Source: Pseudonocardiales bacterium
GTDB taxonomy: Bacteria > Actinomycetota > Actinomycetes > Mycobacteriales > QHCA01
Length of the DNA: 34,005 nucleotides
Direction of reading: 5' to 3'
Assembly: GCA_003244095.1 (NCBI GenBank)
Contig: QHCA01000409.1
Coordinates: 3,855 to 37,859 of the forward strand
The position numbers and the translations under genes were made by a program. Numbering within the stretch: the stretch's first letter is position 1; each line of letters starts with the position of its first letter. This document shows, one piece after another, positions 1-34,005 of the stretch. The notes below the pieces were generated by a model that was not told the DNA's origin, searched no databases, and saw only the letters and a list, made by a program, of their open reading frames with translations.

Positions 1-902
1 ATCGTCGGGCGGCGCAGCCACGACCGCCTGCCGTCGAGGTCACGCTGGGCGGCGGCCGCGATGACGAAGGCGAACAGCAACGGCAGCAGCGCCCGGTGCA
101 GGCCGAACACCAGGTCCTGCACGGACTGGTTGGTCCGGTTGGCGTAGCCGAAGATGAACACGATCCACCCCAGGGTCACCGCGAGTGCGGGCAGCAGGGG
201 GATCCGCACCCGTACCCCGTGCCGGAGGCCGGCCGCGAGCAGCACGCCGAGCACGAACTCCCCCACCCGGTACGGCGGGGAGATGTAGGTGATCCAGACG
301 AAGTGCGGCGTGCTCAGGTGCCCGTGCAGGACCTGCGGCGTGGCGTACAGGCAGATCAGGACCACCGCGGCCGCGCCGGACAGGACGGCCGGGCGCCAGC
401 GCAGGATCGGCCGGACGACGAAGGGGTGGACGGCGTAGAAGAACGCCTCGCAGGACAACGTCCACGACGTCGGGTTGCCGCCGAAGTAGGTCGACGGGGC
501 CGCCGACCATGCTTGCAGCAGCAGAAGCGAGAGCGCGATGGCGCTCCAGTCCAGGCCCAGGTGCCGGCCGTAGTAGAAGACGGGTATGGCGATGAGTGTG
601 GCCGTGACGTGCAGCGGCCAGATCCGGGCGAAGCGCCGCCAGTAGAAGCGGCGGGCGTTGTCGCCGGGGAAGAACGACCAGGTGAGCACGAAGCCGGAGA
701 GGACGAAGAAGAACGACACGCCTGCCGCCCCCAGCGTGTAGGACGCCAGCACCGGGATCACGGCAAAGTTCTGGATGTGCTGGAGCAGCACCATGTAGGC
801 GGCGAGGAACCGCAGGCCGGTGAGGGAGCTCAGCTGAGGCAGGCGCAGCGTGCCAGGGTCGGCCACGGCGACCTGCCGCGGTTCAACGAGACGCGATTCC
901 AT
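1..902 (-). CDS. Acyltransferase-3 family membrane protein (partial)
   Basis: This is a long minus-strand reading frame that runs off the left edge, so only about 300 N-terminal codons are seen. After a short cytoplasmic lead the protein reads LTGLRFLAAYMVLLQH, the typical opening of acyltransferase-3 (OafA/NodX-type) integral membrane enzymes, with an H in the first helix. It continues with FFFVLSGFVLTWSF and FYWRRFARIWPLH, both hallmark blocks of the family, and several hydrophobic helices. Such enzymes move acyl groups onto cell-surface sugars or lipids; the substrate cannot be read here. The ATG at 900-902 has GAAGGA about 8 bases upstream. It lies just past the csrA terminator and shows no link to flagella. 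Function at family level is fairly sure; the specific role is unknown. Confidence 0.85.
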   Translation of the reverse strand, partial: MESRLVEPRQVAVADPGTLRLPQLSSLTGLRFLAAYMVLLQHIQNFAVIPVLASYTLGAAGVSFFFVLSGFVLTWSFFPGDNARRFYWRRFARIWPLHVTATLIAIPVFYYGRHLGLDWSAIALSLLLLQAWSAAPSTYFGGNPTSWTLSCEAFFYAVHPFVVRPILRWRPAVLSGAAAVVLICLYATPQVLHGHLSTPHFVWITYISPPYRVGEFVLGVLLAAGLRHGVRVRIPLLPALAVTLGWIVFIFGYANRTNQSVQDLVFGLHRALLPLLFAFVIAAAAQRDLDGRRSWLRRPT

Positions 903-960
903 GCAGGGGTCCTTCGGCCGGGTCCAGCCGGGAACGATAGCCGATGCGCGGGCTCGGGCG

Positions 961-981
961 CCTCCCGCAGCGTGCGGGAGG
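961..981 (-). terminator. Hairpin terminator after csrA
   Basis: A perfect 9-bp inverted repeat, CCTCCCGCA / TGCGGGAGG with a 3-base loop, starts within two bases of the csrA stop codon. There is no T tract, as is common in high-GC actinobacteria. It plausibly ends the flgN-flgK-flgL-fliW-csrA transcript and separates it from the acyltransferase gene on the same strand. Confidence 0.7.
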
Positions 982-982
982 G

Positions 983-1216
983 TCAGGCGCCGCCGGGCAG
1001 TAGCCGGCGCAGCGCCTGCACTGTCTCGTCGTCCGCTGTGGCGGCGGCCCGGTTGGCGGCCTGCACCTGGCGGAAGACCTCCTCGCGGTGCACGGGCACC
1101 GACCGCGGGGCCGCGATGCCGACCCGCACGATGTCACCGCGCAGCTCGAGCACCGTGACGACGATGTCGTCGCCGATGATCACGCTCTCTCCCGCGCGGC
1201 GGCTCAGGACGAGCAC
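983..1216 (-). CDS. csrA: CsrA, RNA-binding translational regulator
   Basis: CsrA is a small dimeric protein that binds GGA motifs in mRNA leaders and usually blocks translation. This 77-residue product begins MLVLSRRAGESVIIGDDI, the canonical CsrA N-terminus, and keeps the central VRVGIAAP and VPVHREEVF segments that form the RNA-binding edge. I chose the GTG at 1214-1216 because it gives the standard MLVLSR start and has AGGGAG six bases upstream; a TTG six codons earlier is open but would add an atypical extension. It is the last gene of the flgN-flgK-flgL-fliW operon, 22 bases after fliW. In Bacillus subtilis, CsrA represses flagellin translation and is antagonised by FliW. Several flagellar leaders in this window carry matching GGA hairpins. 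Confidence 0.95.
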   Translation of the reverse strand: MLVLSRRAGESVIIGDDIVVTVLELRGDIVRVGIAAPRSVPVHREEVFRQVQAANRAAATADDETVQALRRLLPGGA

Positions 1217-1238
1217 AGGCAGCTCCCTCGGCAAGTGG

Positions 1239-1652
1239 TCACGCCGGGACGCCCGATGCGTGCAGGGGTGCCCGGACCGGCAGGTCGCTGCCGGTGAGCA
1301 CGACCTGGGCGGCCCGGCGGGTCCGGGTGGCGACCACCACAGGAGCCAGGAGGTTGGCGGTCGCGTCGTCGGCGGCGGCGCCGGGAGTCACGACGAGCAG
1401 CACGAGGGCGTCCTCGGCCCGCACGATGCCGAGCATCTCCTGCGTCTCGGCGTCGAGCTCCGGTGCGTAGTCGGGAAAGAACGCCGTCGGCGAGACGACG
1501 AGGAAGCGCAGGTCCGGATCGTCCAGCGACCGCAGGGCGCAGAGCAGGCCCTTGTCGTCGAGCTGGACGAGCACGAAGCGCCGGTGGTCGGGAAATCCCG
1601 GAATCGGGATGACGAAGTCCAGGGCGGGTAGGTCGGCCGTGTTGATCAGCAC
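1239..1652 (-). CDS. fliW: FliW, flagellar assembly factor and CsrA antagonist
   Basis: FliW binds either flagellin or CsrA, so flagellin secretion frees FliW to sequester CsrA and relieve repression of flagellin translation. The 137-residue product has the FliW core, PIPGFPDHRRFVLVQLDD near the N-terminus followed by LRFLVVSP and a central stretch equivalent to the usual DAEVLLVVTP block. The GTG at 1650-1652 is the first usable start after the flgL stop, but its GAAGGA abuts the codon directly, so initiation may depend on coupling to flgL translation 20 bases upstream. The order flgL-fliW-csrA is the classical Gram-positive arrangement, which supports the call. Confidence 0.92.
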   Translation of the reverse strand: MLINTADLPALDFVIPIPGFPDHRRFVLVQLDDKGLLCALRSLDDPDLRFLVVSPTAFFPDYAPELDAETQEMLGIVRAEDALVLLVVTPGAAADDATANLLAPVVVATRTRRAAQVVLTGSDLPVRAPLHASGVPA

Positions 1653-1672
1653 TCCTTCGTTGGCGACGAGAG

Positions 1673-2563
1673 TCAGCGCAGGAAGTCCACCAGCGACGGC
1701 TGGAGAACCTTGGCAGTCACGCTCAACGCCGCCTGGTAGGAGGTCTGCTGAAGGTTCAGCTCGGTGATTGTCTTGGGCAGGTCGACGTCCTCGAGAGCCG
1801 AGAGCTGGCCGGTGAGCGCCAGCACCCGATCATCTGCCGCTTGGCTCATGCTCATCACCCGACTGTAACGGGCCCCGACATCGGCGAGCTGCGCAGTCAC
1901 GGTTCGGGTCGCCGCGTCGAGCCGGTCCAGGTCGGCGCCCAGCGCGGCCGGATTCGCCGTGAAGTCCGCGGTGAGGTCGGTCAGGATCGTGAAGAGCTGC
2001 CCGCTGCCGGTGCCGAACACCTGCGGGCCGGTGGTGTCCACCCGGACGGTGGCGGTGTCACCCACGCTCCGGTCGACGGCGTTGGCGTCGCCCACGTAGA
2101 CCCCGGCCGGGCTGTAGGCCACCTGGCCGCTGGTCGTGCCGCCGAACACCGGGCGGCCCAGGTAGCTGGAGTTGGCCGTCTGCAGCAGTGACTGGCGGAT
2201 CGAGTCCACCTGGGCGGCGAGCGCTGCCTGGGCGTCCGGCCCGGTGCTTCCGCTCGACATGCCCTGGACGACGAGATCGCGGGCCTGCCGGATCTGGTCC
2301 AACCCGGAGCTGAGGCTCTGGTCCTGGGTGCCCAGCCAGCCGATGCCGTCCTGTGCGTTGCGGGAGTACTGCTGCTGCATGCGGATCTGGCTGCGGACCC
2401 CCATCGCGGCGAACGCGTCGGAGGGGTTGTCCGACGGGCGGCTCAGGACCTTGCCGCTGGACAACTGCTGCTGGAGCTGGCTGAGCCGGCCGAGGCTGCC
2501 CTGCAGCCCGTTCAGCGACTGCGTCGACATCGACCGTTCGGTGACGCGTAGGGAGATGCTCAC
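1673..2563 (-). CDS. flgL: FlgL, hook-filament junction protein
   Basis: FlgL (HAP3) is the second junction protein between hook and filament. The 296-residue product has a flagellin-like N-terminal helix with LQQQLSSGKVLSRPSDNPSDA, the flagellin/FlgL signature, and a C-terminal D0-like helix ending in TSYQAALSVTAKVLQPSLVDFL. I placed the start at the GTG at 2561-2563, eight bases after the flgK stop, with GAGG just upstream. The same frame stays open far upstream into flgK, but that extension is a shadow. It is co-transcribed with flgK and fliW and would be exported by the flagellar type III system, probably chaperoned by FlgN. Confidence 0.95.
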   Translation of the reverse strand: MSISLRVTERSMSTQSLNGLQGSLGRLSQLQQQLSSGKVLSRPSDNPSDAFAAMGVRSQIRMQQQYSRNAQDGIGWLGTQDQSLSSGLDQIRQARDLVVQGMSSGSTGPDAQAALAAQVDSIRQSLLQTANSSYLGRPVFGGTTSGQVAYSPAGVYVGDANAVDRSVGDTATVRVDTTGPQVFGTGSGQLFTILTDLTADFTANPAALGADLDRLDAATRTVTAQLADVGARYSRVMSMSQAADDRVLALTGQLSALEDVDLPKTITELNLQQTSYQAALSVTAKVLQPSLVDFLR

Positions 2564-2571
2564 GGCCTGCC

Positions 2572-3951
2572 TCAGACTCCTGTGTGGTTGATGAGCGTGT
2601 CGAGCATGCTGTCGATGGCGTTGAGCACCTTGGAGGCGGCCTCGTAGGCGCGCTGGAAGGTCAGCATGTTCGTCATCTCCTCGTCGAGGTTCACCCCGGA
2701 CTGCCCTTCTCGGGCGGCGTCGACGTCCTGGGTCACCGTATTCTGCACGAGCTGCTGGGCCTGGGCCGACTGGCTCTGCACGCCGAGCTCGGCGACCACC
2801 TGGCGATAGAGCCGGTCCGGCCCGCCAGGGGTGTCCGAGAGACGGCCCATCAGCAGGGCGTTCGACCCGTCGAGGTTGCCGCCGGGCGAGCCCGACGCGG
2901 CGACCAGAGCGGGATCGCTGAACGCGACGGCGATTCCGGCGGCGGTGGTGCCGGTGAAGAACGGGCCACCGGCCGCGCCACCGAGATCGAATCCGGCCTG
3001 CTGCTGCGCGTTGACGGTGCTCGCCAGCGTCGCAGCCACCCCGTCCAACTGGGCCGAGAACCCCGGCAGCAGGTTGTTGAGCGACTCCAGCATCGAGCCC
3101 ACCTGTCCGGCAGGGACTGACGCGGGAAGTCCGTTGTCGACCCAGCTCAGCGCGGCCGGCTGGCCGGCGACATCGACCAGGCGCCCGGGACCTGAGGCAT
3201 GGACGGCCCGGCTCGTCGCGCCGCTCACCAGCGACGACCCGCCGAGGAACACGTCGACCCGCCCGTCCGCGCCGGCCCGGGCGGTCGCCCCGGTCAGCTC
3301 GGAGATGTGCAGGACGAGGACGTCGCGCTGGTCGGTCAGCTCGTTGGCCGGCAGCCCCCCCGCGTTGGCTCGGATCACCGCCTGGTTGAGCTGGGCGATG
3401 GTCTGCGCCGTGGTGTTCACGTCCGAAGCGACCGTGTCGAGTTGCTGGCGGGTGGTCGACCACTCGGTGGCGATGGCACCGGAGAGGTCGTTCAACCGGC
3501 CGGCCACGGCTGCGGCCCGTTGCAAGAGGGTGCCGCGGGCGGCCAGGTCACCCGGGTTGTTCGCCACGTCGTGCCAGGCGCTCCACGTGTCGGCCATGAG
3601 AGCCTGCAGCCCGCTGTCGCCGGGCTCGCCGAGCCCCTGCTCCAGCGAGCTCATCACGGCGGTGCGGCCGTCGACGAGTGCGGACTGGCCGTGCTGCTCG
3701 CGGGCCCGGGTCTCCAGGAGCTGGTCGCGCATCCTGGCGATGTCGGCGACCTGGACCCCGGCGCCGGCGCCGCTCCACACGGAGAAGATGCCCGGAACGG
3801 TGGGCCCGCCGACCGATGCCAGGTCGACCCGCTGGCGGCTGTAGCCGACGGTGTTCGCGTTCGCGATATTCTGCCCGGTGACGTCGAGGCCGCTCCGCTG
3901 GGCGTACAGGGCGCTGAGCGCGACGGACACGCCGGAGAACGTGCTGCTCAC
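2572..3951 (-). CDS. flgK: FlgK, hook-associated protein 1
   Basis: FlgK (HAP1) caps the hook and joins it to FlgL. The 459-residue product starts with the rod/hook family N-terminus, LSALYAQRSGLDVTGQNIAN followed by NTVGYSRQRVDL, and ends with NLDEEMTNMLTFQRAYEAAS and MLDTLINHTG, the standard FlgK C-terminus. The GTG start shares one base with the TAG stop of flgN, so the two are translationally coupled. Flanking flgN and flgL confirm identity. Length is somewhat short for the family, mostly in the central domain. Confidence 0.96.
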   Translation of the reverse strand: MSSTFSGVSVALSALYAQRSGLDVTGQNIANANTVGYSRQRVDLASVGGPTVPGIFSVWSGAGAGVQVADIARMRDQLLETRAREQHGQSALVDGRTAVMSSLEQGLGEPGDSGLQALMADTWSAWHDVANNPGDLAARGTLLQRAAAVAGRLNDLSGAIATEWSTTRQQLDTVASDVNTTAQTIAQLNQAVIRANAGGLPANELTDQRDVLVLHISELTGATARAGADGRVDVFLGGSSLVSGATSRAVHASGPGRLVDVAGQPAALSWVDNGLPASVPAGQVGSMLESLNNLLPGFSAQLDGVAATLASTVNAQQQAGFDLGGAAGGPFFTGTTAAGIAVAFSDPALVAASGSPGGNLDGSNALLMGRLSDTPGGPDRLYRQVVAELGVQSQSAQAQQLVQNTVTQDVDAAREGQSGVNLDEEMTNMLTFQRAYEAASKVLNAIDSMLDTLINHTGV

Positions 3952-4433
3952 TACATCGCCTCGTCGAGAAGCCGGGCGCGGGGCGTGTTGGCCACGGCCC
4001 CACCCTGCGGGCCGTAGGTCTGCACGCCGTCCCCGAGCGCGAGCAGGGTCTCGGTGGTGGCCCGTTGCCCCCGCGTCAGAAAGCTGTGGTTGCCCTCTGC
4101 CAGCTGGCTGACCTCGGCGGTGAGCTCGAGGAATGCCCGTCGGTGACCGATGAGCAAGCTGTGCCAGGGCTCCGGTGCGGCGTCGGCGAGCACGGTCAGG
4201 CTGGGATTGGGTCGCAGGCTGAGCTCGGCGGCAACGGCGTCGACGGCAACTGCCCGCAGCAGCTCGGTCTTGCGGATCTCGCCGAGGACCATCTCGACCT
4301 CGTGGGTGGCCCGGGCGAGCCAGCGGGTGCGGCCGGCGGCGAGCACCAGCTGCTCCTCCTCCAGCTTGAACACCAGGAGTTCAAGCATCTCGCGCTCACG
4401 CCAGAGAATGCTCGAAACCTCGTCCAGACCCAT
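3951..4433 (-). CDS. flgN: FlgN-type export chaperone
   Basis: FlgN chaperones FlgK and FlgL before export. The 160-residue product is highly helical and charged, with WREREMLELLVFKLEEEQLVL near the N-terminus, which matches the FlgN family pattern of a paired-helix protein, and position directly before flgK is diagnostic. I chose the ATG at 4431-4433 (start MGLDEVSSILW) over the open GTG at 4484, which adds an Arg-rich segment lying in the leader. The Shine-Dalgarno is poor: GGAGGG is 12 bases away and GGCGGGAC is adjacent. It is the first gene of the minus-strand operon and follows a FliA-type promoter at 4508-4535. Confidence 0.85.
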   Translation of the reverse strand: MGLDEVSSILWREREMLELLVFKLEEEQLVLAAGRTRWLARATHEVEMVLGEIRKTELLRAVAVDAVAAELSLRPNPSLTVLADAAPEPWHSLLIGHRRAFLELTAEVSQLAEGNHSFLTRGQRATTETLLALGDGVQTYGPQGGAVANTPRARLLDEAM

Positions 4434-4485
4434 GTCCCGCCACACCCTCCACCGTCTCGACGTCTTCGCCTTGCGACGACACACG

Positions 4486-4492
4486 GTCCGTG
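4486..4492 (-). promoter_or_regulatory. Candidate CsrA-type GGA motif in flgN leader
   Basis: On the minus strand this reads CACGGAC, the heptamer shared by the other FliA-dependent leaders. It lies about 10 bases after the predicted transcription start and 53 bases before the flgN ATG. The flanks can form a 5-bp stem, CGGTC / GACCG, but here the GGA straddles the stem edge rather than sitting free in a loop, so it is a weaker candidate than the fliC, flgB and flhA sites. Confidence 0.35.
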
Positions 4493-4507
4493 CGACCGCT
4501 GCAGGCT

Positions 4508-4535
4508 CAATCGACCAGACGTTGCCGGCCCTGAG
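4508..4535 (-). promoter_or_regulatory. FliA-type promoter of flgN-flgK-flgL-fliW-csrA
   Basis: On the minus strand: CTCA, 16 bases, GTCGATTG. The -35 and -10 match the pattern seen before fliC, flgB, flbD and flhA in this window, and the -10 resembles the sigma-28 consensus GCCGATAA. The predicted start is near 4501, giving a leader of roughly 70 bases. Confidence 0.65.
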
Positions 4536-4618
4536 CGTTTGTGGTGTGCCATCTCACGGCCGGGCGGGCAGTGATCACCCGCTCGGCCTAGCAACCCCGG
4601 GTCACGCGCGCCGAACCC

Positions 4619-5485
4619 ATGTATGTGACCGACCAGAGCAAGTCCGCAGCGTCAGCCCGGATCGAGCAACTCGTACGGGACAATCTGCCGCTGGTCGGCT
4701 ACCTCGTCCGTGAACTCTTCGGCAGGTTGCCCTCCTATCTGAGTAAGGACGACCTCACCTCGGCCGGCCTCGCCGCCCTGGCGTACGCCGCGAAGGCGTT
4801 CGACGCCGAGCGCGGGGTGAGCTTCTCCACCTTCGCCTCGACCCGGATCCGCGGCGCCCTGCTCGACGAGCTGCGCGGCCAGGACTGGGCGAGCAGGTCG
4901 GTGCGCGCCCGCGCCCGGCAGCTCGACCGGGTGCAGGGAGAGCTGGCGGTGGTCCTCGGCCGCAGCCCCACCCAGGGCGAGATCGCGGAGTCGATGGGAG
5001 TCAGCAAGAGCGAGGTCGGCGCCGTCGCCGACGACGTGCAGCGGGCCATGGTCCTCAGCCTGCAGGGTTTCGCCGACGGCCAGGTCGAGCACACCCTGCC
5101 GGACCGGGCCCCCGGTCCGGAGGACCTGCTGCTGCACCGCGAACAGCTCGGCTACCTGCGCGACGCCGTGGCCAGCCTGCCGGAGCGACTCCGGGTCGTC
5201 GTGACCCGGTACTTCCTCGACGACGAGCCGATGGCCGCCATCGCGGCCGACATGGGCGTCACCGAATCCCGGATCTCCCAGCTGCGGGCCGACGCGCTCG
5301 CACTGCTCAAGGACGGGATGAACGCCCAGCTCGACCCCGCGCAGGTGACCGGGAGCGGCAACCCCGGCGGGTGCGTCGACCGCCGGCGTGAGGCCTACTA
5401 TGCCGCCGTCGCGGCGCAGGGCACCCTGCGGAGCCGGCTGGCGGCGACGAGCCCGCTCGGCCTGTCCGTACCCCTGACCGCCTGA
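4619..5485 (+). CDS. fliA: FliA/WhiG-family RNA polymerase sigma factor
   Basis: This is the sigma-28-type factor that would direct late flagellar transcription. In the 288-residue product, region 2 spans about residues 20-95 (DLTSAGLAALAYAAKAFD and VSFSTFASTRIRGALLDELR), region 3 about 100-155 (GRSPTQGEIAESMGVSKSEV), and region 4 about 175-235 (LPERLRVVVTRYFLDDEPM, then a helix-turn-helix around MGVTESRISQLRADAL). The C-terminal 50 residues are a family-atypical tail. The ATG at 4619 has no good Shine-Dalgarno; a GTG two codons later is an alternative. It is divergent from flgN and precedes fliC. No anti-sigma FlgM gene is recognisable in the window. WhiG-like sporulation sigma factors are homologous, but the context favours FliA. 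Confidence 0.92.
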   Translation: MYVTDQSKSAASARIEQLVRDNLPLVGYLVRELFGRLPSYLSKDDLTSAGLAALAYAAKAFDAERGVSFSTFASTRIRGALLDELRGQDWASRSVRARARQLDRVQGELAVVLGRSPTQGEIAESMGVSKSEVGAVADDVQRAMVLSLQGFADGQVEHTLPDRAPGPEDLLLHREQLGYLRDAVASLPERLRVVVTRYFLDDEPMAAIAADMGVTESRISQLRADALALLKDGMNAQLDPAQVTGSGNPGGCVDRRREAYYAAVAAQGTLRSRLAATSPLGLSVPLTA

Positions 5486-5518
5486 GCCTTGCCCCCAACC
5501 GCACGGGGAACCGGCAGA

Positions 5519-5537
5519 CGGCGTCACCCGAACGCCG
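5519..5537 (+). terminator. Weak hairpin between fliA and fliC
   Basis: A 6-bp inverted repeat, CGGCGT / ACGCCG with a 7-base loop, lies about 35 bases after the fliA stop and just before the fliC promoter. It could attenuate fliA transcripts. The stem is short and could be chance in this base composition. Upstream, AACCG occurs twice, 12 bases apart (5497 and 5509), which could be an activator site but is weak. Confidence 0.3.
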
Positions 5538-5549
5538 CACAGAGATTTC

Positions 5550-5577
5550 CTCAGCATCCCCGACGACACGTCGATGA
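5550..5577 (+). promoter_or_regulatory. FliA-type promoter of fliC
   Basis: CTCA at 5550-5553, 16 bases, then GTCGATGA at 5570-5577. The -10 matches six of eight positions of the sigma-28 consensus GCCGATAA. The predicted start is near 5584, giving a leader of about 54 bases that holds the GGA hairpin. The same CTCA-N16 spacing recurs before flgN, flgB and flbD. Confidence 0.7.
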
Positions 5578-5588
5578 ACTCCACGTAG

Positions 5589-5606
5589 CGGCCCACGGAC
5601 GGGCCG
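5589..5606 (+). promoter_or_regulatory. GGA-loop hairpin in fliC leader, candidate CsrA site
   Basis: A perfect 6-bp stem, CGGCCC / GGGCCG, presents the hexaloop ACGGAC, so GGA (5597-5599) sits in the loop, the textbook geometry for CsrA binding. A second GGA at 5628-5630, exactly 31 bases downstream, is part of the Shine-Dalgarno AAGGAGGA (5623-5630). This two-site layout, one hairpin and one on the ribosome site, parallels the flagellin leader bound by CsrA in Bacillus subtilis. That CsrA binds here is inference. Confidence 0.6.
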
Positions 5607-5637
5607 TATCACGACCCCACTCAAGGAGGAAATGATC

Positions 5638-6465
5638 ATGGGTCTGCGAATCAATCAGAACATCGCGTCGATGAACGCGTACCGCAACCTGTCGGTGACC
5701 GACAACCAGATGGCGAAGTCGCTGGAGAAGCTTTCCAGCGGTTTCCGTATCAACCGCGCCGCCGACGACGCGGCCGGCCTCTCGATCTCCGAGGGACTGC
5801 GCTCGCAAATCGGTGGCCTCAAGGTGGCCGTGCGCAACGCCCAGGACGGCGTCAACGTCGTCCAGACGGCAGACGGCGCCCTGAACGAGTCGACCGCGAT
5901 CCTGCAGCGTATGCGGGACCTCGCGGTGCAGGCGTCCAACGACGGCTCGCAGGACACGACCGCGCAGACGGCGGCCAACACCGAGTTCCAGCAGCTCAAC
6001 AGTGAGCTGACCCGGATCTCGGCGACCACCTCGTTCAACGGCAAGAACCTGCTGGACGGCTCCTACGCCGGCACCTTCCAGGTGGGCTCGAAGAACAGCG
6101 CGTCCGACCAGATCACGGTCACGCTGGCCACAGCGGTCGACGCTGCGGGTCTGGGCACCAGTGCCGGAGACCTGACGACCACCGGTGGCGCCCAGTCTGC
6201 TATCGACCTGGTCGACACGGCCATCGGAACGGTCAACGCGACTCGGGCAAGCCTGGGTGCCTACCAGAACCGGTTCGAGCACACGGTGAACAACCTCAAC
6301 GTCGCGGTGGAGAACCTGTCCGCGTCGGAGAGCCAGATCCGCGACACCGACATGGCGCAGGAGATGAGCAATCTGTCTCGCTCGCAGATCCTGCAGCAGG
6401 CCGGCACCTCGATGTTGGCCCAGGCCAACTCGTCACAGCAGTCGATCCTGAAGCTGCTCGGCTGA
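5638..6465 (+). CDS. fliC: Flagellin, filament subunit
   Basis: This is the major filament protein, exported and polymerised at the cell tip. The 275-residue product has the conserved N-terminal D0/D1 segment, MGLRINQNIASMNAYRNL with SGFRINRAADDAAGLSISE, and a C-terminal D1/D0 segment ending in ILQQAGTSMLAQANSSQQSI. The central region is very short, so it is a compact flagellin almost lacking outer domains. I chose the ATG at 5638 rather than the in-frame ATG at 5632, because AAGGAGGA ends 7 bases before 5638 but only 1 base before 5632, and because MGLRINQN is the family start. It has its own FliA-type promoter, a CsrA-like leader and a strong terminator. Confidence 0.97.
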   Translation: MGLRINQNIASMNAYRNLSVTDNQMAKSLEKLSSGFRINRAADDAAGLSISEGLRSQIGGLKVAVRNAQDGVNVVQTADGALNESTAILQRMRDLAVQASNDGSQDTTAQTAANTEFQQLNSELTRISATTSFNGKNLLDGSYAGTFQVGSKNSASDQITVTLATAVDAAGLGTSAGDLTTTGGAQSAIDLVDTAIGTVNATRASLGAYQNRFEHTVNNLNVAVENLSASESQIRDTDMAQEMSNLSRSQILQQAGTSMLAQANSSQQSILKLLG

Positions 6466-6492
6466 CCTGTCCGGACCTGAGTACGACTGAGC

Positions 6493-6524
6493 GGGGGCGG
6501 CCAGCTAACCAGCCGGCCGCCCCC
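6493..6524 (+). terminator. Strong hairpin terminator after fliC
   Basis: A 10-bp inverted repeat, GGGGGCGGCC / GGCCGCCCCC with a 12-base loop, starts 28 bases after the fliC stop and is followed by a short CTT run. It should insulate the highly expressed flagellin transcript from fliD. No FliA-type promoter is visible between it and fliD, so fliD may depend on read-through or on an unrecognised promoter. Confidence 0.8.
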
Positions 6525-6551
6525 CTTCACCGGTGAGAGGGGGACAATCAC

Positions 6552-7892
6552 ATGGCAACGAGCTCGAGCAGCGTCGACGGCCTGGTCAGCGGCCTGGACA
6601 GCACGGCGATCATCACCCAGCTGATGGCCCTGGAGCGGCAGCCGCAGAACCGGCTCAAGGTCCAGCTGCAGACCGAGCAGACCGCCCTGAGCGGCTACCA
6701 GGCGATCAACACCAAGGTCGCCGTCCTGCTCACCGCCACCCGCAAGTTCACCGACCCCCTGACCACCGCGTGGAACAGCCTGTCGGTCGCCTCGTCCTCC
6801 GCGACCGTTTCGGCGAGCGCGACCTTCTCGTCGACCAGCGGGCAGCTCGCGTTCGACGTGCTACAGCTCGCCGTCGCACATGCCGTCCGCAGCGACACCG
6901 TCGCCGGGCTCACCGCCCCGGTCGCCAGTGCCCCGGCGGGCATCGACATCACCCTGAACAGCGGTGATCCGGCCGCCACGCCGACCCACATCACCCTGAC
7001 CGACGGCTCCCTGCAAGGCGTGGTCGCCGCGATCAACGCCAAGAAGCTCGGGGTCAGTGCCACCGCCGTGCAGGTGAGCGACGGCGTCTACCGGCTCCAG
7101 CTCGCGTCGACGACCACCGGTGCCCCGTCACAGTTCACCGTCACGGGGCTGAGCATCGGCACCGCTGCCTCGTCGACCGGTACGGACGCGCAGATATCGG
7201 TGGGCTCCGGGGCCGGTGCCTACACCGTGACCAGCCATACCAACACCTTCGGCGGTGTCCTGCCCGGCGTGACGTTCACGGTCTCCAAGCTCGAGACCGG
7301 GGTCACCCTCGTCAGCAGCACATCCGGGGACAAGATCGCCGACGCGATGCAGGCCATGGTCGACGCGGCCAACGCCGGCGTCACCCTGATGAAGAGCCTC
7401 AGCAGCTACGACACCACGGCCAAGAAGGGCTCCGTGCTGTCCGGTGACTACGTCGTAGGCCAGCTGCGCAACCAGTTCGGTAGGGCCATCTCCACCGCGG
7501 CGACCGGCGGTAGCAGCCTCAAGACGGTCGGCGTCCAGGTCGACCGCGACGGCGTCTACCTCTTCGACCGGGCCGTCTTCCTCGCCTCCTATCAGGCCGA
7601 CCCGGTCAGCACGCAGAACCTCACCACCTCACTGGCCACCACCCTGCAGGGCATCGCGACGAAGGCCACCACATCGGGGACCGGCACGCTGAACCTGGCC
7701 GTCCAGGGCCGCAACGCCGCCATCAAGACGCTGACCGACGGGATCTCCGGCTGGGACGACAAGCTCGCCGTCAAGCAAGCCGCCCTGCAGCGGCGGTTCG
7801 CCGCCCTCGAAGTGACGCTCGGCAAGCTCAAGAACCAGTCCAACTGGCTGGCCGGTCAGATCGGCAGCCTGTCCACGAGTCGGAACGGCTGA
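6552..7892 (+). CDS. fliD: FliD, filament cap protein
   Basis: FliD (HAP2) caps the filament and folds exported flagellin. The 446-residue product starts SSVDGLVSGLDSTAIITQLM, the characteristic FliD N-terminus, followed by a long Thr/Ser/Ala-rich middle, and ends with a heptad-rich helix (LAVKQAALQRRFAALEVTLGKL and then NQSNWLAGQI), the standard FliD C-terminus. The ATG at 6552 has GAGAGGGGGA 8 bases upstream. It heads the fliD-fliS-small hypothetical set. Confidence 0.96.
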   Translation: MATSSSSVDGLVSGLDSTAIITQLMALERQPQNRLKVQLQTEQTALSGYQAINTKVAVLLTATRKFTDPLTTAWNSLSVASSSATVSASATFSSTSGQLAFDVLQLAVAHAVRSDTVAGLTAPVASAPAGIDITLNSGDPAATPTHITLTDGSLQGVVAAINAKKLGVSATAVQVSDGVYRLQLASTTTGAPSQFTVTGLSIGTAASSTGTDAQISVGSGAGAYTVTSHTNTFGGVLPGVTFTVSKLETGVTLVSSTSGDKIADAMQAMVDAANAGVTLMKSLSSYDTTAKKGSVLSGDYVVGQLRNQFGRAISTAATGGSSLKTVGVQVDRDGVYLFDRAVFLASYQADPVSTQNLTTSLATTLQGIATKATTSGTGTLNLAVQGRNAAIKTLTDGISGWDDKLAVKQAALQRRFAALEVTLGKLKNQSNWLAGQIGSLSTSRNG

Positions 7893-7896
7893 GCAA

Positions 7897-8298
7897 GTGA
7901 CCAATCCCCTGCAGCGCCAGCGGTACCTCCGCGACACCGTGGCAACGGCGTCCCCGGCCAGGCTGCTCGTACTCCTCTTCGACCGATTGGTGCTGGACCT
8001 GGCGCAGGCCGAGAGCGCCCAGCGCGACGGGCGCCGCGAGATCGCCAACGAGCGACTCTGCCACGCGCAGGACATCGTGCTGGAACTGCGCATGAGCCTC
8101 GACGTCGACGCCTGGGACGGCGCCCCCGGGTTGGCGGCGCTGTACATGTTCGTGCTCCGGGAGCTCGTGCAGGCCAACGTGCTGCTCGACCCGGAGCGCA
8201 CCAGGACCTGCCGTGAGCTCGTGGAGCCCCTGCGGGACGCCTGGCGCGAGGTGGCGGCGCAGGTCGGCACGCCGTCGATGACCGGCAGCGTCGCATGA
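7897..8298 (+). CDS. fliS: FliS, flagellin export chaperone
   Basis: FliS binds the C-terminal helix of flagellin and prevents premature polymerisation. The 133-residue product contains RYLRDTVATASPARLLVLLFDRLVLDL, equivalent to the FliS helix 1-2 block with its Tyr and LL-L-D pattern, then a four-helix layout typical of the family. The GTG start is 4 bases after the fliD stop, with no strong Shine-Dalgarno, so it is likely coupled to fliD translation. Confidence 0.93.
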   Translation: MTNPLQRQRYLRDTVATASPARLLVLLFDRLVLDLAQAESAQRDGRREIANERLCHAQDIVLELRMSLDVDAWDGAPGLAALYMFVLRELVQANVLLDPERTRTCRELVEPLRDAWREVAAQVGTPSMTGSVA

Positions 8299-8630
8299 GC
8301 GTGCAGCCGGTGGGCGCCGGATTCCATGCGGCCTGGGTGCTCGCGCTGGAAGCGCTCGACGTCGAGGTGGCGGCCGCCGAGGCTCTGCTCAGCGGGGAGC
8401 ACGCCACGCAACAGTTCCCCACGCCCGACCCGTGGCGGCCTCCCGTCGGGCTCGGGCCGCTGCCCCTGGACCTGCGGCCCCGGGCTGATGCCACCCTGAC
8501 CCGCCAGCTCGCGACCGCTCACGCTCTCGGCCAGGCCATGCTCGGCAACCGGCAGCATGCTGCCCTCGGCGACCGGATCGAAGCCGGTGGCGACGGCGGC
8601 CGTCCCGCGTACGTCGACTGCCTGTCGTAG
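8295..8630 (+). CDS. Small flagellar-operon protein, unrecognised (FliT position)
   Basis: I do not recognise this 111-residue product from sequence. Its ATG overlaps the fliS stop (ATGA), so it is co-translated with fliS. It is predicted largely helical, with an N-terminal Ala/Glu-rich helix, a Pro/Trp segment (PDPWRPPVGLGPLPLDL) and a second helix rich in Ala and Leu. In other bacteria this slot is often filled by FliT, the FliD chaperone, and a helical FliT-like role is a reasonable guess. There is no signal peptide or membrane segment. Confidence 0.7.
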   Translation: MSVQPVGAGFHAAWVLALEALDVEVAAAEALLSGEHATQQFPTPDPWRPPVGLGPLPLDLRPRADATLTRQLATAHALGQAMLGNRQHAALGDRIEAGGDGGRPAYVDCLS

Positions 8631-8668
8631 CGGTCATTCGCCCGGGCGGGTGATGCGCGGGGAAAGCG

Positions 8669-8696
8669 CTCAACCCCGACTCGCGCCGACCGATGA
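8669..8696 (+). promoter_or_regulatory. FliA-type promoter of the flgB operon
   Basis: CTCA at 8669-8672, 16 bases, then ACCGATGA at 8689-8696. Spacing and the CGATGA end are identical to the fliC promoter. The predicted start is near 8703, giving a leader of about 72 bases for the long flgB-to-flgE operon. Confidence 0.6.
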
Positions 8697-8703
8697 CCAT
8701 CTA

Positions 8704-8745
8704 GAGCACGGACTGCTCCGCACCACCCCTGCCACGGACCGGCAG
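8704..8745 (+). promoter_or_regulatory. Twin GGA-loop hairpins in flgB leader, candidate CsrA sites
   Basis: Two small perfect stem-loops follow one another. Hairpin 1 (8704-8718) is GAGCA / TGCTC with loop CGGAC. Hairpin 2 (8729-8745) is CTGCC / GGCAG with loop ACGGACC. Both loops expose GGA (8710-8712 and 8736-8738), and both carry CACGGAC. A third GGA (8764-8766) lies in the flgB Shine-Dalgarno GGGAG. The GGAs are spaced 26 and 28 bases apart, within the range a CsrA dimer can bridge. The binding is inferred. Confidence 0.55.
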
Positions 8746-8774
8746 TTCATCTACCTGGTGACGGGAGCCGGTCC

Positions 8775-9125
8775 GTGATCGACGACGTGACAACGTCGGC
8801 CTTGCAGATGGCCGTGAGTGGGCTGGCCCAGCGCCAGCGAGTGATCGCCGACAACCTTGCCAACATCGAGACGCCGGGGTTCCGGGCCGGGCGCGTGACG
8901 TTCGAGAACGCGCTCCAGACGGCCGTCCGGGACGGCATATCCCCGTCATCGGTGACGCCGACGACCGCCCGGTCGCTGGAGCCCACCCGGACGGACGGCA
9001 ACAACGTCAACATCGACGAAGAGGTCCTCTCCCACACCAACACGGTGATGACCTACCAGTTGGCGCTGCGCGCCCTCGACTCCAAGTACGGACTGCTGCG
9101 CGACGTCATCAAGGCCGGCGCCTGA
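8775..9125 (+). CDS. flgB: FlgB, proximal rod protein
   Basis: FlgB is a proximal rod subunit next to the MS ring. The 116-residue product has the rod signature VIADNLANIETPGFRAGRVTFE near residues 24-45 and a C-terminal helix ending in MTYQLALRALDSKYGLLRDVI, as usual for FlgB. The GTG start has GGGAG 7 bases upstream. It is the first gene of the long operon, and its stop shares a base with the flgC start (TGATG). Confidence 0.95.
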   Translation: MIDDVTTSALQMAVSGLAQRQRVIADNLANIETPGFRAGRVTFENALQTAVRDGISPSSVTPTTARSLEPTRTDGNNVNIDEEVLSHTNTVMTYQLALRALDSKYGLLRDVIKAGA

Positions 9126-9523
9126 TGACCACGTTCGGCGCGATCGGCATCGCCGGCACCGGCGTCACGGTCTACCGCAAGTGGCTCGACGCCATCGCCG
9201 ACAACATCGCCAACATCAACGACGCCAAGCCCACCAGCGGAGCCGCCTTCCAGGCCCGCTACGTCGTCGCGCAGCCGATGGGCGGTCAGGGCGGGGCGCA
9301 GGTCGGCGGCGTCGCCCTCGGCAGTGCGACCGGCCGCCTGGTGTACGAGCCGGGCAACCCCATGGCGGACAAGGACGGGATGGTCCGCTATCCCGACATC
9401 GACCTCGGCAGCCAGATGGGCCAGCTGATCATGGCGCAGCGCGGCTACGAGGCCAACCTCTCGGTCGTCGATCGCGCCCGCGACGCCTACCTGGCCGCCA
9501 TCCAACTCGGAAGGAACCTGTGA
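9125..9523 (+). CDS. flgC: FlgC, proximal rod protein
   Basis: FlgC stacks on FlgB in the rod. The 132-residue product has WLDAIADNIANINDAKPTSG near the N-terminus, the central YEPGNPMADKDGMVRYPDID block that is the best FlgC marker, and a C-terminal helix ending GYEANLSVVDRARDAYLAAIQ. The ATG overlaps the flgB stop. It is followed by fliE with a 4-base overlap. Confidence 0.95.
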   Translation: MTTFGAIGIAGTGVTVYRKWLDAIADNIANINDAKPTSGAAFQARYVVAQPMGGQGGAQVGGVALGSATGRLVYEPGNPMADKDGMVRYPDIDLGSQMGQLIMAQRGYEANLSVVDRARDAYLAAIQLGRNL

Positions 9524-9828
9524 GCATCCCCGCCCTGGGCGCCATCGCCCCCATCCTGCCGATCGCCACACAGCCACTCGGCGCGGCCGCGGCAGGCTCC
9601 GCTTCCGGCAGCGGCTTCGCCAGCCAGCTCGCGTCCGGGCTGAACAACTTGCAGGCGGTGCAGGGCAAGGCCGACGACCTGGGCGTCCAGGCGGCCAGCG
9701 GCACGCTGACCGACCCCAGCCAGTACACGATCGCCGCCACTGAGGCCTCGCTGGCCACCGAGCTGACCGTCGCCGTGCGCAACAAGGCGCTCGACGCGTT
9801 CAACGAGATCCTGAGGATGCAGGTCTGA
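9520..9828 (+). CDS. fliE: FliE, MS ring-rod adaptor
   Basis: FliE links the FliF ring to the rod and is the first export substrate. The 102-residue product has a Ser/Ala-rich start, then FASQLASGLNNLQAVQGKAD and the conserved C-terminus LTVAVRNKALDAFNEILRMQV, a clear FliE signature. The GTG at 9520 overlaps the flgC stop (GTGA) and has GGAAGGA 5 bases upstream. The frame is open further upstream inside flgC, but that is shadow. Confidence 0.93.
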   Translation: MSIPALGAIAPILPIATQPLGAAAAGSASGSGFASQLASGLNNLQAVQGKADDLGVQAASGTLTDPSQYTIAATEASLATELTVAVRNKALDAFNEILRMQV

Positions 9829-11426
9829 TGCGCGACCGGATCACCGCGGCCACCCGCCGCCCGCTGGCCATCTTCGCCGGCTTCAGCCCCGGCCAGAAGG
9901 CCGTGACGCTCGTCGCGGTCCTCGCCCTGGTCATCGGCAGCTACTTCTTCTCCCAGTGGGCCGCGCAGCCCGCCTACGCCCCGCTGTTCACCAGCCTGTC
10001 GTCGACCGACGCCAGCGCCATCGTGGACAAGCTGTCGGCCGGCGGCACGCCGTACAAGCTGGCAGACGGCGGCCAGACCATCCTCGTACCGCAGGACAAG
10101 GTGTACGACCTGCGCCTGAAGATGAGCGGCGCCGGCCTGCCGGCTAATGCGAGCACCGGCTACGCGCTGCTGGACAAGACCGGGGTCAGCACCTCGGACT
10201 TCATGCAGCACGTGGACTACCAGCGGGCGCTCGAGGGCGAGATCGCCAAGACCATCGAGACGATCGGTGGGGTCAAGGCCGCGGTGGTGCACCTGGCGAT
10301 CCCGCAGCAGAACGTGTTCGCCGATGACCAGCAGAAGCCGACCGCGTCGGTGCTGGTCTCCATGGGTACCGACAGCAAGCTCAACACCAGCCAGGTGCAG
10401 GCCATCGTGCACCTGGTCGCGTCCAGCGTCGTCGGGCTCGACCCGAGCAAGGTGACCGTCGCCGACTCCACCGGCGGGGTCCTGTCCACTGCCGGCCAGG
10501 ACATCGGGACCTCGGCGGTCGGTGCCACCCGTGAGCAGGCAACGCAGTCCTACCAGAACCGCCTGGGCAGTTCGCTGCAGCAGATGCTCGACCAGGTGGT
10601 CGGCCCCGGACACGCCGTCGTCACGGTCACGGCCGACCTGGACTTCGACAACACCAACACCAAGACCCAGTCCTATGTCGCCGACCCGAAGCTCCCGGCC
10701 CTGTCGCAGAGCAAGTCCACCGAGACCTACTCCGGGGGCTCCGGCGCCACCGGCGGCGTGCTCGGCCCGGACAACATCGCCGTGCCGACGGGCACCGGCG
10801 GCACCGGGAAGTACGCCAAGACCAACGAGACCAAGGACAACGCCGTCGGCATGGTCACCGAGGTCCGCCAGTCGGCACCCGGCCAGGTCAAGCGGATGAG
10901 CGTCGCGGTGCTGCTGGACAGCAAGACCGCCCGCAACGTCTCCTCGTCGTCCGTCAGCGGCCTGATCACCTCCGCTGCCGGCGTCGACGCCAAGCGGGGT
11001 GACACAATCAACGTCACCCAGCTGCCGTTCGACGACACGGCCGCCAAGCAGACCCGGTCCGCCCTGGCCGGTGCCAAGAAGGCGCAGCAGTCGCAAGGGA
11101 TGTACTCCCTGATCAAGACCGGCCTGCTCGTGCTGGCCGTGATCCTGCTCATCGTCGGCGCGCTGCTGGCCGGCCGCCGCAAGCAGCGCAGCGAGCTGAG
11201 CCCGGCCGAGCTCGAGGAGCTCGAGGGCATGCAGCTCAGCCTGGAGCGGGCCCGGACCCGGCAGCTGGAGCCAGGCATCCAGCGCGCCGCCCTGAACGCG
11301 GCGCCGGTGACCCCGGAGTCCGCGGCCCGGGCCGCCCGCTCCAGTGACATCACCGCCCTCATGGACCGCCAGCCCGACGAGGTCGCCCAGCTGCTTCGCG
11401 GCTGGCTCGCCGACCGGAGGGCCTGA
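9828..11426 (+). CDS. fliF: FliF, MS-ring protein
   Basis: FliF forms the membrane ring on which the motor is built. In the 532-residue product, a first membrane helix lies at about residues 27-45 and a second at about 430-448. The periplasmic part holds the ring-building motifs, with LRLKMSGAGLP, ALEGEIAKTIETI and VVHLAIPQQNVF. The cytoplasmic C-terminus ends ITALMDRQPDEVAQLLRGWL, the FliG-binding tail. The ATG shares a base with the fliE stop, and fliG follows after 2 bases. Confidence 0.97.
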   Translation: MRDRITAATRRPLAIFAGFSPGQKAVTLVAVLALVIGSYFFSQWAAQPAYAPLFTSLSSTDASAIVDKLSAGGTPYKLADGGQTILVPQDKVYDLRLKMSGAGLPANASTGYALLDKTGVSTSDFMQHVDYQRALEGEIAKTIETIGGVKAAVVHLAIPQQNVFADDQQKPTASVLVSMGTDSKLNTSQVQAIVHLVASSVVGLDPSKVTVADSTGGVLSTAGQDIGTSAVGATREQATQSYQNRLGSSLQQMLDQVVGPGHAVVTVTADLDFDNTNTKTQSYVADPKLPALSQSKSTETYSGGSGATGGVLGPDNIAVPTGTGGTGKYAKTNETKDNAVGMVTEVRQSAPGQVKRMSVAVLLDSKTARNVSSSSVSGLITSAAGVDAKRGDTINVTQLPFDDTAAKQTRSALAGAKKAQQSQGMYSLIKTGLLVLAVILLIVGALLAGRRKQRSELSPAELEELEGMQLSLERARTRQLEPGIQRAALNAAPVTPESAARAARSSDITALMDRQPDEVAQLLRGWLADRRA

Positions 11427-11428
11427 CG

Positions 11429-12436
11429 ATGGGCGAAGAACTGACTGGACTGCGCAAGGCCGCGATCCTGCTCGTGCAGATGGGCGAGGAGAGCTCAGCC
11501 AAGGTTCTGTCGCAGTTCCGCGACACCGAGGTGGAAGAGGTCACGGCCGAGATCGTGCGGCTGCGGGCGGTCGAGCCCGCAGTCGCCGAGGAGGTCCTGA
11601 CCGAGTTCCACGGCATGATGAGCGCCCAACGCTATGTCAGCGAAGGCGGGCTGGACTTCGCCGAGTCGATACTGCAGTCATCGGTGGGTGCCACCCGGGC
11701 TTCCGAGATCATGGCCCGGCTGGCGGCGAAGTTCGCCGACACGCCGTTCCGCTTCCTCAACCGCGCCGACCCCAATCAGGTGCGGTCGTTCCTGCAGGAC
11801 GAGCACCCCCAGACGATCGCGCTCGTCCTCGCGCACACGACCGCGGACCAGGCGACCGCGATCCTGTCCGGCCTGCCATCGGAGCTGCAGGCCGACGTGG
11901 CGCACCGTATCGCCCTGATGGACCGGGCCTCGCCGGAGATCATCCAGCAGGTCGAGGACTCCCTGAAGCGCAAGCTCTCCTCCGTGCTCCAGCCCGGCGA
12001 GCTGTCCACCGTGGGCGGGGTGCAGGCGCTGGTCGACATCATCAACCGGGCCGACCGGACCACCGAGCGGCTTATCCTCGAGGCCCTCGAGGCGCGCAAC
12101 AAGGAGCTGGCCGACGAGGTCCGCAGCCGGATGTTCATGTTCGAAGACATCGTCACGCTCGACGACCGGGCCGTGCAGCTCGTGCTGCGCGAGGTCGAGA
12201 CGACCGACCTGGCCACCGCACTCAAGGGTGTCCGCGACGACGTGCGCAGCAAGGTGCTCAGCAACCTGTCGGAGCGCGCCGCCGAGAACCTCGGCGAGGA
12301 GATCGAGATGCTCGGCCCGGTGCGGCTCCGCTCGGTCGAGGAGTCGCAGGCCAAGATCGTCTCTGCACTGCGCGCCCTCGAGGAATCCGGCCAGATCGTC
12401 ATCCGAAGGGGCAACGACGATGAATTCGTCTCCTGA
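11429..12436 (+). CDS. fliG: FliG, rotor switch and torque protein
   Basis: FliG couples stator motion to rotation and binds FliF and FliM. In the 335-residue product the N-terminal domain starts TGLRKAAILLVQMGEE, the middle domain carries the EHPQTIALVLAH block (FliM binding), and the C-terminal domain has SRMFMFEDIVTLDDRAVQLVLREV, which aligns with the charged torque helix region of known FliGs. Length is typical. The reading frame overlaps fliH by 17 bases. Confidence 0.97.
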   Translation: MGEELTGLRKAAILLVQMGEESSAKVLSQFRDTEVEEVTAEIVRLRAVEPAVAEEVLTEFHGMMSAQRYVSEGGLDFAESILQSSVGATRASEIMARLAAKFADTPFRFLNRADPNQVRSFLQDEHPQTIALVLAHTTADQATAILSGLPSELQADVAHRIALMDRASPEIIQQVEDSLKRKLSSVLQPGELSTVGGVQALVDIINRADRTTERLILEALEARNKELADEVRSRMFMFEDIVTLDDRAVQLVLREVETTDLATALKGVRDDVRSKVLSNLSERAAENLGEEIEMLGPVRLRSVEESQAKIVSALRALEESGQIVIRRGNDDEFVS

Positions 12437-13094
12437 GGCCGGGGTGGTGCTGCGCGGCTCGGCCGCCGCCACCGCTGTCCTGGTCCACCATGACCAGGAG
12501 CTGCGCCGGGTGAGCAGGGTGCCGCAGGAGGTGCTGGCCGCGGCCCGCGCCGTGGCGCACGCCGAGGGCTATGCCACCGGATGGGCGCAGGGCCGGCAGG
12601 AGGCCGCCGCCGCGGTGCACGTGGAAGCCGCCCGCGCGGAGCGCGAACACCGGACGGCCGAGCGCGCCCATGCCGACCTGATCGCCCAAGCCCTCACCGC
12701 TCTCGACATCGCGGCGACCGGGTTGGCCGAGCGGTGCGCGCCCGCGCTCGCCGACGCCGGCGACGCCGTCGCGGCCATCGCCTTCGCCGTGATCGAGGCT
12801 CTCTTCGCCCATGAGCTGGCCGCGGCGGCCGATCCCGCCCTGGACGCGGTACGCCGGGCGCTCTCGGCCACGCCAGCCGGCCGGCCGGTCCTGATCCGGC
12901 TACACCCGGCCGACCACGCGGCGATCGCCGGCTCCGCTGCCGCCGACGCTGCCGGCGACCAGGGCCGGATGGTGAACTTCGTCGCCGACCACACCGTCGC
13001 ACCCGGCGACGCCGTCGCCGAGTCCGACGCCGTCACCGTGGACGCCGGCCTGCACGCCGCCCTGGCCCGGGTCCGGGAGGTGCTCGGCGGATGA
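12420..13094 (+). CDS. fliH: FliH, negative regulator of the export ATPase
   Basis: FliH dimers hold FliI at the export gate. The 224-residue product has a long Ala/Glu-rich coiled-coil region (GYATGWAQGRQEAAAAVHVE, about residues 45-100) and a C-terminal globular part with PVLIRLHPADHAAI, similar to the FliH/HrpE/YscL domain. I chose the ATG at 12420, within the end of fliG, because GAAGGGG lies about 9 bases upstream; the frame stays open upstream but is then a fliG shadow. It overlaps fliI by 4 bases. Sequence divergence is high, as usual for FliH; position makes the call firm. Confidence 0.88.
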   Translation: MNSSPEAGVVLRGSAAATAVLVHHDQELRRVSRVPQEVLAAARAVAHAEGYATGWAQGRQEAAAAVHVEAARAEREHRTAERAHADLIAQALTALDIAATGLAERCAPALADAGDAVAAIAFAVIEALFAHELAAAADPALDAVRRALSATPAGRPVLIRLHPADHAAIAGSAAADAAGDQGRMVNFVADHTVAPGDAVAESDAVTVDAGLHAALARVREVLGG

Positions 13095-14410
13095 CCACAC
13101 TCTTCGCGCAACAGCAGGCGGCGGCCGTGGGTGCCGCCCGCCCGAGACTGACCGGCCAGGTCGCCTCCGTCGTCGGGCTCACCGTCACGGTCGCCGGGCT
13201 GCAGGCCGCGGTCGGCGAACTGGTCCGGATCGAGAGCACGACTCCCCTGCTGGCCGAGGTCGTCGCGCTCGGCTCGGGCGGGCTGACCTGCCTGCCGCTG
13301 GGCACCCTGGCCGGCATCTCCCGCGGTACGCGGGTGTCGGCCACCGGCAACCCGTTGCTCGTGCCGGTCGGCGCCGGCCTGCGCGGCCGGGTGCTCGACG
13401 GCCTGGGCCGGCCGCTCGACGGCGGCCCTCCCCTGACCGGCTGCCAACTGGTCCCGGTCGACGCCCCCGCCCCGCCGGCGCTGCAACGCGGCCGGGTCGA
13501 CGTCCCCATCGCGCTGGGCGTGCGAGCCCTGGACACCCTGGTCACCTGCGGGCGAGGCCAGCGGATCGGCATCTTCGCCGGCTCCGGAGTCGGCAAGTCC
13601 AGCCTGCTGTCCATGATCACCCGCGGCACCGACGCCGAGATCACCGTCATCGCCCTGGTCGGCGAACGCGGCAGGGAGGTGCGCGAGTTCATCGAGAACG
13701 ACCTGGGCCCCGAGGGTCTCGCCCGGTCGGTGGTCATCGTCGCCACCTCGGACCAGCCACCGATGATCCGGCTGCGGGCCGGCTTCGTGGCCACCCGGAT
13801 CGCCGAGTGGTTCCGTGACGCCGGCGGTGACGTCCTGCTGATGATGGACAGCCTGACCCGGGTCGCCATGGCCCAGCGTGAGGTCGGCCTGTCCGCTGGC
13901 GAGCCGCCGGCGACGCGCGGCTATCCGCCGTCCACCTTCGCCCTGCTGCCCCGGCTGCTCGAGCGGGGCGGACCCGGGGTTCGCGGCAGCATCACGGGTA
14001 TCTACACGGTGCTGGTCGAGGGCGACGACCACAACGAGCCGATCGCGGACTCCGCCCGGTCGATCCTCGACGGGCACATCACGCTCGACCGCCGGCTGGC
14101 CACCGCCGGTCACTTCCCCAGCATCGACGTCCTCGACTCGGTCTCCCGGGTCGCCCCCGCCGTCACCACCCGCGAGCAGCGAGCCGCGGCGACGACGCTG
14201 CGCCGGCTGCTGGCCGCCCGCCGCGACGCCCGCGACCTCATCGAGATCGGTGCCTACGTACCGGGGACCAACGCCGACGTCGACCGGGCACAGGCCCTGG
14301 GGCCGGCCCTCGAGGCCTTCCTGCAGCAGGACCTGGCGGACCTCGTCGACCCGGCGGACGCCTGGGCCGCGCTGCGGGCGCTGCTCGACCTGCGCGGCGG
14401 TGTGGCGTGA
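13091..14410 (+). CDS. fliI: FliI, flagellar export ATPase
   Basis: FliI is the F1-beta-like ATPase that helps unfold and feed export substrates. In the 439-residue product, Walker A is GSGVGKSS (G164 to about S171), Walker B is DVLLMMDSLTR with D253, and between them is the conserved VALVGERGREVREFIE block. The downstream STFALLPRLLERGG and GSITGIYTVLVEGDD blocks are typical. All catalytic features look intact. It overlaps fliH (ATGA) and fliJ (GTGA), consistent with one coupled ATPase module. Confidence 0.97.
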   Translation: MTTLFAQQQAAAVGAARPRLTGQVASVVGLTVTVAGLQAAVGELVRIESTTPLLAEVVALGSGGLTCLPLGTLAGISRGTRVSATGNPLLVPVGAGLRGRVLDGLGRPLDGGPPLTGCQLVPVDAPAPPALQRGRVDVPIALGVRALDTLVTCGRGQRIGIFAGSGVGKSSLLSMITRGTDAEITVIALVGERGREVREFIENDLGPEGLARSVVIVATSDQPPMIRLRAGFVATRIAEWFRDAGGDVLLMMDSLTRVAMAQREVGLSAGEPPATRGYPPSTFALLPRLLERGGPGVRGSITGIYTVLVEGDDHNEPIADSARSILDGHITLDRRLATAGHFPSIDVLDSVSRVAPAVTTREQRAAATTLRRLLAARRDARDLIEIGAYVPGTNADVDRAQALGPALEAFLQQDLADLVDPADAWAALRALLDLRGGVA

Positions 14411-14838
14411 GGCGTTCGTTCCGGCTGGCCACCGTGCTGCGGGCGCGTCGCCTGCAGGAGGACCTGGCCCGCGCCGCGGTCGCCCAGGCCCACGCCGAAC
14501 GCTCCGCAGCGCGCGCCGGTGCCCAACGCGAGGAGGACGCCCTGATCGCCAGGGAGGTGGTCAGCGGTGGTGGTGGCGCGACGGTCGCCGCCGGGCTCGC
14601 CGCCCGGCAGTCACTGGCGGCGCAGCTGTCCCTGGCGGAGCAGGTCTGGCAGGACGCGGACCTGATGGCACGGGCCCGGCTGGCCGACTGGTCGGGAGCC
14701 GCCGTCCGCCGGCGGGGCCTCGAGCGCCTGGAGGAGCGGCACGACAACGCGGTCCGTGCCGCCGACGCCGCGGTGGAGCAACGCGCGGCCGACAACCTCG
14801 CCGCCACGGCGACCCACCTCCGGGAGCGTGAGGCATGA
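14407..14838 (+). CDS. fliJ: FliJ, export apparatus coiled-coil stalk
   Basis: FliJ is the small antiparallel coiled-coil that sits in the FliI ring and contacts FlhA. The 143-residue product begins with FRLATVLRARRLQEDLARA, matching the FliJ N-terminal pattern (F-L-VL--R), and is almost entirely Ala/Arg/Glu-rich heptads. The GTG overlaps the fliI stop by 4 bases and its own stop overlaps the next gene. FliJ proteins diverge widely, so the call rests on start motif, length, coiled coil and position. Confidence 0.88.
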   Translation: MRRSFRLATVLRARRLQEDLARAAVAQAHAERSAARAGAQREEDALIAREVVSGGGGATVAAGLAARQSLAAQLSLAEQVWQDADLMARARLADWSGAAVRRRGLERLEERHDNAVRAADAAVEQRAADNLAATATHLREREA

Positions 14839-15785
14839 GCATCATCGAGATGGCCGGCCGGATCAGCCAGATCCAGAGCCAGCTCGGCCTCACCGGCCAG
14901 AGCGCCGGGACCACCAGCAGCACGGGCGCGGGCGGCCAGGACTTCGCCACCGTGCTGGCCGCGGCCAAGGCGAGAAGCACGTCCGCCGGCTTGACCGCCG
15001 GCGAGTCGGCGGGCGGCCGGACCGGCAGCGACGTCGTGGCCGACGCCCGGCGCTACCTCGGCGTCCCGTACGTGTGGGGCAGCACCGACCCCGCCAAGGG
15101 CCTGGACTGCTCCGGGCTCGTGCAGCGGGTGTACGCCGACCTCGGCGTTCACCTGCCCCGGGTGAGCGGTGACCAGGCGAAGTCCGGTACGGCGGTCGCG
15201 TCGATGGCGCAGGCTCGGCCCGGCGACATCCTCGCCTTCGGCCATCCCGTGCACCACGTGGCGATCTACATCGGGAACGGGCAGATGATCGCCGCACCCG
15301 AGGCCGGTGATCACGTCAAGATCCAGAAGGTCTACGAGACGCCCAGCGCGATCCGGCGGGTGTTCAGTGCCCAGCCCGCCACGAACACGTCACCCGCGCT
15401 GGGTGCCGTGCCCTACGCGGGGCTGTTCGCGGCGGCGGGGGCGAAGTACCACGTGGCCCCGGCCCTGCTGGCCGCCGTGGCCAAGGTCGAGTCAGGGTTC
15501 GACCGCTCGGCGACCAGCCATGCCGGTGCCCGCGGGCTGATGCAACTCATGCCGGGCACGGCCCGCGAACTCGGCGTCGACCCGACCGACCCGGCCCAGG
15601 CGATCGACGGCGCGGCCCGCCTGCTGGCCGGCAACCTGCGCAAGTTCGGCTCGGTGCCCCTGGCACTGGCCGCCTACAACGCAGGAGCGGGTGCCGTGCA
15701 GCGCTACGGCGGTATCCCGCCCTACGCGGAGACCCAATCCTACGTCCGGAAGGTCGAGGCCGTCCTGGCCGGGTATCAGTCGTGA
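14835..15785 (+). CDS. Bifunctional cell-wall hydrolase: NlpC/P60 plus lytic transglycosylase
   Basis: This product of 316 residues joins two peptidoglycan-cutting domains. Residues about 65-175 are an NlpC/P60 peptidase: VVADARRYLGVPYVWGS, then LDCSGLVQRVY with the catalytic C92, and HHVAIYIGNG with H141. Residues about 190-310 are an SLT/Slt70-type transglycosylase: VAKVESGFD with the catalytic E219, then GARGLMQLMPGTA and LALAAYNAGAGAV. There is no Sec signal peptide; the N-terminus (MSIIEMAGRISQIQSQLGL) looks like an export-competent rod-type segment, so secretion through the flagellar channel is likely. It sits between fliJ and fliK with 4-base overlaps, where it can open the wall for the rod, a job done by FlgJ in Gram-negatives. 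Confidence 0.93.
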   Translation: MSIIEMAGRISQIQSQLGLTGQSAGTTSSTGAGGQDFATVLAAAKARSTSAGLTAGESAGGRTGSDVVADARRYLGVPYVWGSTDPAKGLDCSGLVQRVYADLGVHLPRVSGDQAKSGTAVASMAQARPGDILAFGHPVHHVAIYIGNGQMIAAPEAGDHVKIQKVYETPSAIRRVFSAQPATNTSPALGAVPYAGLFAAAGAKYHVAPALLAAVAKVESGFDRSATSHAGARGLMQLMPGTARELGVDPTDPAQAIDGAARLLAGNLRKFGSVPLALAAYNAGAGAVQRYGGIPPYAETQSYVRKVEAVLAGYQS

Positions 15786-17239
15786 TGCTGCCGATGAACA
15801 CGATGACCCCGGCCCGGCCCGGCCCTGTCGCGGGGCGCTCCGGCGGCCGCGTGCCCGATGCCGCCCCCGGCTCCGACGGCGATCCGGCGGGGGCCGGCCA
15901 ACCGGCGGACTTCGCGGCGGTCCTGCTCGCTGCCGCCGGTGGACCCGACACTCCCGCCACACCGGATCAGCCCCCCGCTCCCGACGGTACGGCGACCGGC
16001 CTGCCACCAGCGGGCGCGGTGGTCGTCGCGCTGCCGGTCGCGTTGGTCGCCGATGTCATCGGCACGGCGGGAGCGGCCCCAGGCCTGCTGGATCGGGACC
16101 TGGCACCCTCAGCTCGCGTGCCCGGGTCGCCTCTGCCGGTGCCCCTCGTGGCGACCCTCCCGGCAGCCCCCGGGCCTGCCGGCACGCCCGTACCCGTACC
16201 CGCACCATCCGTACCCGCAGCACCCGTACCAGGTGCACCCACACCCGGTGCCACACCCGTACCCGGTGCACCCACACCCGGTGCACCCACACCCGGTGCA
16301 CCCACACCCGGTGCACCCGCACCCGCACCCGCCGCACCGGTCAAGTCGCGATCGGGAGGCATCGTCGCGGAGCCGCCCACACCGGCGCTCGCGACACCGG
16401 TCGGCCTGACACAGGTGATCGCGCCCACGGTCGACGCGAAGCAGGTCGACCCGAAGCAGATCAGGAAGGCGGCTGCGGCCGGGCCGCCGGGCCGCGGGCC
16501 GGTGCCGGCCACCGGGACGGCGGCGAGCGCGGCCGGTGCGGCCGCCACACCGGCGGATGCTCGGGTGGCCGCACGGGTCGACCCGGCCGGCCAGGTCGTG
16601 GCCACACCCGCGGGCCTTCAGGTGCCGGGCGCGGCCCACCCGGCCGGCAACGCCGCAGCCGCGGCGACCGACGTTCGGGTGGCTGCCCCGGCGACGCCCA
16701 CGGACCTGCAGGTGGCCGGCGCGGTCAACCCGGCGATCAGCGTTCCGGCCGCCCCGGTCACTGCGGTGACCGCAGCGGTTGCCCCGGCTGCCCCGGCAGC
16801 GGCCCTACCGGCGGCACCGATGGGCAGCCAGCTGGCCGGCCGGATCCTGCCGCTGCGCGACGCCGGCGACGGCGTGCACCGGCTGACCGCCCACGTACAC
16901 CCGGCCGATCTCGGGCCGGTCCAGATCGTCGCCGAGCTCCGGGCCGGCGCCATCCACCTGCACCTGTCCGGCGCATCGGACGCCGCGCGGGAGGCACTGC
17001 GAGCGGCGTTGCCCGACCTGCGGCGCGAGCTCGAGGAAGCCGGCCTCTCACCCGGCGGCCTCGACGTGGGACTGAACGGACAGTCCGCCGGTCCCGACGG
17101 GCGCGGTCAGGACACCGCGCCGGCAGCAACCGATGCCCGCAGCGACCGCGAACGGGCCGACGGCGGAGCCCGCGCGCAACCCGGGCAGCCGGTCGAGGTA
17201 CCGCGCCACAGCCCGTACGTCCTGGACATCACCCTGTGA
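15782..17239 (+). CDS. fliK: FliK, hook-length control protein
   Basis: FliK is the secreted ruler that ends hook growth and switches export to filament substrates through FlhB. The 485-residue product has a long Pro/Ala/Val/Gly-rich N-terminal part with low-complexity repeats (16232-16324) and a C-terminal Flg_hook domain at about residues 345-430, with HRLTAHVHPADLGPVQI and LRAALPDLRRELEEAGLSPG, the family signature. It starts at the GTG at 15782, overlapping the hydrolase stop; an ATG one codon later is equally possible. flgD follows after 13 bases. Confidence 0.9.
   Translation: MMLPMNTMTPARPGPVAGRSGGRVPDAAPGSDGDPAGAGQPADFAAVLLAAAGGPDTPATPDQPPAPDGTATGLPPAGAVVVALPVALVADVIGTAGAAPGLLDRDLAPSARVPGSPLPVPLVATLPAAPGPAGTPVPVPAPSVPAAPVPGAPTPGATPVPGAPTPGAPTPGAPTPGAPAPAPAAPVKSRSGGIVAEPPTPALATPVGLTQVIAPTVDAKQVDPKQIRKAAAAGPPGRGPVPATGTAASAAGAAATPADARVAARVDPAGQVVATPAGLQVPGAAHPAGNAAAAATDVRVAAPATPTDLQVAGAVNPAISVPAAPVTAVTAAVAPAAPAAALPAAPMGSQLAGRILPLRDAGDGVHRLTAHVHPADLGPVQIVAELRAGAIHLHLSGASDAAREALRAALPDLRRELEEAGLSPGGLDVGLNGQSAGPDGRGQDTAPAATDARSDRERADGGARAQPGQPVEVPRHSPYVLDITL
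16232..16324 (+). repeat. In-frame 15-bp tandem repeats in fliK (GAPTP units)
   Basis: The 15-mer GGTGCACCCACACCC occurs at 16232, 16265, 16280 and 16295, with an 18-base variant at 16247-16264 and a last near-copy (GGTGCACCCGCACCC) at 16310. They encode Gly-Ala-Pro-Thr-Pro units in the extended region of FliK. CCCGTA-type hexamers precede the array. Perfect neighbouring copies make slippage, and hence ruler-length variation, likely. Confidence 0.9.
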
Positions 17240-17252
17240 AGGAGATCCGCAC

Positions 17253-17696
17253 GTGACCACTCCCCTGAGCCAAGTCGGCCTCGGCACCTCCGCGCCGACG
17301 CCGATCACGCAAGCCCTCGGCGCCGCCGCGAGCACGACCGACAAGACCAAGATGGACAAGGACATGTTCCTCAAGCTGCTGGTCGCGCAGCTGAGGTACC
17401 AGGATCCGACCAAACCGGCGGACGCCACGCAGTTCCTTGCCCAGACGGCGCAGTTCACCCAGGTGGAGAAGCTCGACGACGTCTCCAGCAGCCTGCAGAG
17501 CATGGTCATCAGCCAGCAGATCCTCCAGGCCAGCGGCCTGGTGGGCCGGACCATCACCTATGCCGGAGCCGACGGCAAGGACGTCACCGGCGTCGTCACG
17601 TCGGCCACCTTCACCGCGAGCGCACCGACCCTGCACGTCGGGGACAAGGACGTGCTGCTCGCCGACGTCAAGCAGGTGCGTGACACCCACAGCTGA
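17253..17696 (+). CDS. flgD: FlgD, hook-capping scaffold
   Basis: FlgD caps the growing hook. The 147-residue product has KDMFLKLLVAQLRYQDPTKP and QFLAQTAQFTQVEKLDD, the defining N-terminal block, and a short C-terminal part without the full Ig/tudor domains of E. coli FlgD, similar to the short Gram-positive form. The GTG at 17253 has AAGGAG 8 bases upstream; the frame is open into fliK but the upstream part is shadow. Confidence 0.94.
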   Translation: MTTPLSQVGLGTSAPTPITQALGAAASTTDKTKMDKDMFLKLLVAQLRYQDPTKPADATQFLAQTAQFTQVEKLDDVSSSLQSMVISQQILQASGLVGRTITYAGADGKDVTGVVTSATFTASAPTLHVGDKDVLLADVKQVRDTHS

Positions 17697-17752
17697 TCCG
17701 AACCAGCCGCCCAACCTGACCCAACCACCGATCGACAGGAAAGGTACGAATC

Positions 17753-18931
17753 ATGCTTCGCTCATTGTTCTCCGGCATCAGCGGCCTGCGGGCCCACCAG
17801 CAGATGATGGACGTGACCGGCAACAACATCGCCAACGTCAACACCGCCGGCTTCAAGGGCTCCTCGGCGGTCTTCGAGGACACCCTCAGCCAGATGCTGC
17901 GCGCCGCGGGCGCCCCTCAGGGTGGCAACGGCGGCACCAACCCGGCACAGGTGGGTCTCGGCGTCCGGATGTCCGGCATCACCACGAACTTCGCCCAGGG
18001 GGCCGCGCAGGCGACCGGCCGCAGCACCGACCTGATGATCCAGGGTGACGGATTCTTCGTGCTGAAGGAGGCCGGCCAGCAGCTGTACACGCGGGCCGGC
18101 GCGTTCTCCTTCGACACCGATGGCCGGCTGACCGCTCCCGGCGGCGCCGTCGTCCAGGGGTGGACCGCGGTGAACGGCGTGATCAACACCAACGCCTCGG
18201 CGGCTGACATCCGGCTGCCCATCGGCACCCTGCTCCCGCCGAAGGCGACGGCGAACGTCACGGTCGGCGGCAACCTGCCCGCCGACACCGCCTCGGTCAA
18301 CCCGCTGGTGACGTCGATCTCGACGTACGACCTGCAGGGCAACCAGAGGACCCTCTCGGTCAGCTTCACCAAGACCTCGACGACGTCCTGGGACGTCACC
18401 GTGACCGACGGCGTGACGACCTCACCGGTCCAGTCGCTGACCTTCGCCGCGAGCGGCTCGACGCCGACGCCGACCTCGATCGCCTTCAACGGTATCGCCG
18501 TCGACCTGTCCGGCGTCACCGACTACGCGGGGTCGTCGACCGTGGCGGCGACCGCGCAGGACGGGTCCACCGTGGGCGGCCTGCAGGCCTTCACGCTGGC
18601 CCCGGACGGCACGCTGATGGGCGTGTTCTCCAACGGGCTGAAGGAGCCGCTCGGCCAGATCGCCATGGCGAGTTTCAACAACCCGCCGGGCCTGGAGAAG
18701 GTCGGTCAGTCCTTCTACCAGTCCACGGTCAACTCCGGGACCGCGCAGCTGGGCACGGCCGGCCAGGGCGGCCGCGGCATGCTCGCCAGCGGCCAGCTGG
18801 AGATGTCCAACGTGGATCTCGCGCAGGAGTTCACCAACCTGATCATCGCCCAGCGCGGGTTCCAGGCGAACTCCAAGGTCATCGTGACCTCCGACGAGAT
18901 CCTGCAGGACCTGGTCAACCTGAAGCGCTAG
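17753..18931 (+). CDS. flgE: FlgE-type hook protein
   Basis: This is the hook subunit, possibly also serving as distal rod. The 392-residue product starts LRSLFSGISGLRAHQQMMDV with TGNNIANVNTAGFKGSS, the rod/hook signature, continues with LMIQGDGFFVLKEAG and the FlgE-like D1 domain, and ends NVDLAQEFTNLIIAQRGFQAN plus EILQDLVNL. The ATG at 17753 has AGGAAAGG 9 bases upstream. It is the only long hook/rod-type gene in the window; flgF and flgG homologues are absent. The gap of 56 bases after flgD carries no convincing promoter. Confidence 0.94.
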   Translation: MLRSLFSGISGLRAHQQMMDVTGNNIANVNTAGFKGSSAVFEDTLSQMLRAAGAPQGGNGGTNPAQVGLGVRMSGITTNFAQGAAQATGRSTDLMIQGDGFFVLKEAGQQLYTRAGAFSFDTDGRLTAPGGAVVQGWTAVNGVINTNASAADIRLPIGTLLPPKATANVTVGGNLPADTASVNPLVTSISTYDLQGNQRTLSVSFTKTSTTSWDVTVTDGVTTSPVQSLTFAASGSTPTPTSIAFNGIAVDLSGVTDYAGSSTVAATAQDGSTVGGLQAFTLAPDGTLMGVFSNGLKEPLGQIAMASFNNPPGLEKVGQSFYQSTVNSGTAQLGTAGQGGRGMLASGQLEMSNVDLAQEFTNLIIAQRGFQANSKVIVTSDEILQDLVNLKR

Positions 18932-18950
18932 TCAGGCACCGCGTACCCCC

Positions 18951-18987
18951 TGGGGCGGTCGTAGACAGAGGCGTCGCGACCGCCCCA
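18951..18987 (+). terminator. Hairpin terminator after flgE
   Basis: An 11-bp inverted repeat, TGGGGCGGTCG / CGACCGCCCCA with a 15-base loop, lies 20 bases after the flgE stop. It likely ends the flgB-to-flgE operon just before the flbD promoter. Confidence 0.75.
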
Positions 18988-19003
18988 CGGCATGCCCGGA
19001 GTC

Positions 19004-19031
19004 CTCAGCTTCGGGTGCACCCGGCCGAAAC
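19004..19031 (+). promoter_or_regulatory. FliA-type promoter of flbD-motA-motB-fliL, with a palindrome in the spacer
   Basis: CTCA at 19004-19007, 16 bases, GCCGAAAC at 19024-19031. This is the cleanest example of the promoter set. The last 12 bases of the spacer (19012-19023) are the perfect palindrome CGGGTGCACCCG, directly abutting the -10, a plausible operator. The predicted start is near 19038. Confidence 0.65.
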
Positions 19032-19046
19032 ATCAACTGCGAGGTC

Positions 19047-19081
19047 CCAAGGACGGGCCCTCCGACGGAATCCAAGGACGG
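19047..19081 (+). repeat. Direct repeat CCAAGGACGG in flbD leader, candidate CsrA sites
   Basis: The 10-mer CCAAGGACGG occurs at 19047-19056 and again at 19072-19081, 25 bases apart; the second copy supplies the flbD Shine-Dalgarno. Another GGA lies between (19067-19069). CAAGGACG is close to the known CsrA consensus ACARGGAUG. No clean hairpin places these GGAs in a loop, unlike the other leaders. Confidence 0.45.
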
Positions 19082-19086
19082 ACGAC

Positions 19087-19359
19087 GTGATACTCGTTAC
19101 TCGCCTGAACGGGCTGGTGTTCGCGCTGAACCCCGACCTGATCGAACGTGCCGACTGCACGCCGGACACCGTCGTCACCCTGGTGGACGGAACCAAGTAC
19201 GTCATCACCGAGGCGATCGTCGAGCTCGTCGAGAAGGTCATCCTGTTCCGGGCCCGCGTTCTCGACGCCGCACACACCCTGGAGTCCGACGGGCCCGACA
19301 TCCACGCCGTCACGGACGAGGGTTCCACCGTCCTGCACATGTTGCCTCGGGACGCCTGA
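19087..19359 (+). CDS. flbD: FlbD/SwrD family flagellar protein
   Basis: The 90-residue product begins MILVTRLNGLVFALNPDLIE, the canonical start of the small FlbD (SwrD) family that sits before motA in many Gram-positive and spirochaete clusters and supports motor power. I chose the GTG at 19087 because it gives this start and has AAGGA 10 bases upstream; the frame is open further upstream. The C-terminal half carries the usual IVELVEKVILFRARVL helix plus a short tail. Its stop shares a base with the motA ATG. Confidence 0.9.
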   Translation: MILVTRLNGLVFALNPDLIERADCTPDTVVTLVDGTKYVITEAIVELVEKVILFRARVLDAAHTLESDGPDIHAVTDEGSTVLHMLPRDA

Positions 19360-20135
19360 TGGATCCGGCCACGATAATCGGTGTGGTGATCGCCTTCGGC
19401 GCGATCTTCGCCTCCATGATCATGGAGGGCAGCAGTCCGGCGGCGATCCTGCTGCCGGCCCCGATGATGCTCGTCGTCGGCGGCACCTTCGGCGCGGCGA
19501 TGGCCGGTGGGCTGTTCAAGGACGCCACCGGCATCGTAGGACAGCTGAAGAAGGCCTTCCTCGCCAAGAAGGTCGAGACCGACACGCTGGTCTCCACGAT
19601 CGTGAGCCTCGCCGAGCGGGCCCGGCGCGAGGGCATGCTCGCGCTGGAGGACGCGGCCAAGGATCTGGACGACCCGTTCCTCAAGCGCGGGCTGGAGTTC
19701 GCCATCGACGGCACCGATCCGGAGGAGGTCTACGAGATCCTCGGTACGGAGATCGAGGCCAAGCGCAAGGCCGACAAGGCCGGCGCCAAGCTCTTCGCCG
19801 ACATGGGCGGCTACTCCCCCACCATCGGCATCATCGGCACGGTCATCGGGCTCGTGCACGTGCTGGCCAACCTCGGCGCCCCGGCCGAGCTCGGTGCCCT
19901 GATCGCCAGCGCGTTCGTCGCGACCCTCTGGGGCGTGCTCCTGGCGAACTGCCTGTGGCTCCCTCTCGCCAGTCGGCTCAAGCGGGTCAGCGAGGTCGAG
20001 TGCGGGCAGATGGAGTTGGTGGCCGAGGGCATCATGGCCATCCAGTCCGGGCTCAACCCGCGCCTGGTCACCCAGAAGCTGCACAGCCTCCTGCCGCCCA
20101 CCAAGGTCAAGGTCGAGGAGAAGGGGGCGGCCTGA
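19359..20135 (+). CDS. motA: MotA, stator proton-channel subunit
   Basis: MotA with MotB forms the ion-driven stator. The 258-residue product has four expected membrane helices (about residues 3-22, 27-50, 145-170 and 178-200). The third helix contains YSPTIGIIGTVIGLVHVL, matching the MotA/PomA core, and the cytoplasmic loop (about 60-140) has LEDAAKDLDDPFLKRGLEF, the region that contacts FliG. The start overlaps the flbD stop, and motB follows with a 1-base overlap (TGATG). Confidence 0.96.
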   Translation: MDPATIIGVVIAFGAIFASMIMEGSSPAAILLPAPMMLVVGGTFGAAMAGGLFKDATGIVGQLKKAFLAKKVETDTLVSTIVSLAERARREGMLALEDAAKDLDDPFLKRGLEFAIDGTDPEEVYEILGTEIEAKRKADKAGAKLFADMGGYSPTIGIIGTVIGLVHVLANLGAPAELGALIASAFVATLWGVLLANCLWLPLASRLKRVSEVECGQMELVAEGIMAIQSGLNPRLVTQKLHSLLPPTKVKVEEKGAA

Positions 20136-21028
20136 TGAGTCACGCCGCCACTCGCCGGCACCGCAAGACCGCCGCGCACGAGGAGGAGCACGAGAACTCC
20201 GAGCGATGGCTGGTCACCTACGCCGACATGCTGACCCTGCTCATGGTGCTGTTCATCGTGCTGTTCGCCATCAGCCAGGTGGACCAGAAGAAGTACGCCC
20301 AGCTCAAGACCGGCCTGGCCTCCGGCTTCGGCGCGCCCGCGCCGGCGTTCAGCAGCGACACCGGCGTGCTGGCCGACGGGGGGTCGAAGGACGCGCCGCT
20401 GGACGTGACCCTGCCCTCCCTGACGGGGCCGCAGGCCGAGACGGTGAAGAAGGCCGCCGCGCAGGCGGTCAAGGCGGCGGCGCTGAAGAACGCCGACGAC
20501 CAGCAGAAGTCGGCCTCCGCCGAGGTGCGCCGGCTGGAGGCGATCAAGAAGGCGATCAACAAGGCCCTGGCCGCCATCGGGATGGCCGGCTCGGCCCGCT
20601 ACCGCATCACCGACCGAGGGCTGGTCGTGACGATTCTGACCAGCTCCGTGGTCTTCGCCGGTGACCGGGCCGAGTTGCTGCCGCAGGGGCAGCGCATCGT
20701 CGGCGCGGTCGGCGACGTGCTGAGGACGCTGCCGAACGGGGTCGAGGTCGACGGCCACACCAACCAGCTGCCGGTCCCCACGCGCAACTATCCGTCGGCC
20801 TGGGAGCTGTCCACCGCGCGGGCCTCCAGCGTGGTGCGCTACCTCGTCAGTTACGAGGGGATCGCCCCCCGGCGGCTGCAGGCGGCGGGCTTCGCCGGCG
20901 AGCAGCCGTTGTACCCGCCCAAGGACCCGCGGTCGGTCACGCTCAACCGCCGGGTCGAGATCGTCGTCCTCTCGGACGTCCCGCCTGAGATCCGCGCCCT
21001 GCTGTCCGCCGTCACACCGGCCAACTGA
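20135..21028 (+). CDS. motB: MotB, stator anchor subunit
   Basis: MotB carries the proton-binding aspartate and anchors the stator to peptidoglycan. The 297-residue product has a charged N-terminus, then WLVTYADMLTLLMVLFIVLF with the essential D31 at the start of its single membrane helix. After an Ala/Lys-rich linker, an OmpA-like domain (about 180-285) includes VEVDGHTNQLPVP, NYPSAWELSTARA and a conserved NRRVEIVV. I placed the start at the ATG at 20135; the same frame extends far upstream through motA as shadow. All key residues look intact, so a proton-type motor is likely. Confidence 0.96.
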   Translation: MSHAATRRHRKTAAHEEEHENSERWLVTYADMLTLLMVLFIVLFAISQVDQKKYAQLKTGLASGFGAPAPAFSSDTGVLADGGSKDAPLDVTLPSLTGPQAETVKKAAAQAVKAAALKNADDQQKSASAEVRRLEAIKKAINKALAAIGMAGSARYRITDRGLVVTILTSSVVFAGDRAELLPQGQRIVGAVGDVLRTLPNGVEVDGHTNQLPVPTRNYPSAWELSTARASSVVRYLVSYEGIAPRRLQAAGFAGEQPLYPPKDPRSVTLNRRVEIVVLSDVPPEIRALLSAVTPAN

Positions 21029-21050
21029 CCTAGCTGAGGAGAAGAGAACC

Positions 21051-21503
21051 ATGTCGAAGAAGAGTGCCAAGGAGGCACCGCCGGAGGGCTCGGACGCCGC
21101 CGCGGCGGCCCCGAAGAAGTCCCGCAAGAAGCTCATGATCATCGGGCTGGTCGCCGTGCTGGTCCTCGGCGGTGGCGGCTACGCCGCCTTCGGCGGGGGC
21201 GGGAAGCCGGCACCTCCCGTCCCCGGCGCGGTGTTCCCGATGACCTCCATCACCATCAACCTCAGCAGCGGGCACTTCCTGAAGCTGGGGATCGCCCTGC
21301 AGGCCACCAAGAAGTCGAAGGAGGCGGTCGACGGCAGCAAGGCCCTGGACATCGCCATCGGCATCTACAGCAACAAGTCGATCGCCGAGCTGTCCTCCAC
21401 GGTGGCCCGGGGCAAGGTCAAGAAAGAGATGGTGGACGCGGTGGTCAAGAAGTACGACGGAACCGTCATGGACGTCTACCTCACGGAGTTCGTCATGCAG
21501 TGA
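21051..21503 (+). CDS. fliL: FliL, stator-associated basal body protein
   Basis: FliL is a single-pass membrane protein that rings the stator and increases torque. The 150-residue product has a Lys/Ala-rich cytoplasmic tail, one membrane helix (KLMIIGLVAVLVLGGGGY, about residues 27-45) and a stomatin-like periplasmic domain with FLKLGIALQ, a FliL hallmark, and a conserved end DVYLTEFVMQ. The ATG has GAGGAGAAGAG upstream. It follows motB by 22 bases. Confidence 0.93.
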   Translation: MSKKSAKEAPPEGSDAAAAAPKKSRKKLMIIGLVAVLVLGGGGYAAFGGGGKPAPPVPGAVFPMTSITINLSSGHFLKLGIALQATKKSKEAVDGSKALDIAIGIYSNKSIAELSSTVARGKVKKEMVDAVVKKYDGTVMDVYLTEFVMQ

Positions 21504-21517
21504 GACACCCGGGCCAC

Positions 21518-21541
21518 CGAACTCGTCGAACTCGTGAACTC
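21518..21541 (+). repeat. Short direct repeats upstream of fliM
   Basis: CGAACTCGT occurs twice in tandem (21518-21526, 21527-21535) followed by the partial copy GAACTC (21536-21541). The inverse GAGTTCG lies at the fliL 3' end (21486-21492). It may act as a regulatory element or weak hairpin; no known site matches. Confidence 0.4.
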
Positions 21542-21576
21542 CACTTTCCGGTGGGACAGTTTCCTCGGGGACTTTG

Positions 21577-21604
21577 TTTAGGGATCGGCCGGATCTGCCG
21601 ATCT
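21577..21604 (+). promoter_or_regulatory. Candidate FliA-type promoter giving leaderless fliM
   Basis: GCCGATCT at 21597-21604 is a good sigma-28-type -10. Sixteen bases upstream is TTTA, a weaker match to CTCA. Transcription would start near 21611, essentially at the fliM GTG at 21612, which has no Shine-Dalgarno. This points to a leaderless message. Confidence 0.4.
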
Positions 21605-21611
21605 CTGCTTC

Positions 21612-22568
21612 GTGACCCTGCCATCCTCCACCGCACCGGCACGTCCGGTTCGTGGCCATTCCTCACGCCGTGGGCGGGGCGGCGGCCCGCAGCCGTACGA
21701 TTTCCGGCGGCCGACCAAGCTCTCCCGTGAGCACGCCCGCAGCCTGCAGATCGCCTACGAGACGTTCGCCCGCCAGTACGCCACCCTGCTCACCTCCTCG
21801 CTGCGCGTCGTCTGCCACGTCAGCCTGGTCTCGATCGAGCAGATGAGCTACGAGGAGTACGTCAGCGCGCTGGGGAACCCGACGATCATGGCCATGATGG
21901 CGCTCGACCCGCTGCCCGGGACCGCCATCTTCGAGCTGTCGTTGAGTACGGCGATGACCTGGGTGGACCACCTGCTGGGTGGCGGGGGCGGCCCGCAGCC
22001 GACCCGGCCGCTGTCCGACATCGAGGCCGAGTTGGTTCGGGGCGTGTTGCGGCGGGCACTCGGTGAGCTGCGCTACGCCTTCGAATCGCTGTTGCCGATC
22101 CAGCCACAACTGGGCGCCCTGGAGTACAACCCGCAGTTCGCCCAGGTCTGCGGCGCGTCGGACGTGGTGGTGGTGGCCTCCTTCGACCTTCGGGTGGGCA
22201 CCCAGGAGTGCGTCGCCACGATCTGCCTGCCGTTCAACATGATCCTCCCGCCGCTGGAAGCGGCCGCCGACAACAACAGCCACAGCGAGCTGCAGCGGGT
22301 CATCCGCGCGACGGCCGCCCGCGCCGTCGCGACCGGGCTCGAGTCCACCCCGGTCGAGGTATCGGTCCGCTTCGCGCCGGTCCGCATGCGCTCGGAGCAG
22401 ATCATCGGTTTGCAGGTCACCGACGTGGTCCGGCTGCGCCAGCCGGTCACGGCAGCGCTGGCCGTCACCGCCGGTGACGTGACCTTCGCCCACGCCGTCC
22501 CAGGCAACCAGCGCACCCGCCTGGCCTGCCTCATCGTCGACTCACCCGCCGCAGAGGACCCCGCATGA
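21612..22568 (+). CDS. fliM: FliM, C-ring switch protein
   Basis: FliM links FliG and FliN in the C ring. The 318-residue product contains [20 protein letters not shown], the conserved start of the FliM body, the middle CheC-like domain with [20 protein letters not shown] and a C-terminal SpoA-type domain. The GTG at 21612 is the first possible start after an in-frame TAG (21579-21581), so the N-terminus is fixed. The first 36 residues are Arg/Gly/Ser-rich and lack the LSQ-EIDALL-like CheY-docking motif of most FliMs. It is followed by fliN with an ATGA overlap. Confidence 0.95.
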
Positions 22569-23314
22569 CCATGACCACCGCACCCGCACCCGCACCCGCA
22601 CCCGAACTGCTCAACCGCGCCCTGGCCGCCGCGACGGCCGCCATCGCGGTGCTGCCGGCGCCCGACCCGCTGACCCCGGGCGTGCCCGTCACCGACGCGG
22701 GCGCGTTCGCGCTCAGCGGTCTCGCCGTCGCCGCCAGATTCGCCGGAGCGGCCAACGGCGAGGTCGTCATCGTGGTCACCCAGGACCTCGTCGAGGCACT
22801 GAAGTCCAGCCCGCTGGGCCAGCTCGACCTCGCCGCCGCGGTGCAGCCGGCACTTGCGGCGGCCGCCGGGACGCTCGGCGAAGTCCTGGTCGACCCCGGG
22901 CAGGTACTGGATCCCTCGGTAGCCCTCGAAGCGCTCGCCGGCAAGGGCCAGGCCGTCTACGTACCTCTGCAGGCCGACAGCGGGGCTCTCGGTGGCGCGC
23001 TCGGGCTGGTGACGCTCTCACCTGTCGTTCCGCGACAGCGCCAGGACCCGGTCACCCGACGGGCCGGCCTGGATCTTCTGCACGACGTCGAGATGGAGGT
23101 GACCGCCGAACTCGGCCGCACCCGGATGACCATCCGCGAGCTGCTTTCCCTCACCCCGGGTGCCGTTGTGGAGCTGGACCGCGCCGTGGGCAGCCCGGCC
23201 GACCTGCTGGTCAACGGCCGGCTGATCGCCCGCGGTGAGGTGGTCGTCATCGACGAGGAGTTCGGCATCCGGATCACCGAGATCGTGTCACCGTCGGCAG
23301 AGTCCGAGGCCTGA
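22565..23314 (+). CDS. fliN: FliN/FliY-type C-ring protein with CheC-like N-terminal domain
   Basis: The C-terminal 85 residues are a FliN SpoA domain: [53 protein letters not shown], very well conserved. The first 150 residues are extra: a (PA)n stretch coded by repeated CACCCG, then an Ala-rich domain ([20 protein letters not shown]) that resembles the CheC-like part of FliY. The catalytic Glu-x-x-Asn pairs of CheC phosphatases are not evident, so enzymatic activity is doubtful. At 249 residues it is intermediate between FliN (about 100-140) and FliY (about 370). It overlaps fliM and is followed by fliO after 3 bases. Confidence 0.9.
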
Positions 23315-23317
23315 CCC

Positions 23318-23767
23318 GTGGTCGAGCTCACCCTGCGGATCGGCTTCTCGCTGCTGGTCATCCTCGGCCTGATGTGGGGCCTGGCCCGGCTGGCCCGCCG
23401 ACCGCTGGCCGCCCGCAGCGCCGGTGCGGTAGCCGTACTGAGCCGTCAGCACGTCAGCCGCAACGCCAGTGTGGTGGTCGTCCGGGTGGCCGACCGTGCC
23501 CTCGTGCTCGGCGTGACCGAGCAGCACGTCACCCTGCTCACCGAGACCGACCTGGCCGTCGTCGAGGGCCCGGCCGCCGCCCACCGCAGCGTGGTCGAGC
23601 TGGATGTCACCAGCTCCGCGGTCGCCGGCGGATATGCCGCCACGTCCCTGCCCGCCACCTCCGCGCCCGCCGCCCGTCCCCCCGGGCGCCTGGCCGGCTC
23701 CGCCCTGTCGCCGCACACCTGGACCCAGGCGGTCAGCGCGCTGCGTGAGCGTACGGTGCGCCGCTAG
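23318..23767 (+). CDS. fliO: FliO, export-gate assembly protein
   Basis: FliO helps assemble the FliP-FliQ-FliR pore. The 149-residue product has one N-terminal membrane helix (LRIGFSLLVILGLMWGLARL, about residues 5-24), then a small basic beta-rich domain with VAVLSRQHVSRNASVVVVRV and RALVLGVTEQHVTLL, matching the FliO core. A Pro/Ala-rich tail ends the protein. The GTG starts 3 bases after fliN, and its TAG shares a base with the fliP GTG. Confidence 0.9.
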   Translation: MVELTLRIGFSLLVILGLMWGLARLARRPLAARSAGAVAVLSRQHVSRNASVVVVRVADRALVLGVTEQHVTLLTETDLAVVEGPAAAHRSVVELDVTSSAVAGGYAATSLPATSAPAARPPGRLAGSALSPHTWTQAVSALRERTVRR

Positions 23768-24627
23768 TGAGACGCCGCCTCGCCCTGCTCGTCCTGTCGG
23801 CCTGCGCCGGTGTGGCGGCGCTGCTCGCAACGCCCGGCCCGGCGTCCGCGGCCACCGCGCCGCCGGTCTCCGCCGTGGACCTGGTCTCCGCCGTGGCTCT
23901 GGCCCCGACCGGGCCGAGCCCCGCCACGGCACCCAAGGGACCGAAGGGGACGAGCAAGGACAGCGGCTCGATCACCGTGAACGTCAACGGCGTCGACAAG
24001 AAGCCCAGCAACTCGATCGTGGTCCTGATCGCACTCACGGTGCTGTCGGTGGCCCCCGCGTTGCTGTTGATGTGCACCAGCTTCACCAAGATCATCGTGG
24101 TCCTCAGCATCACCCGCAACGCGCTGGGGCTGACCTCGGTCCCGCCCAACCAGGTGCTGGCCGGCCTGGCGCTGTTCCTCAGCCTGTTCATCATGGGCCC
24201 GGTGCTGTCGGCGATGAACCACGACGGCGTGCAGCCGTACCTGCATGGGACGAAGTCGCAGACCCAGGCCTACCACGACGGGGTCAAGCCGCTGCAGGCC
24301 TTCATGGCCAAGCACACGCGCAAGGACGAGATCGCCCTGCTGACCAAGGTGTCCAACAGCCCGCAGCCGAAAAATCCCGCGACCGTGCCCCTGACGACCC
24401 TGGTCCCGGCCTTCGTCCTCTCCGAGCTCCGGGCGGCCTTCATCATCGGCTTCGTCATCTACATCCCGTTCCTGGTCATCGACATGGTCGTCTCGGCCTC
24501 GCTGATGTCGATGGGCATGATGATGTTGCCGCCGGTGACCGTCTCGCTGCCGTTCAAGCTGCTGCTCTTCGTACTCGCCAATGGCTGGGGCCTCGTCGTG
24601 ACCGCGCTCGTGTCGAGCTACCGCTGA
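23767..24627 (+). CDS. fliP: FliP, export-gate membrane protein
   Basis: FliP forms most of the export pore. The 286-residue product starts with a cleavable signal peptide (MRRRLALLVLSACAGVAALL with an ASA-A cleavage area near residue 28), a Pro/Thr/Lys linker, then the conserved FliP core: LMCTSFTKIIVVLSITRNALG, PPNQVLAGLALFLSLFIMGP, LVPAFVLSELRAAFIIGF and MGMMMLPP. Length is typical for forms with a signal peptide. It is in the fliO-P-Q-R-flhB order found across bacteria. Confidence 0.97.
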   Translation: MRRRLALLVLSACAGVAALLATPGPASAATAPPVSAVDLVSAVALAPTGPSPATAPKGPKGTSKDSGSITVNVNGVDKKPSNSIVVLIALTVLSVAPALLLMCTSFTKIIVVLSITRNALGLTSVPPNQVLAGLALFLSLFIMGPVLSAMNHDGVQPYLHGTKSQTQAYHDGVKPLQAFMAKHTRKDEIALLTKVSNSPQPKNPATVPLTTLVPAFVLSELRAAFIIGFVIYIPFLVIDMVVSASLMSMGMMMLPPVTVSLPFKLLLFVLANGWGLVVTALVSSYR

Positions 24628-24639
24628 CGGGATGTTGCC

Positions 24640-24915
24640 GTGACCGATGCCGCCGTCCTCCACATCGGCCTGCTGGCGATGATGACCGCCGCCAAGCTGA
24701 GCGCTCCCATCCTGCTCACCGCCCTGGCGATCGGGTTCGTCATCTCGCTGTTCCAGTCGGTCACCCAGATCCAGGAGGTGACGCTGTCGTTCGTACCCAA
24801 GATGGTCGGAGTCGGACTGGCCCTGCTGATCACCGGCAACTGGATGCTGCACGAGCTGGTGTCGTTCACCACGCAGCTGTTCGGCCAGATCCCCACGCTG
24901 ATCAACGGAGGGTGA
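24640..24915 (+). CDS. fliQ: FliQ, export-gate membrane protein
   Basis: The 91-residue product has two membrane helices (about residues 17-40 and 55-75) and the conserved ALAIGFVISLFQSVTQIQE block of FliQ. The GTG start has GGGA 8 bases upstream. The stop codon lies in the loop of a hairpin that also contains the fliR ribosome site. Confidence 0.95.
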   Translation: MTDAAVLHIGLLAMMTAAKLSAPILLTALAIGFVISLFQSVTQIQEVTLSFVPKMVGVGLALLITGNWMLHELVSFTTQLFGQIPTLINGG

Positions 24916-24921
24916 CCTCCG
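24906..24921 (+). promoter_or_regulatory. Hairpin masking the fliR Shine-Dalgarno
   Basis: A perfect 6-bp stem, CGGAGG / CCTCCG, with the loop GTGA. The left arm is the fliR Shine-Dalgarno (GGAGG at 24907-24911); the right arm ends directly before the fliR GTG at 24922. The fliQ TGA (24913-24915) is partly in the loop. A ribosome finishing fliQ would open the stem and allow fliR initiation, fixing their ratio. Confidence 0.6.
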
Positions 24922-25686
24922 GTGCAGCTCTCGTTGCCCACCGGACTGCTGGTGGCATTCCTGCTGGCCTCGCTGCGCTCGGCAGCCTGGCTCCTGGTGG
25001 TGCCAGCGTTCTCCTCCCGCGCCATCCCGCCGTACGTGAGGGCGCTGCTGTCCATGGCGCTGGCCCTGCCCGTCGCGCCCGGACTGGCCGCCCACGCCCC
25101 GCCGGCGGAGGTTTTCCCCCTCCTGTCCAGTGCCATCCAGCAGGTGGTCGTCGGAGCGGCCCTGGGCTTCCTCACCTCGCTGATCTTCTCCGCGGTGCAG
25201 GCTGCCGGTGACCTGATCGACCTGTTCGGCGGCTTCTCCCTCGGGTTCGCCTACGACCCGCTGTCGCTGTCGAACAACGCCACCTTCGGCCGCTTCTACA
25301 ACCTGCTCGCGTCGACCCTGCTCATGGCGTCCGGGGCGCACCTGATGGTCATCCGTGGCTTCACGACGACCTACCGGCTGCTGCCGCTGGACGGCACCCT
25401 GTCGCTGCCCGCGCTCGAACGCGTGCTGACCAGCGGCCTGGGGCAGTTCTTCGTCGCCACGCTGCAGATCGCCGGGCCGCTGCTCGTGGTGCTCTTCCTC
25501 GCCGACGTCGGCCTGGGCCTGCTCAGCCGGGTCGCCCCGGCCCTCAACGCCTTCGCCCTGGGCTTCCCGATCAAGATCTTCATCACCCTGTCCCTCGGGG
25601 GGATGGCCCTGCTCCTGCTGCCCGACGCCATCACGCGGATGGCCGACGAGGCGGCCCGCGCCGTCATGGGGGTGGCGGGCGCGTGA
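24922..25686 (+). CDS. fliR: FliR, export-gate membrane protein
   Basis: FliR is the single-copy component of the export pore. The 254-residue product has about six hydrophobic helices and the blocks RSAAWLLVVPAFSSRAIPPY (N-terminal), GALGFLTSLIFSAVQAAGDLI-like region and FADVGLG equivalents (LADVGLGLLSRVAPALNAFA), all FliR hallmarks, plus GFPIKIFITL. The GTG follows the fliQ-fliR hairpin. It overlaps flhB by 4 bases. Confidence 0.95.
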   Translation: MQLSLPTGLLVAFLLASLRSAAWLLVVPAFSSRAIPPYVRALLSMALALPVAPGLAAHAPPAEVFPLLSSAIQQVVVGAALGFLTSLIFSAVQAAGDLIDLFGGFSLGFAYDPLSLSNNATFGRFYNLLASTLLMASGAHLMVIRGFTTTYRLLPLDGTLSLPALERVLTSGLGQFFVATLQIAGPLLVVLFLADVGLGLLSRVAPALNAFALGFPIKIFITLSLGGMALLLLPDAITRMADEAARAVMGVAGA

Positions 25687-26777
25687 GCGGCTCCCAGGAG
25701 AAGACCGAGAAGCCCACCGCCAAGCGCCTCAAGGACGGTCGCAAGGAGGGGCAGATCGCGCGTACCCCCGAGCTGGGTGCCTGGATCGGCATCCTGGCCG
25801 CGACCGTGCTGATCCCCCTGGTGATCCGATCGAGCTTCGCCCGCACCCAGGCCCTCCTGCTCGAGATCGGCACCGTCATCCGTGACCCTGAACCGTCCCG
25901 CTGCCTGTCGGTGCTGGGTCAGGGGATGCGCGACGTGGTGATCGCCGTGGCTCCGCTGGCGCTGGGCCTGATGGCCATCGGCGTCGCCGCCTTGGTGGCA
26001 CAGGGGGGCGTGCACCCGTCGGGCAAGCTGTTGAAGCCGAAGCTGTCCCGGCTCAATCCCCTCGCCGGACTCAAGCGGACCTTCGGCCCGCACTCGCTGT
26101 GGGAGACGATCAAGTCGGTCGTCAGGGTCGGTGTGCTGGGACTGGTCGCGTACCACTACGTCAGGGGCATGGCCGACACCCTGATGGCCTCCGGGCCGGC
26201 ACCCCTCATGACCCTGCTCGGGACGGCCGGCTCGACGGTGATGTCCATCATCCGCAGCTCCGCCCTGGTCGGCATCATCATGGCCGCCGCCGACTACATG
26301 GTGGTCCGCAAGCGAACCAGCAAGCAGCTGAGGATGACCAAGCACCAGGTCAAGGAGGAGCACAAGCAGACCGAGGGCGACCCGCAGTTGCGCGGCGCGA
26401 TCCGCTCGCGGCAGATGGCCATGAGCCGCAACCGGATGATGGCCGATCTCGTCGACGCCGACGTCGTGGTGGTCAATCCCACGCACGTGGCCGTGGCATT
26501 GCGCTACGACCCGGACCGCGGGGCGCCACGCGTGGTCGCCAAGGGCGCCGGCACGCTGGCCGCCCGGATCCGGGAGATCGCGGCCGAGCACCGGATCGCC
26601 CTGGTCCAGGACGTCCCCCTCGCTCGTGCGCTGCACGCCGGCTGCGAGCTGGGCCAGGAGGTCCCGCCGGAGCTGTACGCGGCGGTCGCGCGGGTGCTGG
26701 CCTTCGTGATGGCCCTGAAGTCCCGCGGCTCGGCCGCCGGGCTGCACCGGCCGGCAGTGCCGGGCGCCGCCGCGTGA
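25683..26777 (+). CDS. flhB: FlhB, export substrate-specificity switch
   Basis: FlhB switches the export gate from rod/hook to filament substrates when FliK signals. The 364-residue product starts with EKTEKPTAKRLKDGRKEGQI, the invariant FlhB N-terminus, has four membrane helices, then a cytoplasmic domain with the self-cleavage motif N265-P-T-H268 in VVVNPTHVAVALRY, followed by APRVVAKGAG. The cleavage site is intact. The stop is followed by a 112-base gap with a promoter for flhA. Confidence 0.97.
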   Translation: MSGSQEKTEKPTAKRLKDGRKEGQIARTPELGAWIGILAATVLIPLVIRSSFARTQALLLEIGTVIRDPEPSRCLSVLGQGMRDVVIAVAPLALGLMAIGVAALVAQGGVHPSGKLLKPKLSRLNPLAGLKRTFGPHSLWETIKSVVRVGVLGLVAYHYVRGMADTLMASGPAPLMTLLGTAGSTVMSIIRSSALVGIIMAAADYMVVRKRTSKQLRMTKHQVKEEHKQTEGDPQLRGAIRSRQMAMSRNRMMADLVDADVVVVNPTHVAVALRYDPDRGAPRVVAKGAGTLAARIREIAAEHRIALVQDVPLARALHAGCELGQEVPPELYAAVARVLAFVMALKSRGSAAGLHRPAVPGAAA

Positions 26778-26790
26778 GTCGCCCGGACAG

Positions 26791-26819
26791 CTCAAGTGTG
26801 CGCGCCGATCAGCCGATCA
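26791..26819 (+). promoter_or_regulatory. FliA-type promoter of flhA operon
   Basis: CTCA at 26791-26794, 17 bases, then GCCGATCA at 26812-26819, a near-consensus sigma-28 -10. The GCCGATC also occurs 9 bases earlier but at a bad spacing. The predicted start is near 26826, giving a leader of about 64 bases. Confidence 0.6.
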
Positions 26820-26842
26820 ACGGGGAGCCAGGAAGGCGACGA

Positions 26843-26859
26843 CGGCCACGGAGCGGCCG
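26843..26859 (+). promoter_or_regulatory. GGA-loop hairpin in flhA leader, candidate CsrA site
   Basis: A 5-bp stem, CGGCC / GGCCG, with loop ACGGAGC, so GGA (26850-26852) is exposed. The stem and loop are nearly the same as in the fliC leader. The next GGA is in the Shine-Dalgarno GGAGG (26881-26885), exactly 31 bases downstream, the same distance as in fliC. Confidence 0.55.
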
Positions 26860-26889
26860 GTCCAGTCGTCAACTGTGCCCGGAGGTCGC

Positions 26890-28929
26890 GTGAGGAACCA
26901 GGGCCTGACCCGGTACGCCGTACCGATCGGGGTCGTCGCCATCATCGTGATGATGGTGGTGCCGTTGCCGGCATTCATCATCGACATCCTGATCGCCGCC
27001 AACATCACCGGCTCGCTGGTGATCGTGCTCATCACGATGTACGTCCGGCGCCCGATCGAGTTCAGCGTCTTCCCCTCGCTGCTCCTCGTCGCCACGCTGT
27101 TCCGGCTGGCCCTCAACGTCAGCGCGACCCGGCTGGTCCTCCTCAACGGCTTCGCCGGCCACGTCATCAACGCCTTCGGCCACTTCGTGGTCGGCGGGTC
27201 GCTGGTCGTCGGCCTGGTGATCTTCCTGATCCTGATCGTGATCCAGTTCATCGTCATCACCAACGGCGCCGGCCGGGTGGCCGAGGTCGGCGCCCGGTTC
27301 ACCCTCGACGCCATGCCAGGCAAGCAGATGGCCATCGACGCCGACCTCAACGCCGGCCTGATCGACGAGAAGGAAGCGCGGGTACGCCGGGCGGACGTCG
27401 CGGCGGAGGCCGACTTCTACGGTGCGATGGACGGCAGCTCGAAGTTCGTCAAGGGCGACGCCATCGCGGCGATCATCATCACGCTGATCAACCTGATCGG
27501 CGGCTTCGCCGTCGGGGTCGCCCAGAAGGGCCTCTCCCCCGCCGAGGCCATCCAGACCTACAGCCTGCTGAGCATCGGCGACGGCCTGGTCTCCCAGATC
27601 CCTGCCCTGCTGCTGTCCGTCGCGACCGGCCTCATCGTCACCCGGGCCACGACCGACGGCGACCTGGGCTCCGACGTCGCGCGGCAGTTCGGCGCGCAGC
27701 GCCGGGCGCTGCAGATCGGCGGCGCCGCGGCGATCGCGCTCTGCCTCATCCCCGGCCTGCCCAAGCTGCCCTTCCTGCTGATCGGCGGGCTGGTGCTGTT
27801 CGCCTCCCAGCGCGGCTCGGCGGCCGAGAAGGACACCGTCGAGACGCCCGCCGAGGAAGCACCGACGGTCGACTCCCCCGAACGCCTCATCGGCGAGATG
27901 CGGGTCGACCCGCTGGAGCTCGCCCTGTCACCCGACCTCGTCGACCTGGTCGACGTCGGGAGCGGGGGTGACCTGCTCGAGCGGGTACGCGCGCTACGCC
28001 GCAAGGTGGCCCTCGACATCGGCATCGTGATGCCACCGGTACGCACCCGCGACGACCTCGACCTGCCGCTCTCGACGTACTCGATCCGGATCAGCGGTGT
28101 CGAGGTGGCCCGCGGCGAGTCGCCGCCCGGTTGCGTCCTGGCCATCGGCGAGGGGCTCTCGGGCATCCCCGGCCGGGCCGCCCGAGAGCCGGTGTTCGGC
28201 CTCGAGGGCAAGTGGGTGCCCGGCGAGCTGCGCCACCAGGCCGAGCTGGCCGGGGCCACCGTCGTCGATCGTGCCTCGGTGGTCATCACGCACCTGTCCG
28301 AAGTGGTCCGTACCCAGGCCAGCCGGCTGCTCGGGCGCGAGCAGGTGCGCGAGCTGGCGGACGTGCTCAAGCGCACCAATCCGGTGGTCGTCGAGGAGCT
28401 CACGCCTGCCCTGCTCAGCCTGGGTGAGGTCCAGCAGGTGCTGCACGCGATGCTCGACGAGGGCATCCCCATCCGCGACCTGGTTCGGATCTTCGAGGCG
28501 CTGTCCCTGCGCGCCAAGACCTCCACCGACCGGGACGGCCTCGTCGAAGCGGTCCGCTCGGCCCTCGGCCCCGCGATCGCCGCCCACCACACCACGGACG
28601 GGACGCTGACCGTGGTCACGCTCGAGCCGCGCCTGGAGCAGTCCCTGCTCGAGTCCCTGCGTCCGGGCGACGGAGGCAGCCATCTGCTGCTCGACGTGTC
28701 GCGGGCCGAGGCGCTGGTCGCCGACGCCGGCCGGCTGATGGAGGTCGGCGAGCAGCAGGGGAAGACTCCGGTCCTCGTGTGCTCACCGCACCTGCGCTCC
28801 CCGCTGCGCCGCCTGGTCCAGATGACCGCGCCCCGCCTGCCGGTCCTGTCCTATACCGAGGTCGGTTGCGCTACCCGCATTGAGACGATAGGGATGGTGG
28901 TGGACAGTGCCCACGCGATTGCTGGTTGA
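26890..28929 (+). CDS. flhA: FlhA, export-gate core protein
   Basis: FlhA is the large gate protein that forms the cytoplasmic export ring and uses the proton gradient. The 679-residue product has about eight membrane helices in the first 310 residues. Within them are [20 protein letters not shown] and the family block [25 protein letters not shown], the cytoplasmic loop between helices. The C-terminal 340 residues form the ring domain. I chose the GTG at 26890 because GGAGG lies just upstream (4-base spacing); an in-frame GTG 5 codons earlier is possible but overlaps that Shine-Dalgarno. It overlaps the flhF-like gene by 23 bases. Confidence 0.96.
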   Translation: [679 protein letters not shown]

Positions 28930-30067
28930 GGGTCCGGACATCGAGAGCCTGCTGGTGCGGGTCCGCGACGAGTACGGCGCCAACGCCCGGATCATCTCCG
29001 CCGAGCGCGTCCGGGTCGGAGGGTTCGCCGGGTTCTTCGCCCGCCAGCGGTACGAGGTGTCCGTCGAGCTCGACGATGCCGGACAGCCCCCGGCGCCACC
29101 TCCGACCGCGGTGCCCCTGACCGCGGTGGCGTGGCCGCGCGAGACGCCGCTGACCGACGCGGGAGCGATGCCGGCCACGGTCGACGCCCTGATGGCGTTG
29201 GCCGACGCCAACGACAGCGCGTCGCTCGACCTCCCGCCCGTACCCGTCACGGTGTCGACCCAGAGCGACAACTTCTCCGCCGTCCTCGCCGGCCTGCGAC
29301 ACCGCGCCGGCTCGGTCACGGCGGACCCGGTCCGGGCCTACCAGCCACCGGTGCTCGACTACCCGCCGGTCGCCGCCGCGGACCTCGACCTCCGGGTACC
29401 TCCGGAGTCCACATCGGGCGCGGGGGCGATGTACGCGGGCCTGCGCAGCCTCGGGTTGCCCGAGCACCTGGCCCTCACGGTGGCCGGGCCGGATCGGTAC
29501 GCCGCACTGGTCCGCACCCTGAGATCGCTGCCCCCGGCACTGCCGCTGCCCGACCGGGCCGGAGCAGTGCTCGTCATCGTCGGTCCCGCCCGGGCGGCCC
29601 TGCCGGTGGCCGCGGAGCTCGCCCGATCACTGAGTACCGATCCCGGCGCGGTGCTGCTCGCCGCACCGGACGGGCCGTCCGACCTCGGCACCGCACGCTG
29701 GATCACCGGCCCGGCCGACGCCGGCCGGCGGGCGCCTGCGCTGCACGGCTGCGACGTGCCCACGGTCGTCGTGGTCGACCTGCCACTCGACGTGAGCAGC
29801 GCCCGGTGGGCGCGCTCGATCATCGACGCGCTGGGTGCCACCTCGGTCTGGACACTGGTCGACGCCACCGACAAGACGCGCGACGTCGCCGCACAATTGC
29901 GCGCGCTCGGGACCGTCGACGCGCTGGTCGTGCACGCCACGGCGGCTACCGCTGACCCCGCCACCGTTCTGGAGCTCGGCCTGCCGATCGCCCTCCTCGA
30001 CGGCCGGGCTGCCAGCCCCCAGGCCTGGGCCGGCCTGCTGCTGGAACGACTCGACGGGACGCCGTGA
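28907..30067 (+). CDS. FlhF-like protein without GTPase motifs
   Basis: FlhF is an SRP-type GTPase that sets flagellar number and place, and its gene normally follows flhA. This 386-residue product keeps the FlhF N-terminal pattern (DIESLLVRVRDEYGANARII and a short basic stretch), a Pro/Ala-rich linker and a C-terminal part with the SRP-GTPase fold order. Its P-loop position reads G226-PARAALP, where FlhF has GPTGVGKTT, so the Lys and Thr that hold GTP are lost. The DTAG position reads VVVVDLPLD. The C-terminal ELGLPIALLDG matches the last FlhF block. I infer a degenerate pseudo-GTPase; no frameshift or stop is seen and codon use is normal, so it is probably functional as a scaffold. Confidence 0.75.
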   Translation: MPTRLLVEGPDIESLLVRVRDEYGANARIISAERVRVGGFAGFFARQRYEVSVELDDAGQPPAPPPTAVPLTAVAWPRETPLTDAGAMPATVDALMALADANDSASLDLPPVPVTVSTQSDNFSAVLAGLRHRAGSVTADPVRAYQPPVLDYPPVAAADLDLRVPPESTSGAGAMYAGLRSLGLPEHLALTVAGPDRYAALVRTLRSLPPALPLPDRAGAVLVIVGPARAALPVAAELARSLSTDPGAVLLAAPDGPSDLGTARWITGPADAGRRAPALHGCDVPTVVVVDLPLDVSSARWARSIIDALGATSVWTLVDATDKTRDVAAQLRALGTVDALVVHATAATADPATVLELGLPIALLDGRAASPQAWAGLLLERLDGTP

Positions 30068-30693
30068 CCCGCGCCGAGCTGCCCGCGATAAACGCCCTCG
30101 TCACCCTCACCGTGTCGGGAGTCTCCGGCGCAGGCGCCGAACAGGGGGTTCCGTCGCGGGTCGAGGACGCGGACGGCCTGCACCTGCGACTGGCCGCTCC
30201 TGATCACCCGCCGGGCGTCGTACCACCCGGCGCGGGATCTATCGTCACGATGCGGTGGACCGGCCCGCGCGGCCTGCACCTGACGCTCACCGAGCTCATC
30301 TCCGTCTCGCGCGATCCCATCGACACCTGGCTGGTCCGCGCGGTGTCCGAGGTGCGGGTGCAGCAGCGCCGGCTCTTCGCGCGGACCTCGGCGTCCGGGC
30401 CGGTACGGCTGGCGACCGAGCCGCGGCCGGACGACGCGGTGCACGGCCGGCTGATCGACATCGGTGAGGGCGGCCTGCGCTGCCGGGTGAAGGAAGGGCA
30501 CGGGATCGCCGTGGGGCAGGAGGTCGCCATCCGGCTGAGCCTGCTCGACCGGCTGCTGTCATTGGAAGGCGTCGTACTGGTGAGCGAGCCCGACCAGATC
30601 GTGCTGACCTTCCAGGCCACGGAAACGCTGGCCCACCAGATCCGCCGCTTCGTCCTGCACAGCCAGGTCCGCGCGCGGCGGCTGCCGACATGA
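30064..30693 (+). CDS. PilZ-domain (YcgR-like) putative c-di-GMP effector
   Basis: The 209-residue product has an N-terminal beta-rich YcgR-like domain (about 1-98) and a PilZ domain (about 100-205). The PilZ motif R103-LFA-R107 (RxxxR) is present in QQRRLFARTS, and the second motif reads D132-IGEGG, where the usual Ser of D/NxSxxG is Gly. YcgR-type proteins bind c-di-GMP and slow the motor by contacting FliG or MotA. Position in the flagellar operon, 4 bases overlapped with the FlhF-like gene, fits. The altered motif may reduce or change ligand binding. Confidence 0.85.
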   Translation: MTRAELPAINALVTLTVSGVSGAGAEQGVPSRVEDADGLHLRLAAPDHPPGVVPPGAGSIVTMRWTGPRGLHLTLTELISVSRDPIDTWLVRAVSEVRVQQRRLFARTSASGPVRLATEPRPDDAVHGRLIDIGEGGLRCRVKEGHGIAVGQEVAIRLSLLDRLLSLEGVVLVSEPDQIVLTFQATETLAHQIRRFVLHSQVRARRLPT

Positions 30694-30986
30694 CCATCCT
30701 GACGCCGTCGGCGATCCTGCTCGCGGGGGCGGCGAGCGCCCCGTCCCTGTGGTCGGCACTGGTCACGCACAGCCTGCCCCTGGACACCGCCCTGACCCGC
30801 TTCGTCATCCTCGTGCCGGCCACCGGAGCCCTCCTCGCCGGGTTCCGGGCGGTCGTCGGACCCTACGTCCGGTCGCAGGCCCGGTCCCGGATGCGCCGGG
30901 CCAACGACGTACTGGCCGCACCGGAGCCTCCGGTCCTGCCGACGATGCCCATGACGCCCGAGCCGGTCAGGCCACCGGCAGCCTGA
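30690..30986 (+). CDS. Small predicted membrane protein, unrecognised
   Basis: The 98-residue product overlaps the PilZ gene by 4 bases and is the last gene of the flagellar operon. It has one or two hydrophobic segments (about residues 5-22 and 35-56), then a basic helix (RSQARSRMRRAND) and a Pro-rich tail. I see no known motif. Co-translation with the PilZ gene suggests a role near the motor or the membrane, but nothing more can be said. Confidence 0.65.
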   Translation: MTILTPSAILLAGAASAPSLWSALVTHSLPLDTALTRFVILVPATGALLAGFRAVVGPYVRSQARSRMRRANDVLAAPEPPVLPTMPMTPEPVRPPAA

Positions 30987-30991
30987 CCGGC
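30962..30991. terminator. Bidirectional terminator between flagellar operon and RidA gene
   Basis: An 11-bp perfect inverted repeat, GCCGGTCAGGC / GCCTGACCGGC with an 8-base loop, spans the stop codon of the last flagellar gene and lies just before the stop of the convergent RidA gene. It can serve both strands and marks the right end of the flagellar cluster. Confidence 0.75.
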
Positions 30992-30997
30992 ACCTGC

Positions 30998-31426
30998 CTA
31001 TCGCACCTCATCGACCACGGCGTCGAGCTCCACCTCGACGAGCCACGCGGCATCGATGAACCGAGAGATCTCGACGAACGTGCACGCCGGCCGGACGGCC
31101 CCGAAGCGCTCGCCGTGCGCACGTGCCGCCTCTTCCCAACGGGTCACGTCGGTCAGCATGACGCGGGTCCTGATGACGTCCCCGATCGACCCGCCCGCAT
31201 CCGCGAGCGCCCGTTCGGCGAGGTCAAGACATCGCGACGTCTGGGCATAGACGTCGCCGGGCCCGACGGTAGCGCCGTCGTCCCCGAGGGGAGCCGTTCC
31301 GGCGACGGCGATGAACTCCCCTATCCGCATCGCTCGGGAAAAACCGATCCGCGTCTCGAACGGCGAACCGGAGCTCACGACCCTGCGCGCCCTCTTCACG
31401 CGATCATCGTGCCCGAACTCCGTCAT
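30998..31426 (-). CDS. RidA/YjgF family protein
   Basis: RidA-family proteins hydrolyse reactive imine intermediates or act in related small-molecule steps. The 142-residue product has RIGFSRAMRIGEFIAVAGTAP (the family start with SGT-like core), DVYAQTSRCLDLAERALADAGG and IRTRVMLTDV, with the conserved R in the IRTRV block, and ends PACTFVEISRFIDAAWLVEVEL. These match the YjgF/YER057c family well. The ATG at 31424-31426 lacks a clear Shine-Dalgarno, and GTG at 31396-31398 is an alternative start. It is divergent from a helix-turn-helix regulator, which may control it. Confidence 0.88.
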   Translation of the reverse strand: MTEFGHDDRVKRARRVVSSGSPFETRIGFSRAMRIGEFIAVAGTAPLGDDGATVGPGDVYAQTSRCLDLAERALADAGGSIGDVIRTRVMLTDVTRWEEAARAHGERFGAVRPACTFVEISRFIDAAWLVEVELDAVVDEVR

Positions 31427-31482
31427 CGCTGTCGAACGATCGCTCCAACCCTCCCGGCCAGCGACCTTGCGTCTGGGCGGGA

Positions 31483-31501
31483 CGGCGACGGGCGGTCGCC
31501 G
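31483..31501. promoter_or_regulatory. Inverted repeat in RidA-regulator divergent region
   Basis: A perfect 7-bp inverted repeat, CGGCGAC / GTCGCCG with a 5-base gap, lies in the 163-base divergent region, about 57 bases from the RidA start and 89 bases from the regulator start. It is an operator candidate for the adjacent helix-turn-helix protein; chance is possible at this GC content. Confidence 0.35.
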
Positions 31502-31535
31502 GCCCCCGGGCGGAGCGTTACCGTGAGGCCCGTGA

Positions 31536-31557
31536 GGGCGCCGTCTCGTCGGCGCCC
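31536..31557 (+). promoter_or_regulatory. Leader hairpin before the helix-turn-helix regulator
   Basis: A perfect 8-bp inverted repeat, GGGCGCCG / CGGCGCCC with a 6-base loop, lies 33 bases before the regulator ATG and just after a possible -10 (TACCGT at 31520-31525). It could be an operator or an mRNA hairpin. Confidence 0.4.
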
Positions 31558-31589
31558 CCACCATCCGGACGCGACCGGGAGGGAGCGCC

Positions 31590-32798
31590 ATGCCTAAGCG
31601 GCTGACGCCACTCGACCTGTCCATCGGAGAGCGCATCCGCGCCCGGCGGCAACTACGCGGTTGGAGCGTACGCTTCGCCGCCGACCGGGCCGGCATCTCC
31701 CATGCGACGCTGTCTCGGATCGAGCGGGGTCTGCTGTCGGCCGACAACCGGTTCATCCTCGCCGACATCGCAGCCGGGCTGGAATGTTCAGTCGTAGAGC
31801 TGACTGGCTCGCCTGCTACCTCGGCGGACCCCGCCATCGTGGCCGCCAGGGCGAGCGTGGCGGCGATCCGGCAGGCGCTGATCGAATCCGACTTCGCCGA
31901 GCCAGCGACGCGCGTCCCCCGCCCACTGCCCGAGCTGGAGCGCGAGGCGGAACTTGTGCAGGCCCTGCGCACGCGGTGCGACTACGCAGGGGCGGGGAGA
32001 CTCCTGCCGCGTCTCATCCGCGAGCTGCACGCCGCGGCGGCCGGCCCCGATCGGGAGGCCGCCTTGCGCCTTGCCGTTCTGGTGGGCTTCGTCGCAAACA
32101 CCGTCGCCCGGTGTGTCGGCTATCCGGCCGAGGCGTGGCTGGGTGCCGAGTGGTCACGGCGGGCCGCTGAAGCGCTCGACGATCCTGTGCTCCTCGGCTT
32201 CGCCGCATGGGCGCGAGGGAGCGCCGCGAGCGGCTGCGGAGCCTACGGCTGGGCGTACACCCTGCTCTCCCGGGGCGCCGACGAGTTGCAGAGCAGTCTC
32301 GGCGCCCCGCACGCTTTGGAGATGCTCGGACTTGTGCTGCTCAGGGCCGCTCACACGCTGTACGCCACCAAGCGCCCGGAGGACGGCGCCGACTACTTCG
32401 CCGAGGCCGAGCGCCTCGCCGCACGTACTGGCGAGACGACGACGTTCGACCAATACTTCGGTCCGGCCAATGTGGGTTTCTGGCGGTTGAGCAGTGAGGT
32501 CGACGGTGGTGATCCTGCCCGCGCTGTTCAGATCGCCCGGTGCACCAACCCCGCCGCGTTGCCAGTGGCGATGCGGCAGGCCTTCTTCCACCTCGACACC
32601 GGCCGGGCACTGGCACACATCCGCCGTGACGGGGAGGCGACCCGCCACCTGCTGACCGCCGAACGCATCGCCCCCCAGCTTGTCCGGGCCAACCCGTACG
32701 CCGCCGAGACGGGCAGGGGCCTGCTGGAGCGTGCCCAGCGCCGTGCCGGCCGCAGCGAACTTCGCGGGCTGTGCGAGCGCCTCGGCGTGGGCGGGTAG
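31590..32798 (+). CDS. XRE-type helix-turn-helix regulator with C-terminal helical repeats
   Basis: The 402-residue product starts with an XRE-type DNA-binding domain (about residues 11-66): IGERIRARRQLRGWSVRFAA, then AGISHATLSRIERG with the recognition helix, and ILADIAAGLECSVVEL. The remaining 330 residues are Ala/Leu/Arg-rich helical hairpins that resemble the TPR-like domains of actinomycete XRE regulators, often ligand- or peptide-sensing. The ATG has AGGGAG 6 bases upstream. Family is firm; target and signal are unknown. Two inverted repeats lie upstream. Confidence 0.88.
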   Translation: MPKRLTPLDLSIGERIRARRQLRGWSVRFAADRAGISHATLSRIERGLLSADNRFILADIAAGLECSVVELTGSPATSADPAIVAARASVAAIRQALIESDFAEPATRVPRPLPELEREAELVQALRTRCDYAGAGRLLPRLIRELHAAAAGPDREAALRLAVLVGFVANTVARCVGYPAEAWLGAEWSRRAAEALDDPVLLGFAAWARGSAASGCGAYGWAYTLLSRGADELQSSLGAPHALEMLGLVLLRAAHTLYATKRPEDGADYFAEAERLAARTGETTTFDQYFGPANVGFWRLSSEVDGGDPARAVQIARCTNPAALPVAMRQAFFHLDTGRALAHIRRDGEATRHLLTAERIAPQLVRANPYAAETGRGLLERAQRRAGRSELRGLCERLGVGG

Positions 32799-32868
32799 CG
32801 GCCCCGCTGCCGGGTTTGCGGTACGTCACTGCACCACTCCGATGGGTTGACCGGTCCAACGTTGCGTC

Positions 32869-32964
32869 ATGGACCGAGACGCCGAGACCCTGATCGTCAA
32901 ACGCCGAGGCCACCGTCGCCTAGCCGCGGTGCAAGTGCTGACGGGCGACTCGATCACGACGTGA
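32869..32964 (+). CDS. Very short possible ORF, unrecognised
   Basis: A 31-codon ATG frame whose TGA overlaps the GTG of the next ORF (GTGA), an arrangement typical of coupled genes. The product is basic and polar (RDAETLIVKRRGHRRLAAVQ). There is no clear Shine-Dalgarno and no family match. It may be a leader peptide or not coding. The 70 bases between the regulator stop (32798) and this ORF hold nothing I can name. Confidence 0.25.
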   Translation: MDRDAETLIVKRRGHRRLAAVQVLTGDSITT

Positions 32965-33167
32965 ACCGCGATCCGAGCCCCGAGACCCCAGCCCATGCGC
33001 TGCGCTCCGCGCTGTCGACGTGCCTGATGCAGATGCACGGCTGCCGCAACGGGGACGCCTGCGAGGACTGCGCAGAGAGCGTCGCCGAGGCCGCCGACGA
33101 GTGGCTGGCCGTGATCTTGCGGTGGGGGACGTCAGGGCCCCCCATCGCGCCTGACAGGAGAAGGTGA
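32961..33167 (+). CDS. Small Cys-rich protein, possible metal binding
   Basis: The 68-residue product contains C-x6-C-x5-C-x2-C (in CLMQMHGCRNGDACEDC, with an extra His and Met), a spacing that can hold a metal ion, followed by a helix (AESVAEAADEWLAVILRW). I do not recognise the family. I chose the GTG at 32961, coupled to the short ORF before it; the frame is open to an ATG at 32847, but that extension is Pro/Arg-rich and looks non-coding. Proximity to a MerE-like gene raises a metal-related role, as inference. Confidence 0.55.
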   Translation: MNRDPSPETPAHALRSALSTCLMQMHGCRNGDACEDCAESVAEAADEWLAVILRWGTSGPPIAPDRRR

Positions 33168-33246
33168 CGCTGACCACGACTTGGGTGGGTGTCGCCAGCC
33201 CCGACAGCGTGACGTTGCCGCTGGGGCTCGCAGACATCCGAGACTC

Positions 33247-33268
33247 GGCTCCGCCCCAGGGTGGAGCC
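33247..33268. promoter_or_regulatory. 22-bp inverted repeat before the small membrane gene
   Basis: GGCTCCGCCC and GGGTGGAGCC are inverted copies (9 of 10 pairs exact, one G-T) separated by CA. It lies in the 190-base stretch between the Cys-rich gene and the small membrane gene. It could be a terminator of the first or an operator of the second. Otherwise the stretch shows only an in-frame extension of the small gene (GTG at 33164, with GGAG 3 bases upstream). Confidence 0.45.
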
Positions 33269-33358
33269 CGTGGCGTTCGGTTCAGCCCCAGCGCCGATGC
33301 GATCAGGCGAGCACCGGCGCGATGCTCGGTGCGTCGTACTCACGCCTTGGAGGATTTC

Positions 33359-33445
33359 GTGCTGATCGTTGTGTGCGGGGTAATGGTGCTGGTCGTCGGC
33401 GGACTGGTCGCGTTCGTGGTTCGACGGGCCCGGGGCCGGTCGTGA
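33359..33445 (+). CDS. Tiny single-pass membrane protein
   Basis: A 28-residue frame, MLIVVCGVMVLVVGGLVAFV followed by a basic end (RRARGRS), forms one membrane helix with a positive-inside tail. The GTG has GGAGG with ideal 5-base spacing, and its stop overlaps the next gene (GTGA). The same frame is open to a GTG at 33164, also with a possible Shine-Dalgarno, which would give 93 residues; the upstream part looks unlike protein, so I prefer the short form. Confidence 0.55.
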   Translation: MLIVVCGVMVLVVGGLVAFVVRRARGRS

Positions 33446-33753
33446 GGGGCGACCTGTCCGGTCGCCGGCCGGAACGGCGGGGGCTCCTGTGGGTGGTCGG
33501 CTCCTTCGCGATCTGCCCATGTCACCTGCCGTTGACGCTGGCATTGCTCGGCACGGTCCTGGGCGGTACGGCGCTAGGGGCGGCGCTGCACACGCACGTC
33601 GTGCTGGCCGGGCTGATCGTCGCCGGGGTGTGGCTGTTGGGCACCTGGCGGGGGGTTCGCCTGCTGCGTCAACGGTCGGCCTGCTCCGTGCCCCGGCCAG
33701 GTCGGGGCCCGCTGGACGCGGCCGGTGACTTCTTGGGTCTGCCGAAACACTGA
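33442..33753 (+). CDS. MerE-like CPCH membrane protein
   Basis: The 103-residue product has two membrane helices (about residues 15-43 and 50-70). The first contains AICPCHLPLTLALLG with C25-P-C27-H28, the arrangement typical of MerE, the broad mercury transporter, whose helix reads similarly CPCHLP. A Cys also occurs in the C-terminal tail (SACSV). Mercury transport is a family-level inference; no merA, merR or merT is seen in the window. The GTG is coupled to the tiny membrane gene. A 37-base gap follows before the edge gene. Confidence 0.65.
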   Translation: MRGDLSGRRPERRGLLWVVGSFAICPCHLPLTLALLGTVLGGTALGAALHTHVVLAGLIVAGVWLLGTWRGVRLLRQRSACSVPRPGRGPLDAAGDFLGLPKH

Positions 33754-33790
33754 ACGCAACATCGCAGCAAGGGGTCGCAGCAGGGACAGT

Positions 33791-34005
33791 GTGGGCATGG
33801 GTGCGCTTCTCCTCGTCGGCGGCTGCGTGCTGGTTGCGGCCGCCGCGTTGTTGCCGCTGCGACGGGCGCTGTTCGCCGCGGCCGCGATGCTGGCAATGGT
33901 GGGGTACGCGGGCCGCCGGATGTTCGACAACGGATCGCTGGTCGCGCTCAGCCCGCTCTCGGCCGCCTGTGCATTCCTCGTCGTACTGCTGGTCGGGCAT
34001 CTGGC
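33791..34005 (+). CDS. Membrane protein (partial, runs off right edge)
   Basis: An open frame of at least 71 codons, with three hydrophobic segments (LLLVGGCVLVAAAALLPL, LFAAAAMLAMVGYAG, LSAACAFLVVLLVG). I chose the GTG at 33791, with AGGGA 4 bases upstream; the ATG at 33797 is equally possible. It has no motif I recognise. It may continue the small membrane-protein cluster with the MerE-like gene. Confidence 0.6.
   Translation, partial: MGMGALLLVGGCVLVAAAALLPLRRALFAAAAMLAMVGYAGRRMFDNGSLVALSPLSAACAFLVVLLVGHL

Follow-up and report, generated by a model that had tools for sequence, protein, structure and literature searches.

Does the region preceding flhA, the flagellar export gate gene, carry an RNA control element, and is this element shared with other flagellar operons? 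The question is raised by an actinobacterial flagellar cluster contained in a 34,005-nucleotide stretch of Pseudonocardiales DNA, analysed as a whole and hereafter called the window, which holds csrA and fliW at its left end. The initial annotation had described an inverted repeat with a GGA loop ahead of flhA, regarded it as a copy of the fliC leader with an identical 31-base distance from loop to Shine-Dalgarno (SD) sequence, and proposed a shared RNA-binding regulator. The repeat is present at 26843-26859, and comparison with relatives suggests that the leader (26827-26889) is likely to be an RNA control element bound by a dimer of the cluster-encoded CsrA.

The intergenic region between flhB and flhA carries a promoter motif, two hairpins (HP1 and HP2) and the SD sequence, and fliW adjoins csrA inside the flagellar cluster. 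The features are as follows, with stem arms and loops separated by hyphens:

983-1216, minus strand: csrA, the predicted binding protein (Pfam CsrA, E 2.3e-21)
1239-1652, minus strand: fliW, open reading frame of the predicted CsrA antagonist (Pfam FliW, E 1.4e-33)
26777: end of flhB
26791-26817, plus strand: sigma28-type promoter motif of flhA, CTCA-N17-GCCGAT (motif scan)
26827-26837, plus strand: HP1, GCC-AGGAA-GGC, carrying the first GGA site and lying roughly 13 nt downstream of the -10 element
26843-26859, plus strand: HP2, CGGCC-ACGGAGC-GGCCG, with a 7-nt loop (sequence, covariation, arm-swap test)
26881-26885, plus strand: SD sequence of flhA, GGAGG, a putative third GGA contact in the context CCGGA, not ANGGA (sequence)
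26890-28929, plus strand: flhA coding sequence with a GTG start (Pfam FHIPEP, E 2.4e-250)

The GTG at 26890 had been favoured as the true start on account of the spacing; it is borne out by alignment with the FlhA starts of relatives, not by the spacing. Directly 3' of flhA, an open reading frame of 386 aa without a Pfam match (28907-30067) is followed by a PilZ-domain gene (30064-30693).

The motif scan places the promoter motif ahead of both hairpins in the window. Its CTCA-N16-GCCGAT form is conserved before flhA in relatives, and of 55 leaders, 53 have the motif ahead of HP1; the GGA of HP1 typically follows the -10 element by 13-16 nt (exactly 13 nt in 24 of 53). On the strength of this motif, flhA transcription is predicted to start at approximately 26824-26826, ahead of HP1 and HP2, which would put HP1 at the 5' end of the flhA mRNA.

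Comparison across relatives indicates that HP2 is no chance inverted repeat. Upstream regions of flhA were taken from genomes of the same order and class, and 56 dereplicated leaders were picked by their HP1 core, a GGA being found 12-32 nt downstream in 53 of them; this HP2 GGA was chosen blind to stems before the stem test. In 70% of the 53 leaders, a stem of 4 bp or more encloses the NN-GGA loop, compared with 20% after swapping left and right arms between leaders and 3% at control positions. In a MAFFT alignment, the covariation score of HP2 was 0.240, whereas slid partners did not exceed 0.084; for the share of cells that pair, the corresponding figures are 74% and no more than 44%. Conservation of the loop GGA reaches 90% or more, and the stems differ between leaders through compensatory changes (GGCC/GGCC, GCGCC/GGCGC, GCCCG/CGGGC, GGTC/GACC, GGAC/GTCC); outside the Geodermatophilaceae, the stem is kept in relatives. 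HP1, overlooked by the initial annotation, is more invariant still: its core, CCAGGANGG, is almost unchanged in 52 aligned leaders, and its outer pairs show compensatory changes. The loops are mostly ANGGAN, and the HP2 loop in the window, ACGGAGC, likewise presents the ANGGA motif in a hairpin loop; in about half of the leaders, this loop measures 7-8 nt, against a preferred 6. RNAalifold recovered HP1 alone on alignment A1, because the HP2 loop, varying from 6 to 8 nt, shifts the alignment; pair counting and the loop-length-tolerant arm-swap test were therefore applied. The folding energy of the single flhA leader is not unusual (z = 0.19 vs shuffles) and HP1 is absent from its minimum free energy (MFE) fold, so that the case for the hairpin rests on comparison.

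The claim of identical spacing did not hold. The flhA loop GGA (26850) and SD GGA (26881) are 31 nt apart in the window, but the fliC SD, AAGGAGGAA, holds two GGAs; measured from the loop GGA, they lie at 28 and 31 nt, and only the second gives equality. In relatives, neither gene holds the hairpin-to-SD distance constant (20-77 nt in flhA, 23-57 nt in fliC), which makes the agreement at 31 a coincidence. The distance that is conserved is that from HP1 to HP2, GGA to GGA, amounting to 19 nt in the window and 18-29 nt in relatives (mean 21.7 nt, sd 2.3, omitting four leaders with doubtful HP2 or start), whereas HP2-to-start has an sd of 11.5 and the distance from the hairpins to the flhA start codon varies between 28 and 83 nt. 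The flhA leader is thus no copy of that of fliC: a like ANGGA hairpin occurs in both, but flhA has two hairpins about 21 nt apart at the predicted 5' end, and their distance to the ribosome site varies. Direct occlusion of the SD is not general either, given its CCGGA context in the window and the lack of GGA in the flhA SD of many relatives.

Hairpins of the same kind precede three other flagellar operons in the window:

5550-5630, plus strand: fliC leader, with promoter motif (5550-5575), hairpin GCGGCCC-ACGGAC-GGGCCGT with a 6-nt loop (5588-5607), and SD AAGGAGGA
8669-8745, plus strand: flgB leader, CTCA-N16-ACCGAT followed by two ANGGA hairpins
8704-8718, plus strand: flgB hairpin GAGC-ACGGACT-GCTC
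8729-8745, plus strand: flgB hairpin CTGCC-ACGGACC-GGCAG
19004-19089, plus strand: flbD-motAB leader, with promoter motif (19004-19029) and start GTG at 19087
19046-19057, plus strand: flbD hairpin CCC-AAGGAC-GGG
19071-19082, plus strand: flbD hairpin TCC-AAGGAC-GGA, at the SD

One promoter type stands ahead of these three leaders and that of flhA. The fliC leader combines a CsrA-type hairpin with AAGGA at the SD, both predicted sites, and the ANGGAN hairpin was found in most fliC leaders of relatives. The two flgB hairpins are 26 nt apart, GGA to GGA; relatives carry GAGC-ANGGANN-GCTC plus a GCC/GGC hairpin, with 90% of 21 leaders forming a stem of 4 bp or more, vs 7% in shuffles. The flbD leaders of relatives have one hairpin, frequently with AAGGA at the SD, and such a stem in 68% of 19 leaders vs 8% in shuffles. 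Accordingly, flhA belongs to a wider design, and the similarity among these operons makes it probable that several parts of the flagellum are tuned by a single RNA regulator. The leader of the flgN operon (4510-4535, minus strand), in which a GGA lies near a promoter-like motif, was excluded for having no hairpin recognisably conserved in relatives. Searching whole genomes for the promoter-plus-HP1 pattern returned several scattered matches per genome besides flhA, and the pattern was rejected as too loose for a regulon count. The flgB and flbD hairpins are absent from the initial annotation. Two in-frame ATGs occur at the fliC start (5632-5640), the second of which (5638) agrees with relatives in start and SD distance.

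The CsrA encoded in the window aligns with a solved CsrA over 55 residues and retains L4 and R44 of E. coli CsrA, two residues important for RNA binding in that protein. Across the 299 genomes of the order, csrA was found in 90 and flhA in 88, with both in 85; two genomes with flhA have no csrA match (G053, G178), and the weak flhA match of a further one (G212) is probably spurious. Five genomes of family f10 (G060, G102, G136, G160, G172) have csrA with no flhA match, several being incomplete assemblies.

HP1 was present in 31 of the 35 order-set genomes with a readable flhA N-terminus outside the Geodermatophilaceae (f16) and, by pattern, in 32 of 48 in the class set; at two further loci of that set (L209, L210), the promoter, HP1 and HP2 emerge when a start codon farther upstream is taken. 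No flhA hairpins were found in the Geodermatophilaceae, although csrA is retained; the only HP1 pattern match in this family (L133), located ahead of the promoter, is spurious. In its loci, for instance L014, L115 and L153, some 10 nt separate GCCGAT from the flhA start, and the flhA mRNA may therefore be nearly leaderless. The loci of this family lacking the flhA hairpins still have csrA and the GGA site of the fliC leader. At two other loci (L207, L208), the HP2 loop reads ACGGTC instead of ACGGA, with csrA present, possibly a natural loss of one site. Loss of csrA as the cause of hairpin loss is ruled out, as the Geodermatophilaceae and the L207 and L208 genomes keep the gene. In the Micrococcales-type loci that were read, flhA lies close behind flhB and no such leader was seen.

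Binding of CsrA to the flhA leader is argued for by the covariation around a conserved GGA loop, the predicted transcription start upstream of both hairpins, the like hairpins before the unrelated operons of fliC, flgB and flbD, and the presence in the cluster of fliW and of a csrA that tracks flhA and keeps L4 and R44. Furthermore, the loops mostly match the ANGGAN hexaloop, the solved ligand of the CsrA homolog RsmE (PMC7652899), and their spacing falls inside the 10-55 nt range used for dual-site CsrA binding (PMC6028588), two sites under one CsrA dimer being the usual mode (PMC7652899, PMC6028588). The proposal of a shared RNA-binding regulator, for which CsrA is the candidate, is thereby well supported. 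Counting against binding are the Geodermatophilaceae, with csrA yet without the flhA hairpins; the HP2 without GGA at L207 and L208 despite csrA; the 7-8 nt HP2 loops, since extra loop bases can weaken CsrA binding (PMC7652899); the CCGGA at the SD of the window and the GGA-less SDs of many relatives; the absence of HP1 from the MFE fold; and the data from C. jejuni, whose CsrA binds numerous flagellar mRNAs, flhA not being among the enriched ones (1.2x; PMC4894983).

In the proposed mechanism, transcription from the sigma28-type promoter would begin at the predicted site, and the 5' end of the flhA mRNA would fold into HP1, with its AGGAA loop, and HP2. One CsrA dimer would clamp both loops or, alternatively, one loop together with the SD region 31 nt downstream; bound CsrA would lower flhA translation. 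FliW, unless occupied by flagellin, would remove CsrA and allow flhA to be made, a relief suggested by analogy with B. subtilis and C. jejuni. Through their own similar hairpins, fliC, flgB and flbD-motAB would come under this control as well. Repression by bridging suits fliC and flbD well and flhA less, because the SDs of the latter often have no GGA; as the sign of the control, repression of flhA is slightly more likely than not.

Parts of this arrangement are known from other systems. The B. subtilis hag leader, under CsrA-FliW, also has GGA sites ahead of a flagellar gene in a genome with csrA and fliW, but hag encodes flagellin and its site overlies the SD; here csrA and fliW are adjacent within the flagellar cluster, and the export gate gene has two hairpins at its predicted 5' end, with an SD site that is weak or absent in many relatives. 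The E. coli glgC leader likewise has a hairpin-loop site upstream of the SD, bridgeable by one CsrA dimer, whereas in flhA the hairpin-hairpin and not the hairpin-SD distance is conserved. In the CsrA-FliW regulon of C. jejuni (flaA, flaG, flgI, flaB), several flagellar mRNAs are bound by CsrA, and two ANGGA stem-loops showing compensatory changes are present in the leader of flaA; the sites predicted here are instead on flhA, flgB, flbD-motAB and fliC, with a common promoter type. Literature searches, limited mainly to freely accessible papers, turned up no description of CsrA targets in Actinobacteria.

The main rival to repression is stabilisation from the 5' end, whereby CsrA on HP1 and HP2 would activate flhA by shielding its mRNA from 5'-end-dependent decay. 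Its model is E. coli flhDC, an unrelated gene whose flagellar mRNA has two CsrA-type sites near the 5' end (PMC7652899); protection from RNase E is shown there and is a possibility for flhA. The location of both hairpins at the predicted 5' end, the near-constant distance of HP1 from the -10 element, the variable distance to the start codon and the many SDs without GGA all fit stabilisation, but the studied FliW-type circuits mainly repress flagellin (PMC7652899) and the SD of the window is within bridging distance of HP2, and we consider activation rather unlikely. The fixed position and almost invariant core of HP1 could also be read as those of a DNA operator or promoter-proximal element for a transcription factor. 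HP2, however, keeps its loop while both stem arms change together, the opposite of operator behaviour; two loci with extra sequence between promoter and HP1 (L214, L218) retain the HP1-HP2 spacing, and the CCAGGANGG core does not recur in the other same-promoter operons of the window, making an operator improbable. Any 5' hairpin can stabilise an mRNA, and these lie just upstream of the SD, where they might affect ribosome access or RNA stability with no protein bound; this would assign no role to the unpaired GGA conserved at two sites and sits poorly with a leader no more stable than shuffles, so it is more improbable again. A metabolite riboswitch or another structured RNA of known family, suggested by a conserved leader with two hairpins, is scarcely credible, as the conserved core amounts to two GGA loops and Rfam gave no match above its curated threshold, the sole hit being a chance one to mir-598 in the coding region, far under that family's cut-off.

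The covarying, GGA-looped leader of flhA and those of three more operons provide concrete sites to mutate, and the Geodermatophilaceae flhA and, possibly, the GGT loop of L207 and L208 provide natural losses as built-in comparisons. If the proposal is true, CsrA-FliW control would not be confined to flagellin, but would extend to the stator operon and to the export gate through which flagellin is secreted. More tentatively, and at somewhat short of an even chance, one flagellin-sensing CsrA-FliW RNA checkpoint may span the sigma28-type leaders of flhA, flgB, flbD-motAB and flagellin, with flhA distinguished by a two-hairpin, 5'-terminal clamp. CsrA-FliW in flagellated Actinomycetes would then be more than a flagellin thermostat, covering the export gate, the rod operon and the stator operon.
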